This document shows positions 1-64,000 of a stretch of 64,000 bases of DNA, in pieces. The position numbers were made by a program, and so were the translations under genes. How positions within the stretch are numbered: position 1 is the stretch's first letter; every line of letters starts with the position of its first letter. The notes beneath the pieces are model-generated. The model was not told the origin of the DNA, did not search any database, and saw only the letters and a program-made list of their open reading frames with translations. The stretch is from Candidatus Eiseniibacteriota bacterium (GTDB lineage Bacteria > Orphanbacterota > Orphanbacteria > Orphanbacterales > Orphanbacteraceae), in assembly GCA_024276995.1 (NCBI GenBank), contig JAJRWB010000054.1, forward strand, positions 1-64,000. The letters run 5' to 3'.

Positions 1-1
1 C

Positions 2-1024
2 AATGGCAACACGACCACCGAGGCTGATGACATCACAGTGACCGTGAGCCGCTCCGGCCTCGATGCCGGGAGCTATTCCGGAACGGTAACGGTGACGCCC
101 GCCACCGGCGATCCTCAGGATGTTTCGGTCACCCTGACCGTTTCCGGCCCCGGCCCCACGCCCGGCGGCATGGCACTCGTCCCCGCCGGCAGTTTCCAGA
201 TGGGGGGCGACCCGTCGGCGTACTGCGGGAGCGGCGAGCACCAGGTAACACTCACCCACAGTTTCTACGTCGGGCAGTACGAGGTGACGAATCAGGAGTA
301 CAAAGACGCGCTGCAGTGGGCGTACGATCGCGGCTACGTGACCGCTTCATCGTCCACGGCGCAGGACAACCTCGACGGGAGCACGGTGGAGCTGGTCGAC
401 CTGAACAGCTCGTATTGCCAGATCTCGTTCAGCTCCGGCACGTTCACCGTCGATTCGGGAAAAGAGAATTATCCCATGATCGAAGTCTCGTGGTACGGAG
501 CAGCGGCCTATTGCGACTGGCTGAGCCTACAGGCGGGGCTTTCCCGCGCGTACGACCACTCCACGTGGGAGTGCAACGGTGGGAGCCCTTACACCGCCTC
601 GGGCTACCGTCTTCCGACCGACGCGGAGTGGGAGTACGTGACCCAGGTGAACGGAGAACGGAAGTACCCGTGGGGGAACGAGAGTCCGGACTGCAACCGG
701 GCGAATTACTGGGGATGTCTCTCCGGGTCATACCCGAGAACATCAACTGTCGGCACCTACCCATCCGGAGCGGTATCGGTCAGCGGGACATTGGTGTACG
801 ATATGGCTGGAAATGTATGGGAGTGGTGCAACGACTGGCATACCTGCGATCTGGGAAGTTCGCCGGTGTCGAATCCGACCGGTCCCGGCTCCGGCTCGTA
901 TCGGGTGCTGCGCGGCGGCTCGTGGTACGACAACGAGAGCCACCTCCGCTCGGCGGTCCGGTACAGCTACATCCCGGGCAACACGTACGGCTACTTCGGG
1001 TTCCGGGTTGCCCGCAGTCATTGA
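2..1024 (+). CDS. DGR target (variable) protein: Ig-like/BACON-type repeat plus FGE-sulfatase (C-type lectin fold) domain, 5' partial
   Basis: The frame is open to the window edge, so the true start lies upstream. The first ~55 visible codons read as the end of a beta-sandwich repeat of the BACON/Ig type (GSYSGTVTVT, then VSVTLTVSG). A formylglycine-generating-enzyme/sulfatase-modifying domain follows: VPAGSFQMGG, YEVTNQEYKDAL, YRLPTDAEWEYV, YDMAGNVWEWCNDW, RVLRGGSW and GFRVARSH at the end. This C-type-lectin fold is a common DGR target, because its C-terminal surface tolerates changes. The last 43 codons coincide with the variable repeat. Such proteins are normally secreted or surface-exposed ligand binders rather than true formylglycine enzymes. 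The surface location is inferred, since the signal peptide is outside the window. Confidence 0.93.
   Translation, partial: NGNTTTEADDITVTVSRSGLDAGSYSGTVTVTPATGDPQDVSVTLTVSGPGPTPGGMALVPAGSFQMGGDPSAYCGSGEHQVTLTHSFYVGQYEVTNQEYKDALQWAYDRGYVTASSSTAQDNLDGSTVELVDLNSSYCQISFSSGTFTVDSGKENYPMIEVSWYGAAAYCDWLSLQAGLSRAYDHSTWECNGGSPYTASGYRLPTDAEWEYVTQVNGERKYPWGNESPDCNRANYWGCLSGSYPRTSTVGTYPSGAVSVSGTLVYDMAGNVWEWCNDWHTCDLGSSPVSNPTGPGSGSYRVLRGGSWYDNESHLRSAVRYSYIPGNTYGYFGFRVARSH
893..1021 (+). repeat. DGR variable repeat (VR)
   Basis: This 129-bp segment aligns without gaps to 1592-1720 (offset 699). I counted 20 mismatches, and every one lies at a TR adenine: 9 A to T, 9 A to G, 2 A to C. Changed VR positions are 911, 926, 929, 939, 941, 956, 957, 962, 966, 968, 972, 977, 978, 986, 989, 990, 992, 995, 996 and 1017. 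No C, G or T of the TR differs. This is the signature of adenine mutagenesis during DGR retrohoming. It encodes the last residues of the target protein. Confidence 0.97.
997..1016 (+). promoter_or_regulatory. Invariant 3' end of VR, likely initiation-of-mutagenic-homing (IMH) segment
   Basis: Twenty bases at the 3' end of the VR are identical to TR 1696-1715. They are G/C-rich and contain almost no adenine. In characterised DGRs the 3' border of the VR holds the IMH, where cDNA integration starts, so this is the expected place for it. The role is inferred from position. One adenine-derived change (1017) lies just past it, so the exact border is uncertain. Confidence 0.55.
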
Positions 1025-1080
1025 TTCCGGATCGGTTCTGATTTCTGTTTTGCTGTGTTCTGTATTCTGAAATCAGGGGT

Positions 1081-1101
1081 CCAGGGGGCGAAGCCCCCTG
1101 G
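1081..1101 (+). promoter_or_regulatory. Perfect 9-bp hairpin downstream of VR (DGR homing hairpin or terminator)
   Basis: CCAGGGGGC, loop GAA, GCCCCCTGG, starting 60 bp after the VR. DGR targets often have a short inverted repeat 3' of the VR that promotes homing, with a GNA/GRNA-type loop. A run of eight T follows, but nine bases after the stem, so the hairpin could also act as a terminator of the target gene. The sequence cannot separate the two roles. Confidence 0.5.
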
Positions 1102-1200
1102 TCGCCGCGAATTTTTTTTCGGCTTTTTCGGTCCATTTTGGGTGAGCTGCCAGGTTCGCTCCCCGCGGAGAGAACCCGGCGCCGATTGAGGGGGGAAAGT

Positions 1201-1584
1201 ATGGCTGTGAACGAGTCGCCGATCTTTGTCCGCACCCACGATTTTGCCGTCTGGCTTCTCGCTCACACGATCCGCTTTCCGAAGAGCCAGCGGTTCGTCA
1301 TGGCGAGACGGATCGAGGAGACGATTCTCGACTTCCAGGAGAGGCTGATCCGCGCGGCCAGAGCGAAGGGACGCGCCACGGGACGCGAGCTGCAGGAGGC
1401 GGATGTTCTCTTCGAGATCCTCCGGCGACACATCCGAACCTGCGTCGAGCTGAAGCTCTTCACATTGAAACAGTATGAATATGCCGCGGGAAGGCTGGTC
1501 GAGATCGGCCGGCTTCTCGGCGGCTGGATCGGAAAGCAGACGGAATCCACCGGGCGAAAGCAGGTGGTGGGGAGCGGTCCGTAA
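1201..1584 (+). CDS. avd: Avd-like DGR accessory protein (four-helix bundle)
   Basis: 127 aa, the usual size of Avd (accessory variability determinant). Avd is a basic helical pentamer in studied systems; it binds the DGR RT and template RNA and is needed for cDNA synthesis. The protein is helical and rich in Arg/Lys (FPKSQRFVMARRIEE, LQEADVLFEILRRHIR, YEYAAGRLVEIGRLLGGW), matching the four-helix-bundle/Avd family. I chose ATG 1201 because it follows the purine-rich GAGGGGGGAAAGT; a TTG 63 bases upstream would add an unconvincing arginine-rich extension. The gene lies between target gene and TR, the common Avd position, and ends eight bases before the TR. Confidence 0.85.
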   Translation: MAVNESPIFVRTHDFAVWLLAHTIRFPKSQRFVMARRIEETILDFQERLIRAARAKGRATGRELQEADVLFEILRRHIRTCVELKLFTLKQYEYAAGRLVEIGRLLGGWIGKQTESTGRKQVVGSGP

Positions 1585-1591
1585 AGGAGCG

Positions 1592-1720
1592 GGCTCGTAT
1601 CGGGTGCTGAGCGGCGGCTCGTGGAACAACAACGAGAACAACCTCCGCTCGGCGAACCGGAACAACAACAACCCGAACAACACGAACAACAACAACGGGT
1701 TCCGGGTTGCCCGCAATCAT
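1592..1720 (+). repeat. DGR template repeat (TR)
   Basis: This is the template for mutagenic retrohoming into the VR at 893-1021. It has 39 adenines in 129 bases, 20 of them replaced in the VR. In the reading frame of the target it carries 16 AAC codons plus one AAT (runs such as NNNN, NNTNNNN). AAC is the codon whose adenine mutagenesis reaches many residues without making a stop. In the VR, 14 of the 16 AAC codons have changed, to Y, D, S, H, V, I, G or F. The short reading frame across the TR is not a gene. Confidence 0.97.
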
Positions 1721-1939
1721 AGGCATCGCCGGATGCCGGCGGCTCAAGGGCCTCCGGACCGTGCGCGAATATGACAGGAACGTTTCCCGGTCGGCGGGAG
1801 AGTCTCCGGATCGCCGGGAACGAGTGTCCGCCGGCCGAATAGACAAGGGGGTCGTGGCGACTGGTAGGCGAGGGTCGAACGCCGTCACGATCCCGTTTTT
1901 TCAGGAGCCGACGCCGACAGGCAAAGAGGCGTAACTGAT
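1721..1939 (+). ncRNA. Spacer between TR and RT, probable 3' part of the DGR template RNA
   Basis: This is 219 bases without a convincing gene. In the Bordetella phage DGR the RNA between TR and RT is needed for priming of cDNA by the RT-Avd complex, and this stretch holds the equivalent position. It begins with a small hairpin, GGCATC-GCCG-GATGCC, at 1722-1737, directly after the TR. The purine-rich AAAGAGG at about 1923-1929 probably serves as the RT ribosome-binding site. RNA boundaries are unknown. Confidence 0.5.
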
Positions 1940-3007
1940 TTGAAGCGGGCGAAAGATCTTTTTCCGACGGTCTGCGACTTCGGGACGCTCTACGAATCAT
2001 TCCGGAGGGCAAGACGGGGGAAACGGTACAGGGAGTATGCCCTCGCCTTCGAGGCGGACCTCGAGGAGAATCTCCTCGGACTCCGGGAAGAGCTGATCGG
2101 CGGGACGTATCGGCCTTCCCCCTACAGAGTGTTCACGATTCGGGATCCGAAGCGGCGGCGGATCGCCGCGCCCTCTTTCCGCGACCGCGTCGTCCATCAC
2201 GCCTTCTGCTCGGCGGTCGAGCCGTTCTTCGAACGGGGCTACATCCACGATTCGTACGCCTGCCGACTCGGGAAGGGAACTCACAGGGCGCTCGACCGGT
2301 GCCAGGAATACGCGAGACGGTTTCCGTATGTCCTGCAATGCGATGTCCGCCGGTACTTCGCTTCCATCGACCACACGATTCTGAAAGGGGCGATCGCCCG
2401 GCGGATCGCCGATCGCCGGGTTCTCCGCCTCGCGGATACGGTACTCGATCACGCGCCGTTCGACAGGGAAGGCGCTCCCGGCTACTTCCCCGGCGACGAT
2501 CTCTTCTCGCCCCTCGACCTCCGAAGGGGGATTCCGATCGGGAGCCTCACGTCGCAGCTTTTCGCGAACCTCTATCTCGATCGCCTCGATCACTTTGTGA
2601 AAGAGGAACTGCGCGTTCACGGCTATCTCCGCTACATGGATGACTTCCTCCTCTTCGGGGAGAGCAAATCTCTCCTGAGCGACTGGCGGGAGAAGGTCCG
2701 CCGATTTCTCGAACGGCTCCGGCTCGAACTGCATCCCGGGAAGCAGCAGATCTTTCCGGTGCGTAATGGGGTTCCATTTCTGGGGTTTCATATTTTTCCC
2801 AATCGGCGCCTATTGAAGCGGGAAAACATCCGCCGGTTCGTGAAACGGATGCGAGCGTTGCGACGAGCGATCCGATCGGGGTGGAGGAGTGAAGGCGACT
2901 ACCGGACTTCTCTTCTCGCATGGATCGGACACGCCATGCACGGGGATACGTGGAGGCTGCGAACCGCTCTTCTGGGGGCGATGGCGCCGGCATTCGGAGG
3001 CGGTTGA
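1940..3007 (+). CDS. DGR-type reverse transcriptase
   Basis: 355 aa; makes the adenine-mutagenised cDNA from the TR RNA. Palm motifs are in order: QCDVRRYFASID with catalytic Asp135, then IPIGSLTSQ at 198-206, then YMDD at 232-235, then FLGFHIFPNRRLL as motif E/thumb. The IGxxxSQ form of motif 4, where other RTs have QGxxxSP, is diagnostic of DGR RTs and is tied to low fidelity at template A. The start is a TTG at 1940, nine bases after AAAGAGG; no better ATG precedes the conserved region. All catalytic residues are present, so the enzyme looks active. Confidence 0.97.
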   Translation: MKRAKDLFPTVCDFGTLYESFRRARRGKRYREYALAFEADLEENLLGLREELIGGTYRPSPYRVFTIRDPKRRRIAAPSFRDRVVHHAFCSAVEPFFERGYIHDSYACRLGKGTHRALDRCQEYARRFPYVLQCDVRRYFASIDHTILKGAIARRIADRRVLRLADTVLDHAPFDREGAPGYFPGDDLFSPLDLRRGIPIGSLTSQLFANLYLDRLDHFVKEELRVHGYLRYMDDFLLFGESKSLLSDWREKVRRFLERLRLELHPGKQQIFPVRNGVPFLGFHIFPNRRLLKRENIRRFVKRMRALRRAIRSGWRSEGDYRTSLLAWIGHAMHGDTWRLRTALLGAMAPAFGGG

Positions 3008-3081
3008 ACGCGGAGCTTCGGCCGACGGGAAGCGGCGGAACCTCGACGCAGGATCGATTCGAACCGTCCCGCGCAAACCGG

Positions 3082-3166
3082 CCAGAATTTTACCGCCGCG
3101 GCGGCGGTAAATATTCGACCACCTTGCCGATGGAGTCACGACTGAACCCGAATTCCCGAACTCGCA
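3082..3166. repeat. Palindromic dispersed element, copy 1
   Basis: The core TTTACCGCCG-CGG-CGGCGGTAAA spans 3089-3111. It is flanked by CCAGAA on the left and TTCGACCACCTTGCCGATGG on the right. About 80 bases match copy 3 (5718-5803) almost exactly. It lies directly 3' of the minus-strand MNT/HEPN remnant. A reading frame on the minus strand (EFGFSRDSIGKVVE) runs into the palindrome and stops there. Confidence 0.8.
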
Positions 3167-3189
3167 GCAGGCTCACTCGCTCTCCTCGA

Positions 3190-3285
3190 GCGTTCCATCT
3201 GTGTCCGATTCCGGACGAGAGCTTCCGCCTCGTCAATATGGTCCACCATCTGGCAGAGGGAAACGCTCTCTTAATGCCGCGACAT
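3190..3285 (-). pseudogene. HEPN (HepT-like, DUF86) toxin, N-terminal fragment
   Basis: A minus-strand reading begins ATG 3285 with MSRH, meets an in-frame TAA (3271-3273), then continues ESVSLCQMVDHIDEAEALV and RNRTQME before homology ends near palindromic copy 1. This resembles the first ~30 residues of HepT/DUF86 toxins, which normally overlap the end of their MNT antitoxin gene, as here. The catalytic Rx4-6HxY region is missing, so the toxin is dead. The match is judged by eye on a short stretch. Confidence 0.5.
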
Positions 3286-3571
3286 AGAGTTCCTCCGCTT
3301 CCCGCAGGACCTCATCCCGGAAATACTTGCTCAGGCTGCCGGGTGTGTGCAGGTCCACCGAGCGCCCGAGGATGATCGAAAGCTCGTCCTGCATGCGAAT
3401 AAACGCCAATCCGACCCGCACGCCGGGCTGGAACTCGACCAGAATATCTACGTCGCTATCGGGCCGGAAGTCATCGCGGAGAATGGAGCCAAAAAGTGCC
3501 AGCCGGCGAACGCCGTTCGCCCGGCAAAACGCCTCGATCCGCTTTCTTGATATCTCGATGGGGTGTTGCAC
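3233..3571 (-). CDS. MNT-type nucleotidyltransferase (MntA-like antitoxin)
   Basis: 112 aa minimal nucleotidyltransferase. The motif LFGSILRDDFRPDSDVDILV carries the GS and DxD metal-binding signature of the MNT fold. In HEPN/MNT toxin-antitoxin pairs this enzyme AMPylates and silences the HEPN RNase. I chose GTG 3571, preceded by GGAGGGG at proper spacing, over a longer start at 3616. The C-terminal tail (LPDGGPY) overlaps the broken HEPN fragment. With no intact toxin beside it, the gene is probably an orphan or a decaying module. Confidence 0.8.
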   Translation of the reverse strand: MQHPIEISRKRIEAFCRANGVRRLALFGSILRDDFRPDSDVDILVEFQPGVRVGLAFIRMQDELSIILGRSVDLHTPGSLSKYFRDEVLREAEELYVAALRERFPLPDGGPY

Positions 3572-3809
3572 GACAGATCCCCTCCCTGCTCGGCCGGTCG
3601 CTTCAGAACCCCTCACAGTGTCGCATATTCAATACCACCGGACAAGAGGCTGATCACCGACGCGCAAAGGAGGCACATCTTCAGTCATTGAGTCTGCGAC
3701 GAGTTTTTCGCTTTGTCGGGTGAATGAGGATCGGCTCGGAAGATTGAAAATCGAAGATCAAGTGTGTGATCCTTAGCTTGCCTGAAGCAATATGATGTGT
3801 AGGAAGTGA

Positions 3810-3853
3810 CCAATCTTCGACCGCCGCCGCGGCGGTAAATTTTCGACCACCTT
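3810..3853. repeat. Palindromic dispersed element, copy 2
   Basis: The core ACCGCCG-CCG-CGGCGGT is at 3820-3836, flanked by GACCAATCTTCG on the left and TTTTCGACCACCTT on the right. The left arm has diverged (TTCG instead of TTTT), and homology to copies 1 and 3 ends just past the flanks. It lies about 45 bases beyond the end of the minus-strand ATPase gene. The rest of 3617-3898 holds no gene that I can see. Confidence 0.7.
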
Positions 3854-3898
3854 CAACTCTTTTTCAATGCGATTTCAGCTGCGCACAGCCCGGTTTCA

Positions 3899-5209
3899 TC
3901 ACACCGACCCGCTGCGGGTGGCGGCCGCTGCGAAGTAGAGTGGCAGGAACGTGAGCTTCTTCCCGGGAAGTTCGCCGTACGGCCTGGACGAGAAGACCAG
4001 GCCGCCCCTGCAGTTCGGATATCTTTCGAGCAGCCCGTGAAGGCTTCTCAACCGCCCTGCCGGACCACTCTTCACTTCTACTCCATAGATACCCCCTTTC
4101 ACGACGGCGAGGTAGTCGGTTTCAGCGGCACTTCCCCTCGCTTCCCGTGACCAGTAGAAGAGATTGGAGTCGTGGCAGGTCAGCATTTCCTGTCCGACAA
4201 ATTGCTCGGCCATCGCGCCGCGATAGATGTCAAGCAGATCACGTTTCCCATATTCGATGTCGGCGCGTATCCCACAGAGGTGCTGCCATAAGCCGACATC
4301 GACCAGGATCGCCTTGAATCTTTTCGACGACGCTTTCGCACCGAGCGGCAGGCCGGAAGGGCTCGCAGAGGGAATGCGCGTGACCACGCGCGCCTTGCAC
4401 AGAAGATCGAACGCGCGTTTGATTGTCGTGTGGGAATGCCCGTCCGCAAGGTTGGAATATTTGAGCTGCTGTCCAACATTCTGCGCAATCCCGCTCAGTG
4501 TAGTGCCCATGCAGTACGGATCGGCGCGCGGGGCATATTTGGAAAAGTCCTGGCGGTAGGCATCGACAAGCTCGGCATGAATGGCGAACGCCTCCTGAAT
4601 CGATCCGCTTTCCGCGTAGGTTCTAACCGCCTCCGGCATTCCCCCCACAAAGCAATAGGTCCTGAGTTCTTCCAGAAGCATCGCGTGAATCGCATCGGAA
4701 ACAGGTCCGGGTCTCCCGGTGACCACATCAGCAGCCTTCTCCTTTCCCACAGCCCACAAGTACTCGGGAAAGCTCATCGGATACAGATCGAGCGATTGAA
4801 TACGGCCTACGGGAAAAGCTGTTTCCGCGAACGCGAATTCGAGCAGCGAACCGGCAGCCACAACATGGAGTCCGGGGATCTCCTCGTAGAAGTAGCGAAG
4901 GGCGGTGATGGCGCGGGGACAACTCTGAATTTCATCCAGGAAGAGGAGCGTACCTCCGGGGACAATTTTCCTGTTGGTCAAGACCTCAAGTTCAGAGACG
5001 AGCGATTTCGCCTCCAGGTTGCCCTTAAAAACGCGGTGCCATTCCCGATTCCGTTCCAGATCGACCGTGACGACCGAATCGAATTGATCCCGGGCGAACT
5101 GGAGGAGTGAGTATGTCTTCCCCACCTGTCGTGCTCCACGCAGGAGCAACGGTTTACGACGCTCGGCTCTCTTCCAGTCGATCAGACGCTCTTCGATCAT
5201 TCTTCTCAT
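3899..5209 (-). CDS. AAA ATPase of the AAA_14/DUF4143 family
   Basis: 436 aa. The N-terminal ATPase half has Walker A (LRGARQVGKTYSL, residues ~22-34) and Walker B (GGTLLFLDEIQ). The C-terminal DUF4143 half resembles a PD-(D/E)XK nuclease fold: FYWSREARGSAAETDYLAV, then YGVEVKSG. This E-D-ExK-like arrangement is typical of the family. These proteins are widespread in accessory DNA; their cellular role is not established, though toxin-like or defence-like roles have been suggested. The length is normal for the family and the gene looks intact. A strong minus-strand promoter lies 55-83 bases upstream of the start. Confidence 0.85.
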   Translation of the reverse strand: MRRMIEERLIDWKRAERRKPLLLRGARQVGKTYSLLQFARDQFDSVVTVDLERNREWHRVFKGNLEAKSLVSELEVLTNRKIVPGGTLLFLDEIQSCPRAITALRYFYEEIPGLHVVAAGSLLEFAFAETAFPVGRIQSLDLYPMSFPEYLWAVGKEKAADVVTGRPGPVSDAIHAMLLEELRTYCFVGGMPEAVRTYAESGSIQEAFAIHAELVDAYRQDFSKYAPRADPYCMGTTLSGIAQNVGQQLKYSNLADGHSHTTIKRAFDLLCKARVVTRIPSASPSGLPLGAKASSKRFKAILVDVGLWQHLCGIRADIEYGKRDLLDIYRGAMAEQFVGQEMLTCHDSNLFYWSREARGSAAETDYLAVVKGGIYGVEVKSGPAGRLRSLHGLLERYPNCRGGLVFSSRPYGELPGKKLTFLPLYFAAAATRSGSV

Positions 5210-5263
5210 TGCGGTTTCCCCGATTCTCCGTCTGATCTCTCGAAACGATCAAATTACAGGGCT

Positions 5264-5292
5264 ATTATCGACCTTAGCCGATCAAATATCAA
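5264..5292 (-). promoter_or_regulatory. Sigma70-type promoter of the AAA_14 ATPase gene, with direct repeats
   Basis: On the minus strand: -35 TTGATA (5287-5292), a 17-base spacer, -10 GATAAT (5264-5269). Each hexamer matches consensus at five of six positions. The 9-mer CGATCAAAT (plus strand) occurs at 5246-5254 and again at 5279-5287, bracketing the -10 and touching the -35, which would suit a repressor. Confidence 0.65.
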
Positions 5293-5717
5293 GGCATATT
5301 TTTGCGTCCTGGAACCGGAGGCCACGTAAGGGATTCGCGGAAAGGCGTGAAAGAGGGAACCGCGGCGATCGCGGAGGCCCATTCTTCTTCGCCCGCAGGC
5401 CGGAAACCGACACGATTCACGGCGCCTCCGCGTCGACTGCTCCCGCGCGGCGCGCCTCGTCGGCGAAGAGTGGCTCCGCATGAAAGAGATGGAAGCCGAC
5501 CGCGAAGGCGAGGCCGTCGACCTGTCGTAAGGGGGAGGAGGCCCGCCCGGTTCCGGTTTCAACTCCTAACCACGTCGAAGCCGGCCGCGAGAGAGAGTTC
5601 GGGACATCGACATTGATCCAGTAGCCCGGGGTGGCTGGCCTGGAAACCGGGAAGTTATTTCTGATCGAGTAGCCGGGGAGCTGGCTAGCGTAGCAGCCGA
5701 ATCGTCATACAAAAAAC
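5293..5717. other. Gene-poor stretch with a short imperfect direct repeat
   Basis: I see no intact gene here. One plus-strand frame near 5455-5530 reads like a decayed protein end (RLVGEEWLRMKEMEADREG, then a stop), but I cannot assign it. Two similar segments starting GATCCAGTAGCC (5615) and GATCGAGTAGCC (5663) sit 48 bases apart and continue with GGGG and GGCTGGC. Their meaning is unknown. Confidence 0.4.
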
Positions 5718-5803
5718 GACCAGAATTCTACCGCCGCCGCGGCGGTAAATCTTCGACCACCTTGCCGATGGAGTCACGACTGGACCCGAATTCCTGAGTC
5801 CGC
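5718..5803. repeat. Palindromic dispersed element, copy 3
   Basis: The core TACCGCCG-CCG-CGGCGGTA is at 5729-5747. The left flank is GACCAGAATTC; the right flank TTCGACCACCTTGCCGATGG continues through GAGTCACGACTG and ACCCGAATTCC. It is nearly identical to copy 1 over ~80 bases and also lies at the 3' side of a minus-strand HEPN fragment. Confidence 0.8.
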
Positions 5804-5832
5804 AGGAATGCCCCCTCACTTTTCTTCAGCAT

Positions 5833-5970
5833 TCAATCGGTGAGAAGCGTCCTGATCTTCACCGCGAGCGGCGGGAAGTCCGTTGTGGCGATTTCCCACA
5901 GAATGCCGCGATCCACAGCGTCATACCGATGAATCAGACGATTACGCGTGCCGATCGAAAGGAGCCCGGA
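5833..5970 (-). pseudogene. HEPN (HepT-like, DUF86) toxin, C-terminal fragment
   Basis: The minus-strand frame reads GTRNRLIHRYDAVD, RGILWEIATTDFPPLAVKI and RTLLTD, then a stop at 5833. RNRLIHRY is the HEPN RNase signature (Rx4HxY), and the tail matches the end of DUF86 proteins. Upstream the frame loses similarity and meets a TAG near 6022, so only the C-terminal third remains. It could be a second decayed toxin or the lost end of the one at 3190-3285. Between it and the HNH gene (5971-6256) I see nothing else. Confidence 0.65.
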
Positions 5971-6256
5971 ACCCGCGAGGCGGCGAATAAATCGATGATT
6001 TCGCACTTTTTTCCTTGATAGCTATTTTGCGTGTCGGTTTTCGATGTCTCGGGTCTGTGCCTGCATTGTGTCTGAATGCCGCAGGGGCCTCGCCACGGTC
6101 TACTTCGTCCTCCTCGAATCAAGAATGATTCGCCGACGGCTCGAACGGCGATTCCGGCGCTCTGTGGAAGCCGAAAACCGATGCCTTGTACTGTGTGCGG
6201 GGTGAACGGGATCGGCCGATAGTCGAATCGTGATGGATGAGGAGGAGGAAGTGAAG

Positions 6257-7911
6257 ATGCGCACGAACCGCGGTTCCACTGCTGACCCGCAAGGACTGCC
6301 CGCTGCCGTAGCCACCACGAACCCGGAAGAGCTGAGCGCCGCGCCGGCTGCCGGCGGGCGAAAACCGGCCAACGCCGCTGCCACTCTTGACATGCGAAAG
6401 TTGACCGCCACCGCCGCTTACCTCTCGGAAGAGAGCGATCACCAGATCGCCCGGAAGCTCCAATCTCTCTCCCGGTCGGAGCGGCGGATCACCCTGGAAA
6501 TCCTCCTCCACCTGATCGAAGCTGAGAAGCGGAAGCTCCACGTGAAGAAGGGTACCGGTCTCTTTTCGACTTCTGCACGCGCGGACTTCGCTACTCGGAG
6601 TCGGCCGCCGGAAGGAGAATCGCCGCGGCCCGCTCCGTGAGGAACTACCCGAAGGTGCTCGCCCTTCTCCTTTCGGGCGAACTCACTGTCTGTTCTCTCT
6701 CGGCCGTTTCCCGGATTCTGACGCGCGAGAATCACGAAGACGTGATCTCGAGGGTGAAGGGAAAGACAAGGAGGGAGATCGACCAAGTGATTGCGGAGTT
6801 TCGGCCGGTCTCAGCGGTGCGCGAAGTGGTCAAGCCTGTGGTGATCCGCGCCGTCGCGAAATCGAAAACGGTGACAGGCGACGGCTCGTCGGCGGAAGAT
6901 TTGTCTGAACCATCCAACGCGAAGCGACCAGAAATTTACCGCCGCGGCGGCGGCAAATTCTTAGCCACCGCTCTCCCGACTGCGACGACATCCGGAACTC
7001 CATACGCAGCGGTACCGGGCGATGCAATAACATCTGCAACAGTAGACGGCGATTCGAGTGGGGACCACGATGAAGCCGACGGCGACGGGCGCGGTGAGCC
7101 GAAGGGAGACTCGAATCTCAAGCATCGGTTCAAGATTGAGTTTGCCGCGGACGGCGAATTCGTGGGCAACATGGAGAAGATCCGTTCGCTCCTTTCGGGT
7201 CGGTTTCCCGCGGGAGTTTCGATGGAGAAACTCTTCGGCATCGTGATGGACGATTACCTCGACCGGCATTCGTCCGCGAAGCGGAATGAAAGAAGGAAGT
7301 GCCGCGAGGAGAGAGCGATGATTGCGCGAAACGAATGTCAATCGATCGCGGGAGAGATGGCACGGTCACAGCGTAGAGAAAGAGAGCAAAGGAGAGACGG
7401 GGGGAAGACGGCAGAGGAAGTGGGCGTGAGGGAGAGAGCGAAAGGGTTGTAACGGCGAGCGAGGGGAGGCAGAGAGGGAAAAACCGACGGCGGGAAGGTC
7501 TCTTCGCCCGCCGACGATCGGGCGCCGAAGGGGAGAGGCCGCGCCCGACATATTCCCGCCGCGATCCGGGACGACGTTTACGTGCGGGACGGTGGGCGGT
7601 GCACATGGGTCGGGCAGGACGGACGGAAGTGCGGCTCGACGTGGGATCTGGAGATCGACCACATTCACCCCTTCGCCCTCGGGGGAAATCATTCGATCGA
7701 CAACCTGCGGCTCCTCTGCTCAGCGCACAACCGGTTCGAAGGGGAGAGACGTTTCAGCGACCGGTGTTCGGAAGGGGGGGGCGTGTACACGGTTCATCAG
7801 CGACGAGTCGTGCCGGCGGGAGGGGGGAAGACGCGCCTCCGTGGCGGGATCGCCTTTCGATCCGGAGGCGTACCGGGTTTACCGGGTGAGCCTTCCCGCG
7901 CTTCGTGGTAG
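6257..7911 (+). pseudogene. HNH endonuclease gene (DUF222-like N-terminus), broken by a frameshift and a stop
   Basis: Three collinear pieces make one protein of the HNH-signature family common in mobile DNA. The first frame covers the helical N-terminal region (YLSEESDHQIARKLQSLSR) up to ~6567. There the frame shifts by one: CTCTTTT precedes GAC TTC TGC ACG, which restores FCTRGLRYSESAAGRR. The second frame runs to an in-frame TAA at 7450-7452 and resumes in the same frame as RHIPAAIRDDVYVRDGGRC, then the HNH core DLEIDHIHPFALGGNHSIDN and LRLLCSAHN. Palindromic copy 4 sits in frame inside the linker. ATG 6257 follows GGAGGAGGAA. As read the gene is inactive unless the two lesions are sequence errors. 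Confidence 0.8.
6929..6966. repeat. Palindromic dispersed element, copy 4, inside the HNH gene
   Basis: TTTACCGCCG-CGG-CGGCGGCAAA at 6935-6957, one stem mismatch, flanked by CGACCAGAAA on the left and TTCTTAGCCACC on the right. It is read in frame as YRRGGGKF within the variable linker of the HNH protein, so its length adds whole codons. Confidence 0.7.
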
Positions 7912-7923
7912 TCTCGTTCCACG

Positions 7924-9294
7924 ATGAAAAAGAGCGATGGAAACGGGAAAACGAAGGGGAAACCGGCTGGCTCGAAGAACGCCTGCAATGTGTTCATCCA
8001 CACCCTCGGCTGTCCGAAGAACGAGGTGGACAGCGAGGTGATGGCGGGGCTCTTCGCGGAGGAGGGGCTCACCGTAGTGGAGCACCCGGAGGACGCCGGT
8101 CTTCTCGTGGTGAACACATGCTGCTTCATCGACGAGGCGAAGGAGGAGTCGATCGAGGCGATTCTCGAGGCGGGAAAGCGGAAAGGGGCGGGGAAGCTCC
8201 TCGTCACCGGCTGTCTCGCCGAACGGTACGGCCCGGAGCTGCGGGAAGAGATGCCGGAGATCGACGGCCTCGTCGGGGTGAGGTCGATCACCACCGCCGG
8301 CGAGGTGGCGGCGCGGATGGTGGGGGGGGTGCCCGGCTGTGATCGCGACGCCCCCGGGAATGGAGACGCCGACGGCATCTCCGAAAGGCGGCGCTCTCTC
8401 GGGACGACCCATACGGCGTACATCAAGATCGCGGAAGGATGCGACCGGCCGTGCGCCTTCTGTTCGATCCCGTCGTTCCGCGGTCCGCTGGCGAGCCGGT
8501 CGGTCGAATCGCTCGTTCGCGAAACGGAGCGCCTCGCCCGTCTCGGCGCGAAGGAGATCGTCCTCGTCGGCCAGGAGACGACCGCGTTCGGCGCCGACCG
8601 GGGCGAAAAGGACGCCCTCCCGCGCCTCTTCGACGCCCTGGCGGAAATCGAGGCGGTGCGCTGGATCCGCCTTCTCTACGCCTACCCCACGGGAGTCACC
8701 CAGGCGCTCGTCGAGCGTCTCGGCAGGGGGAACGCGTGCCGCTATATCGACATGCCGGTGCAGCACATCAGCACCTCCGTGCTGAAGCGGATGCGACGCG
8801 GCATGTCGGGGGACGAGGTGCGCCGCGCCGTCGACCGCGTCCGCTCCGCCGGCGGAAAGATCACTCTCCGCTCGACGGTGCTCGTCGGCTTCCCCGGCGA
8901 GACGGACACCGACTTTCGCCTCCTCGCCGACTTCGTGCGCGAGAGCCGCTTCGATCATCTCGGCGTCTTTCGTTTCTCCCCCCAGGAGAAGACCGCCGCC
9001 GCGTCGCTCGACGGCGCCGTGCCCGAGGAGATCAGCCGGGAGCGCCAGCAGGAAATCCTCGACATCCAGACGGAAATCATGGATGAGAAGGGGGAGCGCC
9101 GCGTCGGCGAGAGACTCACCGTCCTCGTCGATGAGATCCACGAAGGAGAAAGCTGGTGCCGCACAGAACGGGACGCCCCCGAGATCGACGGCGTGGTGAT
9201 CCTCCCCGGCGCGGCGGGATCGCCGGGGAAGTTCCTCGAGGCGAAGATCGTCGACTCGCGCGGCCCGGTCCTCTTCGGCGAGAAGGTGTCGTAA
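7924..9294 (+). CDS. rimO: Ribosomal protein S12 methylthiotransferase RimO
   Basis: 456 aa radical SAM enzyme that adds a methylthio group to an Asp of ribosomal protein S12. The N-terminal UPF0004 domain has its three cluster cysteines (HTLGCPKNEVDSE, VNTCCFIDEA, VTGCLAERYG). The radical SAM triad GCDRPCAFC is Cys173, Cys177, Cys180. A TRAM domain (GERLTVLVDE) closes the protein. LGCPKNEVDSEVM with FIDEAKEES favours RimO over its relative MiaB. ATG 7924 begins a lysine-rich leader typical of the family. The stop is separated from the polA start by one base, so they are co-transcribed. Confidence 0.95.
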   Translation: MKKSDGNGKTKGKPAGSKNACNVFIHTLGCPKNEVDSEVMAGLFAEEGLTVVEHPEDAGLLVVNTCCFIDEAKEESIEAILEAGKRKGAGKLLVTGCLAERYGPELREEMPEIDGLVGVRSITTAGEVAARMVGGVPGCDRDAPGNGDADGISERRRSLGTTHTAYIKIAEGCDRPCAFCSIPSFRGPLASRSVESLVRETERLARLGAKEIVLVGQETTAFGADRGEKDALPRLFDALAEIEAVRWIRLLYAYPTGVTQALVERLGRGNACRYIDMPVQHISTSVLKRMRRGMSGDEVRRAVDRVRSAGGKITLRSTVLVGFPGETDTDFRLLADFVRESRFDHLGVFRFSPQEKTAAASLDGAVPEEISRERQQEILDIQTEIMDEKGERRVGERLTVLVDEIHEGESWCRTERDAPEIDGVVILPGAAGSPGKFLEAKIVDSRGPVLFGEKVS

Positions 9295-9295
9295 C

Positions 9296-11974
9296 GTGGG
9301 GCGCTCTCTCCTACTCATCGACGGTTCGGCTCTCATCTTCCGTTCCTACTTCGCCTTCATCCGCAATCCTCTCGTCAACTCGAAGGGAGAGGAGACGAGC
9401 GCCGTCTTCGGCACCGTCTCCGCCCTCATCCGGCTGCTGCGCGATAAGAAGCCGGACCACGTCGTCTTCGTTCTCGACACGGGAAAGCCGACGTTCCGCC
9501 ACGAGATGTATGAACCGTACAAGGCGAACCGCCCGGAGATTCCCGACAGCCTGAAAGCCCAGTTCCCACTGGTGAAGGAGGCGGTGGCCGCGATGTCGAT
9601 CCCGATTCTCCTCCGCGACGGCTTCGAGGCGGACGACGTGATCGGCGCCCTCGCTGCGCGCGCCGCCGGCGAGGGGATCGACACGACGATCTATTCGGGA
9701 GACAAGGATTTTCTCCAGCTCGTCCGGCCGGGGGTGTCGGTGCTCGCCCCGACCCGCGACGGGGAGCAACTGTGTGCCGCCGACACCGACGTGGAGGAGC
9801 GGATCGGCGTTCCACCGGGCCGCGTGGTCGATCTCCTCGCCCTGATGGGCGACGCGAGCGACAACGTGCCGGGCGTCCCCGGCGTCGGACCGAAGACGGC
9901 GGTGAAACTCCTCGGTCGGTACGGCTCGCTCGACGGGATCTATGAGAACGCAGGGGCGATTCCCGGGAAGCTCGGCGAGAAGATCCGCTCGAACCGTAAG
10001 AGCGCCTACCTTTCGAAGGATCTCGTCACCATCCGGACCGATGTCCCGCTCGACGTCGGCTTCGACGATCTCAGGCGCCGGGAGATCGACCGCGAGAAGG
10101 CGGCCGACATCTTCCAGCGCCTCGAGTTCCACCGGCTGCTCGAGGAGATCGGCGGCACGGCGGCGGAGGAGGAGGAGAGGGAATACGCACTCGTCCGGAC
10201 CACGGAGGAGCTGAGCGATGTCGCCGCGATGCTCGAAGAGAGCGGACGCTTCGCCTTCGACACGGAGACGACGTCGATCGACGCGATGCGCGCCGAGTTG
10301 ACCGGCATCTCGGTCGCCGACCGGCCGGGACGGGCGTGGTACATCCCGGTGAAGCACGCCGGCGATCCGAATCTCCCTCTCGAGAGGGTGCGCGAAATCC
10401 TCGCGCCCCTTTTCCGCGACGAGCGGATCTCCCGGATCGCCCAGAACGCGAAGTACGATCTCCTGGTACTCGAACGGGCCGGTTTCGACATGAAGGATGT
10501 TTCCTCCGACCCGATGATCGCGTCGTATCTCCTCGACCCGGGAAGGCGCAGCCACGGCCTCGACCATCTCGCCCTCGTTCACCTCAACCACAAGATGATC
10601 CCGATCACCGACCTGATCGGCAAGGGACGGAATCAGAAGACGATGGACGAGCTGACGGCGGAAGAGGTGAGCGGCTACGCCTGCGAGGACGCCGATTTCA
10701 CCTTTCGCCTCGCCGCGATCCTCGAGGAACAGCTCGAACCGGCGAAGCTCGACTCGCTCTACCGCGATGTCGAGATTCCCCTTCTTCACGTGTTGAAGAG
10801 AATGGAACGAACGGGCGTCTCTCTCGACGTCCCCTTCCTCGAGAAGATGTCGAACAAACTCGCCGGGAAGATCGCCGGCTTGGAGAAGAAAATCCACGCC
10901 GAGGCGCGTGGAACGTTCAACGTGAACTCGCCGCTGCAACTCCAGAAAGTGCTTTTCACCGATCTCGGTCTCAAGCCGGTGAAAAAGACGAAAACCGGCT
11001 TTTCCACCGACAACGACGTCCTCCACGCCCTCTCGGCGATCCATCCCCTCCCGGCGATGATCCTCGAATACCGCCAGCTCATGAAGCTGAAGGGAACGTA
11101 CGTCGACGCGCTCCCGAAGCTGATCCACCCGGACACCGGAAAGATTCATACCTCGTTCAACCAGACGGTGGCCGCCACCGGGCGGCTCTCGTCGTCCGAC
11201 CCGGGGCTGCAGAACATCCCGATCCGCACCGACATCGGCCGGGAGATCCGCAAGGCGTTCCTCCCCGGCGGAGACGACCGGGTGATCCTCTCGCTCGACT
11301 ACTCGCAGATCGAACTGAGGCTCCTGGCGCACCTGTCGGGCGACCGGCGGATGATCGACGACTTCCTCTCGGGCGCCGACATCCACCGGCGGACCGCCGC
11401 CACCCTCTTCGGGGTGGACGAGGCGGACGTCACCGGCGAGATGCGCTCCCGCGCGAAGGCGGTGAACTTCGGCATCCTCTACGGCATGGGCGCCTTCGGG
11501 CTTTCGTCGAGGCTCGGCATCCCGCGCGGTGACGCGGCGCGGTTCATCGAGGAGTATTTCGCCGCTTATCCCGGCGTGAAGAAGTATCTTGAAAAGACGG
11601 TGGAAGACGGGAGGGAGAAGGGTTACGTCGAGACGATGCTTCACCGACGCCGCTTCCTCCCCGATCTTTCGAGCTCGAACGGACGGCTCCGGTCGTTCGC
11701 CGAACGGACGGCGGTGAACACACCGATCCAGGGCTCGGCGGCCGACCTGATCAAGCTCGCCATGATCGCCGTCGACCGCGCCCTCGCCGATGGGGGATAC
11801 GGGACGAAGATGATTCTCCAGGTGCACGACGAACTCGTGTTCGACGTCCCACAGAAGGAGCTCGACGAAGTGCGGAGCCTGGCCGCCGGGCTGATGGAGA
11901 ACCGGATGGACCTCGACGTTCCTCTCATCGTCGACGCCGGGCATGGGAGGAACTGGCTCGAGGCGCACGGGTAA
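9296..11974 (+). CDS. polA: DNA polymerase I
   Basis: 892 aa, three domains. An N-terminal 5'-3' exonuclease/FEN domain (~1-290) with YSGDKDF and the helix-hairpin MGDASDNVPGVPGVGPKT. An intact 3'-5' proofreading domain (DTETTS, NAKYDLLVLE, YACEDADF). A family A polymerase domain with motif A (LDYSQIELRLLAHLSG), the O-helix (RAKAVNFGILYGMGAFGLS) and motif C (VHDELVFDVP). Many bacterial Pol I proteins have lost proofreading residues; this one has them. GTG 9296 is the start, one base after rimO. It fills Okazaki gaps and repairs DNA. Confidence 0.97.
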   Translation: MGRSLLLIDGSALIFRSYFAFIRNPLVNSKGEETSAVFGTVSALIRLLRDKKPDHVVFVLDTGKPTFRHEMYEPYKANRPEIPDSLKAQFPLVKEAVAAMSIPILLRDGFEADDVIGALAARAAGEGIDTTIYSGDKDFLQLVRPGVSVLAPTRDGEQLCAADTDVEERIGVPPGRVVDLLALMGDASDNVPGVPGVGPKTAVKLLGRYGSLDGIYENAGAIPGKLGEKIRSNRKSAYLSKDLVTIRTDVPLDVGFDDLRRREIDREKAADIFQRLEFHRLLEEIGGTAAEEEEREYALVRTTEELSDVAAMLEESGRFAFDTETTSIDAMRAELTGISVADRPGRAWYIPVKHAGDPNLPLERVREILAPLFRDERISRIAQNAKYDLLVLERAGFDMKDVSSDPMIASYLLDPGRRSHGLDHLALVHLNHKMIPITDLIGKGRNQKTMDELTAEEVSGYACEDADFTFRLAAILEEQLEPAKLDSLYRDVEIPLLHVLKRMERTGVSLDVPFLEKMSNKLAGKIAGLEKKIHAEARGTFNVNSPLQLQKVLFTDLGLKPVKKTKTGFSTDNDVLHALSAIHPLPAMILEYRQLMKLKGTYVDALPKLIHPDTGKIHTSFNQTVAATGRLSSSDPGLQNIPIRTDIGREIRKAFLPGGDDRVILSLDYSQIELRLLAHLSGDRRMIDDFLSGADIHRRTAATLFGVDEADVTGEMRSRAKAVNFGILYGMGAFGLSSRLGIPRGDAARFIEEYFAAYPGVKKYLEKTVEDGREKGYVETMLHRRRFLPDLSSSNGRLRSFAERTAVNTPIQGSAADLIKLAMIAVDRALADGGYGTKMILQVHDELVFDVPQKELDEVRSLAAGLMENRMDLDVPLIVDAGHGRNWLEAHG

Positions 11975-11993
11975 CGATGGAGGACGACGCGGC

Positions 11994-12611
11994 GTGGTCA
12001 TCGCGGTGACGGGAAACACGGGCGGTGGGAAAAGTGCGGTGACGGCGCACTTCGCCCGGTGGGGCGCCGACGTGATCGACGCCGACGCGGTCGGGCGGAG
12101 CATCTGGCAACGGGACGCGGACATTCGCGCAAGGATCATCGCCGCCTTCGGCGAGGAGGTCACCGGCGACGACGGCGAGGTGGACCGGAAGAAACTGGGG
12201 GGGGTCGTCTTTTCGAGCCGCGACAAGCTCGCGCGATTCGATGCGATCATCCAGCCCGCACTTCGCCGTGAAATCGCCCGTCTCCTCGAAGAGGCGCGCA
12301 GGCGCGAGCCGGTGACCGTGCTCGACGGGGCGCTCCTGTTCGAATGGGACCTTTCCCATCTTGCCGACCGTGTCATCGTGGTCACCGCGCCGCGAGAGGT
12401 GCGGGCCGCGCGGATTGTAACGAGAGACGGTATCAGCATAAAGGAAGCACGGGAGCGATTGCGGCTCCAGACACCGGAAGAGAAGAAAGCGGGCCGCGCG
12501 GATTTCGTGATCCGCAATGACGGCACGCCCGAGGAACTCGCGCGGGAAAGCCGCGCGGTATGGGAACGGATCGTTTCCGCCGGAGGGAAATCGAATGATC
12601 GACGCGAATGA
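11994..12611 (+). CDS. coaE: Dephospho-CoA kinase
   Basis: 205 aa; phosphorylates the 3'-hydroxyl of dephospho-CoA, the last step of CoA synthesis. The P-loop reads VTGNTGGGKSAVT. DADAVGR and LDGALLFEWDLSHLADRVIVV fit the CoaE fold, and KKAGRADFVIRNDG is the conserved C-terminal motif. I start it at GTG 11994, about ten bases after GATGGAGGA, giving the usual N-terminus; an earlier TTG would overlap polA. Its end overlaps the prfB start, so translation is probably coupled. Confidence 0.93.
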   Translation: MVIAVTGNTGGGKSAVTAHFARWGADVIDADAVGRSIWQRDADIRARIIAAFGEEVTGDDGEVDRKKLGGVVFSSRDKLARFDAIIQPALRREIARLLEEARRREPVTVLDGALLFEWDLSHLADRVIVVTAPREVRAARIVTRDGISIKEARERLRLQTPEEKKAGRADFVIRNDGTPEELARESRAVWERIVSAGGKSNDRRE

Positions 12612-13696
12612 GATCGCACAGCAGCTGAAAACGTGCCGGAGCCGGATCGACGAACTCGAAGGGTATCTTTGACATCGCCGGCAGGCGAACGAAGATCGGC
12701 ACACTCGAAGAGAAGATGTCGCTCCCCGATTTCTGGGATGACCGGCGCCGCGCGGAAGAGACGACCCGGTCGCTCTCGGCGGAGAAGCGCGTCGTCGGGG
12801 AGTTCGACGCCGTCCGCGAGGTGGAGGAGGAAGCGACCCTTCTTCTCGAGATGGCGAAGGAGGAGGGGAACGACGAGGAGGTCCTCCGGGAGATCGCCGG
12901 CGGGCTGGAGAAGCTCAAGCGTCTCGTGAAGGACCTCGAGATCAAGAGTCTCCTCTCCCGGGAGGAGGATTCGGGCGACGCCATCGTGACGATCCACCCG
13001 GGCGCCGGGGGGACCGAGTCGGCCGACTGGGCGCAGATGCTTCTGCGCATGTACACCCGATGGGCGGAGCGGCGGGGCTTCCAGGCGTCCCTCCTCGACA
13101 TCCAGCCCGCCGACGAGGCGGGCATCAAGAGCGCCACCGTCGAGATGCGCGGCGACTACGCGTACGGCTTCCTCCGCTCGGAGGTGGGGGTGCACCGCCT
13201 GGTGCGGATCTCCCCGTTCGACGCCGCCCACAGGAGGCACACATCGTTCGCCAGCGTCTTCGTCTATCCCGAAACCGAAGCGGTCGAGGAGGTGGAAGTG
13301 GCCGATTCCGACCTGCGGGTCGACACGTTCCGATCGAGCGGCGCAGGCGGTCAGCACGTGAACAAGACCGATTCCGCCGTGCGGATCACCCACGATCCGA
13401 CCGGTATCGTAGTGACCTGCCAGAGCGAACGCTCGCAGCACCGGAACCGGGCGAACGCGATGAAGGTGCTCAAAGCGAGACTCCTCGCGCTGAAGATCGA
13501 GGAGGAACGAAAGAAGGTCGCCGAGCGGGAGGGGGAGAAGAAGGAGATCGCCTGGGGAAACCAGATCCGGTCGTACGTATTTCAACCGTATACGCTCGTA
13601 AAGGATCACAGGACGAATCACGAATCGGGAAACGTCCAGGCGGTGATGGACGGCGACATCGATTCATTCATCGACGCGTTCCTGCGCGTGCGCTAA
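12595..13696 (+). CDS. prfB: Peptide chain release factor 2 (programmed +1 frameshift)
   Basis: RF2 recognises UAA and UGA stops. ATG 12595 opens 25 codons ending GGG TAT CTT, then an in-frame TGA at 12670. Reading resumes +1 at GAC 12671 as DIAGRRTKIGTLEEK and continues to the TAA at 13694-13696, for a 366-aa product (E. coli RF2 is 365). The tRNA-mimic motif SPF is in VRISPFDAAHRRHTS, and the catalytic GGQ is in SSGAGGQHVNKTDSAVRI. RF2 presence together with many TGA-ended genes shows TGA is an ordinary stop here. Confidence 0.97.
12661..12673 (+). promoter_or_regulatory. RF2 autoregulatory +1 frameshift site
   Basis: GGG TAT CTT TGA C matches the classical site. CTT lets tRNA-Leu slip to TTT, the poor stop context TGAC slows termination, and purines just upstream (GAAGGG) can act as the internal Shine-Dalgarno. 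Low RF2 raises frameshifting and thus RF2 synthesis. The mechanism is known from E. coli and applied here by sequence identity of the site. Confidence 0.93.
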
Positions 13697-13840
13697 GGCG
13701 GCCCGGTCGCCCGGCGCGGCTTGACTCGGCCGAAGGGCGCAATTATAGTCGCGGCGGGTCGTGAACGACACGACGCAGGATCATGCGCGGCGGGCGACGC
13801 CGCCGCGTCCCGGCCCGAAGATGAAGAAAGGACCGACCGG

Positions 13841-15319
13841 ATGGCGGACGAAAAGGAACTCTTCCGGGTGCGCCTGGAAAAGCGTCGCGCCCTCGAAGCG
13901 CTCGGCGTCAATCCGTACCCGACGAAATATCATCGCGACGCAACCGCCGCATCGGTGCTCGCCGACTTCGACACCCTCGCGAAGGAAGGGACGATCGTCT
14001 CCCTCGCGGGCCGCCTGATGACGATCCGCCGGATGGGGAAGGCTTCGTTCGCCCACCTGAGGGACCGGAGCGGCACGATTCAGCTTTATGTCCGAAAGGA
14101 CCGCGTTGGCGACGACCGCTACGATATCTGGAAAAAGATCGAAGCGGGCGATCTCGTCGGCGTGAAGGGGACGGCGTTCCGCACGAAGTCGGAAGAGCCG
14201 TCGATCGAGGTTTTTGCGATCGAACTCCTCTCCAAGTCGCTTCGCCCGTTACCGGAGAAGTGGCACGGCCTCAAGGACAAGGAGACCCGCTACCGCCGGC
14301 GCTATCTCGATCTCGTGGCGAACCCGGAAGTATTCACCGTTTTCGAGAAGCGTTCGCGCATCGTGACGACGATCCGCTCGTATCTCGACGAGCGGGGCTT
14401 CCTCGAGGTGGAAACCCCGGTGCTCCAGCCTCTTTACGGCGGCGCATCGGCGAGGCCTTTCACCACACATCACAATGCCCTCGACATCCCCCTCTACCTG
14501 AGGATCGCCGATGAACTCTACTTGAAGCGGCTGATCGCCGGCGGTGCGGAGAAGGTGTACGAGATCGCCAAGGATTTTCGCAACGAGGGGATCGACCGGA
14601 CGCACAACCCGGAATTCACGCAGCTCGAACTCTACGAAGCATACAGCGATTACAACGACATGATGGACATCGTGGAGGAGATGCTCCTTTCCGTGGCGAT
14701 CGAAACCGCCGGGAGCGGTCGCATCACCTACCAGGGAAAGAACGCCGACCTGGAAAAGCCGTGGAAGCGTCTTTCTTTCGTGGATGAACTTTCCGGGCGC
14801 CTGGGCGCCGACATCCTTTCCATCGAGCCGCCCCGCCTGCGCGAAGAGTGCGCGAAACGGAAGATCGATGCACCCGACGCCGCTTCGGCCGGCATGCTTC
14901 TCGCCGAACTGTTCGACCACCTCGTCGAGCCGTCGATCGACGAGCCGACGTTCGTCCTCGATTTCCCCAAGGAGATCTCCCCCCTCGCCAAGGAGCGCCC
15001 CGACCGCCCCGGCGTGGCGGAACGGTTCGAGCCGTACCTGTGCGGCATGGAGATCGGCAATGCCTTCTCCGAGCTGAACGATCCGATCGAGCAGCGTGCG
15101 CGGTTCGAGGCGCAGCTCCGGCTCAAGGGGGAAGAGCGCGAGGAGGCGCAGCAGGTGGACGAGGACTATATCCGCGCCCTCGAGCAGGGGATGCCTCCCA
15201 CGGGAGGTCTCGGCATCGGCATCGACCGGATCAGCATGGTGTTTACCGACCAGCCGTCGATCCGGGACGTGATCTTCTTCCCCCAGCTCCGCCCGGAGAA
15301 AACCCCGCCGGGAGATTGA
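13841..15319 (+). CDS. lysS: Lysyl-tRNA synthetase, class II
   Basis: 492 aa; charges tRNA-Lys. The N-terminal OB fold (LAGRLMTIRRMGKASFAHL) binds the anticodon. The class II core has motif 2 (FRNEGIDRTHNPEFTQLE) and motif 3 (GLGIGIDRISMVF), and ends with FFPQLRPE as in bacterial LysS. ATG 13841 gives the standard N-terminus (MADEKELFRVRLEKRRALEA); the frame is open upstream but not family-like. It follows prfB after 144 bases and leads closely into the lipoprotein-transport genes. Confidence 0.96.
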   Translation: MADEKELFRVRLEKRRALEALGVNPYPTKYHRDATAASVLADFDTLAKEGTIVSLAGRLMTIRRMGKASFAHLRDRSGTIQLYVRKDRVGDDRYDIWKKIEAGDLVGVKGTAFRTKSEEPSIEVFAIELLSKSLRPLPEKWHGLKDKETRYRRRYLDLVANPEVFTVFEKRSRIVTTIRSYLDERGFLEVETPVLQPLYGGASARPFTTHHNALDIPLYLRIADELYLKRLIAGGAEKVYEIAKDFRNEGIDRTHNPEFTQLELYEAYSDYNDMMDIVEEMLLSVAIETAGSGRITYQGKNADLEKPWKRLSFVDELSGRLGADILSIEPPRLREECAKRKIDAPDAASAGMLLAELFDHLVEPSIDEPTFVLDFPKEISPLAKERPDRPGVAERFEPYLCGMEIGNAFSELNDPIEQRARFEAQLRLKGEEREEAQQVDEDYIRALEQGMPPTGGLGIGIDRISMVFTDQPSIRDVIFFPQLRPEKTPPGD

Positions 15320-15327
15320 AGATTCCC

Positions 15328-16560
15328 ATGAGCTATGAACTGTTCATCGCTCGCCGCCATCTCCATGCGTCGAGCCGCTACGGATTCATCCCGATCATCA
15401 CGCTCATCTCGATTGCGGGCGTCTTTCTCGGCGTGGCGGCGCTGATCATCGTCCTCGCCGTGATGAACGGCTTCGAGCAGGAGGTAAAGACGCGCATCAT
15501 CGGCACCCACGCCCACGTGATCGTGCTGAAGTACGGGAACGAACCGTTCGAGCCGACCGGCGAGCTGATCGAAAAGGTGAACTCCACGCCGGGCGTCGTG
15601 GCGTCGTCGCCCTTCGTCTACACGAAGGCGATGATCCGCGTGGGGGAGGAACAGGACGGCATCGTGATCAAGGGGATCGACCCGGAGGGGGAGAAGACCG
15701 TGTCCGACCTCCTCTCCCGCGTCTTCCCGACCGACGCGACGCTCACCTGGGAAGAGGGGAGTCCGCCGCCGATTCTCCTCGGCACCGAACTCGCCCTTTC
15801 TCTCGGGGCGGTGACCGGCGAGAACGTCGTTCTCGCCTCGTTCGAGGAGACCGCCCGTAACCCCTTCGCCGCCGTCCCGAAGATGCGCCGCTTCCGCGTG
15901 GCGGGCACCTTCGACTCGGGGATGTACGAATACAACTCCACCCTCGCCCTCCTTCCTATTGACGCGGCGCGGCAATTCCTCGACCTTGATAACAAGGTGA
16001 CCGGCGTGTCGGTGCGCGTGAAGGACGCGTACGACGCCCCCGAAATCGCCGCGAGGATTCTCGCGCGAATCGGGTCGCCTCCGTTTCGGGCGAACAACTG
16101 GGTTCACCTGAACAGGACGCTCTTCTCATGGATGGCTACGGAAAAGCGGGTGATGTTCGTGATCCTGACCCTCGTAGTGCTTGTGGCGGCATTCAACATC
16201 GCCAGCACGCTGATCATGGTCGTCATGGAGAAAACGAGGGAAATCGGGGTGCTGAAGTCGATGGGTGCATCGCTCCGGTCGGTACTCGCCATCTTCGTGA
16301 TCGAGGGAACGGTGATCGGCGGCGCCGGCACGCTCCTCGGCTGCGCCGCGGGTTACATTTGCTGCCGGCTCATCGAGAAATACGACTTCATCCCGCTACC
16401 GGCGGACATCTACTTCATCGACTCGCTGCCGATCAAGGTGGAACTGCTCGACGTCGCCCAGGTCGCCGGCGCGGCCATGCTGATCAGCTTGCTCGCGACA
16501 CTCTACCCGGCGTGGAAAGCGTCCCGGCTCGAGCCGGTTCACGCCATACGATACGAATAG
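15328..16560 (+). CDS. Lipoprotein-releasing ABC transporter permease (LolC/LolE type)
   Basis: 410 aa inner-membrane protein that, with LolD, extracts lipoproteins for transfer to the outer membrane. It begins YELFIARRHL, the family signature, followed by a first membrane helix (ITLISIAGVFLGVAALIIVLAV). A large periplasmic domain then leads to three C-terminal helices (FVILTLVVLVAAFNIAS, VLAIFVIEGTVIGGAGTLLG, AAMLISLLATLYPAWKASR). LEPVHAIRYE is the typical end. Only one permease is present, so LolC and LolE may be the same protein as a homodimer. The stop is TAG, followed two bases later by the ATPase gene. Confidence 0.92.
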   Translation: MSYELFIARRHLHASSRYGFIPIITLISIAGVFLGVAALIIVLAVMNGFEQEVKTRIIGTHAHVIVLKYGNEPFEPTGELIEKVNSTPGVVASSPFVYTKAMIRVGEEQDGIVIKGIDPEGEKTVSDLLSRVFPTDATLTWEEGSPPPILLGTELALSLGAVTGENVVLASFEETARNPFAAVPKMRRFRVAGTFDSGMYEYNSTLALLPIDAARQFLDLDNKVTGVSVRVKDAYDAPEIAARILARIGSPPFRANNWVHLNRTLFSWMATEKRVMFVILTLVVLVAAFNIASTLIMVVMEKTREIGVLKSMGASLRSVLAIFVIEGTVIGGAGTLLGCAAGYICCRLIEKYDFIPLPADIYFIDSLPIKVELLDVAQVAGAAMLISLLATLYPAWKASRLEPVHAIRYE

Positions 16561-16562
16561 CC

Positions 16563-17279
16563 ATGGACCCGGTTCTCCTTTCGGAAGATCTGCGAATGAC
16601 GTTCCGGACGGGGCTTACCGATCTCGCCGTTCTCAAGGGGGTGGACCTGGCGGTGGCGCGGGGGGAGATCATCTCGATCGTCGGCGCGTCGGGCGTCGGG
16701 AAAAGCACGCTCCTCCACATTCTCGGCACGCTGATGCGTCCCACGGGCGGGAAGGTCTGCATCGGCGGAGAAGACGTCTTCCGGATGGGCGACACGGCGC
16801 TTTCGAGATTCCGGAACGAGAAGATCGGCTTCGTCTTCCAGTTCCATCATCTTCTTCCCGAGTTCAGCGCCCTGGAAAACGTGATGCTCCCGGCGCTGAT
16901 CGGCAGGAAGAGCCGGGCTGAAGCGGCGAAGCGCGCGGGGGAACTGCTCGAGGCGGTCTCCCTCACCGACCGGGCGGCGCACCATCCGGCCGAGCTTTCC
17001 GGCGGCGAGCAGCAGAGAGTGGCCGTGGCGAGGGCGCTCGCCATGAGGCCGGAGATCGTCCTCGCCGACGAGCCGTCGGGAAACCTCGATGACCGCACGA
17101 GCGAGGAGCTGCACGCGTTGATCTGGGATCTGCGCGAGCGGTTCGACCAGGCGTTCATCCTGGTTACCCATGACGAGGCGCTCGCCGACCGTACCGATCG
17201 GAAGCTCCGTCTTCACGCCGGCGTGATCGCGTCCGATCCTCCGCCGGCAACGGCGCCCGGAGAGAAGGTTTCGTTATGA
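16563..17279 (+). CDS. lolD: Lipoprotein-releasing ABC transporter ATPase LolD
   Basis: 238 aa ABC ATPase of the MacB/LolD group that powers the preceding permease. Walker A (GASGVGKSTLLH), Q-loop (FVFQFHHLLPEFSALENV), signature (LSGGEQQRVAVARA), Walker B (IVLADEPSGNLD) and the switch histidine (LVTHDEAL) are all present. FHHLLPEF is characteristic of LolD. ATG 16563 starts two bases after the permease stop, and the end overlaps mcsA by four bases. Confidence 0.95.
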   Translation: MDPVLLSEDLRMTFRTGLTDLAVLKGVDLAVARGEIISIVGASGVGKSTLLHILGTLMRPTGGKVCIGGEDVFRMGDTALSRFRNEKIGFVFQFHHLLPEFSALENVMLPALIGRKSRAEAAKRAGELLEAVSLTDRAAHHPAELSGGEQQRVAVARALAMRPEIVLADEPSGNLDDRTSEELHALIWDLRERFDQAFILVTHDEALADRTDRKLRLHAGVIASDPPPATAPGEKVSL

Positions 17280-17770
17280 AATGTGAGATCTGCGGGGAAA
17301 GGCCCGCCAAGGTCCACTACACCGAGATGAAGGACGACGAGGTGAGACAATTGAGGCTTTGCGAACGCTGCGCCGAGGAGAAGGGTTTAACCAAGCTCGA
17401 CGGGAAGTACAGTTTCTCGTTGCCCGATCTTCTCGGGGGACTCGCCGACGACGATCTACCCGGGGAAAAGCCCCAGGGTCCCTCCATCGGCTGCCCCTGT
17501 TGCGGGCTCACCTATTCTCAATTCAAGGCGACCGGCCGGCTCGGCTGCAGTGAGTGCTACGACGTGTTCCACGCGCCCCTCGGACCGCTCCTCAAGCGGG
17601 TCCACGGCGCCGACACCCATACCGGGAAAACGCCCCCGGGAAGAAGCCGGCCGCGAAGCGAGGAGGCGGAGCTTCGGACGCTGAAGCTGCAGCTCGAAGA
17701 GGCGATCCGCCACGAGGACTTCGAATCGGCCGCCACGATCCGCGACCGGATCCGCGCGCTGGAGAGTTGA
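17276..17770 (+). CDS. mcsA: McsA-like zinc-finger/UVR protein, activator of the arginine kinase McsB
   Basis: 164 aa. Two pairs of CxxC zinc ligands at the N-terminus (CEICGERP, LCERCAEE) and two more mid-protein (CPCCGLTY, GCSECYDVF), then a C-terminal UVR domain (LRTLKLQLEEAIRHEDFESA). In Bacillus, McsA binds and activates McsB, which marks proteins for ClpCP. The following gene is mcsB and the next is clpC, so context agrees. The start overlaps the lolD stop. No ctsR repressor gene is present. Confidence 0.92.
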   Translation: MKCEICGERPAKVHYTEMKDDEVRQLRLCERCAEEKGLTKLDGKYSFSLPDLLGGLADDDLPGEKPQGPSIGCPCCGLTYSQFKATGRLGCSECYDVFHAPLGPLLKRVHGADTHTGKTPPGRSRPRSEEAELRTLKLQLEEAIRHEDFESAATIRDRIRALES

Positions 17771-17771
17771 G

Positions 17772-18836
17772 ATGTCGATGAAAAGATCGATGGGCGATCC
17801 GGCATGGGCGGATGCTTCGGGTCCGGAATCGGAGATCATTCTCTCCACGAGAATCCGCCTCGCCCGCAACGTGGCGGGAATCCCTTTCAGCCACAGGGCG
17901 AACCCGGACGAGCGGGCCCTCGTCTTCTAGCAGGTGCGCGAGGCGGCCCGGCGCGCCCCTTCCCTCGAGGGCGCCCGGATCGTCCGGCTCGACCGAACTT
18001 CCTCCCTCGACCGCGCCTTTCTCACCGAGAGACATCTGATCTCGCCCGATCTCGCCCGTGGCAGCGGGCCGAGGGGCGTGGCGGTGGGTGAGGGGGAACG
18101 GCTCAGCGTCATGATCAACGAGGAGGATCACCTCAGGATCCAGGGGATCTTCTCGGGGTTTGAACTCATGAAGGCGTGGGAACGCGTCGATAGTCTGGAC
18201 GAGGAACTCGGGGGGGGGCTCGACATCGCCTTCTCGCCGCGGTGGGGCTACATGACCGCCTGCCCGACGAACGCGGGCACCGGACTGAGGGCCTCTGTGC
18301 TGGTTCACCTGCCCGCGCTCGCGCTGACGAAGCAGATCGGGAAGGTGCTCCGGGGGATCTCCCAGGTGGGACTCGCCATCCGGGGGATGTTCGGCGAGGG
18401 AAGCGAGGTGATGGGCAATTTCTTCCAGCTCTCCAACCAGACGACCCTCGGGCCGAGGGAGGAAGAGATCCTCTAGAACCTGGCGCGCGTGACGAGCCAG
18501 ATCATCGATCACGAGAAGAGCGCGTCGAACGTACTGATGAAAAACGCCCGCCTCCAGGTGGAGGATAAGGTATACAGGGCGTACGGGATACTGAAGCATT
18601 GCCGGGTGATCTCCTCTCACGAGGTGATCAGTCTCGTGTCGGCGCTCCGCTTCGGCCGTGCGATCGGCCTTCTGAAAAGGATCGATACGCGGATGCTGAA
18701 CCGGCTGATGCTCGACACGTTGCCGGCACATGTACAGCGGAGCGCGGGGGGAAAACTGGAGCAGGGAGAGCGGGATTACCGCCGGGCGGAGCTGGTGCGC
18801 ACTCTCCTCAGGGAAGGGGGGAAGACCCCCTCGTGA
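17772..18836 (+). CDS. mcsB: Protein arginine kinase McsB, interrupted by two in-frame TAG codons
   Basis: McsB phosphorylates arginines to tag proteins for ClpC. The frame from ATG 17772 to TGA 18836 aligns end to end with the family (354 residues if the TAGs are counted): ESEIILSTRIRLARNVAG, NEEDHLRIQGIFSGF, the cysteine motif TACPTNAGTGLRAS, RGMFGEGSE, and RDYRRAELVRTLL. TAG occurs at 17928-17930 and 18474-18476, both inside well-conserved sequence; at the second, Bacillus McsB has Glu (EEEIL-TAG-NL). Each is one base from GAG. Everything else, including the catalytic residues, is intact. This is a recent pseudogene, a sequencing/assembly error, or amber readthrough; I cannot tell which. 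Confidence 0.85.
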
Positions 18837-18838
18837 GG

Positions 18839-18867
18839 TTGTGCCCCCCCGAGAGTCTGGGTATATT
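18839..18867 (+). promoter_or_regulatory. Possible promoter of clpC
   Basis: TTGTGC (18839-18844), 17-base spacer, TATATT (18862-18867). The -10 matches at five of six positions, the -35 at three. It lies just after the mcsB stop and 44 bases before the clpC start. It would let clpC be expressed apart from mcsAB. No heat-shock operator is seen. Confidence 0.4.
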
Positions 18868-18910
18868 AGCACCATCCTGAGCGGCTTTTGAATCGGCGGG
18901 AGGAGCGTAA

Positions 18911-21397
18911 ATGCACGATCGATTCACAGAACGGGTTCGCAAGGTGATGTACCTCGCCCGCGAGGAAGCGGGACGGTTGCAGCACGATTACATCGGCACC
19001 GAGCATCTCCTCCTCGGCATCGTCCGCGAAGGCGAGGGGATCGCCGCCACGGTGCTCCACAACCTCGGCCTCGATCTCGACCAGATCCGCCAAGCGGTGG
19101 AGAACATGGTCTCGGGAAGCGGCGGAACGCTCACCATCGGTGAGATCCCGTTCACGCCCCGCGCGAAGAGGGTGCTCGAACTCGCCGTTGAGGAAGCGCG
19201 CCTTCTCGGCCACAACTACGTCGGCACCGAACATCTTCTCCTCGGTCTGATCCGCGAGGGCGAGGGCGTGGCGGCACGGGTGCTGATCGACCTGGGCGCG
19301 GACAAGAAGAAGGTCCGCGAGGAGACGCTCAAGCTCCTCGGAGGCCACCCGGTGGGGAACCCCCAGACGCAGGCGCCTCAGAAGAGCGAGACCCCCGCCC
19401 TCGACCAATTCGGGAGAGACCTGACCACCCATGCCCGCGAAGGGAAGCTCGACCCGGTGATCGGCCGGAACGAGGAGATCGAACGGGTGATACAGGTGCT
19501 CTGCCGGCGGAAGAAGAACAACCCGGCGCTCATCGGCGAGCCGGGGGTGGGGAAGACGGCCATCGCCGAAGGCCTCGCCGAGAGGATCGCCGAGAACCGC
19601 GTGCCCCACATTCTCATGGATAAGCGCCTCGTCACGCTCGATCTCGCATCGATCGTGGCGGGAACGAAATACCGCGGCCAGTTCGAGGAGAGACTGAAGG
19701 CGGTGATGAACGAGATCCGCGAATCGGACAACGTCATCATTTTCATCGACGAGTTGCACACCATCGTCGGCGCCGGCGGCGCCGAGGGGGCGATCGACGC
19801 CTCGAACATGCTCAAGCCGGCCCTCGCCCGCGGAGAGCTGCAGTGCATCGGCGCCACCACGCTCGACGAGTACAGGAAGCACATCGAGAAGGACGGCGCC
19901 CTCGAGAGGCGGTTCCAGCCGATCACGATCAACCCGCCGTCGGTTGCCGAGACGATCCAGATCATCCACGGCCTGCGCGACAAGTACGAGGCCCATCATC
20001 GCGCCGAGATCACCGACGAGGCGATCGTTTCGGCCGTGAAACTTTCCGATCGCTTCATCAACGACCGTTTCCTCCCCGACAAGGCGATCGACATCATCGA
20101 CGAGGCGGGCTCGCGCGCCCGGCTCTCGGTGAGCGAGATTCCCCAAGACCTGAGTGAAATCGAAAAGAAGCTGAACCAGGTCACCCAGGAGAAGGAAGCG
20201 GCGATCTGCGCCCAGGAGTTCGAAAAGGCGGCCGACCTGCGCGACCAGGAACAGGCGCTCCGGCGGCAGCTCGTCGATTTCCAGAAAGACTGGGACGTGC
20301 AGAAGAAGGGGGACCGCGCCATCGTCGACGCCGAAGACGTGGCGGCGGTGATCTCCTCGATCACCGGGATCCCCCTGGCGAAGCTCGAAGCGACGGAAAC
20401 GGAGAAGCTTCTCCACATGGAAGAGGAGATCCAGAAGAAGATCATCGGCCAGGAGCCGGCCGTCATGGCGATCTCGAAGGCGATCCGGCGGAACCGCGCC
20501 GGGCTGCAAAACCCGAACCGGCCGATCGGCTCGTTCATCTTCCTCGGCCCGACGGGCGTCGGGAAGACCGAACTCGCCCGAGTGATGGCGGAGTTCCTCT
20601 TCGACGACCGCGACTCGCTCATCCGGATCGATATGTCGGAGTACATGGAAAAGTTCGCCGTGTCGCGCCTCGTCGGGGCGCCTCCCGGGTACGTGGGTTA
20701 TGAAGAGGGGGGACAGCTCACCGAGAAGGTGCGGCGGAAGCCGTACTCGATCGTTCTTCTCGATGAGATCGAGAAGGCCCACCCCGATGTGTTCAACATC
20801 CTCCTCCAGGTTCTCGAGGACGGGCAGCTCACCGACAGCTTCGGAAGGCGGGTGAACTTCCGGAACACGGTGATCATCATGACGTCGAACCTCGGCGCCC
20901 GGCAGATCAAACAGGGGGGGACCCTCGGCTTCCAGAAGGCGGGCGAGGGAACGAAACAGGAACTGCTCACCGAAAAATTCAACGACCAGCTGAAGAAGAC
21001 TTTCAACCCCGAATTCCTGAATCGTCTTGACGAATCGATCATCTTCCGTTCTCTTGAGAAGAAGGATATGGAGCAGATCGCCCGTATCCTGATCGAGGAA
21101 GTCCAGGCCCGGCTCAAGGAACAGGATTACGAGATGAGCCTCTCCGACGAGGCTGTCGACCTGATCGTCGAGAATGGACTCGACCCCCAGTACGGGGCCA
21201 GGCCTCTGAGAAAGACGATACGGCAGCTCGTCGAGGATCCTCTCTCGGAGGAGATCCTCGGCGGGAGATTCAAGCCCGGGGCGAGGATCCAGGTCGATCG
21301 GAAGGGGGACCGCCTCACTTTCCGCAAGCCGAGAGCCTCGAAGCCGCCTTCCAAGCCGGTGGCGGCGACACCCTCCCCGGGGGACGAGGAGTCGTAG
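18911..21397 (+). CDS. clpC: Clp protease ATP-binding subunit ClpC
   Basis: 828 aa Hsp100 unfoldase that feeds ClpP. Two Clp-N repeats ([20 protein letters not shown] and [17 protein letters not shown]), AAA-1 with Walker [14 protein letters not shown], a middle domain with a UVR motif ([20 protein letters not shown]) typical of ClpC rather than ClpB, then AAA-2 with [12 protein letters not shown] and a C-terminal D2-small domain. ATG 18911 follows GGGAGGAGCG. The mcsA-mcsB-clpC order points to arginine-phosphate-directed proteolysis, if McsB is functional. Confidence 0.97.
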
Positions 21398-21425
21398 CCG
21401 GGGCCGTTCCCCGGCGCCGAGGGGA

Positions 21426-23711
21426 ATGATCGATCTTCGTCGAACCATCCCGATCATCCCGAAGGGGAGGAGAATCGTTCTTCTCCCCCTTCTGCTCATG
21501 GCGTTTTCCGCCCTCGCGCCGGCCGGCGCCGCGGCGGAAAGCATCCGGGCGGTTCTCGTCGAAGGAGAGAAGCGGATCGCCGCCCTCTCCGTGCAAAAGA
21601 CGTTCGCCGTCGAGCCGGGCGATCCGTTCGACCTCGAGGCGATTCGCACGGGTATCCGGAACCTCTACGCCACGAGGCAGTACAGCTCCGTCACGGTGCG
21701 GCGCGAACCGACGCCCGTCGAGGGCGTGGTCGATCTGGTGATCGCCGTGAAGGAAAGACCCCTTCTCGGATCGGTCACCCTCACCGGAGAAGAGAACCTC
21801 GATAGGGAAAAACTCCTGGAGGATACGATCCTGAAAAGCGGGCTCGTCCTGTCGGAGCGCTCTCTCTTCCGTGAGAAGAAACGGATCATCGATCTTTATC
21901 GGGACGAGGGATTCCGGAACGCCACGGTGGACTACGAGATCGTCTCCACCGACTCTCTCGGCCGGCGGAACGTGCGCTTAACCATCGACGAGGGAAAGAA
22001 GGTGAAGGTAAAGCGGGTGGTAGTGGCCGGAGCGAAGGAGATCGACGAGAAGAAGATCCGCAAGGAGATGAAAACGAAGCCCGATTCGTGGATCCGCAGC
22101 GGCGATTTCAAGGAAGAGGAGTTCGAAGAGGACAAGGACCGGATCCGCCGCTTCTACTGGAAGAACGGCTTTCTCGACGCCCGCGTCGATTCCACGTCGG
22201 TCCGCTCGGCGCCGAACGGGCGGGATCTCACCGTGACGGTGTACGTCACCGAGGGCCCCCGGTACTACACCGGAAAGGTCGAGTTCGACGGGAACAACGT
22301 CTTTTCCACCGAAAAACTGCGCGAAGCGGTGCGGCTCGAGCCGGGCGACGTGTTCAACCAAGAGCGCTACGAGGAGACGATCGGCAACCTCTACGCCGTC
22401 TACTCCGAGGAAGGATACATCTTCACGAACATCGTCCCCGATCGGAAGAAGAACGGTCGGATCATCGATATCGCTTTCCATATAAATGAAGGGAACCCGG
22501 CGGTGATCCGGCGGGTCAATATCACGGGCAACGAGCGCACCAAGGAGCGAACGATCCGCAGGGAACTGGTGATCGCGCCGGGCGATCTATTCCGCCGGTC
22601 GCGGATCATCCGTTCCCAGAGGGAACTGCAGCAGCTCGGTTTCTTCCAGGATATCCGGTTCGACTACCGGCCGGTGAAGGGGAGCGATAAGATCGATATC
22701 ACATTCGACGTGACCGAGCGGCAGACGGGAGAGGCGAGCATGGGGGCGGGGTTCAGCTCGCTCAACGGCGCCACCGGGTTTCTTCGCCTGTCGAAGGTGA
22801 ATCTCCTCGGCGGCGGCGAGCGGGCGAACCTGATGTGGGAGTTCGGAAACTTCCAGCAGGTGGAGATTTCGTACACCGAGCCGTGGCTCTTCGACACCCC
22901 CACCTCCGCCGGCTTCGACATCGCCGTGATCCGGCGGAACTGGGACTCGTACGATGAGACGAGGAGGGGAGGAGGATTGAGGCTCGGGAGGCGCCTCCCG
23001 TGGCTCGACTATTCCCGCGCCGACGCCCAGTACCGCCTCGAGGAGCGCAAGATCGAGGCGGACCCCGACGCGAGCCGATCGGTGCAGGACGCCGCCGGCA
23101 CGCGCACCCTCTCGAGCGCGCGGCTCTCGTTCACACGCAACTCGACCGACAGGCTCTTCCATCCCACGTCGGGCACGGTGGCCACCGTGTCGGGCGAGTG
23201 GGCGGGCGGCATCATGGGAGGCACCACCGAATACCAGCAGTACGAACTGGAGAACCGGTGGTACTTCCCGTCGTTCTGGAAATTCTTCCTCGGCCTCCGA
23301 TCGAGGATCGGCGTGGTGGACGGACTGAAGAGCACCGCCACCGTTCCGGTCTACAAGAGATACCGTCTCGGCGGCACGGGGATCTGGGGCTTGAGGGGTT
23401 ACGGCACGCGCGACGTGGTGCCGGAGGGGAACGATTTCGACTTCGGAGGGCGCGCCATGATGATCCTCTCCGCGGAATACAAGTTCCCCATCGCCGAGAA
23501 CCAGATCTTCGGCCTTTTCTTCTTCGACGCGGGCAACACGTGGAATAGTTTCCAGGATATCCGACCGAACGAGCTGAAGCGCGGCGCGGGGTTCGGCATC
23601 CGTTTCTCGATCCCCATGCTCGGCCAGATGGGCTTCGACTTCGCCTACGGCCTCGATCGCGAGACCGGCCCCGCCTGGGAGCCTCACTTCCAACTCGGCT
23701 CGCAGTTCTGA
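21426..23711 (+). CDS. bamA: Outer membrane protein assembly factor BamA
   Basis: 761 aa. A signal peptide (VLLPLLLMAFSALAPAGAAA) is followed by five POTRA-type repeats to ~residue 420, such as VKVKRVVVAGAKEIDEKKIR and RRVNITGNERTKERTIRREL, then a C-terminal 16-strand beta-barrel (surface antigen domain). The barrel has GLRGYGTRD, the VRGF/Y-type loop-6 motif, and ends WEPHFQLGSQF with the terminal aromatic residue. BamA inserts barrel proteins into the outer membrane. It lies 28 bases after clpC and upstream of the periplasmic chaperone gene, a frequent order in diderms. Confidence 0.95.
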   Translation: MIDLRRTIPIIPKGRRIVLLPLLLMAFSALAPAGAAAESIRAVLVEGEKRIAALSVQKTFAVEPGDPFDLEAIRTGIRNLYATRQYSSVTVRREPTPVEGVVDLVIAVKERPLLGSVTLTGEENLDREKLLEDTILKSGLVLSERSLFREKKRIIDLYRDEGFRNATVDYEIVSTDSLGRRNVRLTIDEGKKVKVKRVVVAGAKEIDEKKIRKEMKTKPDSWIRSGDFKEEEFEEDKDRIRRFYWKNGFLDARVDSTSVRSAPNGRDLTVTVYVTEGPRYYTGKVEFDGNNVFSTEKLREAVRLEPGDVFNQERYEETIGNLYAVYSEEGYIFTNIVPDRKKNGRIIDIAFHINEGNPAVIRRVNITGNERTKERTIRRELVIAPGDLFRRSRIIRSQRELQQLGFFQDIRFDYRPVKGSDKIDITFDVTERQTGEASMGAGFSSLNGATGFLRLSKVNLLGGGERANLMWEFGNFQQVEISYTEPWLFDTPTSAGFDIAVIRRNWDSYDETRRGGGLRLGRRLPWLDYSRADAQYRLEERKIEADPDASRSVQDAAGTRTLSSARLSFTRNSTDRLFHPTSGTVATVSGEWAGGIMGGTTEYQQYELENRWYFPSFWKFFLGLRSRIGVVDGLKSTATVPVYKRYRLGGTGIWGLRGYGTRDVVPEGNDFDFGGRAMMILSAEYKFPIAENQIFGLFFFDAGNTWNSFQDIRPNELKRGAGFGIRFSIPMLGQMGFDFAYGLDRETGPAWEPHFQLGSQF

Positions 23712-23929
23712 TACCGCCGCTTCGCGTATCTTCGCGCGGGACACCCGCCGAAGAGGCGCTCTCCCCGTGTGCGGATTGCCGTATCCGATCTTGATCATTC
23801 TGCCGATCGTTGTCACAATCCCCCGAAGGGTGATTCCCGGACCGGAATGGCGCTGCGGAGGGTGAAAGAGCCGGTTCGGGGCGAAAGGGCCGGGCGAAGC
23901 GAGCGCCGGTCGAGACTGAGGGAGGTTTT

Positions 23930-24457
23930 ATGTTTGGCACGAGGAAGACGGCGGCCATCGTCTTGGGGGCGCTGGTCATGGCGTCGCCCCTCCGGGCGGA
24001 GCTGAAAATCGGGTATATCGATTCGGCGCGGATCTTCGCGGAGTACAAGGGAACCGCCGACGCCCAGCGCTCTTTCGACGATGAGGTGGCCGCGTGGGAA
24101 AAGCAGGCGCAGGGAATGAAGGTCCGCCTCGATTCGCTCGAACAGGAATACCAGCGCCAGAGTCTCATGATGTCGGAGGCGAAAAAGGCGGAGCGGCAGG
24201 CGGAGATCGTGAAGGGCCGCCAGGACTACGAGGCGTTCGTCCAGTCGGTCTGGGGTCCCCAAGGGAAACTGGCCGCCAAGAACGGCGAACTCGTGGCGCC
24301 CATCGTGGAGAAGATCAACGTGATCCTGAACCGCATCGGAGAGGAGGAGGGGTACACCATCGTACTCGACGCCTCGGTGGGGGGGATCGTCTATGCTTCG
24401 GACGGGATCGACATGACCGACCAGGTCCTAGAGGAGCTCAACAAGGGTCTGCAATAG
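23930..24457 (+). CDS. skp: Periplasmic chaperone OmpH/Skp family
   Basis: 175 aa. A signal peptide (TAAIVLGALVMASPLRA) precedes the Skp opening KIGYIDSARIFAEYKGT, a long helical coiled-coil arm (residues ~45-125, rich in E, K, Q, R) and the closing beta motif YTIVLDASVGGIVYASDGID. Skp carries unfolded outer-membrane proteins to BamA, whose gene is just upstream. The ATG follows GAGGGAGGTTTT. The 218-base gap to bamA holds no gene that I can see. The stop is TAG. Confidence 0.9.
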   Translation: MFGTRKTAAIVLGALVMASPLRAELKIGYIDSARIFAEYKGTADAQRSFDDEVAAWEKQAQGMKVRLDSLEQEYQRQSLMMSEAKKAERQAEIVKGRQDYEAFVQSVWGPQGKLAAKNGELVAPIVEKINVILNRIGEEEGYTIVLDASVGGIVYASDGIDMTDQVLEELNKGLQ

Positions 24458-24464
24458 GAAAAGA

Positions 24465-24482
24465 GGGTTTTTCCAAAAACCC
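24465..24482 (+). terminator. Short hairpin after skp, possible terminator
   Basis: GGGTTTTT-CC-AAAAACCC is a perfect 8-bp inverted repeat eight bases after the skp stop. No T-run follows, so termination is only suggested. An AT-rich stretch comes next (24486-24520). Confidence 0.3.
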
Positions 24483-24538
24483 CGCTATGTAACTATTGTA
24501 ATATCAATAAGTTGTGATTCGGTGTGCCGAAAAATGCC

Positions 24539-24568
24539 TTGACGGACCACGCTTCGCATCATTAGGAT
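24539..24568 (+). promoter_or_regulatory. Possible promoter of the lpx gene run
   Basis: TTGACG (five of six), 18-base spacer, TAGGAT (four of six). Transcription would begin only a few bases before the lpxD ATG at 24579, giving an almost leaderless mRNA. This is the only sizeable gap before a long run of overlapping genes, so a promoter is expected in it. Confidence 0.4.
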
Positions 24569-24578
24569 TGTTCCCATT

Positions 24579-25625
24579 ATGAGATTAACCGACATCGCGT
24601 CACGCATCGGCGGGGAGCTGCACGGAGACGGCTCGATCGAAATCACCGGCGTGGCGGGCATCAAGGAAGCGCGGCGCGGAGAGATCACCTTCTTCGCAAA
24701 CCCGAGATACGAGGAATATCTCCTCTCGACCGGGGCGTCCGCGGTGATCATGGCGTCGAACGGGTACGAGGGCGATTCCCGCCGCGCCTACTTGGTGAAC
24801 CCCAATCCGTATCTCGCCTTCCTGAAGGTGATCGAGATCTTCTCCCCCCGCGACTACGACGAACCGAAGGGGATCCACCCAACGGCGGTGATCTCGGAGA
24901 AGGCCCGGCTCGGATCGAACATCACCGTGGGCCCCCACGTGGTGATCGAGGACGGCGCCGAGATCGGCGACGGCACACGGCTCCTCCCGGGAACGTACGT
25001 CGGTTTCCGGTCGAAACTCGGCGCGAACTGCCTCGTCTACCCGAACGTGACGATCCGGGAGGACACGTGTATCGGTGACCGGGTGATCATACACAGCGGC
25101 ACCGTCGTGGGGGGAGACGGCTTCGGGTTCACCAAGACAGGCAATTTACACATGAAGGTTCCGCAGATCGGCGGCGTGCTGATCGAGGACGACGTGGAGA
25201 TCGGTTCGAACGTGGCGATCGACAGGGCGACCACCGGCATGACGAAGATCGGCAGAGGAACGAAGATCGACAATCTCGTCCAGATCGCTCACAACGTGGT
25301 GATCGGAGAACGGTCGATCGTGGTGGCGCAGGTGGGGATCTCGGGAAGCACCGAGGTGGGAAACGGTGTGACCCTCGCCGGCCAGGTCGGCATCGTGGGG
25401 CATATCCGGATCGGCGACGGATCGATGATCGGCGCCCAATCGGGCGTGACGAACTCCGTTCCCCCGGGAGTCCGCTACTCCGGATATCCCGCGAGGGAAC
25501 ACTCCCTCTCGAAGAGAATCTACGTGGCCATGACGAAACTCCCCCAGATGTTCCGCGCGGTCACGCAGCTTACCAGGCGCGTCGCCGCGCTGGAGGAGCG
25601 TCTCGACGACGAGGAGTCCTCCTGA
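24579..25625 (+). CDS. lpxD: UDP-3-O-acylglucosamine N-acyltransferase LpxD
   Basis: 348 aa; adds the second acyl chain in lipid A synthesis. The N-terminal uridine-binding domain (ITGVAGIKEARRGEITFFAN) is followed by a left-handed beta-helix of hexapeptide repeats (IGDGTRLLPGTYVG through IRIGDGSMIGAQSGV). QIAHNVVIGE carries the catalytic histidine, and GTVVGGDGFGF is the LpxD signature. It heads the lpxD-lpxC/fabZ-lpxA run and ends one base before the next gene. Confidence 0.95.
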   Translation: MRLTDIASRIGGELHGDGSIEITGVAGIKEARRGEITFFANPRYEEYLLSTGASAVIMASNGYEGDSRRAYLVNPNPYLAFLKVIEIFSPRDYDEPKGIHPTAVISEKARLGSNITVGPHVVIEDGAEIGDGTRLLPGTYVGFRSKLGANCLVYPNVTIREDTCIGDRVIIHSGTVVGGDGFGFTKTGNLHMKVPQIGGVLIEDDVEIGSNVAIDRATTGMTKIGRGTKIDNLVQIAHNVVIGERSIVVAQVGISGSTEVGNGVTLAGQVGIVGHIRIGDGSMIGAQSGVTNSVPPGVRYSGYPAREHSLSKRIYVAMTKLPQMFRAVTQLTRRVAALEERLDDEESS

Positions 25626-25626
25626 G

Positions 25627-26949
25627 ATGAGCGACTGCCAGAAAACGATCGGCGGGGAGGTGCGTTTTTCGGGCATCGGCCTTCACACGGGCAAGCCGGT
25701 GAACATGGTCTTCCGCCCGGCGCCGCCGAACTCGGGGGTCCGGTTCCGCCGCGTCGACCTCGACGACCCTGTGGAGATCATCGCCGACATCGGCAACGCC
25801 CCCGACCTCGCCGGAAGCATCCGCCGCACGATCCTCGGCAGGGGAAACACGGAAGTCACCACGGTCGAGCACGTACTCGCCACCCTTGTCGGGCTCGGAA
25901 TCGACAACCTGACTATCGACATCGACTCGGAAGAGCCGGCCGAACCGGACGGAAGCGCGCTGCCGTACGTCGAGCTGCTCGAAAGCGCCGGAGTGGAGGA
26001 GCAAAGCGCCCCGCGGACGTACCTCGAGATCTCCCGGCCGGTCAGCTTCGAGGAGAACGGCATCGAACTGGTGGCGCTCCCATACGACGGCTTCCGGATC
26101 AGCTACACCCTCCAGTACGACAACCCGGTCATCGGGACGCAGCACAGGATGTTTGATATTTCAAGAGACACTTTTCGCAACGAGATCGCCCCGGCGAGAA
26201 CGTTCGCGCTGAGCAGCGAGGTCGACCGGCTTCGCGCCATGGACCTGATCAAGGGCGGGAGTTACGCGAACGCCATCGTGGTGGACGGCGACCGGGTGAA
26301 GAGCGACAACCCCCTTCGCTTCCCCGACGAGTTCGTGCGCCACAAGATTCTCGATCTTCTCGGCGACCTCTTTCTCGTCGGCATGCCGATCAAGGGGCAT
26401 ATTCTCGCCCAGAAATCGGGCCACTCGACGAACGTCAAGCTCGCGAGAAAGTTGAGGGCCTTCGCCGAGAAGGAGTACGGTCCCACCCTCAAACTGAGAC
26501 ACAAGAAACCGATGGAAACGAAGTTCGACATCAACGATATTATGAAGATCATGCCCCACCGCCATCCCTTCCTCTTGGTCGACCGGATCACCGAGCTGAA
26601 GGAGAAGAGCGTGGTGGGCATCAAGAACGTCACCATCAATGAGCCGTTCTTCACCGGACACTTTCCCGGTCATCCGATCATGCCCGCCGTGCTGATCATC
26701 GAGGCGATGGCCCAGACGGGAGGAATTCTCCTGCTCAGTTCGGTGGCGAACGCCTCCGAGAAACTCGTATACTTCATGGGGATCAACAACGCGAAGTTCC
26801 GAAAGCCGGTGCTTCCGGGCGACACGCTCCGCTTCGAGCTGGAACTGCTGAAACTGAGAACGCGCATCTGCAAGATGAGAGGGCGCGCTTTCGTGGGAGA
26901 CGACCTGGTCGCCGAGGCGGATCTGCTTTCGTCGATCGTCGATCGCTGA
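25627..26949 (+). CDS. lpxC/fabZ: Bifunctional LpxC-FabZ: UDP-3-O-acyl-GlcNAc deacetylase / 3-hydroxyacyl-ACP dehydratase
   Basis: 440 aa fusion. Residues ~1-290 are LpxC, the zinc deacetylase committing to lipid A: TVEHVLATLVGLGIDN, FVRHKILDLLGDLFLVG (zinc His/Asp) and GHILAQKSGHS (catalytic His). From residue 296 on it is FabZ: MPHRHPFLLVDRI, TGHFPGHPIMPAVLIIEAMA with the hot-dog-fold active site. Fusing the two joins the competing uses of hydroxyacyl-ACP, lipid A and phospholipid. The same fusion is known in Bacteroidetes/Chlorobi, which informs the taxonomic guess. Both halves look active. Confidence 0.96.
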   Translation: MSDCQKTIGGEVRFSGIGLHTGKPVNMVFRPAPPNSGVRFRRVDLDDPVEIIADIGNAPDLAGSIRRTILGRGNTEVTTVEHVLATLVGLGIDNLTIDIDSEEPAEPDGSALPYVELLESAGVEEQSAPRTYLEISRPVSFEENGIELVALPYDGFRISYTLQYDNPVIGTQHRMFDISRDTFRNEIAPARTFALSSEVDRLRAMDLIKGGSYANAIVVDGDRVKSDNPLRFPDEFVRHKILDLLGDLFLVGMPIKGHILAQKSGHSTNVKLARKLRAFAEKEYGPTLKLRHKKPMETKFDINDIMKIMPHRHPFLLVDRITELKEKSVVGIKNVTINEPFFTGHFPGHPIMPAVLIIEAMAQTGGILLLSSVANASEKLVYFMGINNAKFRKPVLPGDTLRFELELLKLRTRICKMRGRAFVGDDLVAEADLLSSIVDR

Positions 26950-26954
26950 ACGCC

Positions 26955-27749
26955 ATGACCACGAGACAAAGGATCGCGAGACCGATGATTCATCCGACGG
27001 CGGTAATCGAGCCGGGCGCCCGTATCGGACATGAAGTGCGCATCGGGCCGCACTGCTGGGTCGGTGAGAACGTGGAAATCGGCGACGGCACCACGCTGGG
27101 CGCCAACGTGGTGCTCGACGGGTGGACCACCATCGGCAGCGGATGCACCATTCTTCATTCGGCATCGATCGGCGCCCCACCGCAGGACCTGAAGTTCCGC
27201 GGCGAGAAGAGTTACGTGGAGATCGGCAGGAACAACGTGATTCGGGAATTCGTCACCGTGAACCGCGCCACCACCGCGGAAGGGGTGACGCGCATCGGGG
27301 ACGACAACCTTCTCATGGCGTACGTCCACGTGGCGCACGAGTGCAGGATTCACGACGGAACGATTCTCGCGAACGCGGTGAATCTCGCCGGCCATGTGAC
27401 GGTGGAGAATTTCGCCTCCATTGGCGGGGTGACGCCGGTGCACCAGTTCGTTCGCATCGGCGAGCACGCCTTCATCGGCGGAGGATCGCGCATTCCGAAG
27501 GACATTCCACCGTATCTCCTCGCGGCGGGCAACCCGATCCGCCCCGCGGGGATCAACACGGTCGGCCTGACGCGCCGCGGCTTCGACGCCTCGACGCGCT
27601 CTCTCCTGCAGAAGGCGTACCGGATTCTCTACCGTTCGAAAAGAAACGTCAGCCAGGCCCTCGAAGCGCTCGAGTCGGAACTTCCGGCCACGCCGGAAAT
27701 CGAGAGGCTCATCCGTTTCATCCGTTCGTCGGAGCGAGGCATTATCTGA
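26955..27749 (+). CDS. lpxA: UDP-N-acetylglucosamine acyltransferase LpxA
   Basis: 264 aa; first acylation of lipid A. Hexapeptide beta-helix (IHPTAVIEPGARIGHEVRIG onward), catalytic histidine region MAYVHVAHECRI, SIGAPPQDLKFRGE and PYLLAAGNPIRPAGINTVGL as in all LpxA, and a helical C-terminus. ATG 26955 is used; ATG 26985, nearer the conserved MIHPTAV, is an alternative. The neighbouring Gfo/Idh gene raises the possibility that the substrate is the 3-amino sugar made by GnnA/GnnB, but no GnnB aminotransferase is seen. Confidence 0.95.
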   Translation: MTTRQRIARPMIHPTAVIEPGARIGHEVRIGPHCWVGENVEIGDGTTLGANVVLDGWTTIGSGCTILHSASIGAPPQDLKFRGEKSYVEIGRNNVIREFVTVNRATTAEGVTRIGDDNLLMAYVHVAHECRIHDGTILANAVNLAGHVTVENFASIGGVTPVHQFVRIGEHAFIGGGSRIPKDIPPYLLAAGNPIRPAGINTVGLTRRGFDASTRSLLQKAYRILYRSKRNVSQALEALESELPATPEIERLIRFIRSSERGII

Positions 27750-27787
27750 CGGGAGGGACCGTCCCAAGTCCCCCGGGGAGCGCTTAC

Positions 27788-28762
27788 ATGAAACCGGTTC
27801 GAATCGGAGTGGCGGGTGTCGGCACGTGGGGCGCGAACCACGCCCGCGTGGCGGCCGGTCTTCCCGAGGCGCACCTGAGCGGCTTCTTCGACGAGCGCAC
27901 CGAACGGGCGGAAGAGATCGCCGCCACCCACGACAGCCGCGCCTTCTCCAGCCTGGACGACCTACTCGGCGAATCGGACGCCGTGGTGATCGCCGTGCCC
28001 ACGACGAACCACCACGAGGTCGCCCTCCGCGCCCTCGAGCGGGGAGTGCACGTTCTCGTGGAAAAGCCGATCGCCTCCTCCCTCGAGGAGGCGGATGAAA
28101 TGGTGGAGGCGGCTCGCCGGAGCGGTGTGGTCCTCATGGTGGGCCACCTCGAGCGGTTCAACCCGGCGGTGGAGGCGCTCTTCGAAACCGCCACCCGGCC
28201 CCGCTTCGTGGAGATCCACCGTCTCTCTCCATTCCATATCCGGGGACTCGACGTGTCGGTGGTGCTCGACCTGATGATCCACGACCTCGACATTCTTCTC
28301 ACCCTCGTCGGTTCCTCTCCCGAGGAAGTCCGCGCCGTGGGGGTCCCCGTACTCAGCCCGACGATCGATATCGCCAACGCGAGGCTCAAGTTCGATGGAG
28401 GGTGCGTGGCGAATCTCACGGCGAGCCGCATCTCGATGACCAAGACACGAAAGATACGGGTCTTCGAATCGGATCGCTACATCTCGGTCGACTTCACCAG
28501 CCAGGATATCGCCTGTTACCGTCGCACCGGCGATCCTCCCTCGCCGGAGAAACTGACGAGCGATTCGTTCCGAGAACTGGTGACCCGGGAGAACGTGGTG
28601 GTCCGCAAGGAGGAACCTCTCCGCAGGGAGGTGCGCCGTTTTCTCGCCGCCGCGCGCGGCGAAGATGTGGTGTATGTCACCGGCGACGAGGGGAGGGAGG
28701 CTCTCGCCCTGGCACTGAGAATCGTGCGGGAACTCGATATCTCCCATGAACCGGAACGCTGA
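27788..28762 (+). CDS. Gfo/Idh/MocA-family NAD(P)-dependent oxidoreductase
   Basis: 324 aa. Rossmann N-terminus (IGVAGVGTWGANHARV), the conserved HVLVEKPIA with the active-site Lys, and the Gfo/Idh C-terminal domain (LDLMIHDLDILLTLVG). Members between lpxA and lpxB are common and include GnnA, which oxidises UDP-GlcNAc at C3 to make 2,3-diamino lipid A. Since GnnA needs the aminotransferase GnnB, and none is in the window, the substrate stays open. ATG 27788 follows a GGAGCGC region; the frame upstream overlaps lpxA and is not coding. Confidence 0.85.
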   Translation: MKPVRIGVAGVGTWGANHARVAAGLPEAHLSGFFDERTERAEEIAATHDSRAFSSLDDLLGESDAVVIAVPTTNHHEVALRALERGVHVLVEKPIASSLEEADEMVEAARRSGVVLMVGHLERFNPAVEALFETATRPRFVEIHRLSPFHIRGLDVSVVLDLMIHDLDILLTLVGSSPEEVRAVGVPVLSPTIDIANARLKFDGGCVANLTASRISMTKTRKIRVFESDRYISVDFTSQDIACYRRTGDPPSPEKLTSDSFRELVTRENVVVRKEEPLRREVRRFLAAARGEDVVYVTGDEGREALALALRIVRELDISHEPER

Positions 28763-29372
28763 GCACCGGGATGGGGAACTTCCCGTTCCCTTTCCGGCTC
28801 GAATCGGGATATTCCTCTACCCGATCCGCGGGTGGACGGCGCTGATCCCCATCCCCTTCCTCCTCATCCTCTTCAGACCACGGACCGGGTGGATCGCCGC
28901 CGGCGCGGTGTCGATCGCGCTCGGTGAAGCGATTCGTATCGCGGCGCTTCGTCAGATCGGCGGCGCATCGCGCTCCCGCCGCCTCGGCGCCGAGCGGCTC
29001 GTCACCGAGGGGATCTTCCGCCGCCTCCGCAACCCACTTTACATGGGTAATTTTTTTCTCGCCGCCGGATTCGGTCTTCTCTCCGGAAGAGCGTGGTTCG
29101 TCCCGATCGTTGCGCTCCTCTTCGCCATCCAGTACGCGCCCATCGTCCTCGCCGAGGAGCACGAGCTGCGACGCCGCTTCGGCGGCGCGTACATCGAATA
29201 CGCCCGGGTTACACCCCGCTTCGTTCCCCGCTTCCCCGGTGGAAGCGGAAAGGGTAACGCGCCGCGCTATTCGCTCGCCGAGGCGATCCGCTTCGACCGG
29301 TCGGCGCTGAGGGCGATCGCCGTTATCGCGATCGCCCTCGCCGCCCGCGCGGTCGCCGTGGGAGGGAACTGA
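28746..29372 (+). CDS. Isoprenylcysteine carboxyl methyltransferase/PEMT-like membrane protein
   Basis: 208 aa with four or more membrane helices (GWTALIPIPFLLILF, WIAAGAVSIALGEAIRIAAL, FLAAGFGLLSG, WFVPIVALLFAIQYAPIVL). GIFRRLRNPLYMGNFFLAAG and EEHELRRRFGGAYIEYARVTP are the SAM-binding signatures of the ICMT/PEMT superfamily. Substrate unknown; placement among lipid A genes suggests a membrane lipid or polyprenyl target. The start overlaps the oxidoreductase stop by 17 bases. Confidence 0.8.
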   Translation: MNRNAEHRDGELPVPFPARIGIFLYPIRGWTALIPIPFLLILFRPRTGWIAAGAVSIALGEAIRIAALRQIGGASRSRRLGAERLVTEGIFRRLRNPLYMGNFFLAAGFGLLSGRAWFVPIVALLFAIQYAPIVLAEEHELRRRFGGAYIEYARVTPRFVPRFPGGSGKGNAPRYSLAEAIRFDRSALRAIAVIAIALAARAVAVGGN

Positions 29373-29375
29373 CCG

Positions 29376-30506
29376 GTGCGGAACGTGCTCATCATCGCGG
29401 GAGAGGCGTCGGGCGACCTCTACGGCGCACACCTCGCGCGGGAACTGAAAGCCCTCGATTCGAAGATCGAAATCTGGGGATGCGGCGGGCCGAAAATGGA
29501 AGAAGCCGGCGTGGAGTTGATCTTCTCCACAGATGAGTTCGCGGTGATCGGTTTTTCCGAAATCCTTCACAGGCTTCCTTTTTTCGTCCGCGCGCTCCGG
29601 AAGATGAAATCCCTCGTCGACGAACGGAAACCGGCGGTGGCGGTGCCGATCGACTACCCGGGATTCAACCTACGCCTCGCGTCTTTCTGCGCGGCGCACG
29701 GCGTCCCGGTGGCGTACTACATCAGCCCCCAGGTGTGGGCGTGGGGATGGGGAAGGGTCCGCCGGATCCGCCGCGTGGTGGACCGCATGATCGTTACCTT
29801 CCCTTTCGAGGAGGAAATCTATTCGAAAGAGAATGTTCCCGTATCGTTCGCCGGTCACCCGCTCGTTGAAATCGCAAAGCCGTCGATCGAGCCGGAGGCG
29901 TTCCGGCGAAACCACGGCCTCCCCGCGACGCTCCCCGTGGCGGGTCTCTTCCCGGGGAGCCGCCCGCGGGAGGTGGAATCGCTCCTGGGGCCGATGATCG
30001 AGGCGGTCGAACGGCTGAACCATCCGGAAAAGCGCGTGGCCGGCGTAATCGGCGCGCCTGCCGGCCTCGATCGTTCACTCTACGACCGGATCGCAAACAG
30101 CGCGAAGATCCCCGTGGTGCGCGACGAGACGTACGATCTTCTCAACGCCTCCCGCTTCGCCTTCGTCGCATCCGGCACGATGACGGTGGAGGCGGCCTGT
30201 CTCGGCACGCCGATGGCGATCGTCTACCGCGTCGCACCCCTCTCGTGGATTCTCGGCCGGCTCCTGGTGAGGGTTCCCCACATCGGCATGGCGAATCTTC
30301 TCGCCGGGGAGAGGGTCGTGCCCGAGTTCCTCCAGGGCGACGTGACCGGGGAAAACCTGGCCGCCGCGGCACGGCCATGGCTCGACGACCCGGCGTTGTG
30401 CGACCGGATCCGGCGGAAGCTCCTCGCCGTGCGCGATAGCCTCGGTGAGGAGGGCGCCTCCCGCCGCGCCGCGCGGCTGATACTCGACACGGCGGAGGGA
30501 AAATGA
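29376..30506 (+). CDS. lpxB: Lipid-A-disaccharide synthase LpxB
   Basis: 376 aa GT19 glycosyltransferase joining UDP-diacylglucosamine and lipid X. It opens IIAGEASGDLYGAHLAREL, has GFSEILHRLPFF, IDYPGFNLRLA, YYISPQVWAWGWGRV and FVASGTMTVEAACLGTPM, all LpxB hallmarks. The start is GTG 29376, three bases after the previous stop; the ATGA at the end overlaps the next gene. Confidence 0.96.
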   Translation: MRNVLIIAGEASGDLYGAHLARELKALDSKIEIWGCGGPKMEEAGVELIFSTDEFAVIGFSEILHRLPFFVRALRKMKSLVDERKPAVAVPIDYPGFNLRLASFCAAHGVPVAYYISPQVWAWGWGRVRRIRRVVDRMIVTFPFEEEIYSKENVPVSFAGHPLVEIAKPSIEPEAFRRNHGLPATLPVAGLFPGSRPREVESLLGPMIEAVERLNHPEKRVAGVIGAPAGLDRSLYDRIANSAKIPVVRDETYDLLNASRFAFVASGTMTVEAACLGTPMAIVYRVAPLSWILGRLLVRVPHIGMANLLAGERVVPEFLQGDVTGENLAAAARPWLDDPALCDRIRRKLLAVRDSLGEEGASRRAARLILDTAEGK

Positions 30507-31177
30507 AAAAGGCGATCCGAAGAGCGCTCTTCCATCTCGCCGTGGCGGCGGGACCGGCGCTCGTCGTCCTCCTGGGGAAGACGTGGCGGATCCGCTGGAT
30601 CGGAGGCGAACATCTCGAGCGGTGCCGACGCGAGGGCGGCGCGGTGATCTACGCCCTCTGGCACGGCCGGCTTCTCCCTCTCACGTTCAGCCACAGGAAC
30701 CGGGGAATCCAGATCCTGATCAGCCGGCACAGCGACGGCGAGATCATCCGGCGGATCACCAAGAAGCTCGGTTGCGGGGCGGTGCGCGGTTCGACCGGAA
30801 AGAGAGGGGGCGAAGCGATCCGTGAACTGGTGAGGCGGGGGAGGGCGGGTGCCGACCTCGCGATCACCCCCGACGGTCCGCGCGGGCCGAGATACAGGGC
30901 ACAGCCGGGCGTGGTGATCATTGCGCAACGCTCCGGGCTGCCGATCCTCCCCCTAGCGAGCGCCTGCTCGCGAGGCCGGGTCTTCTCGTCGTGGGACCGC
31001 TTCCAGGTTCCGGCGCCCTTCGCGAAGGTGGTGATCGGCTACGGAGAGCCGATCCGTGTTCCGCCGGAATTATCCGACGAAGAGTTCGACCGGCATGTAC
31101 GCCTCGTGGAGGAGAGGATCCGGAAACTCACCGGCGACGCGGACGAGATGTGCGGGCGCCGGCGGGAGTTCACATGA
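30503..31177 (+). CDS. DUF374 lysophospholipid acyltransferase-like protein
   Basis: 224 aa. It has a hydrophobic N-terminus (LFHLAVAAGPALVVLLG), ALWHGRLLPLTF and the DUF374 motif ADLAITPDGPRGPRY. The family belongs to the LPLAT superfamily and is often found between lpxB and kdtA in diderms, so it may add a secondary acyl chain to lipid A in place of LpxL/HtrB. The reaction is inferred from context. Confidence 0.8.
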   Translation: MKKAIRRALFHLAVAAGPALVVLLGKTWRIRWIGGEHLERCRREGGAVIYALWHGRLLPLTFSHRNRGIQILISRHSDGEIIRRITKKLGCGAVRGSTGKRGGEAIRELVRRGRAGADLAITPDGPRGPRYRAQPGVVIIAQRSGLPILPLASACSRGRVFSSWDRFQVPAPFAKVVIGYGEPIRVPPELSDEEFDRHVRLVEERIRKLTGDADEMCGRRREFT

Positions 31178-32412
31178 TCGGATCGCTCTATCATTTCGCC
31201 GCGGCGGCCGCCGACCCGTTCCGCAGAATGCTCGTGTCCGTCGCGGTTCGCCATGATGCCGTGGAGCGGTCGGAACGGCTCGGAAAGTACGCCGGCCCGT
31301 TTCCCGAAACGCCGGTTTGGGTGCACGCCGCATCGGCCGGGGAGACGGAGGGCGCGGCGCCGGTGGTGGCGGAACTCGTTCGCAGGAACGTGGTCGCGCC
31401 GGTGGTGTTCAGTTCGATGACCCGCGCGGGAAGGAAGCGCGCGGAACGCCTCGACGATGTCCGTTCGATCTATCTCCCCGTCGATCTTCCCGGCGCGGTG
31501 CGCGCGGCCTTCGACACGATCCGTCCCGCCCTTCTCATCCTCGTGGAAACCGAGATCTGGCCGACGCTGATCCGGGAAGCGAACAGGCGGGATGTTCCCG
31601 TGGTACTTCTGAACGGACGGCTCTCCCGCGCGGCATGCCGGCGGATGGGAATGGCGCGCTCCCTCTACAGCGACGCACTGCGACGCATCGCGTTCATCGG
31701 CGCCCAGCGGGAAGTGGATGCCGAGCGCTTCCTCTCATTCGGTGTGCCGGTCGACCGCGTGGCGGTGCACGGGAGCACCAAGATCGACGCCCTCGATGTG
31801 TCGCTCGTCGATCCCCCTTTCGCGAAACGACCCGGCGAGAAGTGGGTCGTGTTCGGATCGGTGCGGCGGAAGGAGGAAGCCGCCGTACTCGAGGCGGCGG
31901 ATTCGATCGTGGCGGCGGGGGAGAAGATGCGCGTGGCGGTGGCGCCCCGCCACCCGGCGCGAACGTCGCCGCCCGATACGGGACAGTGGCGCCCTTGGAG
32001 CGCCGCGAAGCCGGACGGCGAATCGCGACGCGTGTGGATCGATACGATGGGCGACCTCGTCCCGTTCTACTCGATCGCCGACGTCGCCTTCATCGGAGGC
32101 ACGCTGTCGAATCACGGCGGCCACAACCCGGCCGAACCGGCCCGCTTCGCCGTGCCCGTTCTCTTCGGTCCCCACGTGGAAAACTGCGCCGAGTTCGCCG
32201 ACCTCCTTCTCGCCGCCGGCGCCGCATCGACGGTGCGAAGCGGCGCGGAACTCGCCGAAGCCGCGCTCCGGCTTCTCGGCGACGAGGCGGAACGCCGCCG
32301 CCAGGGGAACGCCGGCAAAGACGCGATCGAAGCGGGGCGGGGTGCGACGCTCCGATGCGTCGATCTCCTCGAAAAGTCAGTCACGTTGCCGCGCGCGGAG
32401 AAACGGCGTTGA
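31174..32412 (+). CDS. kdtA: 3-deoxy-D-manno-octulosonic acid (Kdo) transferase
   Basis: 412 aa GT30 enzyme that adds Kdo to lipid IVA. VWVHAASAGETEGAAPVV is the family signature; the second half has VFGSVRRKEEAAVLEAA, VAVAPRHPAR, FYSIADVAFIGGTL and HNPAEPARFAVPVLFGPH. ATG 31174 overlaps the preceding stop by four bases. Whether one or more Kdo residues are added cannot be read from sequence. No kdsA, kdsB or kdsD is in the window. Confidence 0.95.
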   Translation: MIGSLYHFAAAAADPFRRMLVSVAVRHDAVERSERLGKYAGPFPETPVWVHAASAGETEGAAPVVAELVRRNVVAPVVFSSMTRAGRKRAERLDDVRSIYLPVDLPGAVRAAFDTIRPALLILVETEIWPTLIREANRRDVPVVLLNGRLSRAACRRMGMARSLYSDALRRIAFIGAQREVDAERFLSFGVPVDRVAVHGSTKIDALDVSLVDPPFAKRPGEKWVVFGSVRRKEEAAVLEAADSIVAAGEKMRVAVAPRHPARTSPPDTGQWRPWSAAKPDGESRRVWIDTMGDLVPFYSIADVAFIGGTLSNHGGHNPAEPARFAVPVLFGPHVENCAEFADLLLAAGAASTVRSGAELAEAALRLLGDEAERRRQGNAGKDAIEAGRGATLRCVDLLEKSVTLPRAEKRR

Positions 32413-33476
32413 GCGCCCCCCTTCGCCCTCTCGGCGGACCCGCCGGCGTCGCGGCGGAAGCCGTCTTCCGGCTTCTCACCGGCGTTCGCAATACTTTTTA
32501 CACAAAGGGGTGGATTCGTGCGCACCGGTTGCCGGCGCGGGTGATCAGCGTGGGCAATCTCACCGTGGGCGGCACGGGGAAGACGCCGGTGGCGATCGAG
32601 ATCGCCGCGCGCCTCCTGGGCGCGGGGGCGCGCGTCGCCCTTCTTTCGAGGGGATACGGAAGAACCGGGGCGTCGGAGCTGCGCGAAGTTCCCCCGTCCG
32701 AGCCGCTTCCTCCCGGCGGCGCTTCCCTCTACGGCGACGAGCCGTGTCTCATCCGCCGCCGTCTTCCCTCGCTTCCGATCATCCTGTCTTCCGACAGGGT
32801 GAAGGGAGGTCGCCTCGCCCTCGAAAAGTACGGGGCCGACCACATCCTCCTCGACGACGGGATGCAGCACCGCCGGATCGCCCGCGATGCCGAGGTGGTG
32901 GTGCTCCATGGGAAGAGACCTTTCGGCAACGGCCGTCTTCTCCCGCGCGGCACGCTGCGCGAACCGCCCGGTGCGCTTCGCCGCGCCGGCTTTCTCTTTC
33001 TCAATGAAACGGAAGGGACCTGCTCCGACCTCGACGAACGGCTGCTCGACGCCGGCGCGCCGGATCGCCGAATCCGGTTTCGGTACGCGCCGGGCGAGCT
33101 GATCGATCCGCGGGGAGAGAATCTCGGCGCGAAGGCGCTTTGCGGAGAAACCGTTTTCGCTCTTTCGGGAATCGGGAATCCGGCGTCATTCGAAGCGACA
33201 CTCCTCGAAGCGGGGGCGACGATCGCCGGGATGCGTCGGTTCAGGGATCATCACACCTTCACGCGCTCCGAGCTCGAGAGCGTCTCGCTCGCCGCGGACC
33301 GGGCGGGGGCGATGCTCGTCACCACCGAAAAGGATGCCGTCCGGATCGCCCGCGCCGACGCGGCGAATTACCGGATCCATGCACTCACCGTCACATTCGA
33401 AATCACCGCAGGAGCGGAAGAGTTCGACCGTCTCACACGAACCGGAGAGGGAGGCCATCCTCATGGCGACGCATAA
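32409..33476 (+). CDS. lpxK: Tetraacyldisaccharide 4'-kinase LpxK
   Basis: 355 aa; phosphorylates the 4' position of lipid A. NLTVGGTGKTPVAIEIA contains the P-loop, followed by LSRGYGR, DEPCLIRRRLP, HILLDDGMQHRRIARD and FRDHHTFTRSELE. The start is TTG 32409 overlapping the kdtA stop; the first ~30 residues before the P-loop are the usual membrane-associated segment (LGGPAGVAAEAVFRLLTGVR). Stop TAA, overlapping nadB by 14 bases. Confidence 0.95.
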   Translation: MSAPLRPLGGPAGVAAEAVFRLLTGVRNTFYTKGWIRAHRLPARVISVGNLTVGGTGKTPVAIEIAARLLGAGARVALLSRGYGRTGASELREVPPSEPLPPGGASLYGDEPCLIRRRLPSLPIILSSDRVKGGRLALEKYGADHILLDDGMQHRRIARDAEVVVLHGKRPFGNGRLLPRGTLREPPGALRRAGFLFLNETEGTCSDLDERLLDAGAPDRRIRFRYAPGELIDPRGENLGAKALCGETVFALSGIGNPASFEATLLEAGATIAGMRRFRDHHTFTRSELESVSLAADRAGAMLVTTEKDAVRIARADAANYRIHALTVTFEITAGAEEFDRLTRTGEGGHPHGDA

Positions 33477-35034
33477 GAACGATTTCCTCGTGCTCGGCAG
33501 CGGCATCGCCGGTCTCGTCTTCGCGCTTCGCGTGGCCGGAGCGGGGGGAGTGACCATACTGACGAAGAAAAGGAGCGTCGAATCGAACACCAATCTCGCC
33601 CAGGGAGGAATCGCCGCCGTTTTCGGATCGGACGACACGTTCCGGCTCCACATAGAAGATACGCTCCGATGCGGGGAAGGTCTCTCCGACGCGCGCGCGG
33701 TGAGAAGAATCGTCGAGGAGGGCCCCGCCCTGGTGAGGGAACTCGCCGAAATGGGCGTCCGTTTCACGAGAAAGGGAAGGCGGTTCGACCTCGGCAGGGA
33801 AGGGGGGCATTCCCGCAGGCGGATCGCCCACGCGAAAGATGCCACCGGCAGGGAGGTGGAACGCGCCCTCCTCCACGCGGCGCGGAGTCACCCGAACGTG
33901 ACAATCCTCGAGTACCACCAGGCGGTCGACCTGGTGCGCGGCGAGGACGGACAGATCTGGGGCGCCCACGCCATCGATCTTTCCAGCGGCCGCGTGGCGA
34001 CCCATCTCGCCCGCTACACCCTCCTCGCCACGGGGGGGGCGGGCAAGGTCTACCTGTACACCACGAACCCCGACATCGCCTCGGGCGACGGTTTCGCCAT
34101 GGCGTACCGCGCCGGCGCCCGCCTGGCGAACCTCGAATTCATGCAGTTCCATCCCACCTGCCTCTACCACCCGAAGAAGAAGTCCTTTCTCATTTCCGAG
34201 GCGGTCCGCGGCGAGGGGGCGGTTCTGAAAACCGTTTCAGGGATCGATTTCATGAAGAACTATCACCCCATGAAGGATCTCGCCCCGCGCGACGTGGTGG
34301 CCCGTGCGATCGATAACGAGATGAAAATGCGCGGCGACCGACACGTTCTTCTCGATCTCTCTCCCATATCGAAGGCGAAGATCCGGAACCGCTTCCCCAA
34401 CATTCTCCGGTCGTGCATGAAAGTGGGAATCGACATCACGAAAGAGCCGATCCCCGTGGTCCCCGCCGCCCATTACATATGCGGAGGCGTCATCGTGGAC
34501 GCCGAGGGTCGCACGAGCCTCCCGAGACTCTACGCCTGCGGCGAGGTATCCCATACCGGCGTGCACGGCGCGAACCGTCTCGCCTCGAACAGCCTCCTCG
34601 AAGCGCTCGTCTACGCCGCCGCCGCCGCGCGCTCGGTGACCGGCGCCGGGTCCGGCGACCGAATCCCCTCGAGACTCGGGCGATTCCGCCGCCGGACCGC
34701 CCGCAGCGGCGAACGCCTCGAAATCCGCCGGAACTGGGACCTCGTGCACACGCTCATGTGGGACTACGTCGGCATCGTGCGCTCCACGCCGCGGCTGAAA
34801 AGGGCGAGGCGGGAGCTCGCCCTCATCACGCGGGATGTCGATGAACTCTATCGGAGGCTTTCCCTGTCGGGCGATCTCGTGGAACTTCGCAACATCACCC
34901 TCGTCGGTTCGCTCATCGTTCGTTGCGCGCTGAGACGAAAGGAGAGCCGCGGGCTCCACTACCTCGAGGATCACCCGCGGAAAGAGGGCGCCGCAGGGCG
35001 GAACACCATTGTGTACCGCCGGAAAATCGATTAG
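33463..35034 (+). CDS. nadB: L-aspartate oxidase NadB
   Basis: 523 aa flavoprotein that makes iminoaspartate for NAD synthesis. FAD motif FLVLGSGIAGLVFALRVA, NTNLAQGGIAA, REGGHSRRRIAHAKDATGRE with catalytic Arg/His, EFMQFHPTCLY, and HYICGGVIVDAEGRTSLPR, then the helical C-terminal domain. SRRRIAHA favours NadB over succinate dehydrogenase. The stop is TAG. No nadA or nadC is in the window. Confidence 0.94.
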   Translation: MATHKNDFLVLGSGIAGLVFALRVAGAGGVTILTKKRSVESNTNLAQGGIAAVFGSDDTFRLHIEDTLRCGEGLSDARAVRRIVEEGPALVRELAEMGVRFTRKGRRFDLGREGGHSRRRIAHAKDATGREVERALLHAARSHPNVTILEYHQAVDLVRGEDGQIWGAHAIDLSSGRVATHLARYTLLATGGAGKVYLYTTNPDIASGDGFAMAYRAGARLANLEFMQFHPTCLYHPKKKSFLISEAVRGEGAVLKTVSGIDFMKNYHPMKDLAPRDVVARAIDNEMKMRGDRHVLLDLSPISKAKIRNRFPNILRSCMKVGIDITKEPIPVVPAAHYICGGVIVDAEGRTSLPRLYACGEVSHTGVHGANRLASNSLLEALVYAAAAARSVTGAGSGDRIPSRLGRFRRRTARSGERLEIRRNWDLVHTLMWDYVGIVRSTPRLKRARRELALITRDVDELYRRLSLSGDLVELRNITLVGSLIVRCALRRKESRGLHYLEDHPRKEGAAGRNTIVYRRKID

Positions 35035-35082
35035 CCTGAGCGGGTGGGAACGAATCACCGGGAGGTGGAGAGGAGGGGGCTG

Positions 35083-35925
35083 ATGAGCATCGTCGCCGAT
35101 AGGCCCGCCGCCTGGGCGGGCGTCTTCTACCCGGCGGAGCCCGGCCGGCTCCGTGCCGACATAACGCGGTTCATGAACGAATCGAATGTGAAGAAACGGG
35201 ATGAGACGATCTGCGGAGTCATCTCTCCCCATGCGGGTTATGTCTACTCCGGCCCCGTGGCCGGCCACGCCTATGCCGCCGTGAGAGGGAAAACGTACCA
35301 CCGCGTGGTCGTCCTCTCCCCGTCCCACCACGTCGCGCTGAGAGGCGTGTCGATCTGGCCCCGCGGCTCGTTCGCCACGCCCCTCGGCGACATCCCGATC
35401 GACGAGGAGGGCGCGACGCTTCTCATGGAGAGGGCCGACGGTTTCTTCGTCGATTTCCCGGCGGCCCACGAAAGGGAGCACGCCGTCGAGGTGCAGCTCC
35501 CGTTCCTCCAGGTGGCGCTCGGCCCGTTCCATCTCCTCCCCCTCGTTCTCGGCGGTCACGATCTTTCCACCGCAAGGAACCTCGCACGCATTCTCTTCGA
35601 GACATTCGGGGCGGAAGATACTCTTTATGTGGCGAGTTCCGATCTCTCCCACTACCACGAGTACGATCGCGCCGTGATGATCGACGCTTTGCTTCTGAAA
35701 ACGCTCGAAGAACTCGATCTCGAATGCCTGGCACGTGCGATCGAGCGCGGGGAAACCGAGGCGTGTGGCGCGGGGCCGATCCTTACGGCGGGGGCCATCG
35801 CCCGCGATCACGTCGCCGGCGCCGCCGAGCTTCTCGGCTACGCGAACTCGGGCGACACCGCCGGGCCGAAAGATCAGGTGGTCGGCTATGCGGCGTTCCT
35901 CTTCACCGCCGGGGGCCGGTCATGA
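35083..35925 (+). CDS. MEMO1 family protein
   Basis: 280 aa; related to LigB-type class III extradiol dioxygenases. WAGVFYPAEPGRLRADI, the histidine motif VISPHAGYVYSGPVAGHAYA, VVVLSPSHHVALRGVS, REHAVEVQLPFLQ and VASSDLSHYHEYD are conserved. ATG 35083 follows GGAGGTGGAGAGGAGGGGG and was preferred to a GTG 39 bases upstream. Function is unproved in bacteria. It overlaps AMMECR1 by four bases; these two families commonly travel together, usually with a radical SAM protein that is not seen here. Confidence 0.88.
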   Translation: MSIVADRPAAWAGVFYPAEPGRLRADITRFMNESNVKKRDETICGVISPHAGYVYSGPVAGHAYAAVRGKTYHRVVVLSPSHHVALRGVSIWPRGSFATPLGDIPIDEEGATLLMERADGFFVDFPAAHEREHAVEVQLPFLQVALGPFHLLPLVLGGHDLSTARNLARILFETFGAEDTLYVASSDLSHYHEYDRAVMIDALLLKTLEELDLECLARAIERGETEACGAGPILTAGAIARDHVAGAAELLGYANSGDTAGPKDQVVGYAAFLFTAGGRS

Positions 35926-36458
35926 TCGGCGACGACGACCGCGCTTTCCTCCTACGCACGGCGAGACGCGCCCTCGAGGCGGCGGTGCGCGGCGGTTCTT
36001 TCATGCCGGAAATACCGAAGCGTGGTCCGGCGGCGGAGAAGAGGGGCGCTTTCGTCACCCTCACGCGGGACGGCGCGTTGAGAGGATGTATCGGCAGGAT
36101 TGTCGCCGACGAGCCGCTGGCGGTAGTCGTGGCGGAGATGGCGAGGGCGGCGGCGCTCGACGATCCGCGGTTTCCCCCGGTCGGAGAGGACGAACTAGAA
36201 GCTATCGATATCGAGATCTCCGCTATGAGTCCGGTGCGGCGCGTGTCGGGACCGGAGGAAATCGTCGTCGGGAGGGACGGGCTGATCATCCGGAAGGGCC
36301 CCCGGTCGGGACTCCTCCTCCCGCAGGTCGCCTCCGAGAGGGGATGGGACGCCGTCCGCTTTCTCGATGAGACGTGCCGCAAGGCGGCTCTTCCCCCCGA
36401 CGCGTGGAAGGAGGGGGCGGCCATCGAAACGTTCCGCGCCGAGGTATGGAGCGAATGA
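35922..36458 (+). CDS. AMMECR1-domain protein
   Basis: 178 aa. The family signature is clear: GAFVTLTRDGALRGCIGRI (usual form LRGCIG), DPRFPPVGEDELEAIDIEIS and GRDGLIIRKGPRSGLLLPQV. Function is unknown; the conserved LRGCIG suggests an enzyme. It is translationally coupled to MEMO1 upstream and to the DUF62 gene downstream (overlap ATGA). Confidence 0.9.
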   Translation: MIGDDDRAFLLRTARRALEAAVRGGSFMPEIPKRGPAAEKRGAFVTLTRDGALRGCIGRIVADEPLAVVVAEMARAAALDDPRFPPVGEDELEAIDIEISAMSPVRRVSGPEEIVVGRDGLIIRKGPRSGLLLPQVASERGWDAVRFLDETCRKAALPPDAWKEGAAIETFRAEVWSE

Positions 36459-37276
36459 GTCAAGCCGCTTCGCCCGGCGTGATCACCCTTCTCACCGACT
36501 TCGGCGAGGGATCGTACGTCGCTTCCGTGAAAGGGGTTCTCCTTTCGCTGGCGCCGACCGCCACGCTGGTCGACATCACCCACACCCTTCCACCCGGCGG
36601 CATCGGGCCGGCGTCACACCTGCTGAAGCAGACGGCTCGCCATTTTCCCCCGGATACGGTCCACCTCGCCGTGGTCGATCCGGGGGTGGGGACCGACCGT
36701 CTCGCCCTGGTGGTCGCATGCAGAAACCAATTCTTCGTGGGACCCGATAACGGTCTCTTCTACGAGGTGATCCGAGGCGCCTCCGACGCGCGGGTGTACG
36801 CCCTCGACGCGCCGCCGGCCGGCGCCCATCGCGATCGGGTCTGTCCGACGTTCCACGGCCGCGATCTCTTCGCCCCCGCGGCGGCGCGACTCGCCACGGG
36901 CGAAACACCCGCCTCACTCGGCCGTGAAGTCGACCGGGCGACGCTCGTTCGGTCGCCGATCGCTCCGCCGAGGAGATCGGATCGCACGTTTTTCGGACAG
37001 GTGGTGTGGGTCGACCGTTTCGGAAACCTGATCACCAACCTCGTCGCCGAGGAAGTTCGCGAGTGGGCGGCGGAAAGACCGTACCGCGCCCGGATCGGGG
37101 GGACGATCGTGCCGCGACGAATCGTCACCTTCGCCGACGGGAAACCGGGCGAAGCCGCGCTCCTCGCGGGGAGCTGGGATACGATGGAAATCGTAGTCCC
37201 GGGCGGAAGCGCGGCCGAACACCTCGGCGTCGCCGGGGGGGAACCGGTCCGGCTGGAGTTCCCTGATGGCTCCTGA
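36455..37276 (+). CDS. SAM hydrolase (DUF62; chlorinase/fluorinase-like superfamily)
   Basis: 273 aa. VITLLTDFGEGSYVASVKG, the D-x-x-H region VDITHTLPPGG, VHLAVVDPGVGTDR and FFVGPDNGLFYEV are the DUF62 core; FGNLITNL opens the C-terminal barrel. Members outside the halogenase clades split SAM into adenosine and methionine using water. No halogenase-specific loop is evident. It might clear excess SAM, but its role in this gene run is unknown. Confidence 0.9.
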   Translation: MSQAASPGVITLLTDFGEGSYVASVKGVLLSLAPTATLVDITHTLPPGGIGPASHLLKQTARHFPPDTVHLAVVDPGVGTDRLALVVACRNQFFVGPDNGLFYEVIRGASDARVYALDAPPAGAHRDRVCPTFHGRDLFAPAAARLATGETPASLGREVDRATLVRSPIAPPRRSDRTFFGQVVWVDRFGNLITNLVAEEVREWAAERPYRARIGGTIVPRRIVTFADGKPGEAALLAGSWDTMEIVVPGGSAAEHLGVAGGEPVRLEFPDGS

Positions 37277-38897
37277 CCGCCCGCGCCTCCGCATCAAACC
37301 GTTCCCCGAGGGCGCCCCCGCCCATCTCCTCGCCTACGTCGGAGGGGACCGCTCCCTGGAGGGACTCTATCATCGGTGGCCGTTGCCCCCGTCGTTCCTT
37401 CCGGGAGCGGACGCCGCGGAGGGCGCTCCGCTCGACGGCGCGACCGCCTCGTCGATCCGGCAGCTCAATCTCGCCGGGGGCGCCACGGGCGAATCGGCGG
37501 ACAAGCTCGACCGACTCGAAGAGGGCGGAACGCTCTTCGTCCTCGCCGGCCAGCAGCCATGCCTTCTGCTCGGCCCTTCCTTCGCCCTCTACAAACTCCT
37601 GTCCATAATCGACCTCGCCCGGCGTGCATCGGACGCGACGGGCCGGCCGGTGATCCCCCTCTTCTGGATCGCTTCCCACGACAGCGATCGCGACGAGATC
37701 GATCATATTCGTCTGCCCGGTCCGCACGGGGAGCCCACCGGTCTTCGCTACCCCTTCGACGAGACGATGCGGGGGGAACAGGTGGGGGGGATGACGATCG
37801 AAAAGGAGAAGTGGCGCGCCTGGATCGGCGAGGTGAGGGAGGCGCTTCCCCCGTCCTCCTTCCGCGAAGAGGTGATCGACGCTCTCCTCCCTCTCGCCGA
37901 CGACCGACCGACGGTGACCGGTCTTTTCGCACGAACGGTGCACGTTCTCCTACCCGGTTCGGGTACGGTGCTCTTCGACGGGCGTGCTGCCGAGGTCGAC
38001 CCCCGGGGGATGGCGGTGATGGCGAACACGATCCTTCACGGCGCCGACACCCTCGAGGCGCTCCGCGCCGGCGCGCGCCTTCTCGCCGACCGCTCGATTC
38101 CACCACCGCTCCCGACCGATCCGGGCCGCCTTCCTCTCTACCTGGTAAGGGACGGCGTCCGCATCCCCCTTCGCATGGAAGGGGACGAAATCACCGCCGG
38201 CGAATCGTTCCGGGAGAAGGCGAGCCGGTTTGCCCGCCGGATCGCTGCGGGCGAGGCGCGCGTCACTCCCGCCGCTGCGCTCCGCCCCGTGGTGCAGGAC
38301 GCCGTCTTCCCAACCGCCGCCACGGTGGCGGGACACTCGGAACTCGTCTACCACGCCCAGATCGGACCGCTTTACGAACTCCTCGGCACGCGCCGACCGC
38401 CGCTCGTCCCGCGGGCGAGCCTCTTCCTCCTCCACTTCCGAACGGCGGAGAAGCTCGACCGCGCCGGCATCGCCCCCGCCGATCTCGCGCCGACCGGCAC
38501 GGCACGTGTCGGCGCGACCGTACTCTCCCCGTCGATCGAACGATTCCGCGAAACGATCGCAGGCGCCCTCGCCGACGTCCTCGACGCACTCGACCGCGAC
38601 GCCCCGGGCGCGGTCCCGGCCGACGACCCGGTACGCACGCGCCTCCTCCGGGAGACGGACCGCGCTGCGGAGCGCCTCGCCTCGCTCGCCGACCGGGCGA
38701 CGGAGAACCGGCGCAACCTGGTGCATCGCGCGGCGAATGAACTCTTCCCGGGAGGGAGGGCCCAGGAGCATGTGACGTCGCCCCTCTTCTTCCTCGCCCG
38801 TTACGGCGCCTCGTTCGCAGGCCGCCTTCTCGAAGCGGCGGCCGGGAGCGACGGCGTCCCGCGACTCGTCGTGATCGACCCGAGGGAGAAGCGATGA
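37266..38897 (+). CDS. bshC: Bacillithiol synthesis cysteine-adding enzyme BshC
   Basis: 543 aa, usual BshC length. FVLAGQQPCLLLGPSFALYK matches the conserved GQQ-GPxYxxYK region, VIPLFWIASHDSDRDEIDH the PVFWIAxEDHDxxE motif, and RPVVQDAVFPTAATVAGHSE the RPLxQDxxLPT motif; a helical segment lies near residues 410-490. BshC adds Cys to GlcN-malate to finish bacillithiol. The bshA gene follows with a four-base overlap. The deacetylase BshB is not in the window. Confidence 0.93.
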   Translation: MAPDRPRLRIKPFPEGAPAHLLAYVGGDRSLEGLYHRWPLPPSFLPGADAAEGAPLDGATASSIRQLNLAGGATGESADKLDRLEEGGTLFVLAGQQPCLLLGPSFALYKLLSIIDLARRASDATGRPVIPLFWIASHDSDRDEIDHIRLPGPHGEPTGLRYPFDETMRGEQVGGMTIEKEKWRAWIGEVREALPPSSFREEVIDALLPLADDRPTVTGLFARTVHVLLPGSGTVLFDGRAAEVDPRGMAVMANTILHGADTLEALRAGARLLADRSIPPPLPTDPGRLPLYLVRDGVRIPLRMEGDEITAGESFREKASRFARRIAAGEARVTPAAALRPVVQDAVFPTAATVAGHSELVYHAQIGPLYELLGTRRPPLVPRASLFLLHFRTAEKLDRAGIAPADLAPTGTARVGATVLSPSIERFRETIAGALADVLDALDRDAPGAVPADDPVRTRLLRETDRAAERLASLADRATENRRNLVHRAANELFPGGRAQEHVTSPLFFLARYGASFAGRLLEAAAGSDGVPRLVVIDPREKR

Positions 38898-40033
38898 GAA
38901 TCGGGATCACCTGCTATCCGAGCGCCGGCGGTTCGGGTGTGATCGCCACCGAGTTGGGACACTCCCTCGCCGCGAGGGGGCACGAAATCCATTTCATCAG
39001 CTACTCCCGCCCCTTCCGGCTCGAGAGACGGAACGACTCGATCCGTTTCCATAAGGTGAAAACCGTTACTTATCCCCTCTTCAAGTATCCTCCTTACTCG
39101 CTCGCCCTCGCGGTGAGCATGGCGGACGTGGCCCGCAATTTCCATCTCGATATTCTGCATGTCCACTATGCCATCCCGCACGCTACGAGCGCCTATCTCG
39201 CCAACGAAATCCTCGCGCCGAAACACATCGGCGTGGTGACCACGCTTCACGGCACCGATATCACCCTCGTGGGGAGCGACAAGACGTTCTACGACATCAC
39301 GCGGCTCAGCATCGAGAAGTCGGACGCCGTGACCGCCGTTTCCCGCTTTCTCGCCGACGAGACGAAAGAGACGCTGAACGTGACGAAGCCGATCGACGTG
39401 ATCCCCAATTTCGTCGACGCCGGCGTCTTCCGCGAAGAGGCGTCGCGGGAGATGCGCGAAGCGATCGGTCTGGGCGAAGGTCCCGTTTTGATTCACATCT
39501 CGAATTTCAGGAAGGTGAAGAACACCCGCGACGTGATCCGCCTCTTCGCGAAGGTGCACGAACAGACCGGGGCCCGCCTCCTCCTTGTCGGCGACGGTCC
39601 GGAGCGCATTCCGTGCCGGATCCTCGCCGAGGAACTCGGTATCCAAGGCGATATCCGCTTCCTCGGCAACAGGGTGATCGTCCAGGAGATTCTCCCGATC
39701 GCCGACGCGCTCCTGTTGCCGAGCACGGTGGAGAGTTTCGGTCTCGTCGCCCTCGAGGCGATGGCGTGCGGCGTCCCCGTGATCGGCTACGAGGGAGGGG
39801 GGCTCCCCGAGGTGGTCCGGCACGGAAAGGACGGCTTCCTCGTCCCCCTGGGCGACCTGGAAAGAATGATTGAAATGACCCTGGAGCTGTTACAGAATGC
39901 GGAACGAAGGAGCACCATGGCCGCGACGGCGCGAAGACGCGCCATCGAGTCGTTTTCCACGGAAAGGATCACGGCGCTTTACGAAGACGTGTACCGCCGC
40001 GTCGCCAACGGGGGGGATACCGGTGTGCGATGA
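38894..40033 (+). CDS. bshA: N-acetyl-alpha-D-glucosaminyl L-malate synthase BshA
   Basis: 379 aa GT4 glycosyltransferase, first step of bacillithiol. IGITCYPSAGGSGVIATELG and HEIHFISYSRPFRL are the BshA-specific opening; HVHYAIPHATSAYLA, TTLHGTDITLVG, and the GT4 donor site (LLPSTVESFGLVALEAMACG) follow. Coupled to bshC upstream, an order that strengthens both calls. The end overlaps the next small gene. Confidence 0.94.
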   Translation: MRIGITCYPSAGGSGVIATELGHSLAARGHEIHFISYSRPFRLERRNDSIRFHKVKTVTYPLFKYPPYSLALAVSMADVARNFHLDILHVHYAIPHATSAYLANEILAPKHIGVVTTLHGTDITLVGSDKTFYDITRLSIEKSDAVTAVSRFLADETKETLNVTKPIDVIPNFVDAGVFREEASREMREAIGLGEGPVLIHISNFRKVKNTRDVIRLFAKVHEQTGARLLLVGDGPERIPCRILAEELGIQGDIRFLGNRVIVQEILPIADALLLPSTVESFGLVALEAMACGVPVIGYEGGGLPEVVRHGKDGFLVPLGDLERMIEMTLELLQNAERRSTMAATARRRAIESFSTERITALYEDVYRRVANGGDTGVR

Positions 40034-40403
40034 ATTCGAGAGGGCTCTCCGAGAGGTTCTCGCCGCGGACGACCGCTACCACCGCGACGCCTACCTCTTT
40101 CTCTTCCAGGCGCTCGAGCGCACGCTGAGCCGGCTCGACGAACGTCGGCACGTGACGGGGGGGGAACTGCTCGATGGAATCCGCGAATACGCCGTCGTGA
40201 TGTACGGTCCCACGTCACGGCTCGTGTTCGAACACTGGGGCATCCGAAGCACGCTCGACTTCGGTCACATCGTGTTCAACCTGGTGCGCGCCGGTCTGCT
40301 CGCGCGGACGGAAAACGACTCGCTCGACGACTTCCGCGAGGCGTTCGACTTCAAGAAGGTGTTCGAGGACGAATACGCCTGGACCACGGAGCGCGAATCA
40401 TGA
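40023..40403 (+). CDS. Minf_1886 family conserved protein, function unknown
   Basis: 126 aa. YHRDAYLFLFQALERTLSRL, RHVTGGELLDGIREYAV, YGPTSRLVFEHWGIRSTLDF and IVFNLVRAGLLARTENDS match the small helical Minf_1886 family found in several diderm phyla. GTG 40023 overlaps the bshA stop, and the ATGA end overlaps hsp20, so it is in the same operon. No catalytic motif is visible. Confidence 0.8.
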   Translation: MCDEFERALREVLAADDRYHRDAYLFLFQALERTLSRLDERRHVTGGELLDGIREYAVVMYGPTSRLVFEHWGIRSTLDFGHIVFNLVRAGLLARTENDSLDDFREAFDFKKVFEDEYAWTTERES

Positions 40404-40810
40404 TGGAGAAAGGAAAGGAGTGGGACGTGGGAGAGCTGGTCGATTTTCTCGCATCCCACTCCGGGAGAGAAGGCACGGTCGATTCGGCGCAGGCGGCTCT
40501 TCCCTGGGCACCCCCCGCCGACGTCTACGAAGCGGAGGATCGGCTTCACGTGGTGATTGAGATCGCCGGCATGAAGGCGAACGCCTTCGAGATCCGCATC
40601 GACGGTGAAGAGCTGATCGTCGCCGGCGAACGTCCCGTCAGGCGGGTTGCACAGGCGACCCGGTACCATTCTCTCGAATGGAACTCCGGCGTGTTCCGGA
40701 AGGCGATCGCCCTTCCGAGCGGCTTCGACCGGTCCGGCCTTGTGGTGCGCTACGCCAGCGGCGTGCTGGAGATCACCTTCCCCCGGAAAAAGAAGGAGCG
40801 GAAGCGGTGA
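40400..40810 (+). CDS. Hsp20/alpha-crystallin small heat-shock protein
   Basis: 136 aa. The alpha-crystallin domain covers ~residues 35-130: PPADVYEAEDRLHVVIEIAG, FEIRIDGEELIVAGER, and the closing motif SGVLEITFPRKK. The C-terminal IxI/V motif is not evident. The protein is an ATP-independent holdase, fitting its place just before lon. Confidence 0.88.
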   Translation: MMEKGKEWDVGELVDFLASHSGREGTVDSAQAALPWAPPADVYEAEDRLHVVIEIAGMKANAFEIRIDGEELIVAGERPVRRVAQATRYHSLEWNSGVFRKAIALPSGFDRSGLVVRYASGVLEITFPRKKKERKR

Positions 40811-40827
40811 GACACGGGGGGAAAACG

Positions 40828-43140
40828 ATGTTCCCCGTCGAGCTCCCGATCCTCGCGCTCCCCGGCACGGTGGTTTTTCCCGCCGCCCGGGCGAGTTTCG
40901 AACTGTCGGAGCCTCGGCGGATCGAACCGGCCGACGCGGCGCTCGCCGGGGATCGCCTTCTCGCGTTCCTCCCGGTGGGGGGAAAGGACGCGTCTTTCTC
41001 TTTCGACGGCGCGCCGCTGCCGGCGCGAGGATCGGTCGGGCGCATCGAGAGGATGCACCGCCTCGGGGGAGGATCGATGCGGCTCATCGTGCGCGGTGTG
41101 GCGCGCGCCGAGGTGACCGAACTGACGAGAAGCCGCCCGTTCCCGATCGCCCGGCTCGCACCGGTGGAGGAGAGGGAGGGTCATGAACTTCGCGTGGAAG
41201 CGCTCCGGCGAAACGCGCTCCGGTTGCTTCGCGAGGTGAGCCGGTCGGACGGACTGATCGATTCCGCCGGCGCCGCCGCCGGAGGCGGTCGGTTCGCCGA
41301 TATCGTCGCGGCGGGGCTTTCGATTCCCTTCGACGAGAAGCGCGCCCTCCTCGGAGAGGACGACGTCGAGACACGCCTCGAGGACGTCGGGCGGATCCTC
41401 GAAAGAGAGAGCAAGCTCCGCGCACTCGAACGGAGCATCCAGCGGGAAGTGGAGCGCGAGCTGGGGAAGGAAGAGCGGGAACGCTTCCTCCGCAGGCAGA
41501 TCGAGTCGATCCGGAAGGAACTGGGCGAAGAGGACGAGCGCTCGAGCCAGATCCGCCGCCTCCGCCGGCGTCTCACCGAGATCCCCCTCCCACCCGACGC
41601 GAACGACACGTGCCGCGCAGAGATTGCCGCGCTCGCGAGAACCCCCGTGCAGAGTAGCGAGTTCGTCGTCTCCCGCAACCATGTCGACTGGATCCTCAGC
41701 CTGCCGTGGAATCAGCAATCGAAAGACGCGACCGACCTCGAATCGGCGCGGGCGATTCTCGACAGAAATCACTTCGGTCTTGAAAAGATAAAGAAGAGGA
41801 TTCTCGAATTCCTCGCTGTGCGACGATTGAAGCACGACTCCCGCTCGCCCCTTCTCTGTTTCATCGGCCCCCCCGGCGTGGGGAAATCGAGCATGGGTCT
41901 CGCCATCGCCGAGGCGCTCGGGAGGAAAGTGGCCCACGTCTCTCTTGGAGGGGTGACCGACGACGGCGAGATACGGGGGCACCGGATGACGTACACCGGG
42001 GCGCTCCCGGGGAGGATCATCCAAGAGCTTCGCCGGGTGGGCGTCCGCAACCCCCTTTTTATTCTCGACGAAATCGACAAGGTGGGATCGGAGTTCCGGG
42101 GCGACCCGGCGGCGTCGCTCCTCGAGGTCCTCGACCCGTCACAGAACACGGTCTTTTTCGACCACTACCTGAATCTTCCATTCGACCTGTCGGACATCTT
42201 CTTCATCGCCACGGCGAACAGCATCGACGCGATTCCCCCCGGCCTGCTCGACCGGATGGAGATGATCCATTTTCCGGGATACACGTCCACCGAGAAGATC
42301 GCCATCACGAAGAAGCACCTCCTTCCGAAGCAGCTCGCGGAGCACGGTCTCCCGGCGCGGGCGTTGCGGATGCGGGTGGAGGCGATCCGGGCGATCCTGT
42401 CGCGCTATGCCGTGGAGGCGGGGCTGCGCGATCTCGACCGGTGTATCGCCACGATCTGCCGGCGCCGCGCCGTGGAGTGGCTCGATGGAAGAAAGGAGAC
42501 CGTGTCGATCGGCGCGGCCGACCTCGGCGATCTCCTCGGCATCCCGTCGTCCTTCCCCGAGGTAAAAAGGAACCGTCCGGAGACGGGAATCGCCACTACC
42601 CTCGCGTGGACCCCCACGGGCGGGGAGATCCTCTTCATCGAGGCGCTCCGAATGCCCGGGGGACGATCGCTTCAGCTCACGGGCCACCTCGGGGAGATCA
42701 TGCGGGAGTCGGCCGAAACGGCGCTTTCCTTCGTGCGCCATTTCCTCGAGGGGATCGGCGCGCCGAGGGAACTGATCGACGAGAGCGATATTCACCTTCA
42801 CGTTCCCGCCGGGGCGATACCGAAGGACGGACCGTCCGCGGGGATCGGCCTCGCCACCGCCCTTTTCTCTCTTCTCTCCGCTAGGCCGGTCCGCAACGAC
42901 ATCGCCATGACCGGAGAGATTACATTGAGAGGTAAAATTCTGCCCGTGGCGGGGGTGAAGGAGAAGGTGTTCGGCGCCCATCGCGCCGGAATCCGCGAGG
43001 TGATCCTCCCCGCAGCGAACGAACCGTAGCTGTCCGAGTTCCCCGACGAGATCGTGAAAACGATGACCTTCCACTGCGTCGAGCGGGTGGAGGAAGTCTT
43101 CCGTATCGCGTGCATCGACGCCGACGGGGAGGAGGCGTGA
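40828..43140 (+). CDS. lon: Lon protease, with one in-frame TAG near the C-terminus
   Basis: 770 residues if read through TAG. N-terminal LON domain (ELPILALPGTVVFP), coiled-coil middle, AAA+ domain with Walker A FIGPPGVGKSSMGLA and Walker B LFILDEIDK, and the serine protease domain with catalytic Ser in PKDGPSAGIGLATA and Lys in PVAGVKEKVFGAHRAG. At 43027-43029 TAG interrupts VILPAANEP-TAG-LSEFPDEI; the frame continues as the normal Lon C-terminus (FHCVERVEEVF) to TGA 43138. In E. coli and Bacillus this position is Asp or Lys within an acidic stretch. ATG 40828 follows CACGGGGGGAAAA; GTG 40807 is possible. Confidence 0.92.
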
Positions 43141-44228
43141 TGGCGGGGGTGGTCGATCTCTTCCTCCGGTACCAGCGAGTGCGTCGGAGCGATTCCGCGT
43201 CCGAACCGGTGGCGTATCACGATATCCTATCGCACCCGAAGCGGGTGGTGGCTTGCCTGCCCGACGACTCGCGGATTCCTCCCATGGTGCTTCCCGCCCT
43301 CCGTCTCCTCCGAGAGAGCCATCCCGACATCCGGATCCTCGTCGTTGCCGGGCCGTCGAGCGCCGCCTCCCTCCGGCGGGAGCGAATCGCCGACAAGACG
43401 CTGATTCTCCAGAGGAAAAGGGGGGCGAAGCAAGTATCGGAGATCCGGCGGCTCGCCAGGGAGATCGCCCTTCTCGACCCGAGGGTGCTTCTTCTGTTCG
43501 ACCCGTCGGGCGACGCGAGGCTGAAGGCGCTCGCGCTGGCGTGCAACGCCCCGGTACGCGTCGGTTTCGGAAGCGGCGAGAACTACCCTTTCCTCAATTT
43601 CCAGATCGCTCCTCCGAGGGAGGGGACGTACCTGGCGGACGCCCTTCTGGGCATTATCGGTTCCCTTACCGGCCGGTTCGTCGATTTTCTCGACGACTCG
43701 ATCCGGCTCAGAGTGCCCGAGCCGGACGCCCGGAAGGCGGAGCGCCTCCTCCATTTCTGGAAGCCCCGCTCCGACAAGCTCCTCTTCGCGCTCCAGCCGG
43801 GGGCGGAAGACGGCCCGAGGCGGATCGACCTGGAGAAGCACGCCGCCGTGGCGAGGCTCCTGGCGAAGGCGTACGATTCGAGAATCATGATCCTCGCGCC
43901 GCCGGAAGAGAAGGCCCGGGCCGATGAGCTAAGCGCCATGCTCACGTCCCTCGAACCGTACCGCGCCCCCGTCGAGGATTTTTCCCAAGCGGTGGCGTTC
44001 CTCTCGCGCGCCGATCTTCTCGTGTCGCCGAACACGTCGCTCTTCCACTACGCCGTGGCGATCGGCGTGCCGGTGGTGGGGCTGTTCGGCGAAAAGAGCG
44101 AACCGTGGTGGAATCCTCCGCCGGGGGTGCGCGCGGCGATCCTCCCGATCCACAGGGAGATCACCGAGGAGCGGTTCCTCGACGCCGTCGACTCGGTGGG
44201 GTGCGCCGGTGGGAACGACGAATCGTGA
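43140..44228 (+). CDS. GT9 family glycosyltransferase (heptosyltransferase-like)
   Basis: 362 aa. RRIDLEKHAAVARLLAKA, SRADLLVSPNTSLFHYAVAI and GVPVVGLFGEKSE correspond to the GT9 donor-binding half (SNDSGxMHxAxAxxxPxxxLFG). The N-terminal half is less typical than WaaC/WaaF: it starts later, after a ~35-residue extension. Likely an LPS core or related transferase. Start ATG overlaps the lon stop; end overlaps msbA. Confidence 0.78.
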   Translation: MAGVVDLFLRYQRVRRSDSASEPVAYHDILSHPKRVVACLPDDSRIPPMVLPALRLLRESHPDIRILVVAGPSSAASLRRERIADKTLILQRKRGAKQVSEIRRLAREIALLDPRVLLLFDPSGDARLKALALACNAPVRVGFGSGENYPFLNFQIAPPREGTYLADALLGIIGSLTGRFVDFLDDSIRLRVPEPDARKAERLLHFWKPRSDKLLFALQPGAEDGPRRIDLEKHAAVARLLAKAYDSRIMILAPPEEKARADELSAMLTSLEPYRAPVEDFSQAVAFLSRADLLVSPNTSLFHYAVAIGVPVVGLFGEKSEPWWNPPPGVRAAILPIHREITEERFLDAVDSVGCAGGNDES

Positions 44229-46081
44229 AGAACCTCGGCCGCTTCTTCGGCTACGTCCGGTCGTGGTGGCGCCTCCTCGCCGCCGGGCTGGCGTTCACCT
44301 TCCTCTTCGCCCTTTTCAGCGGCATCTCCCTCGGGCTGATCGTTCCGTTCACCAAGGTCCTCTTCGGCGGGGAGATCGCCGTAGCGCCGAAAAGCGCCCC
44401 CGAGGTGGAAGAAGCGTTCTTTCCGCGCATCGAGGAATGGAAGAGTGCCGTGCGGGACGGCTTCCTGCGCCTGTTCGCCGACGACGACCCGCGCCTTTCT
44501 CTTCTGCGCGTCTGCGCGGGAGTGTTCATCGTTTTTCTCATCAAGGGTCTGTTCAACTACTATCGCCAGATCTTCATGGTGACTCTCGAGGAGCGGGTGA
44601 TCAAGGACTTGCGCGACGACCTGTATCATCACGTCGCCCGCCTCCCCCTGGCCTACTTCGAAAGGAACCGCTCCGGGGTGATCATCTCGAGGATCACCAA
44701 CGACGTCCAACTCGTGCGTGACATGGCGGGAAACCTGTTCACCACGTTCACCCAGAGCGCCTCGCTCCTGCTGATCTTCCTCGTGGTCGCCCTGGCGGTG
44801 AACTGGCAGCTCGCCCTTCTCGCGTTCCTCGTGTTTCCTCTCATCGCCGTCTTCACGGCGAAGATCTACCGCAGGCTCCGATCGCACTCGGTCCGCTTCC
44901 AGGAGGATATGGGAAGGATCACGAGCACGCTGCAGGAGACGATCGCCGGCATCCGGATCGTGAAAGCGTTCGGCATGGAGCGGTTCGAAGAGGAAAAGTT
45001 CCGCGGCGAGACGGAAAGCTATCTTCGGTCGTATATCCGCTTCAAGAAGGCGTCGATCCTGGCGAGTCCGATCTCGGAGCAGCTCGGCGCCCTCGGCGCG
45101 ATCCTGGTCCTTTGGTACGGCGGATCGCGTGTGCTCAGCGGCGCCGGCCTCGAACCGGAGGAGTTCTTCCTCTTTCTCGCCGCGGTGCTCAACATGATGC
45201 AGCCGATCCGGAAACTCTCCCACGTGAACACGGTGACCCAGCAAGGTCTCGCCGCCGCGGGGCGGATCTTCGAAGTGCTCGACACGCCGGCGGAGACGAG
45301 AGGGGATGGGGGACGAATCATCGACGGGGTGCGCGACGAGATCCGGTACGAAGATGTGACCTTCGCCTACGAGGGGAAGAAAAGCGCGCTTTCGGGAATC
45401 TCCGTCTCGATTCGTCGCGGTTCGCTCGTGGCGCTCGTCGGTCCGAGCGGCGCCGGGAAATCGACGTTCGTCGATCTCCTCGCCCGCTTTCACGATCCGA
45501 CGTCGGGGCGGATCACGATCGACGGCGTCGACGTGCGCGATATCGATCTCGATTCGCTCCGGTCGAACATCGGTTTCGTCACCCAGGAAGTGATCCTCTT
45601 CAACGATACGGTTCTGCGGAATATCGCCTACGGCAGGGGGGACCTTCCCCTGGAGGAAGTGCGGAAGGCGTCGGAAGCGGCGAGTGCGGCGGCGTTCATC
45701 GAGAACCTTCCCCTCCGATATGAAACGCTCATCGGCGATCGGGGAATTCGACTTTCGGGCGGCGAGAGACAGCGTCTCGCCATCGCGCGGGCGATTCTCA
45801 AGGATCCCCCGATTCTCGTGCTCGACGAGGCGACGTCGAACCTCGACAGCGAGTCGGAGGCGCTCGTCCAAGAGGCGGTGGAAAAACTCGTCCGGAACAG
45901 GACGACCCTCGTCATCGCCCACAGGCTCTCCACCATCCAGAGGGCGGACAAGATCTTCGTTCTCGACAAGGGGCGCGTTGTGCAGCAGGGAAGTCACGAA
46001 CAGCTCCTCGAAGAGGCCGGGCTCTACCGGAAGCTGTTCGACATGCAGTTCTCCGAACGACCTATCCGCCGCGCGCCGTGA
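44225..46081 (+). CDS. msbA: ABC transporter, lipid flippase MsbA-type
   Basis: 618 aa half-transporter with fused membrane and ATPase domains. Six membrane helices lie in residues ~15-330, with an unusually long first periplasmic loop (EIAVAPKSAPEVEEAFFPRI). The ATPase domain has Walker A VGPSGAGKSTFVD, signature LSGGERQRLAIARA, Walker B ILVLDEATSNLDSESE and VIAHRLSTI. Neighbouring lipid A and glycosyltransferase genes support export of lipid A-core. GTG 44225 overlaps the previous stop. Confidence 0.88.
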   Translation: MKNLGRFFGYVRSWWRLLAAGLAFTFLFALFSGISLGLIVPFTKVLFGGEIAVAPKSAPEVEEAFFPRIEEWKSAVRDGFLRLFADDDPRLSLLRVCAGVFIVFLIKGLFNYYRQIFMVTLEERVIKDLRDDLYHHVARLPLAYFERNRSGVIISRITNDVQLVRDMAGNLFTTFTQSASLLLIFLVVALAVNWQLALLAFLVFPLIAVFTAKIYRRLRSHSVRFQEDMGRITSTLQETIAGIRIVKAFGMERFEEEKFRGETESYLRSYIRFKKASILASPISEQLGALGAILVLWYGGSRVLSGAGLEPEEFFLFLAAVLNMMQPIRKLSHVNTVTQQGLAAAGRIFEVLDTPAETRGDGGRIIDGVRDEIRYEDVTFAYEGKKSALSGISVSIRRGSLVALVGPSGAGKSTFVDLLARFHDPTSGRITIDGVDVRDIDLDSLRSNIGFVTQEVILFNDTVLRNIAYGRGDLPLEEVRKASEAASAAAFIENLPLRYETLIGDRGIRLSGGERQRLAIARAILKDPPILVLDEATSNLDSESEALVQEAVEKLVRNRTTLVIAHRLSTIQRADKIFVLDKGRVVQQGSHEQLLEEAGLYRKLFDMQFSERPIRRAP

Positions 46082-47064
46082 ACGAAGCGACCATCCTCGT
46101 GATCCGCTTCGGGAGGCTCGGCGATGTGATCCTCGCGGCGGCGGCGAGTCGCGAACTGCGGAAGGCGTTTCCCCGCTCCCGGATCGACTTCCTGGTGAAC
46201 CGCGCTTTCGCCGGCGCCGCGGCGCTTCTCCCCGGTGTCGATCGTGTCGTTCCCTTCTCGGGAAAGACCCCCGCCGACATGGTGGCGCTCCGCCATCGGA
46301 CGCTTCTCGATCGATACGATCTGGTGATCGACCTCCAAGGGAACGCGAAGAGCGTCTTCTTTTCGATCCTCTCCGGCCCGGGGAAGAGGTGTCGCGCCCC
46401 GAAAGAAACGCTCCGGCGGCGCTACCTCGTGTGGAGACGAAAAGGGGGCGGGACCGTTGACGGGACGCCGGTTTGGCGACGCTACCTCCGAGCGGTGGAG
46501 GATGCCGGGGCGGCCGCCGCCGCCACGGCGCCCCGGATCCGCGAAGTGAGCGAACAGGGTATCGCCGGCGCCGTTGCCTTCGCGCCGGGCGCGGGGAGGG
46601 CGACCAAGCGATGGCCCGAAGAGAGTTTCGCCGAAGCGGCGCGCCTCGTGCGCGGCCGCTTCGACGTGCCTGTTCTCTTCCTCGGCTCGGCGGAGGAGGA
46701 GGCGATGCTCACACGGATTTCGCGACGGTGCGGGAACGGGAACGTCGTTTTCGCCGGCGAATCGATGTCGAAAACGGCGGCGCTCCTCCGCGACGCGGCG
46801 GTACTCGTGACGAACGACTCCGGTCTCCTTCATCTCTCGGAGGCGGCGGGAACGCCGGTGGTCGCCCTGTTCGGACCGACGGTGGCGGCGTTCGGATTCG
46901 CCCCCGCCCACCGGCGAAGCATCGTGCTCGAACGGGATATACCGTGCCGTCCCTGTTCTCTTCACGGTTCGATCGCGTGTCCTCTGCCCGGCTCGAGCCA
47001 TGAATGCCTCGCGAAAATACAGGCCGACGTGGTTGTGTCGGCGGTGGAGCGTTTCGTAAAATAG
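46078..47064 (+). CDS. ADP-heptose:LPS heptosyltransferase-like GT9 enzyme
   Basis: 328 aa GT9. ILVIRFGRLGDVILAAAASR is the canonical heptosyltransferase start; YDLVIDLQGNAKS, FAPGAGRATKRWPEESFAE and VLVTNDSGLLHLSEAAGTPV complete the fold. RDIPCRPCSLHGSIACP is a family cysteine region. With gmhB next, heptose addition to the LPS core is likely. GTG 46078 overlaps the msbA stop; the stop is TAG. Confidence 0.9.
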   Translation: MNEATILVIRFGRLGDVILAAAASRELRKAFPRSRIDFLVNRAFAGAAALLPGVDRVVPFSGKTPADMVALRHRTLLDRYDLVIDLQGNAKSVFFSILSGPGKRCRAPKETLRRRYLVWRRKGGGTVDGTPVWRRYLRAVEDAGAAAAATAPRIREVSEQGIAGAVAFAPGAGRATKRWPEESFAEAARLVRGRFDVPVLFLGSAEEEAMLTRISRRCGNGNVVFAGESMSKTAALLRDAAVLVTNDSGLLHLSEAAGTPVVALFGPTVAAFGFAPAHRRSIVLERDIPCRPCSLHGSIACPLPGSSHECLAKIQADVVVSAVERFVK

Positions 47065-47102
47065 CCGGAACATCCGGGGGATCGATACGTGGAAGAAGGA
47101 AG

Positions 47103-47696
47103 ATGAAGAAGAGTATCGGGAAACGACGGGCGGTCTTCCTCGACAGGGACGGCACGATCAACCACCTGGTAGGCTATGTGAACCACCCGTCGCGGCTCAG
47201 GCTTTACCGATTCAGCGCGGAGGCGATCCGGACGCTCAACGGGCGGGCTCTCCCGGCGGTGGTAATCACCAACCAGTCGGGCGTGGCGAGGGGGATGTTT
47301 CCCGAGTGGGTGGTCGAAGAGACCCACCGGCGGATGATCCGCCGGCTCGGCGCCGGGGGTGCGAGACTCGACGGCATCTATTACTGCCCCCATCATCCGG
47401 CGGCGGGAGATTCACCCCGACGCTGCCGATGCCGCAAACCGGGCACCGCCCTGGTGCGCCGGGCGGCGCGGGAACTTGAAATCGATCTCGCCCGGTCGTT
47501 CATGGTGGGCGATTCGCCCGCCGACATACAGATGGGGAAACGTATCGGCGCCCGGACGATTCTGGTGATGACGGGATACGGCAGGGGGGAATACGAATAC
47601 AACCGGTCGAAGTGGAAGGTGGCTCCGGACCACGTGTGCACCGATCTGCTCGCGGCGGTGCGTTGGATTCTCGACCGGATCGACCATGGGGAATGA
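47103..47696 (+). CDS. gmhB: D-glycero-beta-D-manno-heptose-1,7-bisphosphate 7-phosphatase (GmhB-like HAD)
   Basis: 197 aa HAD phosphatase. FLDRDGTINHL holds both catalytic Asp residues, VVITNQSGVARG follows, and the zinc loop CPHHPAAGDSPRRCRCRKP is typical of GmhB/histidinol-phosphatase. FMVGDSPADIQMG is HAD motif IV. Dephosphorylates the ADP-heptose precursor, consistent with the GT9 genes. ATG 47103 is the best start, giving a standard N-terminus. Confidence 0.9.
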   Translation: MKKSIGKRRAVFLDRDGTINHLVGYVNHPSRLRLYRFSAEAIRTLNGRALPAVVITNQSGVARGMFPEWVVEETHRRMIRRLGAGGARLDGIYYCPHHPAAGDSPRRCRCRKPGTALVRRAARELEIDLARSFMVGDSPADIQMGKRIGARTILVMTGYGRGEYEYNRSKWKVAPDHVCTDLLAAVRWILDRIDHGE

Positions 47697-47700
47697 ACGA

Positions 47701-48459
47701 ATGATCAAGCTTATGCGGACATCGACGGCGGCGGCGCTTCTGGGGGCCGTCGCTCTCTTCACGGCGTCCGCCAAAGGGATGACGACGGCGAAGGCGAAAC
47801 CATTCGGTGCCGGTGAAAAGCTCACCTTCTCGATCCGCTATGGGATGATCAAGGCGGGCACCGCCACCATGGAAGTGAAAAGCGGCGGGCCGGACGGCAC
47901 ATTGCACATCTCCTCCACCGCGAGGTCCAATTCCTTCTTCGATGTCTTTTTCAAGGTGAGGGACGAAATCCACGCGTGGCTCGACTCGGAGAGCCTCGAG
48001 ACGATCCGTTTCGAAAAGCATCTGCGCGAAGGAAACTACCGGAAGGACGAGCGCGTCGATTACCTGAGAGATGAAGGGATTGCCGTGTACAAGGATGGGG
48101 CGAGAGTTCCCCTCGCGCCGGGTGCGAGGGATGTTCTCTCTTCATTCTATTATCTCCGCACCCTGCGCCTTCCCATCGGGGGGACCGTGCCGCTCACGTA
48201 TCATTCGAGCCACAAGAATTACCCCGTCGACGTCGAAATCCACAGGGTGGAAACGGTGAAGACCCCGGCGGGGAAGTTCCGCTGCTTCGTGGTGGAGCCG
48301 CACCTCCAGAGCGTCGGCGTGTTCAACCAGAAAGGGAGGATGCGCGTCTGGATCACCGCCGACCGGAGGCGGATGCCGGTGAAGCTGGAGAGCAAGGTGA
48401 CGTTCGGCGCCTTCGAGGCGGTGCTCGTCGACTACCGCGTCGGGAGCGGCGCGCCATGA
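47701..48459 (+). CDS. DUF3108 periplasmic/outer-membrane protein
   Basis: 252 aa. A signal peptide (TAAALLGAVALFTASAKG) precedes the DUF3108 pattern: GEKLTFSIRYGMIKAGTATM, ISSTARSNSFFDVFFKVRDE, RDVLSSFYYLRTL, RVWITADRRRMPVKLESKV. The family is beta-rich, secreted and uncharacterised; it is often near LPS genes. ATG 47701 is preferred; ATG 47686 would add five residues. Confidence 0.85.
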   Translation: MIKLMRTSTAAALLGAVALFTASAKGMTTAKAKPFGAGEKLTFSIRYGMIKAGTATMEVKSGGPDGTLHISSTARSNSFFDVFFKVRDEIHAWLDSESLETIRFEKHLREGNYRKDERVDYLRDEGIAVYKDGARVPLAPGARDVLSSFYYLRTLRLPIGGTVPLTYHSSHKNYPVDVEIHRVETVKTPAGKFRCFVVEPHLQSVGVFNQKGRMRVWITADRRRMPVKLESKVTFGAFEAVLVDYRVGSGAP

Positions 48460-49406
48460 CGCGAAGACACGACAGGTTCGACCGCGGGAGAATCCGGCCC
48501 TTTCCGACGGCGGAATTGAACCACAAGGTGGATACCGGCCTTTTCGCCCGGTCGGCGGACGAAAACCGTCCGGTAGGCGATTTTCTCGAAAGTCTGCCCG
48601 ACATCCTCGCCGCGCGCGACCTGAATCACGCCATCGCGAGAACGGCGAAGGCGATGCGCGAGGGTGCATCCGTGCCGTTCCTCTTCGGCGCCCACGTGAT
48701 CAAGGTCGGCCTCGCCCCGTGTCTCATCCCGTTCGTGCGGGAAGGGCGCTTCACAAGTTTGTCGACGAACGGGGCGGGGGCGATTCACGACTGGGAGATC
48801 GCCCGGTTCGGCGCCACCTCCGAAAATGTTCCCTCGAACCTTGCGGCGGGGAAGTTCGGCATGGGCGACGAGACCGCCGCGGGGATGAACGAGGCGATCC
48901 GCCGGGGGCTCGAGGACGATCTCGGTCTCGGCGAAGCGCTCGGCAGGGCGCTCGTCGAGGAGAAGGCGCCCCACCGCGACGTCTCCCTTCTCGCAGCGGC
49001 GTGGGAGAGCGGCGTGCCGATGACGATCCATGTCGGCGTGGGCACCGACATCACCCACATGCACCCTTCGGCGTCGGGGGGCGACATCGGGGAGGCTTCG
49101 TACCGCGATTTCCTCACCCTCGTCGCCTCTTTCGAGAAGCTCACCGACGCGTCCGTCCTTCTTCACGTCGGTTCGGCGGTGATCCTTCCCGAGGTGGTGC
49201 TGAAGGCGGTCGCCATGCTGCGCAACGCAGGCTCTCCCCCCGGCGACTACCTGGCGGTCAACTTCGACATGAACAGGAGCTACCGGCCGCTGCAGAATGT
49301 GCTCAGTCGCCCGGCGGGGGAGGGGATCGACCTGACGGGACACCACGAGATCATGATCCCCCTTTTCACGGCGGGTGTTCTCGCCGCGCTCGACGCATCG
49401 GAGTGA
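48456..49406 (+). CDS. Deoxyhypusine-synthase-like protein
   Basis: 316 aa. PFLFGAHVIKVGLAPCLIPF, LSTNGAGAIHDWEIARFGAT and HVGVGTDITHMHPSASGGDI resemble the NAD-binding core of the deoxyhypusine synthase superfamily, where a GxxxHD-type motif follows Thr-Thr-Gly. Bacteria lack eIF5A, and bacterial homologues usually act on other amines or are uncharacterised. The catalytic Lys of true DHS is not recognisable by eye. The start overlaps DUF3108. Confidence 0.5.
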   Translation: MTRRHDRFDRGRIRPFPTAELNHKVDTGLFARSADENRPVGDFLESLPDILAARDLNHAIARTAKAMREGASVPFLFGAHVIKVGLAPCLIPFVREGRFTSLSTNGAGAIHDWEIARFGATSENVPSNLAAGKFGMGDETAAGMNEAIRRGLEDDLGLGEALGRALVEEKAPHRDVSLLAAAWESGVPMTIHVGVGTDITHMHPSASGGDIGEASYRDFLTLVASFEKLTDASVLLHVGSAVILPEVVLKAVAMLRNAGSPPGDYLAVNFDMNRSYRPLQNVLSRPAGEGIDLTGHHEIMIPLFTAGVLAALDASE

Positions 49407-49434
49407 TCGGGAGGTAAGGGGGGAGAGAGGGTTT

Positions 49435-50457
49435 CTACTTCTTTCCGCCGGCGAGGCGATCGCCATACCACCGGTCGAAGTACTTCTTCCACGACGGACG
49501 GCTACGAATCGTCTCCCACCACTCCCGGTTCTCGACGTACCACTTCACCGTCTCTTCGAGCCCCTCGGTAAAGGTGTGGCCCGGCGACCAGCCGACGTCT
49601 TTTTCCAACTTCTCGGGGTCGATCGCGTAACGCCAGTCATGGCCCGGGCGATCCTCGACGAAGCGAATGAGTGTCTCGGATCTTCCCAGGATCGCGAGGA
49701 TCGCCTTCACGATCTCGAGGTTCGCCATCTCCGAGCGCGCGCCGATGTTGTAGATCTCGCCCGGCTCTCCTTTTTCGAGGACCGCCTGGATCGCCTCGCA
49801 GTGATCAGCGGCGTGAATCCAGTCGCGCACGTTCGTGCCGTCGCCGTAGACGGGGAGCGTCTTCTCCTCGAGGGCGCGGATGATCATGAGGGGTATCAGC
49901 TTTTCCGGGAACTGCCAGGCGCCGTAGTTGTTGCAGCAGCGCGTGATCAGCACCGGAAGGCCGAACGTCTTCCCGTACGACCGGACGAGGAGATCGGCCG
50001 ACGTCTTGCTCGCCGCGTACGGGCTGTTCGGCCTGAGCGGACTCTCTTCGCTGAACATCCCTTCCTTGCCGAGGGAACCGTACACTTCGTCCGTCGATAC
50101 CTGGAGGAAGCGGTCGATCTTCCGCCGCCGCGCCTCCTCGAGAAGAACGAGCGTCCCCTCCACGTTGGTCCGGTAGAAGAGGAGGGGATCGAGGATGCTG
50201 CGATCGACGTGCGATTCCGCCGCGAAGTGGACGACGGCGTCGCACCGGTCGAAGGCGCGCTCCACCGCCTCCCTGTCGGCCACGTCCCCCTCGATGAAGC
50301 GGTAGCGGGGATCGCTTTCGTACCGTTCGACGTTCGCCCGGTTCGACACGTCGGTCAGCTTATCGAGGTTCACTACTTCATGGCCGGTGGCGGTCATCAG
50401 GAAGTGGACGTAGTTCGAGCCGATGAAGCCGCATCCCCCGGTGACGAGAATCCTCAC
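49435..50457 (-). CDS. rfbB: dTDP-glucose 4,6-dehydratase
   Basis: 340 aa extended SDR. ILVTGGCGFIGSNYVHFL binds NAD; HFAAESHVDRSI, STDEVYGSLG and YAASKTSADLLVRSYG give the S/T-D-E and YxxxK catalytic residues specific to RmlB. Start GTG 50457 overlaps the rfbA stop by four bases. Makes dTDP-4-keto-6-deoxyglucose for rhamnose or other deoxysugars. Stop TAG. Confidence 0.95.
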   Translation of the reverse strand: MRILVTGGCGFIGSNYVHFLMTATGHEVVNLDKLTDVSNRANVERYESDPRYRFIEGDVADREAVERAFDRCDAVVHFAAESHVDRSILDPLLFYRTNVEGTLVLLEEARRRKIDRFLQVSTDEVYGSLGKEGMFSEESPLRPNSPYAASKTSADLLVRSYGKTFGLPVLITRCCNNYGAWQFPEKLIPLMIIRALEEKTLPVYGDGTNVRDWIHAADHCEAIQAVLEKGEPGEIYNIGARSEMANLEIVKAILAILGRSETLIRFVEDRPGHDWRYAIDPEKLEKDVGWSPGHTFTEGLEETVKWYVENREWWETIRSRPSWKKYFDRWYGDRLAGGKK

Positions 50458-51194
50458 GCCCGCCCCTCCCCAGCATCGCCCGCCCCGGCGGCGACGAGCC
50501 GGTTCGCGCGGAAGAGGGAAGAGAATGTACCCGCGTCGGTCCACCACCCGTCGAGAACATCCATCTGCAAGGTACCCGCCTCGATGTAGGCGTTGTTCAC
50601 GTCGGTGATCTCCAGCTCCCCGCGCCCGGAGGGGACGAGGGAGCGGACGATCCGGAAAACGTCGTTGTCGTACAGGTAGATCCCTGTAACGGCGAACGAG
50701 CTCTTCGGCGACTTCGGCTTCTCTACGATGCGAACCACCCGATCGCCCTCGAGTTCCGCCACACCGAACCGCTCCGGGTCGGGCACTTCCTTGACGAGAA
50801 TACGGGCGCCCTTCTCCTGTTCGCGAAACGCCTCGACTGCGGGCCGGATCGATTTTTCCAGGATATTATCCCCCAAAATGACGCAGATCTTCTTTCCCGC
50901 GGCGAAGTATTCCGCCAGCGCGAGGGCGTCGGCGATCCCCCCCTGTCCCTCCTGGTACGTATAGTTCAGATGTTTCAGGCCGAATTGCTTTCCGTTCCCC
51001 AGGAGGGTGAGAAAGTCTCCCGAGTTGTTCCCTCCGGTGACGATCAGGATGTCCCGGATGCCCGCCTCCACGAGCGTCTCGATCGGGTAGTAGATCATCG
51101 GCTTGTCGTAGACGGGGAGGAGATGCTTGTTGGTCACCTTCGTGAGCGGGCGAAGCCTCGTTCCGAGACCGCCGGCGAGAACCACGCCTTTCAT
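50454..51194 (-). CDS. rfbA: Glucose-1-phosphate thymidylyltransferase
   Basis: 246 aa, the short RmlA type. VVLAGGLGTRLRPLTKVTNK, HLLPVYDKPMIYYPIETLV, VILGDNIL, GELEITDVNNAYIEAG and WTDAGTFSSL match the family. ATG 51194 gives a standard start; the longer open frame upstream overlaps metH and is not coding. The 122 bases between it and metH (51195-51316) hold no gene that I can see. Confidence 0.95.
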   Translation of the reverse strand: MKGVVLAGGLGTRLRPLTKVTNKHLLPVYDKPMIYYPIETLVEAGIRDILIVTGGNNSGDFLTLLGNGKQFGLKHLNYTYQEGQGGIADALALAEYFAAGKKICVILGDNILEKSIRPAVEAFREQEKGARILVKEVPDPERFGVAELEGDRVVRIVEKPKSPKSSFAVTGIYLYDNDVFRIVRSLVPSGRGELEITDVNNAYIEAGTLQMDVLDGWWTDAGTFSSLFRANRLVAAGAGDAGEGRA

Positions 51195-51316
51195 GTTTTT
51201 CGCTCTCCCTTTCGATAGATCCGGCACCTGGCGAAGCGACGGTTTGATCATACCGTTTCGCGGGCCCGTCGTCCAGAAGGGGAGATCGGCTGCATGGCGA
51301 TCGCGCCGCCGTTCCG

Positions 51317-54300
51317 TCAGACAGAAAAATAGCGGGCCTGAGGGTGGTGAAACACCATCGCGGAGACGGAAGCCTCCGGGCTCATCATGTCGAGATCGGT
51401 GAGGCGGACGCCGATCTCCCCCGGCTCGAGAAGCTCGAAAAGAAGTCGCTGGCCGGCGAGATCGGGGCATGCGCCATAGCCGAAGCTGTAACGCTTTCCC
51501 CTGTAATGCCCGGCGAGGATCTCTTCGAGTGAAGTATCGGGAGGATCGGCGATTCCCCAGCGCGCGCGTATCTTCGCATGGAGCCACTCGGCCGCCGCCT
51601 CCGCCGTTTCGAGCGCCAGCGACGCGACGATATGGCTCTTCAGGTACTCGCCGCGCTTCTTCCATTTCTCCGCCGCCTCGCGAACCGACCCGTCGGCGCC
51701 GGTCACGAAGAGCGCGAGGTGATCGTTCTCCATGATGTAGTCGGCGATACATAGGCCGTCCGGTCCCGCCTTCCGGGGGAACTCCCATTCGCCGGCCGGC
51801 GCGCCGCCCGCATCGAAAAGAACGATTCGGTTCCCCTCGGCCCGAACCGGGAAGAACCTCCACACCCCGCGCACCGTCCAGCCGTTCTTCTTCCACTCCT
51901 TCTTAACCGCATTCACCTCCGCCTCGAGCTTCGCGTAGCGCTCATCGTTCGCGGCGGCGAGGCGGGCGACGCCCCCCTTGAGACCGAGGTGCTTTCCATA
52001 GAGCATCTGGCGATTCACGAAGCGCCACGCTTCTTCCGGGTCGATCTCCTCGATGTGCCGGTCGAGATCGGGAGGGGAGGGGACATCGACTTCGGTGGAA
52101 ACCGTGCCGCTTCGGATGGCCGCCACGACCGCCGTCTCCGCGCCGTCTTCCGTCCCGGTCGCCGATACGCGCGCGGCGAGAGAAGCGGACTCCTCTTCGA
52201 GCGCCTCGCGCTCGGCCGGATCGAGAAGGCGCTCGACGAGAGAAAGGCCTGTCATCGCATCCTTCGCATATGCGCAGACTCCGCCGTACACCGGCGCGAT
52301 CTTCCCGTGGGTGAAGCGGAGCGAGAGCACCGCCCCGCCGACGAGGAGGGGAACATCGATCCCGGCCGCCGCGAGATCCTTCGCGGTGTGCACCATCTGC
52401 CGCGCGCTCCTGACGAGCAGCCCCGACAGGCCGATCACGTCGGGACCGTGCTCCTTCGCCGCCCGAACGATCCTCTCGCCGGGCACTTTGATACCAAGGT
52501 CGATCACGCGATACCCATTATTACTTAAGATGATTTCCACCAGATTCTTGCCGATATCGTGAACATCCCCCTTCACCGTGGCGAGAATCACCGTCCCCCG
52601 GTTCGCCGCGGCGGACGATTCCATCCGCTCTTCAAGACGACCGACGGCGGCTTTCATCACCTCGGCGCTCTGGAGAACCTCGGCGACGATCAGTTCGTTC
52701 GCCGCGAAGAGTTTCCCCACCTCTCCCATTCCGGTGAGGAGGGGGCCGTTGACGATATCGAGCGGTGTTTTCCAGCGGTCGTCGGCGAGGGCCTCGTCGA
52801 GCATTTCGTCGAGCCCTTCCTTGCTCCCCTCGATTACCGCGCGGGCGAGGCGCTCCTCGAGGGGGAGGTCTTTCGGGGCGATCGGCGTGGCCTTTTTTCT
52901 CAGGCGAAAAGCCTCGGTAAAGAAACGCACCGCCTCGTCCCCCCCTGCGGTGTCGCCCGCCTTCAAGAAGAGAAGCGACTCGGCGAGTTTCCTCTCCTTC
53001 TCCGGGAGATCGGCGTAGCGCGCGAGACGCTCGGTGTTCACGATCGCCGCGTCGAGACCGGCGAGCGTACAATGATGGAGAAAAACCGAGTTGAGCACTT
53101 CCCTGCCGGCGGGGGGGAGGCCGAAGCTGACGTTCGACACGCCGAGGATCGTCCGGCTGTCGGGGAAATGCGCCTTGAGCGCCCGTACCCCCTCGATCGT
53201 CGCCGCCGCCGAACCGAGGTACGCCGCGTCGCCGGTACCGCACGGAAAGACGAGGGCGTCGAAGAAGATATCCTCGGGGGGAAAACCGAACTCCTCGGTG
53301 AGCAACCGGTAGCTCCTCCGGGCGATCTCGAGCTTCCTCTCCACGGTGACCGCCATCCCCTGCACAGGATCCTCGTCGATCAGTCCCACGACCAGGGCCG
53401 CCCCGTACCGTTTCGCCAGGGGGACCACCCTTTCGAAACGGGAGAGACCGTCCTCGAGGTTGATCGAGTTGAGAACCCCTTTCCCCTGGCAGAGCGTGAG
53501 GGCGAGTTCCATCACGTCGGCGTCGGTCGTGTCGATCATCAGCGGCGTGCGCACCAGGCGGCAGAGCTTGACGAGAAGTCTCTCCATATCCGCCGCCTCG
53601 TCGCGATCGGGATTCTGCATGCAAACGTCGAGAACTTGGGCGCCCCGCTTCGCCTGTGCACGGCCCACCTCGGCGGCCGCCTCGTATTCGCCCCGGCCGA
53701 TAAGGTCGCGAAACTTCCGGCTGCCGAGAACATTCGTCCTTTCGCCGATGAGAAGGGGACGGTTGTCGTCGGTGAGTTCCACCGCTTCGATGCCCGAAAG
53801 GAGGGTGCGGCCGTGGCGCACCGGACGCCGCGGGACGCGCCCCCGGACGAGCCGCGCGAGAGCGGCCACATGTTCCGCCGTCGTGCCGCAGCAGCCGCCG
53901 ACGAGGTTGATCCATCCCTCGCCGATGAAGCGGTTCATCCACTCCGCCATCTCCTCGGGGGAAAGCCGGTAGATCCCCTCTTCGTCGGGAAGGCCGGCGT
54001 TCGGCACGCAGGCCACACGGGTGCGGCAAAGATCGGAGAGGGTGCGAAGGGAGTCGGCCATCCGGTCGGGACCGCTTCCGCAGTTCATGCCGACGTAGAG
54101 AAGGTCGGCATGGAGGAGCGAGACGGCGAGCGCTTCGGCGTCCTGGCCGGCGAGCATCGTTCCGTTCGTTTCGATGGTGACCGAAACCGCCACCGGAACG
54201 GAAGCGCCCTGTTCGTCGAACGCCTCTTCGATACCGATCAGCCCCGCCTTGATGTTCGCCGTGTCCTGGCATGTCTCGAGAAGGAGGTAGTCAACTCCCC

Positions 54301-54802
54301 CCTCGACGAGACCGAGAGCCTGCTCCCGGAACGATGCCGCCAGCTCGTCGAAGGTGATCCCCCCGGTGACGGAGAGCGCTCTCGTCGTCGGCCCCATCGA
54401 GCCGCAGACGAAACGGATCGCGCCCGGTTCGTCGAACGGCGCGCACGCTTCACGGGCGAGGCGCGCCCCGAGGCGACACAACTCCCTGGCGCGGCCGGCG
54501 ATGCCGTACTCGGCGAGCACCACCGGCGTGCCGCCGAAGGTGTTCGTCTCGACGATGTCGGCACCGGCGCGAAGATAGGTTTCGTGGAGCTTCCGTACCA
54601 CCCCCGGCGACGCGGCGTTGAGGATCTCGTTGCATCCGTCGAACTCATCGCCCCCGAAATCGGCCGATGTCAGCCCCGCCGCCTGCAACCCGGTACCGGT
54701 GGCACCGTCCATGACGAGAATCCGCTCATCGAACGCCTCGAGAAGGGCGGCGCGCCGTTCGTCACGCCCGGTACGCCCGTCGCCACCGGCGCCGGCGCTC
54801 AT
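51317..54802 (-). CDS. metH: Cobalamin-dependent methionine synthase MetH
   Basis: 1161 aa, all four modules. The Hcy domain opens ILVMDGATGTGLQAAGL and has its zinc cysteines in VGGCCG (Cys304, Cys305). The pterin domain has NVLGSRKFRDLI. The B12 domain carries KGDVHDIGKNLVEIILSN with the cobalt-ligand His748. The C-terminal AdoMet activation domain has RQMLYGKHLGLKGG and YSFGYGACPDLAGQRLLFEL. Start ATG 54802 overlaps the upstream gene by four bases; the longer frame toward 55159 lies inside that gene. Confidence 0.96.
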   Translation of the reverse strand: MSAGAGGDGRTGRDERRAALLEAFDERILVMDGATGTGLQAAGLTSADFGGDEFDGCNEILNAASPGVVRKLHETYLRAGADIVETNTFGGTPVVLAEYGIAGRARELCRLGARLAREACAPFDEPGAIRFVCGSMGPTTRALSVTGGITFDELAASFREQALGLVEGGVDYLLLETCQDTANIKAGLIGIEEAFDEQGASVPVAVSVTIETNGTMLAGQDAEALAVSLLHADLLYVGMNCGSGPDRMADSLRTLSDLCRTRVACVPNAGLPDEEGIYRLSPEEMAEWMNRFIGEGWINLVGGCCGTTAEHVAALARLVRGRVPRRPVRHGRTLLSGIEAVELTDDNRPLLIGERTNVLGSRKFRDLIGRGEYEAAAEVGRAQAKRGAQVLDVCMQNPDRDEAADMERLLVKLCRLVRTPLMIDTTDADVMELALTLCQGKGVLNSINLEDGLSRFERVVPLAKRYGAALVVGLIDEDPVQGMAVTVERKLEIARRSYRLLTEEFGFPPEDIFFDALVFPCGTGDAAYLGSAAATIEGVRALKAHFPDSRTILGVSNVSFGLPPAGREVLNSVFLHHCTLAGLDAAIVNTERLARYADLPEKERKLAESLLFLKAGDTAGGDEAVRFFTEAFRLRKKATPIAPKDLPLEERLARAVIEGSKEGLDEMLDEALADDRWKTPLDIVNGPLLTGMGEVGKLFAANELIVAEVLQSAEVMKAAVGRLEERMESSAAANRGTVILATVKGDVHDIGKNLVEIILSNNGYRVIDLGIKVPGERIVRAAKEHGPDVIGLSGLLVRSARQMVHTAKDLAAAGIDVPLLVGGAVLSLRFTHGKIAPVYGGVCAYAKDAMTGLSLVERLLDPAEREALEEESASLAARVSATGTEDGAETAVVAAIRSGTVSTEVDVPSPPDLDRHIEEIDPEEAWRFVNRQMLYGKHLGLKGGVARLAAANDERYAKLEAEVNAVKKEWKKNGWTVRGVWRFFPVRAEGNRIVLFDAGGAPAGEWEFPRKAGPDGLCIADYIMENDHLALFVTGADGSVREAAEKWKKRGEYLKSHIVASLALETAEAAAEWLHAKIRARWGIADPPDTSLEEILAGHYRGKRYSFGYGACPDLAGQRLLFELLEPGEIGVRLTDLDMMSPEASVSAMVFHHPQARYFSV

Positions 54803-56637
54803 CCGATCTCCTCGAGAATCGCCTCCGCCGCCCGGACACGGCCGAAGGGTGCCGCGATCTGGATCCCTTGCACGAGGCCGCGAAGGCGACGGAACGTCTC
54901 GATGCTCATCCGGATCCCCTCGTCCCGCGCCTCCTCCCTCGTCGGGCACCGGCGAAGGCGCTCGACCATCTCGTCCGGCACGCGGCACCCGGGGATCTCG
55001 TTGTTCAAGAACTCGGCGTTCCGAAGCGACTGGAGAGGCCAGAGTCCGGCGACGACGGGTACGCCGAACGATTCCACCCTCCCGACGAACGCCTCGAGCA
55101 CGGCCACGTCGAATACAGGCTGGGTGATGACGTATTCGGCACCCGCCTCGATTTTCCATTGGAGCCGTTTCAGCTCTTCCTCCAGGTCGGGCGCACCGGG
55201 GTTCGCACCGACGCCGATGCAGTATCCCGACGGTTCGCCGATCGGGTTCGATGCGATGTCACGCCCGTGGTTGAGAAGGTTCAAGATGTTCGTCAGGCCG
55301 ATCGAATCGACGTCGAACACCGCCGTGGCGTCGGGGTAGTTTCCCAGCTTCGGCGGATCGCCGGTGACGGCGAGAATGTTGCGGATCCCCAGGGCCCATG
55401 CGCCGAGAAGATCGCTCTGCATGCCGATCACGTTCCTGTCGCGGCACGTGTAGTGGAGCACCGCCTCGATCCCCACGTCCCTTTGGATCTGAAGCGCCAG
55501 GGCGAGAGCGCTCATGCGCGCCATCGCCCGCGGTCCGTCGGGGATGTTGATGCCGTCGACGCCGAGCACGTGCATCCTCCGCGCCGCCTCGATCTCCTTC
55601 GCCGCCGATACGCCCCGGGGAGAGACGAGTTCCACAAGCGAGACGAACCGTCCCTTCGCCAGCTTCCCCCCCAGTCGGCTCTTCTCCTCGAGGCGGCGGG
55701 GCGTCACGTCGAACGCCTTCTTCACCGGCGCGATCGTCGGCCGCGCGGTCGTGCTCATCGCCCGGGCGGCGCGAAATGCGCGGGACATCGCCTTCAGGTG
55801 GGCCGGCGACACGCCGCAGCACCCTCCCACGAGCGAGGCGCCCGCCTCGAGAAAGCGCTTCGTGAAGTTCGCGAGATACTCGGGCGTGGAGAGATAGATA
55901 TTTCTTCCGTCGATGTCGCGCGGCTTTCCCGCGTTCGGCATGACCGAGAGCGGAAGGGGGGAGAGGCCCTTCACCATTTCGAGCCACTCGAGCATCACAT
56001 GGGGACCGACGGTGCAGTTCACCCCCACCGCATCGGCCCTCGCGAGGAGAAGGTCGTTCAGCACCTGCTCCGGCGGCGCGCCGGTGAGCGACCCGGCATC
56101 GTCGGCGATGGTGAGATGGGCGACCACCGGCAACTCGCCCGCCGCGTCGCGGCACGCCTTCACCGCCTCGGCGAGTTCCGAATGATAGATGAAAGTTTCA
56201 CATATGAATAGATCGACACCCCCTTCGACGAGCGCTTCGGTCTGCTCGCGAAAGAGGGCGCGCGCCTCGCCGAGACTCAAGGGACCGAGAGGCTCCACCC
56301 GCACGCCGAGAGGGCCGATGGCGCCCGCCACGTACCGGTCTTCCCCTGCGGCGGCGCGCGCGACACGCGCGCCTTCCACATTGATGGCCCGGCACTGATC
56401 GGCGAGACCGTACCCGGCGAGTTTCTCCGGGTTCGCGCCGAAGGTGTTCGTCTCGATCACCTCGGCACCGGCGGCGAGAAAATCGTCGTGCACCGAGCGA
56501 ACGAGGCCGGGATCGGTCAGCGTCGTCTGATCGAAGTTCCTGTTGATGAAAACGCCCCGCTCGTAGAGCGTCGTCCCCATCCCCCCGTCGAGGAGGATCG
56601 GTTCGCCGGCGAGCCGCTCCTTGAAAGGACGTCGCAT
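54799..56637 (-). CDS. Bifunctional homocysteine S-methyltransferase / 5,10-methylenetetrahydrofolate reductase
   Basis: 612 aa, YitJ-like. Residues ~1-300: homocysteine methyltransferase (ILLDGGMGTTLYERGVF, zinc pair in VGGCCG, Cys273-274). Residues ~320-612: MetF-type reductase (VELVSPRGVSAAKEIEAAR, NIPDGPRAMARMSALALAL, LAVTGDPPKLGNYPDATAVF, GVGANPGAPDLEEELKRL, EYVITQPVFDV). It supplies 5-methyl-THF to MetH, whose gene overlaps it. The first domain could methylate homocysteine from another donor. Confidence 0.93.
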   Translation of the reverse strand: MRRPFKERLAGEPILLDGGMGTTLYERGVFINRNFDQTTLTDPGLVRSVHDDFLAAGAEVIETNTFGANPEKLAGYGLADQCRAINVEGARVARAAAGEDRYVAGAIGPLGVRVEPLGPLSLGEARALFREQTEALVEGGVDLFICETFIYHSELAEAVKACRDAAGELPVVAHLTIADDAGSLTGAPPEQVLNDLLLARADAVGVNCTVGPHVMLEWLEMVKGLSPLPLSVMPNAGKPRDIDGRNIYLSTPEYLANFTKRFLEAGASLVGGCCGVSPAHLKAMSRAFRAARAMSTTARPTIAPVKKAFDVTPRRLEEKSRLGGKLAKGRFVSLVELVSPRGVSAAKEIEAARRMHVLGVDGINIPDGPRAMARMSALALALQIQRDVGIEAVLHYTCRDRNVIGMQSDLLGAWALGIRNILAVTGDPPKLGNYPDATAVFDVDSIGLTNILNLLNHGRDIASNPIGEPSGYCIGVGANPGAPDLEEELKRLQWKIEAGAEYVITQPVFDVAVLEAFVGRVESFGVPVVAGLWPLQSLRNAEFLNNEIPGCRVPDEMVERLRRCPTREEARDEGIRMSIETFRRLRGLVQGIQIAAPFGRVRAAEAILEEIG

Positions 56638-56656
56638 CGTTCCTCCCCACGTCGCC

Positions 56657-57193
56657 TCAGCGGTTCTCGATTCCCCACCACGTGAAGCCGACGCCCGGAT
56701 CGTCCCACGGGACCCTGTATTCGTCGGACGGATTGTAGATGCGGTTCGTATAGTAGACCATGACCAGGTCGTCCCCGGGCATCACCTCGTAACCGTGCGC
56801 CACGCCGGCGGGGATCCGGACCGCCTTTGGATAGAGCGCGCCGGCGAAGATCGAATTCGCGAAGCCCTTCGTCGGGGAGCCGGTCCGGAAATCGACGAGG
56901 GCGATGCGCGCCGTGCCCGAAACGGGGAGGAAGATGTCGTCTTGTTCGAGATGGTAGTGGAACGCCTTGATCACGCCGGCGCGCGTCGCGGTGAGCGACG
57001 TCTGGGCGAAATCGAACCGCTCCGCCACCGGGTCGGTGACGCGAAACACTTCGGCGAAGTGGCCCCGGTCGTCGGGAAGGAGCGTGAGGGGCCGCACCGT
57101 CACGCCGTCGATCAACCCTTCCGTCCCATCCGATGCCTGCTGAATGATCTCGTGCCGCGTTACGCGGACATGTTCCACCTGCTCCCGTTTCAT
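56657..57193 (-). CDS. rfbC: dTDP-4-dehydrorhamnose 3,5-epimerase-like cupin (RmlC family)
   Basis: 178 aa. RGHFAEVFRV, VIKAFHYHLEQDDIFLPVSG and AVRIPAGVAHGYEVMPGDD fit RmlC, where His in the H-Y-H segment is the base. The usual RGLHYQ is KAFHYH here, and no rfbD reductase is nearby, so the exact sugar is open. First gene of the minus-strand run, with its own promoter at 57284-57312; 19 bases separate it from the metF fusion. Confidence 0.85.
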   Translation of the reverse strand: MKREQVEHVRVTRHEIIQQASDGTEGLIDGVTVRPLTLLPDDRGHFAEVFRVTDPVAERFDFAQTSLTATRAGVIKAFHYHLEQDDIFLPVSGTARIALVDFRTGSPTKGFANSIFAGALYPKAVRIPAGVAHGYEVMPGDDLVMVYYTNRIYNPSDEYRVPWDDPGVGFTWWGIENR

Positions 57194-57283
57194 CGGTCTC
57201 CCCCCGCCTCCGGCGCGCCCGACCGAGCGGCCGTCTTGAAGAAGTCGAACGGTGCGGCCGCTCCGGGGCGCACCCTGTGCGCT

Positions 57284-57312
57284 AGTTTAGCCCCGGCGGG
57301 ACGCGATGTCCA
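57284..57312 (-). promoter_or_regulatory. Promoter of the rfbC-met-rfbAB run
   Basis: Minus strand: -35 TGGACA (57307-57312, five of six), 17-base spacer, -10 TAAACT (57284-57289, four of six). It lies ~90 bases upstream of the rfbC start and back-to-back with the EPS promoter. Confidence 0.5.
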
Positions 57313-57351
57313 GATCTGACGGTTTCAGTTGTACTTAGGCGGTCATCTTCA

Positions 57352-57380
57352 TTGACGGAAGACGCCGATTCTGCTATCAT
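57352..57380 (+). promoter_or_regulatory. Strong sigma70 promoter of the exopolysaccharide locus
   Basis: TTGACG (57352-57357), 17-base spacer, TATCAT (57375-57380); five of six matches in each hexamer and ideal spacing. Transcription should start near 57387, about 370 bases before the first EPS gene. Confidence 0.72.
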
Positions 57381-57386
57381 TCCGCG

Positions 57387-57759
57387 TGGTGGCACCGGGT
57401 GGACGAATGGCGTCCGCCTCCATGCCTCCTGTTGAACCCGCTCCCACGCTACTCGAGAAAGGAGTCGCCCACGCTTCTTGCTAACGGGAATTCGACGTCG
57501 AGACCGGGCATCCCGGTCGCGTTGAAAAACATGGAGAAGTGCGCCCCCGACGGAACCGTTCCCTCGAACTGAGGCCGGCCCCGATCGGATGTGGCTGTTC
57601 TTTCCGTGGTATCTGTCGAAAAACTGAAAGCGGGAGCGACCGGTGAGCGACCCGATCCCCCAACAGGGCGGCCGGCACTGTTCGGCAATCGGTCCGCGAC
57701 AGAATCCGCCGCGCCCGGGTATTCTGTTGCCTGCACTCCACGTTCCGGCGGAGAAACGC
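57387..57759 (+). other. Long 5' leader of the EPS locus, with hairpin and possible small ORF
   Basis: About 370 untranslated bases. Right after the inferred start is a hairpin at 57391-57426: GGCA outer stem, GGTGGACG-AATGG-CGTCCGCC inner stem. A 46-codon frame from TTG 57432 to TGA 57572 (RYSRKESPTLLANGNS) is open but unlike anything I know. I found no match to the c-di-GMP (GEMM) riboswitch consensus. The leader could attenuate or sense, but this is unproved. Confidence 0.4.
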
Positions 57760-58386
57760 ATGACCGGTGGTACGCCTCGGAGCCGCATCTATCGCCGCGT
57801 GAAGAGGGGGATCGATTTTCTCGTGGCGGCGGTGCTGCTTATCGTCTTCCTGCCGCTCCTCGTGGTGATCGCCGTCCTGATACGCATCGACTCGCCGGGG
57901 GAGGTGCTGTTCAGGCAGGCGAGGGTGGGAAAAGGAGGCAAAACGTTCAACTTTTACAAGTTTCGGTCGATGATCAGGGATGCGGAGAGACAAAAGGAGA
58001 AACTCCGGGATCTGAACGAGGCAGAGGAGCCTCTCTTCAAGATCAGGGCGGACCCGAGGATAACCCGATTCGGGAAAATCCTTAGGAGAACGAGTCTCGA
58101 CGAGCTTCCGCAGCTGATCAACGTGCTGAAGGGAGAACTCTCCCTCGTCGGTCCGCGCCCACACCTCCCCGAGGAGGTGGCGATGTACTCGGAGGAACAG
58201 ATGGAACGACTTTCGGTGACACCCGGAATCACCTGCCAGTGGCAGGCGGACAACCGGCTCTCGACGAAGTTCGACGCCTGGATCGAGTCGGATCTCGAAT
58301 ATATCCGCAACAGGTCGTTCGGCGTTGATATGGGAATACTGCTCAAGACGGTGCACACGGTCTTTTCGCGGAGGAACGCATCTTGA
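57760..58386 (+). CDS. Initiating sugar-1-phosphate transferase (WbaP/PglC-type polyprenyl-phosphate glycosylphosphotransferase)
   Basis: 208 aa. One membrane helix (IDFLVAAVLLIVFLPLLVVI), then VLFRQARVGKGGKTFNFYKFRSM, FGKILRRTSLDELPQLINVL and SLVGPRPHLPEEVAMY, the catalytic DE and PRP motifs of the bacterial sugar transferase family. It places the first sugar on undecaprenyl phosphate. ATG 57760 follows GGCGGAGAAA. It is the first gene of the EPS run and its end overlaps the export gene. Confidence 0.93.
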   Translation: MTGGTPRSRIYRRVKRGIDFLVAAVLLIVFLPLLVVIAVLIRIDSPGEVLFRQARVGKGGKTFNFYKFRSMIRDAERQKEKLRDLNEAEEPLFKIRADPRITRFGKILRRTSLDELPQLINVLKGELSLVGPRPHLPEEVAMYSEEQMERLSVTPGITCQWQADNRLSTKFDAWIESDLEYIRNRSFGVDMGILLKTVHTVFSRRNAS

Positions 58387-59252
58387 AACGGATCGCGCCG
58401 GCCGTGATCTTCACGGCCCTGACGACACTCTTCTTTCTCGCCCCCGGTTGCGGCTCACGGCCCGGATTCGAGGAGGACTTCGCGCACATGGAGCAGCCCG
58501 ACGCTCCGGAAGCGGGTCTCACCGACGAACAGATCGAAGAGCTTCATGCCGAGCAACGCCGGGAACGGCTGCAAAAGCTGAAGGAACTTCGCAAGGAGGA
58601 ATTCGACCTGTACGTCCGGTCCGACGAGCAGCTCGATCCCTTAGAGTCTCCCGAACCGTATACGCTCAGCGCCGGCGACAAGATCCGGGTTCGATTCACG
58701 CCCCAAAGCGAGATGACCGCGCTGTTCGTGGTGAGACCCGACGGGATGGTTTCCTTCGACCTGATCGGGGAGATACCGGTGGTCGGGCTGACCCCGCTCG
58801 AACTGGGCGAAACCCTCGAGGAGCTGTACGCCGTTTATCTCCGCTCGCCGTCGATCAACGTATCGGTGGAGGAGTTCGCCTCCCAGAGGATCTACGTGCT
58901 CGGCGAGGTGGTAAGGCCGGGAATGTACCCGCTTATCAACACGACGACGCTCACCCAGGTGATCGGACAAGCGGGCGGGTGGAGGGGAACGGCCCGCATG
59001 GAGGATGTGATGATCATCCGCAAAGGTGAGGACCAGATGCCCTTCGCCTTCCGGGTGAACGTGAAGGATATGCTGAAGAACGACGAGATGCACTCCGACA
59101 TCGCCATTAGGAATCTCGATATCGTCTACGTGCCGAAGGGAAAACTCGCCTCGGCGGCGGACTTCACCGGTCGATTCTTCGATATCGTCCTTCCCCCCAT
59201 CGACGCGGGATGGAAGCTATTCCTGATGAACGATTATGCGCGAAGATTCTAG
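58383..59252 (+). CDS. Polysaccharide export lipoprotein (Wza-like)
   Basis: 289 aa. A lipoprotein signal peptide with lipobox LAPGC (Cys at ~residue 23), a charged helical stretch (residues ~35-80), the Poly_export domain (YTLSAGDKIRVRFTPQSEMT, VRPDGMVSFDLIGEIPVVG) and an SLBB segment (RIYVLGEVVRPGMYPL). It should form or gate the outer-membrane exit for the polymer. TTG 58383 start; stop TAG. Confidence 0.92.
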   Translation: MKRIAPAVIFTALTTLFFLAPGCGSRPGFEEDFAHMEQPDAPEAGLTDEQIEELHAEQRRERLQKLKELRKEEFDLYVRSDEQLDPLESPEPYTLSAGDKIRVRFTPQSEMTALFVVRPDGMVSFDLIGEIPVVGLTPLELGETLEELYAVYLRSPSINVSVEEFASQRIYVLGEVVRPGMYPLINTTTLTQVIGQAGGWRGTARMEDVMIIRKGEDQMPFAFRVNVKDMLKNDEMHSDIAIRNLDIVYVPKGKLASAADFTGRFFDIVLPPIDAGWKLFLMNDYARRF

Positions 59253-59264
59253 AGGTGGGAACGA

Positions 59265-60677
59265 ATGACTGAAAGCCAGACGACTGCCTACGCATCGAGG
59301 GAGACCGCCGGCGATCGCGAAGCGACCCAGCTGACGGGACGAGATGTTTTCAAGGTGCTCTTCCGGAGGAAATGGATCATCCTGATCCTCTTCGTCACGA
59401 CCGCCGTGTTCGTCGTCTGGAAGGCGAGCCGGATTCCCACCGAGTACAGGGCCACCGCCGAGGTGCTGATCAACCGCGGCCAGCGGAAGAGCGCCCTCGA
59501 TAGGAACGTCTCCCTTCTCACGTGGGACGAGACGGTGGCCACCGAGCTTCAGATCGCCGAGAGCCGCCCGGTGATCGACGCCGCCCAGAAGGCGCTCGAC
59601 GAACAGGCCGGGCGCGACGGCACCGAACCGATCGTCATCGCGCCCGCCGGGGTGTATTCGAGGCTCCTTGGCGAGTCGAACGTCGTCGGCATCGAGTACC
59701 GGTCCCTGGTGGAATCGGAAGTGCAGCCCGTGGCGAACGCCCTTGCCGATGCGTACATCAAGTATCATAAGAAACTTTTCGCCCTGCCCGACGCCACGGA
59801 GTTCTTCGATACCCGCGTGGTGGAGGCCGAAAAACATCTGAAGGATCTCACCTACCAAAGACAGGCGGTCCAGGAGAAGGGCGAGATCATTCGGCTCACG
59901 ACGCAGCAGGACAACCTGATCACCGAGATTCGTGGGATCCGCGACCTTCTCCTCCGAGAGGAATCGGAATACGCCGCCCTCGAGATGGAAGTGATCGAGG
60001 CGAAGCGCCTCATTTCCGAGGAGGGTGTCGATATTCCCTTCGACGCGAGAACGAACATCGGCGGCGTAGGTCCGCTCCAGGTTCTTTACCAGGAAAAGAA
60101 CAAGAAACTCGCCCTCGAACGGAAAAAGGCCGAGCTTCTCGCGCGGTACACGGAGCAGCACCCCGACGTGGTGGCGGTGGAAAACGAGATCCGGAGCATC
60201 GAGGACGACATCGCCCGCGAAACGGAGCAGATCGTTACGGTGAAGGAGACGTACCTCGCCGTGGAGCGCGCGAAGATCAACGACATGAGACAAAAGCTCG
60301 CGGATCTGATGAACCAACTCCACGCCATCCCCGAAGTGGAGCGGAATCTACAGGATCTCGACCGCTCGATCAAGCTGGCGAACGACGCGTACGCCGAGCT
60401 GCTCGAGAACCAGGTACGCATCCAGGTGGCGGAGGTGAGTTCCCGCGACTTCACCCTCTCCCTTCTGTCGAAGGCGGACGAACCGACGGCATCGAACCCG
60501 AGAGACCCGATCCGCCTCGCCCTCGTCCCGGCGTTCAGCCTGCTCGTCGGCATCAGCCTGGCGTTCTTCATCGAAACAATGGACCATTCGCTGAAGGGAC
60601 GGGAAGACGCGGAGCACCACTTGGCGCTCAGCGTTCTCGCGTCCATTCCGAACCGGAAGAAACCGCTCACCAGCTGA
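59265..60677 (+). CDS. Polysaccharide chain-length/co-polymerase protein (Wzz/GNVR)
   Basis: 470 aa. N-terminal membrane helix (WIILILFVTTAVFVVWKASR), Wzz domain (EYRATAEVLINRG), a long periplasmic coiled coil (~residues 180-370), the GNVR end (VERNLQDLDRSIKLANDAYA) and a second helix (LALVPAFSLLVGISLAFFIE). It pairs with the following ATPase in inner-membrane control of polymer length and export. Confidence 0.92.
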   Translation: MTESQTTAYASRETAGDREATQLTGRDVFKVLFRRKWIILILFVTTAVFVVWKASRIPTEYRATAEVLINRGQRKSALDRNVSLLTWDETVATELQIAESRPVIDAAQKALDEQAGRDGTEPIVIAPAGVYSRLLGESNVVGIEYRSLVESEVQPVANALADAYIKYHKKLFALPDATEFFDTRVVEAEKHLKDLTYQRQAVQEKGEIIRLTTQQDNLITEIRGIRDLLLREESEYAALEMEVIEAKRLISEEGVDIPFDARTNIGGVGPLQVLYQEKNKKLALERKKAELLARYTEQHPDVVAVENEIRSIEDDIARETEQIVTVKETYLAVERAKINDMRQKLADLMNQLHAIPEVERNLQDLDRSIKLANDAYAELLENQVRIQVAEVSSRDFTLSLLSKADEPTASNPRDPIRLALVPAFSLLVGISLAFFIETMDHSLKGREDAEHHLALSVLASIPNRKKPLTS

Positions 60678-60693
60678 GAGGGATCGTGAAGAG

Positions 60694-61431
60694 ATGAGCA
60701 AGATCTATGAAGCACTCAACCGCGCGAAGGAGGGCGGGGGCGATGACGGCCCCGGAGGGGGAGCGCCCGTCGGCGTCGATCCGACCTCGCTGAGCGATGA
60801 ACTGCGCGAGGTGTGGTCGTACTACGAGGAGTTACACAGCAGCATCGACAAGTCGCTCGGCGCCGTGACGGGCTACTCGATCCTTTTCGCCGCCTCGGTG
60901 GCGGGAGAGGGAGCGACCACGGTTGCGGTGGAATACGCGAGCACCCTCGGCCGCACCATCCCCCGCGGCTGCCTCCTGGTGGACGCCGACCTGCGGTCTC
61001 CGTCGCTCCACTCGATCTTCGACATTCCGAACGAGAACGGCCTTTCCGACATTCTCGCGGGGCGGTGCGATCTGAAGAGCGCTGTCGTCGACGTGGCGGA
61101 AGGTACACTATCGATCCTTGTCGCCGGCACGCTCAACTCGTCCCCCAGCACGCTGATCAATACGGCGACGGTCTCCCGATTCCTCTCGGAGTCGAAGGAG
61201 ATGTTCGGCGCCGTGCTCGTCGACGGACCGCCGGTGATCTCCTGCGCCGAGGCGACCCACATCGCCGCCGCGGCGGACGGTGTCGTGCTCGTGGTGGAAT
61301 CGGATCGTACGAAGCGCGAGATCGTCATCCGCGCCCGTGACGCGCTGATCAAGGGAAAAGCGAACATTCTCGGAATCGTTCTGAACAGGAGGCGGTACGT
61401 CATCCCCGAGTTCCTCTATCGACAGCTTTGA
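60694..61431 (+). CDS. CpsD/CapB-like P-loop ATPase lacking the Walker A lysine
   Basis: 245 aa, BY-kinase-like domain. It opens SKIYEALNRAKEGG as EPS-locus ATPases do; Walker A-prime LLVDADLRSPSLHSIF and Walker B GAVLVDGPPV are present. The Walker A region reads VAGEGATTVAVEYA, with Ala74 where the family has Lys (GEGKT). The C-terminal tyrosine cluster typical of BY-kinases is also absent (ends EFLYRQL). It is probably a regulator or structural partner of the Wzz protein rather than an active kinase. Confidence 0.87.
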   Translation: MSKIYEALNRAKEGGGDDGPGGGAPVGVDPTSLSDELREVWSYYEELHSSIDKSLGAVTGYSILFAASVAGEGATTVAVEYASTLGRTIPRGCLLVDADLRSPSLHSIFDIPNENGLSDILAGRCDLKSAVVDVAEGTLSILVAGTLNSSPSTLINTATVSRFLSESKEMFGAVLVDGPPVISCAEATHIAAAADGVVLVVESDRTKREIVIRARDALIKGKANILGIVLNRRRYVIPEFLYRQL

Positions 61432-61446
61432 CCGGAGTTCACTCCC

Positions 61447-62727
61447 ATGGATGACCGGAGTGGTCCTCTCGATATCGCCCTTTCCCCGGACGACGAAACG
61501 GCGCGGTGCTACAGGACGATTCTCCGGAGAATCGTCGATCGGTTCGAGGAGGAGAAGCGCGGTGCAAGCGGGGGCGCCGCTCTCGTATTGAGCGGGAGTC
61601 TCGCCCTCGGCGAGGGGGCTTCCTTTCGTGACGAGGAAGGGGTGGTTCAGCCGGCGAGCGACGTCGACCTGTACATCGTCGTTCCCGAGAAGGAACTTCC
61701 CCGGTGGAAAGCGCGTCTGGGCGATATTCGCGGGAAGATGATCGACGAATCGGGTGTCCGCCGGCTCGTCATCGACCTGGGCGTCACGTCGCCCGAGCGG
61801 CTGGAAAGGCTCACGCCGGGTATCGCGAACTGCGTCCTTTCCATCGGGGGGAAGGTGATCGCGGGCGACGATCGCCTCTTCGCCCGACGCCGCGTGATCC
61901 GGTGCGATGCGATCGAACCGTGGGACGGTCTGCTCCTCCTGTTCAACAGGACGGTCGAGGAGCTCTCGGAAATGAACCTCGCCCCCGATGAGGGAAGGGA
62001 GACGAGGGAATGCTGGTACCGCCACGGCAAGACGATCCGAGATCTCGGCGCGAGCGCCCTCGCCGCGGCGGGTCGATTCACGCTGCAACCGGGCGAGAGA
62101 GAGGAGCGGCTCGGCCGCTTGATCGAGAAAACGTCGCTCGGACGGAAGATCCCCCGGTTTCTCGAGGAATACCGATTCTGGTGCGATCGCAAGGAACGGG
62201 GCGCGATCGACGAGAGCGCCGGGTGGCCGATCGGAATGGAGGACGATACCCCCGCCCGGGCGAGGCGGAGGAAGTCGCGGTACGTGGAGGCGTTCTGGCT
62301 GTGGGAGACGGAAACGATCTTTCCCGGACGAAGGACGCGGCAACACGGAGCGCCTTTTCGCGGACCGGAGCGGTTTCGGAGGCGCGCGGCGGAGTGGGTC
62401 CGCTTCACGGCGCGGCGAAGAGGCGGTGGGTGGGCCGCCCTCGCATCCCGGGCGGCAACGGGTTTTCCGGTCACTCCCGCGACGGCGAACTACATCGCCG
62501 CCGTGTGGCTCCTTCTCTCGTGGGCGCCTCTCGACGGGGGGGAGCCTTCGCAGCGGGAAGAGACCCTTCTCCGGCGCGCCTGGAGCCTGGCGCCGCGGCG
62601 TGGGCGAGCGGGGAAGGACGCCGGCTATTTCGAGAAATGGTGCTCTCTCCGGCGGACGGTGTGCGAGTTCTGGAATGCGGAGATCATCGGCGGCGGCCGC
62701 GCCGCCACCGAGCTGAGGAAGACGTGA
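61447..62727 (+). CDS. Nucleotidyltransferase-domain protein of the EPS locus
   Basis: 426 aa. ALVLSGSLALGEGASF followed by PASDVDLYIVVP gives the G-S and DxD pattern of the nucleotidyltransferase superfamily (residues ~43-85). The remaining ~330 residues are helical, rich in Arg/Trp, and unlike anything I recognise. Its stop overlaps the next gene (GTGA), so the two are coupled. Substrate unknown; a role in decorating the polymer is only a guess. Confidence 0.65.
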   Translation: MDDRSGPLDIALSPDDETARCYRTILRRIVDRFEEEKRGASGGAALVLSGSLALGEGASFRDEEGVVQPASDVDLYIVVPEKELPRWKARLGDIRGKMIDESGVRRLVIDLGVTSPERLERLTPGIANCVLSIGGKVIAGDDRLFARRRVIRCDAIEPWDGLLLLFNRTVEELSEMNLAPDEGRETRECWYRHGKTIRDLGASALAAAGRFTLQPGEREERLGRLIEKTSLGRKIPRFLEEYRFWCDRKERGAIDESAGWPIGMEDDTPARARRRKSRYVEAFWLWETETIFPGRRTRQHGAPFRGPERFRRRAAEWVRFTARRRGGGWAALASRAATGFPVTPATANYIAAVWLLLSWAPLDGGEPSQREETLLRRAWSLAPRRGRAGKDAGYFEKWCSLRRTVCEFWNAEIIGGGRAATELRKT

Positions 62728-63893
62728 AACGGGTCACCCTGGTTTTCTTGATCGATGCGTTCGGGTACGATCTTCTCGCCCGGTACGATTTCCTGCCCGA
62801 ACTCTCCGTGCGACGCGCGCTGCGCACCGTCGCCGGTTTCAGCAGCGCCGCCATTCCGACGCTTCTCACCGGCCGGTGGCCCGACGAGCATGGGCGGTGG
62901 TTCCTCTACAGCCACGACCCGGTGAATACTCCTTTCGGCTTCGCCCGCTTTCTCGCCCCGCTGAGCCGTCTCCCCTTTCTCGGCCGGCGGCTTCGCCCTC
63001 TTTACGGCGAGCTTTTCTCCCATTTCTCGGGTATCGGCGAGTACTACCATCTTTACAATATCCCTCTCCGCCTCCTCGGCCGATTCGATCTTCCCGGGCG
63101 CCGTTCGATCTACGAGCCGGGCGCCGTCGACGGCGTACCGAACGTATTCGATCGCCTCGTGAAAGCGAACATCCCTTACGAATCGTGGGACTGGAAGACG
63201 CCGGAGGAGGAAAACTTCCGCTCATTCGCCCGCGCGACTGAGGCGGGCGAAAAACCGTTTCTATTTCTTTACGCGCCGCGGCTCGACGGGGTGATGCACG
63301 CCTCGGGGGTCGACTCGGGCGAGACGGCCTCGTGTATCGAGGATCTCGATGGCAAGATCCGCGATCTCATCGCCCGCGCTCGAAAGGCGTACGACGACGT
63401 GTCGGTGTACGTCTGCTCCGACCACGGCATGGTGAATGTGGAGCAGGTGATCGACGTGATGGCCCACGTTCGGGAACTCCCTTTCCGCGAGGGGATCGAC
63501 TATCTCCCTTTCTACGATTCCACTTTCGCGCGTTTCTGGTTTTTCGCCCCCGGCGTGGAAAAGGCGATCCGCGACGCTCTTTCCACCGTGGAAGGGGGGA
63601 GGTTTCTTTCGCCCACCGAGCTCGCTTCGCAACATGTCGACTTTCCCGGCGGGGAGTACGGCGATGCCGTCTTCCTCGCCTCGGCCGGAACGGTGATCGC
63701 ACCCTCGTTCATGGGCGACGCGCCGCCGGCGGCGATGCACGGCTACCACCCGGACGACGCCGGTTCGAGCGGCATGCTGCTTTCCAATCGACCGGTCGGT
63801 TCCGACATAAACCATATTCGCCGGATGGCGTCTCTCCTCGAAGAGGCCGCACTCCGCGCGGCGGGGAGAGAAACCGTTGAGGCGAATCGTTGA
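62724..63893 (+). CDS. Alkaline-phosphatase-superfamily phosphodiesterase/sulfatase-like enzyme
   Basis: 389 aa. VTLVFLIDAFGYDLLARYDF supplies the first metal Asp, FSSAAIPTLLTGRWPDEHG the nucleophile region (Ser or Thr) and metal ligands, LDGVMHASGVDS and YVCSDHGMVN the Asp/His metal ligands. HGYHPDDAGSSGMLL is the usual end motif. No signal peptide is seen, so it acts inside the cell. It resembles type I phosphodiesterase/nucleotide pyrophosphatases. GTG 62724 start. Confidence 0.8.
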   Translation: MKRVTLVFLIDAFGYDLLARYDFLPELSVRRALRTVAGFSSAAIPTLLTGRWPDEHGRWFLYSHDPVNTPFGFARFLAPLSRLPFLGRRLRPLYGELFSHFSGIGEYYHLYNIPLRLLGRFDLPGRRSIYEPGAVDGVPNVFDRLVKANIPYESWDWKTPEEENFRSFARATEAGEKPFLFLYAPRLDGVMHASGVDSGETASCIEDLDGKIRDLIARARKAYDDVSVYVCSDHGMVNVEQVIDVMAHVRELPFREGIDYLPFYDSTFARFWFFAPGVEKAIRDALSTVEGGRFLSPTELASQHVDFPGGEYGDAVFLASAGTVIAPSFMGDAPPAAMHGYHPDDAGSSGMLLSNRPVGSDINHIRRMASLLEEAALRAAGRETVEANR

Positions 63894-64000
63894 GCACCAT
63901 CGGGAAGGTCTCCGCGGCGGCCCCCTGGAGTCTCGCCGCGAAAGGGACGAGGTTCTTCTTCTCTCTCGTAACCTCCATGATCGTGGTGCGCCTCCTCTCG
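63890..64000 (+). CDS. Start of a polysaccharide flippase-like membrane protein (3' cut by window)
   Basis: 37 codons from TTG 63890, overlapping the previous stop: KVSAAAPWSLAAKGTRFFFS then LVTSMIVVRLLS. The pattern of an Arg/Lys-bounded first helix ending VVRLLS is how many Wzx/oligosaccharide flippases begin. The call rests on this short stretch and on the EPS context. Confidence 0.55.
   Translation, partial: MSTIGKVSAAAPWSLAAKGTRFFFSLVTSMIVVRLLS

Follow-up and report, generated by a model that had tools for sequence, protein, structure and literature searches.

Diversity-generating retroelements (DGRs) form a large class, with more than 30,000 catalogued members (PMC8144416). Multi-target DGRs that diversify FGE proteins have been described in Treponema denticola. 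The tvpA system of this bacterium (PMC4891356; structure 2y3c) comprises FGE/C-type-lectin targets with a C-terminal VR, lipoprotein or signal-bearing N-termini, an Asn-rich TR, and one core target accompanied by remote ones, up to 8 targets in total. Its accessory gene lies between the TR and the reverse transcriptase (RT) gene. The DGR of Bordetella phage BPP-1 (mtd-avd-TR-brt) is phage-borne and acts on the Mtd protein. In phage DGRs the VR is followed, at a distance of 4-34 bp, by a hairpin with a GRNA tetraloop (PMC3240598). At AAC repeats bRT has been proposed to slip, and inserted stretches whose length is divisible by three have been put down to this slippage (PMC12875486). DGR-diversified C-terminal FGE domains are also found in STAND/NACHT or kinase-FGE conflict systems (PMC10907252), whose proteins have extra domains.

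We analyzed a window of 64,000 nucleotides (bases 1-64000 of the 112.8-kb contig C36) from a bacterial genome of 3.76 Mb in 81 contigs, which is 96% complete. The locus at the beginning of the window is a complete, conventional bacterial DGR in which the binding surface of a protein with a lectin fold is diversified. We estimate the probability at about 96% that it is a chromosomal, cellular DGR working by mutagenic retrohoming and serving a cis target as well as one or more trans targets on a separate contig. Its parts follow each other as target(VR)-avd-TR-RT, which is the classic BPP-1 gene order (Table 1). The original prediction of a complete DGR agrees with every available sequence test, and all of the parts were found in the predicted order; "complete" holds for the mechanism and fails for the target gene, which is cut by the contig end. 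Judging by these data, the DGR is genuine and apparently intact. Downstream of it are genes for a nucleotidyltransferase and an AAA_14/DUF4143 ATPase, remnants of HNH-type genes, and then a rimO-like gene, polA, coaE, and a release factor gene. No phage genes were recognized beside the DGR, and we therefore regard its setting as chromosomal.

Table 1. Positions of the DGR parts in the window and of related elements on other contigs
Feature	Location	Position	Strand	Description
Target gene	window	2..1024	+	FGE-sulfatase/C-type-lectin-fold protein, at least 340 aa; 5' end missing; VR at the C-terminus
VR1	window	893..1021	+	last 43 codons of the target, ending just before TGA; 129-nt direct repeat with TR
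Post-VR inverted repeat	window	1081..1101		CCAGGGGGC-GAA-GCCCCCTGG; candidate DGR hairpin/cruciform; starts 60 nt after VR1
avd	window	1201..1584	+	accessory protein, 127 aa from ATG 1201
TR	window	1592..1720	+	39 adenines, none of them in codon position 3; 17 Asn codons; stop codon unreachable
TR-RT spacer	window	1721..1939	+	probably a folded section of the TR RNA; z -3.1 for the RNA fold of 1585-1945
DGR reverse transcriptase	window	1940..3007	+	355 aa, TTG start, stop-free ORF, IPIGSLTSQ and YMDD
VR2	C49	337-467		second VR
DGR of genome G003 (L122)	G003:C8	8033-10471 and 12726-14321	-	order VR-avd-RT-TR
Locus L123 of genome G003	G003:C17	100-3994		NACHT-FGE protein, then DGR-type RT (L099)

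VR1 is 84% identical to the TR. In a base-by-base comparison all 20 mismatches fall on TR adenines (A to T in nine cases, A to G in nine, and A to C in two). The chance of all 20 falling on the 39 adenines among 129 positions is about 5e-13. The predicted number of Asn codons in the TR proved right: there are 16 AAC and one AAT, and 15 of these 17 codons are altered in VR1. No change at these adenines can create a stop codon, and about 1e23 protein variants are possible through the 22 codons affected. The spacer between the TR and the RT gene is probably a structured part of the TR RNA, like the initiation region in BPP-1 (PMC12875486). The window has no match to Rfam families.

The target matches Pfam family PF03781 (E 2.3e-44). 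According to Foldseek, its AlphaFold2 model (mean pLDDT 84.4) resembles FGEs and also TvpA, a variable protein of a DGR (2y3c, E 3.3e-17). This supports the lectin-fold, FGE part of the original prediction. The suggested BACON-like domain did not find support: residues 1-60 have no Pfam match to BACON even at E<=5, and a fuller gene could show one, the N-terminus being incomplete. VR1 coincides with the segment that bears the active-site Cys pair in true FGEs (GGS(F/Y)xCHxSYC). The catalytic pair is absent from the target, its first Cys being aligned to Asp and the second falling in a gap; because of this loss we read the protein, most likely, as a binding scaffold without an enzymatic role. 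It may serve as a variable surface binder. Secretion of this target is not readable from the window because contig C36 starts inside the gene, and searches of the genome found no contig that joins the start of C36.

The original prediction had also suggested looking for further VRs elsewhere in the genome, and a whole-genome search with the TR revealed one on contig C49 (VR2, E 5e-26). Compared with the TR it has 24 substitutions on adenines and one further difference at a non-A position, the final base. VR2 also carries one GGC insertion (3 nt) that can be placed within an AAC AAC AAC run, i.e., an insertion of the kind expected from AAC-repeat slippage. Applied to C49 alone, the ungapped scan for TR/VR pairs misses VR2 because of this insertion and because the TR is in trans. 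The sites altered in VR1 and those altered in VR2, relative to the TR, overlap without coinciding: 11 are shared, of which seven have the same base and four different bases.

Contig C49 begins inside an FGE gene, and VR2 belongs to what is the 3' half of one further FGE target or of two. The ends of contigs C43 and C55, which hold the 5' parts of two different FGE targets, both match the initial 141 nt of C49 without a single difference, and the identity stops right after this stretch. Inspected by eye, the N-terminus is signal-peptide-like in the C43 target and that of a possible lipoprotein (FLFQGC) in the C55 target. The simplest reading is that there are three targets in all, with an unresolved repeat in the assembly. 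It is quite improbable that the two 5' halves really share the single VR half on C49, i.e., that N-terminal anchors are swapped onto one hypervariable head. If this were true, anchor swapping would add module shuffling to point diversification. NTPase, kinase, and protease domains are absent from the targets of this genome, which show only the FGE domain and a short N-terminal segment (the N-terminus of the window target is incomplete).

The accessory protein scores 90.5 bits with NF033474 (DivGenRetAVD), above the curated NCBIfam cut-off of 80, and 60.7 bits with PF22296 (bAvd), in line with the Avd-like gene of the original prediction. The RT, for its part, could in principle be a group II intron maturase, a retron, or a defence RT that lies beside a repeat by chance. 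Its top RT match in NCBIfam is indeed group_II_RT_mat (156 bits), but this score is far under the cut-off of 300, and the matches included no DGR RT model to compare it with. The best PDB sequence match is 8ub7 "Reverse transcriptase" (E 8.8e-50, 173 bits), which we take to be the BPP-1 DGR RT, versus 95.7 bits for the best group II RT. Both motifs predicted for a DGR-class RT, IGSLTSQ and YMDD, are present in an intact ORF; the longer form, IPIGSLTSQ, is common to BPP-1 Brt and differs from QGxxxSP of group II RTs. In a tree of 86 rows rooted on group II RTs, our RT is inside the DGR clade (SH-aLRT 99 versus group II and Cas RTs), so that a placement outside this clade, the check proposed along with the prediction, did not emerge. 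We consider a non-DGR origin of the RT extremely improbable. Within the tree the RT adjoins those of cellular DGRs of Chloroflexota (SH-aLRT 91), and its identity to any other row is at most 52%. Phage relatives are more distant, with 33% identity for BPP-1 and at most 41% for the others listed. The same ungapped scan found an A-biased TR/VR pair in 63 of 89 loci, nearly all of them loci of RT relatives. The locus could also be a true DGR that is now inactive, with old VR differences and a static cassette. Frameshifted HNH-type remnants crowd its 3' side (3001-3138 and 6314-7626), which is a sign of local decay; against this, the RT and avd ORFs are intact, each VR1/TR difference is still on an adenine, and the 90 non-A sites show no background mutations. 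Drift after a shutdown would bring non-A differences, so their absence in VR1 counts against inactivity, which we find unlikely. The pattern suggests that the DGR may have been active recently.

The predicted post-VR hairpin was found as well, and it is here that the points counted against a DGR explanation arise. The inverted repeat is about 60 nt from the VR and has a GAA triloop, outside the 4-34 bp distance and the GRNA loop known for phage DGRs (PMC3240598), and the stem after VR2 is imperfect (DNA fold z -0.5, compared with about -3.5 for the strong hairpin after VR1). The repeat might be a mere transcription terminator common to paralogous genes. A run of eight T soon after the VR1 stem fits this explanation, and the two targets are conserved throughout the 3' region, including the stretch directly after each VR, so that the hairpin could have come by duplication. 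However, some 10 nt separate the stem from the T run, the run is absent at VR2, and a terminator scan makes no call for the repeat. The hairpin core GGGGCGAAGCCCC occurs only twice in the 3.76-Mb genome, and each copy follows a VR at a distance of about 60 nt. Simple hairpins follow the VRs of relatives in about 28% of cases (discounting two artefacts from N runs, L018 and L019) versus 4% in random stretches of the same loci, i.e., about 6-7 times more commonly. The GAA triloop also occurs in some cellular relatives, e.g., at +62 in L037 and at +42 in L024. On balance a plain terminator is a rather unlikely explanation, and a role of the hairpin in homing is plausible. We uphold the reading of the locus as a DGR because of the A-only TR/VR differences, the Avd match, the motif and the phylogenetic position of the RT, the FGE target with a C-terminal VR, and the candidate post-VR hairpin.

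In such a DGR, an RNA spanning avd, TR, and spacer would be copied by a complex of RT and Avd, with random bases placed opposite template adenines during copying. Aided by the post-VR hairpin, the resulting cDNA would then take the place of the VR with which the genes of the FGE/C-type-lectin targets end. Homing would reach both VRs, serving the cis target and one or more trans targets on a separate contig.

In its design, with FGE targets in cis and at remote sites, the system matches T. denticola tvpA (PMC4891356), and it leaves the understanding of DGRs unchanged. The C-terminal VR, the signal-bearing or lipoprotein N-termini, and the Asn-rich TR are likewise shared with tvpA; the position of avd, before the TR, is different. 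No close relationship of the RT or the host to the T. denticola system was found. With BPP-1 the locus shares the order target-avd-TR-spacer-RT, the IPIGSLTSQ motif, and, as a candidate, a post-VR hairpin, but it is chromosomal and has an FGE target, and its hairpin is further from the VR and differs in the loop. The Chloroflexota DGRs (e.g., L015, L017, L014, and L022) have the nearest RTs and also FGE targets, whereas their TRs, where found, are 373-521 nt downstream of the RT gene and not between avd and RT. The novelty lies in the rarity of the host's lineage and in the additional target genes, at least one or two, that the genome has at other places; a complete multi-target DGR is thereby added from a rarely sampled bacterial phylum.

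Seven genomes of this phylum, all from one family, were in our set, and two of them carry DGR parts. The PolA encoded in the window is only about 43-47% identical to its best full-length matches in named relatives, which come from several phyla. In the second one, G003, all 19 TR/VR differences are at A sites and the TR is 71% identical to that of the window, while the RT is only 42% identical. The target of this DGR (L122) is a kinase-Ig-FGE protein encoded beside a PP2C-like phosphatase, as judged by eye. The avd match at L122 contains an in-frame TGA. Another G003 locus, L123, encodes a NACHT-FGE protein and a DGR-type RT, and a search of 12 kb at this locus gave no TR copy. We group these kinase and NACHT loci with the conflict systems mentioned above (PMC10907252); the targets of the window genome share with such systems the DGR-diversified C-terminal FGE domain and show none of the extra domains. 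Thus, within a single family, one scaffold occurs in combination with different partners.

Several other genes adjoin the DGR. The nucleotidyltransferase is MntA/PDC-S09-like (3233-3616, minus strand), and the AAA_14/DUF4143 ATPase corresponds to PDC-S01 (3899-5209, minus strand). The HNH-type gene family is present at three loci of the genome, in addition to the fragment at the 3' end of the RT gene: the frameshifted copy 3 kb downstream of the RT, a copy on contig C77, and one on C55 (L092, 1250-2494), which precedes the remote target there by about 1 kb. We rejected the HNH gene as a general DGR accessory, since no homologue lies beside any RT relative. The palindrome TACCGCCGCNGCGGCGGTA has three exact copies in the genome, at positions 3091-3109 and 5729-5747 of the window and 1822-1840 of C55. 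It is inside the HNH-type gene on C55 and, at position 3091 of the window, inside the HNH-type remnant.

What the first reader, a model, noticed from the sequence alone, without database searches (positions are those of the whole stretch)
1592..1720. All 20 TR/VR differences fall on TR adenines; TR is an AAC-codon array
Ungapped 129-bp alignment: 20 mismatches, 20 at A, none at C, G or T, although A makes up only 39 of 129 bases. Sixteen AAC codons in frame keep Phe, Tyr, Ser, Asp, Gly, His, Val and Ile reachable without stops; 14 of the 16 have changed in the VR. A to T and A to G are equal (9 each) and A to C is rare (2), which may reflect the RT's misincorporation bias.
Basis: seen in the sequence. 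Interest (0 to 1): 0.8.

Follow-up and report, generated by a model that had tools for sequence, protein, structure and literature searches.

The report
Bacterial chromosomal diversity-generating retroelement (TvpA-like)
A bacterium from a thinly sampled phylum carries an ordinary protein-diversifying cassette that copies a template rich in AAC codons into secreted binding proteins while scrambling only the adenines, a well-known system in which this copy mainly stands out for having an unusually large number of changeable codons.

Summary
TR 1592-1720 and VR 893-1021 differ at 20 of 129 positions, all TR adenines (9 A>T, 9 A>G, 2 A>C; p about 5e-13); 14 of 16 AAC codons changed. It is a textbook diversity-generating retroelement (DGR): target gene with VR, hairpin, avd, TR, RT. 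The RT's best solved match is 8ub7_A (BPP-1's RT by recall); the predicted target fold's best VIA-align match is Treponema TvpA (Z 29.3). Refinements: (1) at least three target genes; a second VR on another contig has 24-25 A changes plus one extra in-frame codon. (2) Not all 20 differences need be RT errors: 1610 is probably a template C>A drift (the other 100 of 101 RGG-type TRs have no A there), and 1716 may be the IMH/IMH* difference. (3) The A>C deficit is the general DGR pattern, not this RT's signature (p=0.64 against 76 pairs of relatives). The 16 AAC codons exceed all 165 other TR/VR pairs (maximum 13). All 10 in-frame TR/VR length differences surveyed are extra VR codons inside AAC runs; AAC slippage is already proposed in print. 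New member of a known kind; interest low.

The parts
2..1024 (+). Target (variable protein) gene, 5' end cut by the contig start; FGE-sulfatase / C-type-lectin fold, VR at its 3' end
   Evidence: Pfam FGE-sulfatase E 2.3e-44; window is G000:C36:1-64000; model pLDDT 91.4, best VIA-align match TvpA 2y3c Z 29.3, rmsd 2.3, 234 aligned
893..1021 (+). Variable repeat VR1
   Evidence: 129-bp alignment to the TR, 20 mismatches all at TR A
998..1021 (+). Candidate IMH (3' end of VR): 19 bases identical to the TR, then one A/G difference, then TCAT
   Evidence: the A/G difference is also in the second VR; role inferred from BPP-1
1081..1101 (+). Hairpin downstream of the VR: 9-bp perfect stem, GAA loop
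   Evidence: DNA fold of 1070-1115 z -3.4; its pattern occurs at 2 places in the genome, both downstream of a VR; hairpins of stem 8 or more within 110 bp downstream of 47 of 206 VRs against 1 of 205 and 0 of 203 control stretches
1201..1584 (+). avd, accessory variability determinant
   Evidence: NCBIfam NF033474 DivGenRetAVD E 7.2e-26, over its cut-off; Pfam bAvd E 2.2e-16; PHROG 'Avd protein of DGR' E 1.2e-19
1592..1720 (+). Template repeat TR, 16 AAC codons
1610..1610 (+). TR adenine in the Arg codon of the RGGSW motif (AGC in TR, CGC in both VRs); probably a template drift, not an RT error
   Evidence: of 101 RGG-type TR/VR pairs 99 have CGN in the TR, 1 CAC, and this one AGC
1697..1720 (+). 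Candidate IMH* (3' end of TR)
   Evidence: inferred by analogy with BPP-1
1721..1939 (+). TR-RT spacer, expected to form the RNA that recruits RT-Avd and primes cDNA synthesis
   Evidence: position only; fold of 1700-1945 z -1.4, not significant
1940..3007 (+). DGR reverse transcriptase (355 aa) with IGSLTSQ and YMDD
   Evidence: Pfam RVT_1 E 5.1e-19; best solved match 8ub7_A E 8.8e-50, GIPIGSLTSQLFAN aligned; only RVT_1 match in the genome

Best explanation
A chromosomal, apparently non-phage diversity-generating retroelement of the TvpA / FGE-fold target type. The TR is transcribed between avd and rt; the RT-Avd complex copies it into cDNA, misincorporating only opposite adenines; the cDNA replaces the VR of a target gene, guided by the IMH at the VR 3' end and probably helped by the downstream hairpin. 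The AAC array places almost all variability (32 of 39 adenines) in codons that can become 15 amino acids and never a stop, in the segment that in FGE forms the active site. One TR serves at least three probably secreted or membrane-anchored target proteins, one in cis and at least two elsewhere in the genome. Shown: the parts, their order, A-only differences in two VRs, target fold. Inferred: activity, cDNA mechanism, secretion, ligand-binding function.
For: Exact recount. Avd, RT and target families. RT best solved match 8ub7_A with the DGR-type SQ motif aligned; the SQ dipeptide marks DGR RTs in PMC3521204 (passages). Second VR on contig C49: 24-25 A substitutions, the only non-A one at the last base. 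N-terminal halves of two further FGE target genes on C55 and C43, each overlapping C49 by exactly 141 bp (Pfam), so with C36 at least three target genes. Of 83 other loci (L012-L095 without the window's own L092), 68 gave 76 TR/VR pairs of the same make: 1181 A against 34 non-A mismatches. Target model: TvpA top by VIA-align Z, TaqVP (Z 13.5) and Mtd (Z 12.9) also listed.
Against: No reads or population data, so current activity is not shown. The 5' part of the cis target and one target's 3' half are missing from the assembly. The TR-RT spacer RNA does not fold better than shuffles (z -1.4). Two of the 20 differences are probably not RT errors.
Confidence: 0.97

Rival explanations
1. The DGR is intact but idle: the A-only differences are a relic and the template is drifting (1610 C>A now writes Ser at a structural Arg).
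For: TR 1610 departs from the other 100 of 101 pairs in having an A at that base of the Arg codon, and both VRs keep the Arg.
Against: No non-A mismatch in VR1 and only one, at the last base, in VR2; RT and Avd frames are open. A long-dead element should gather non-A changes. Transfer of cDNA need not reach 1610.
Confidence: 0.15
2. A duplicated gene 3' end under ordinary divergence or a reassortment cassette, with the A bias arising by chance or composition.
For: TR and VR are similar and share the protein frame.
Against: 20 of 20 at A (4.9e-13); no comparable A-, C-, G- or T-specific pair elsewhere in 64 kb; RT and Avd lie next to it.
Confidence: 0.01
3. The downstream hairpin (1081-1101) is only a transcription terminator of the target gene, not a retrohoming element.
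For: It lies past the stop codon, and a run of 8 T follows 10 bases after the stem.
Against: The terminator scan did not call it; hairpins are strongly enriched downstream of VRs (47 of 206 with stem 8 or more; controls 1 of 205 and 0 of 203); in BPP-1 a stem-loop 3' of IMH raises retrohoming efficiency (PMC12875486, passages). Both roles may hold, and controls away from gene ends cannot separate them.
Confidence: 0.4

Closest known systems
Treponema denticola TvpA DGR (solved target 2y3c)
   Same: FGE-fold target with C-terminal VR; top VIA-align match of the model (Z 29.3, rmsd 2.3, 234 aligned, 31% identity); several targets per TR (recalled for Treponema)
   Different: Different bacterium; only moderately similar sequences; targets here have a signal-peptide-like start or a possible lipobox by inspection only
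Bordetella phage BPP-1 DGR (bRT-Avd, Mtd; 8ub7 taken as its RT by recall)
   Same: Order VR - hairpin - avd - TR - rt; RT with IGSLTSQ and YMDD aligned; A-specific mutagenesis; AAC-rich TR (20 of 23 mutable adenines in AAC context, PMC12875486 passages)
   Different: Target is FGE-type, not Mtd (Mtd Z 12.9); chromosomal, no sign of a phage; hairpin starts about 60 bp beyond the VR, in BPP-1 immediately after IMH; natural VRs of relatives do not show the A>C excess at the second A of AAC reported for bRT (A>C 78 of 650 changes)
DGRs of L012 (Cloacimonadota), L013/L014 (Neomarinimicrobiota), L015/L016/L018 (Chloroflexota)
   Same: RT 48-52% identical; TR/VR pairs found in five of these six (not L016), A-specific with 15-23 A changes
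   Different: 8-13 AAC codons in the TR against 16 here

Membership tests
Diversity-generating retroelement | TR/VR repeat pair with differences confined to TR adenines | tested here: met
   20 of 20 in VR1; 24-25 A against 1 non-A (last base) in VR2
Diversity-generating retroelement | RT of the DGR clade with SQ in motif 4 (and YxDD) | tested here: met
   GIPIGSLTSQLFAN and RYMDD aligned with 8ub7_A, E 8.8e-50; SQ as the clade mark: PMC3521204
Diversity-generating retroelement | Accessory protein Avd | tested here: met
   NF033474 over cut-off; PHROG Avd
Diversity-generating retroelement | Target with C-type-lectin fold, VR at its C terminus | tested here: met
   TvpA Z 29.3, TaqVP Z 13.5, Mtd Z 12.9
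Diversity-generating retroelement | IMH / IMH* at the 3' ends of VR / TR | tested here: inconclusive
   19 identical bases plus one A/G difference shared by both VRs; role not tested
Diversity-generating retroelement | Stem-loop 3' of the VR | tested here: met
   9-bp stem at 1081-1101; survey enrichment; function not tested; the second VR's hairpin is weaker (z -0.5)
Diversity-generating retroelement | Adenine mutagenesis and retrohoming activity | not testable with these tools
   needs reads or experiment
Formylglycine-generating enzyme (as an enzyme) | The pair of Cys in the conserved GGS-CHES-Y-C segment (copper site, recalled) | tested here: not met
   Alignment to 6s07_A shows no Cys at these places in the VR: a binding scaffold rather than an FGE at this snapshot
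Group II intron RT / maturase | NCBIfam TIGR04416 over its cut-off | tested here: not met
   156.1 bits, cut-off 300

The most novel reading that the evidence does not exclude
AAC arrays act as in-frame triplet repeats during mutagenic retrohoming, with a net bias to lengthen the VR: the RT slips back on AAC runs and adds whole diversifiable codons, so that DGRs grow binding loops as well as change them. All 10 in-frame length differences seen (10 of 207 pairs) are extra codons in the VR, all inside AAC/AAT runs (14% of TR bases), none is a deletion; the second target of this window's TR is one of them.
Probability: 0.3. Interest if true: 0.5.

Novelty: new member of a known kind. Interest (0 to 1): 0.17.

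Why it matters
It adds a DGR from a phylum with only 7 genomes held (all in one family; RT found in 2 of 7), and the most AAC-rich template of the 166 TR/VR pairs compared, with 15^16 (about 6.6e18) possible proteins from the AAC codons alone. If the insertion-only pattern in AAC runs holds in larger sets, it would give a testable handle on how the RT handles repeated AAC and how binding loops change length.

Tried and rejected
Rfam found nothing in 1-8000. No solved Avd matched by sequence. The spacer RNA was no more stable than shuffles. The phage collection gave one weak RT match only: no sign that the cassette belongs to a known phage. The idea that this RT has its own substitution bias was tested and dropped (p=0.64; VR2 differs from VR1). 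VR1/VR2 sharing of a base at 1610 and 1716 is weak evidence alone (7 of 11 doubly changed sites share the base); the case at 1610 rests. One search's pooled spectrum also holds 7 changes to N. The frame in the surveys was chosen as the one with most AAY codons, which favours high AAC counts for all alike. Rows dropped: one search kept pairs with at least 8 A and at most 3 non-A mismatches, so its 1181:34 ratio is inflated by the filter; 15 of 83 other loci gave no pair (my first notebook entry, gives 69 loci with a pair; the count without the window and its own copy L092 is 68). One search kept nA 8 or more and nO 3 or less; two gaps of -1 (L044, L097; L097's TR holds Ns) are counted as gaps but not as in-frame. 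The direction control (300 of 300 for both +3 and -3 in AAC runs) tests only the alignment step, on synthetic random sequence; the seeding step was not controlled. L202/L203 (seen again as L243/L244) share one TR, so the 10 cases are 9 templates at most.

Full report
Observation. The alignment of TR 1592-1720 with VR 893-1021 was recounted: 20 mismatches in 129 columns, all at TR adenines, 9 A>T, 9 A>G, 2 A>C; 39 A in the TR; 16 AAC codons, 14 changed. The chance of 20 of 20 on A is 4.9e-13. In the whole 64-kb window this is the only strong pair of repeats whose mismatches are confined to one base.

What it is. The parts lie in the order target gene with VR (2-1024), hairpin (1081-1101), avd (1201-1584), TR (1592-1720), spacer, RT (1940-3007). 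Avd is called by NCBIfam, Pfam and PHROGs. The RT is the only RVT_1 match in the genome; its best solved match is 8ub7_A (E 8.8e-50; named only 'Reverse transcriptase' in the output, BPP-1's RT by recall), with GIPIGSLTSQLFAN and RYMDD aligned. The SQ dipeptide marks DGR RTs (PMC3521204, passages seen). The target is FGE-sulfatase by Pfam. Its model (30-row alignment, pLDDT 91.4, pTM 0.92) matches Treponema TvpA best by VIA-align (Z 29.3, rmsd 2.3, 234 aligned; FGEs follow at about 27-28) and also TaqVP (13.5) and Mtd (12.9); by Foldseek E-value FGEs come first and 2y3c is rank 15. The two Cys of the FGE segment are absent from the VR, so it is unlikely to be an active FGE. The neighbours (open frames that read as rimO-, polA- and coaE-like at 7924-12611, by inspection, not searched) look cellular, and the phage collection gave one weak RT match.

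More targets. The TR finds a second VR at C49:337-467. In codon register it has 24-25 A substitutions (13-14 G, 7 T, 4 C) and one non-A at the last base, plus one extra codon inside the first AAC run. All 16 AAC codons are changed in it, and 33 of 39 adenines are changed in at least one VR (with one placement of the extra codon). C49 starts inside the target gene; the ends of C55 and C43 hold N-terminal halves of two FGE genes and both overlap C49's start by exactly 141 bp, as a k-mer of an assembler would. So there are at least three target genes, and one 3' half, with its VR, is missing from the assembly.

Which of the 20 are RT errors. In 101 TR/VR pairs (window included) whose VR carries RGG near the start, 99 TRs have CGN at the Arg, one has CAC, and the window alone has AGC. 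The A at 1610 is thus more likely a recent template change, read as A>C only because the VRs keep the Arg. TR 1716, in the 3' homology, has the same G in both VRs and may be the IMH/IMH* difference. Sharing alone is weak evidence, since 7 of 11 doubly changed sites share the base. Without these two, 18 remain, all in AAC codons: 9 T, 8 G, 1 C.

Spectrum. RT relatives were collected from named genomes (80 loci), one unnamed relative (L093-L095) and viral contigs. Of 83 other loci of the first two sets, 68 gave 76 TR/VR pairs with 1181 A and 34 non-A mismatches under a filter that favours A: 590 G, 419 T, 172 C; the window does not differ (p=0.64). With viral contigs, 165 other pairs give 1110 G, 797 T, 397 C. 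At the first A of AAC: 346 T, 301 G, 144 C; at the second: 381 G, 191 T, 78 C. DiGReF had already found G commonest and C rarest in 155 elements. For BPP-1's RT in E. coli a raised G misincorporation (A>C in the VR) is reported in NAC context (PMC12875486, passages); the natural VRs here do not show such an excess, by selection or by RT difference.

AAC array. The TR has 16 AAC codons; the 165 other pairs have 0 to 13, mean 7.9. It is the richest of this set, but AAC tandem repeats are a known TR mark (PMC6642488, passages; PMC12875486).

Length changes. A gapped survey of 292 sequences (291 loci and the window; 249 with a TR-like partial match; 206 unique TR/VR pairs from 172 unique TRs) gave 11 pairs with gaps: 8 of +3 and 1 of +9 in the VR, all in AAC/AAT runs, and two of -1. 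With VR2 of this genome there are 10 in-frame cases of 207, all longer VRs, none shorter. In the 8 cases printed in full the codons in the lengthened run all end in C, or T where the TR has AAT, as copies of AAC/AAT would. Runs of AAY make up 14% of TR bases. The aligner finds +3 and -3 equally well in synthetic sequence. In L021 and in this genome a sibling VR of the same TR has no length change, and L202/L203 share a TR but have +9 and +3, so a single TR contraction is not the simplest account, though it is not excluded. Slippage in steps of three in AAC repeats, as insertion or deletion, was proposed by the authors' reference 16, Wu et al. 2018, as cited in PMC12875486; that paper itself is not held. 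Searches for more on this found only PMC12875486 as a relevant DGR paper. So the slippage is not new; the insertion-only count may be.

Hairpin. The 9-bp hairpin begins about 60 bp past the VR. Its pattern occurs at two places in 3.76 Mb, both downstream of a VR (the pattern was drawn from these two). The second copy is weaker (z -0.5). In the survey stems of 8 or more occur within 110 bp downstream of 47 of 206 VRs, against 1 of 205 and 0 of 203 stretches 300 bp away. Terminators may account for part.

Verdict. An ordinary, well-formed chromosomal DGR in a phylum with 7 genomes held. New member of a known kind.

Noticed in passing
L004 (C49) 1-471, L010 (C55) 1-750, L011 (C43) 1-732: Assembly breaks inside the DGR target genes, with exactly 141-bp shared ends: two incoming genes and one outgoing, so one target's VR half is lost from the assembly.
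   Followed up: partly
window 3089-3111, 3817-3839, 5727-5749, 6935-6957; C55 about 1820-1842; C80 about 234813-234835: A GC-rich palindrome (TACCGCCGC..CGGCGGTAAA) at six places in the genome, four of them in the first 7 kb of the window beside the DGR and one on the small contig C55 that also holds a target gene; two copies lie within open frames (6637-7452 and on C55).
   Followed up: partly
window 3082-3156 and 5720-5794: A 75-bp near-identical direct repeat (4 mismatches) containing that palindrome.
   Followed up: no
window 3233-3616 (-) and 3899-5209 (-): A small nucleotidyltransferase (PF01909) and an AAA_14 / DUF4143 ATPase next to the DGR.
   Followed up: no
window 6637-7452 and L010 1247-2494: Related long open frames sharing the stretch EIYRRGGGKF (read), with no Pfam match.
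   Followed up: no
165 surveyed TR/VR pairs: At the second A of AAC, natural VRs have few A>C changes (78 of 650), unlike the raised rate reported for BPP-1's RT in E. coli.
   Followed up: partly
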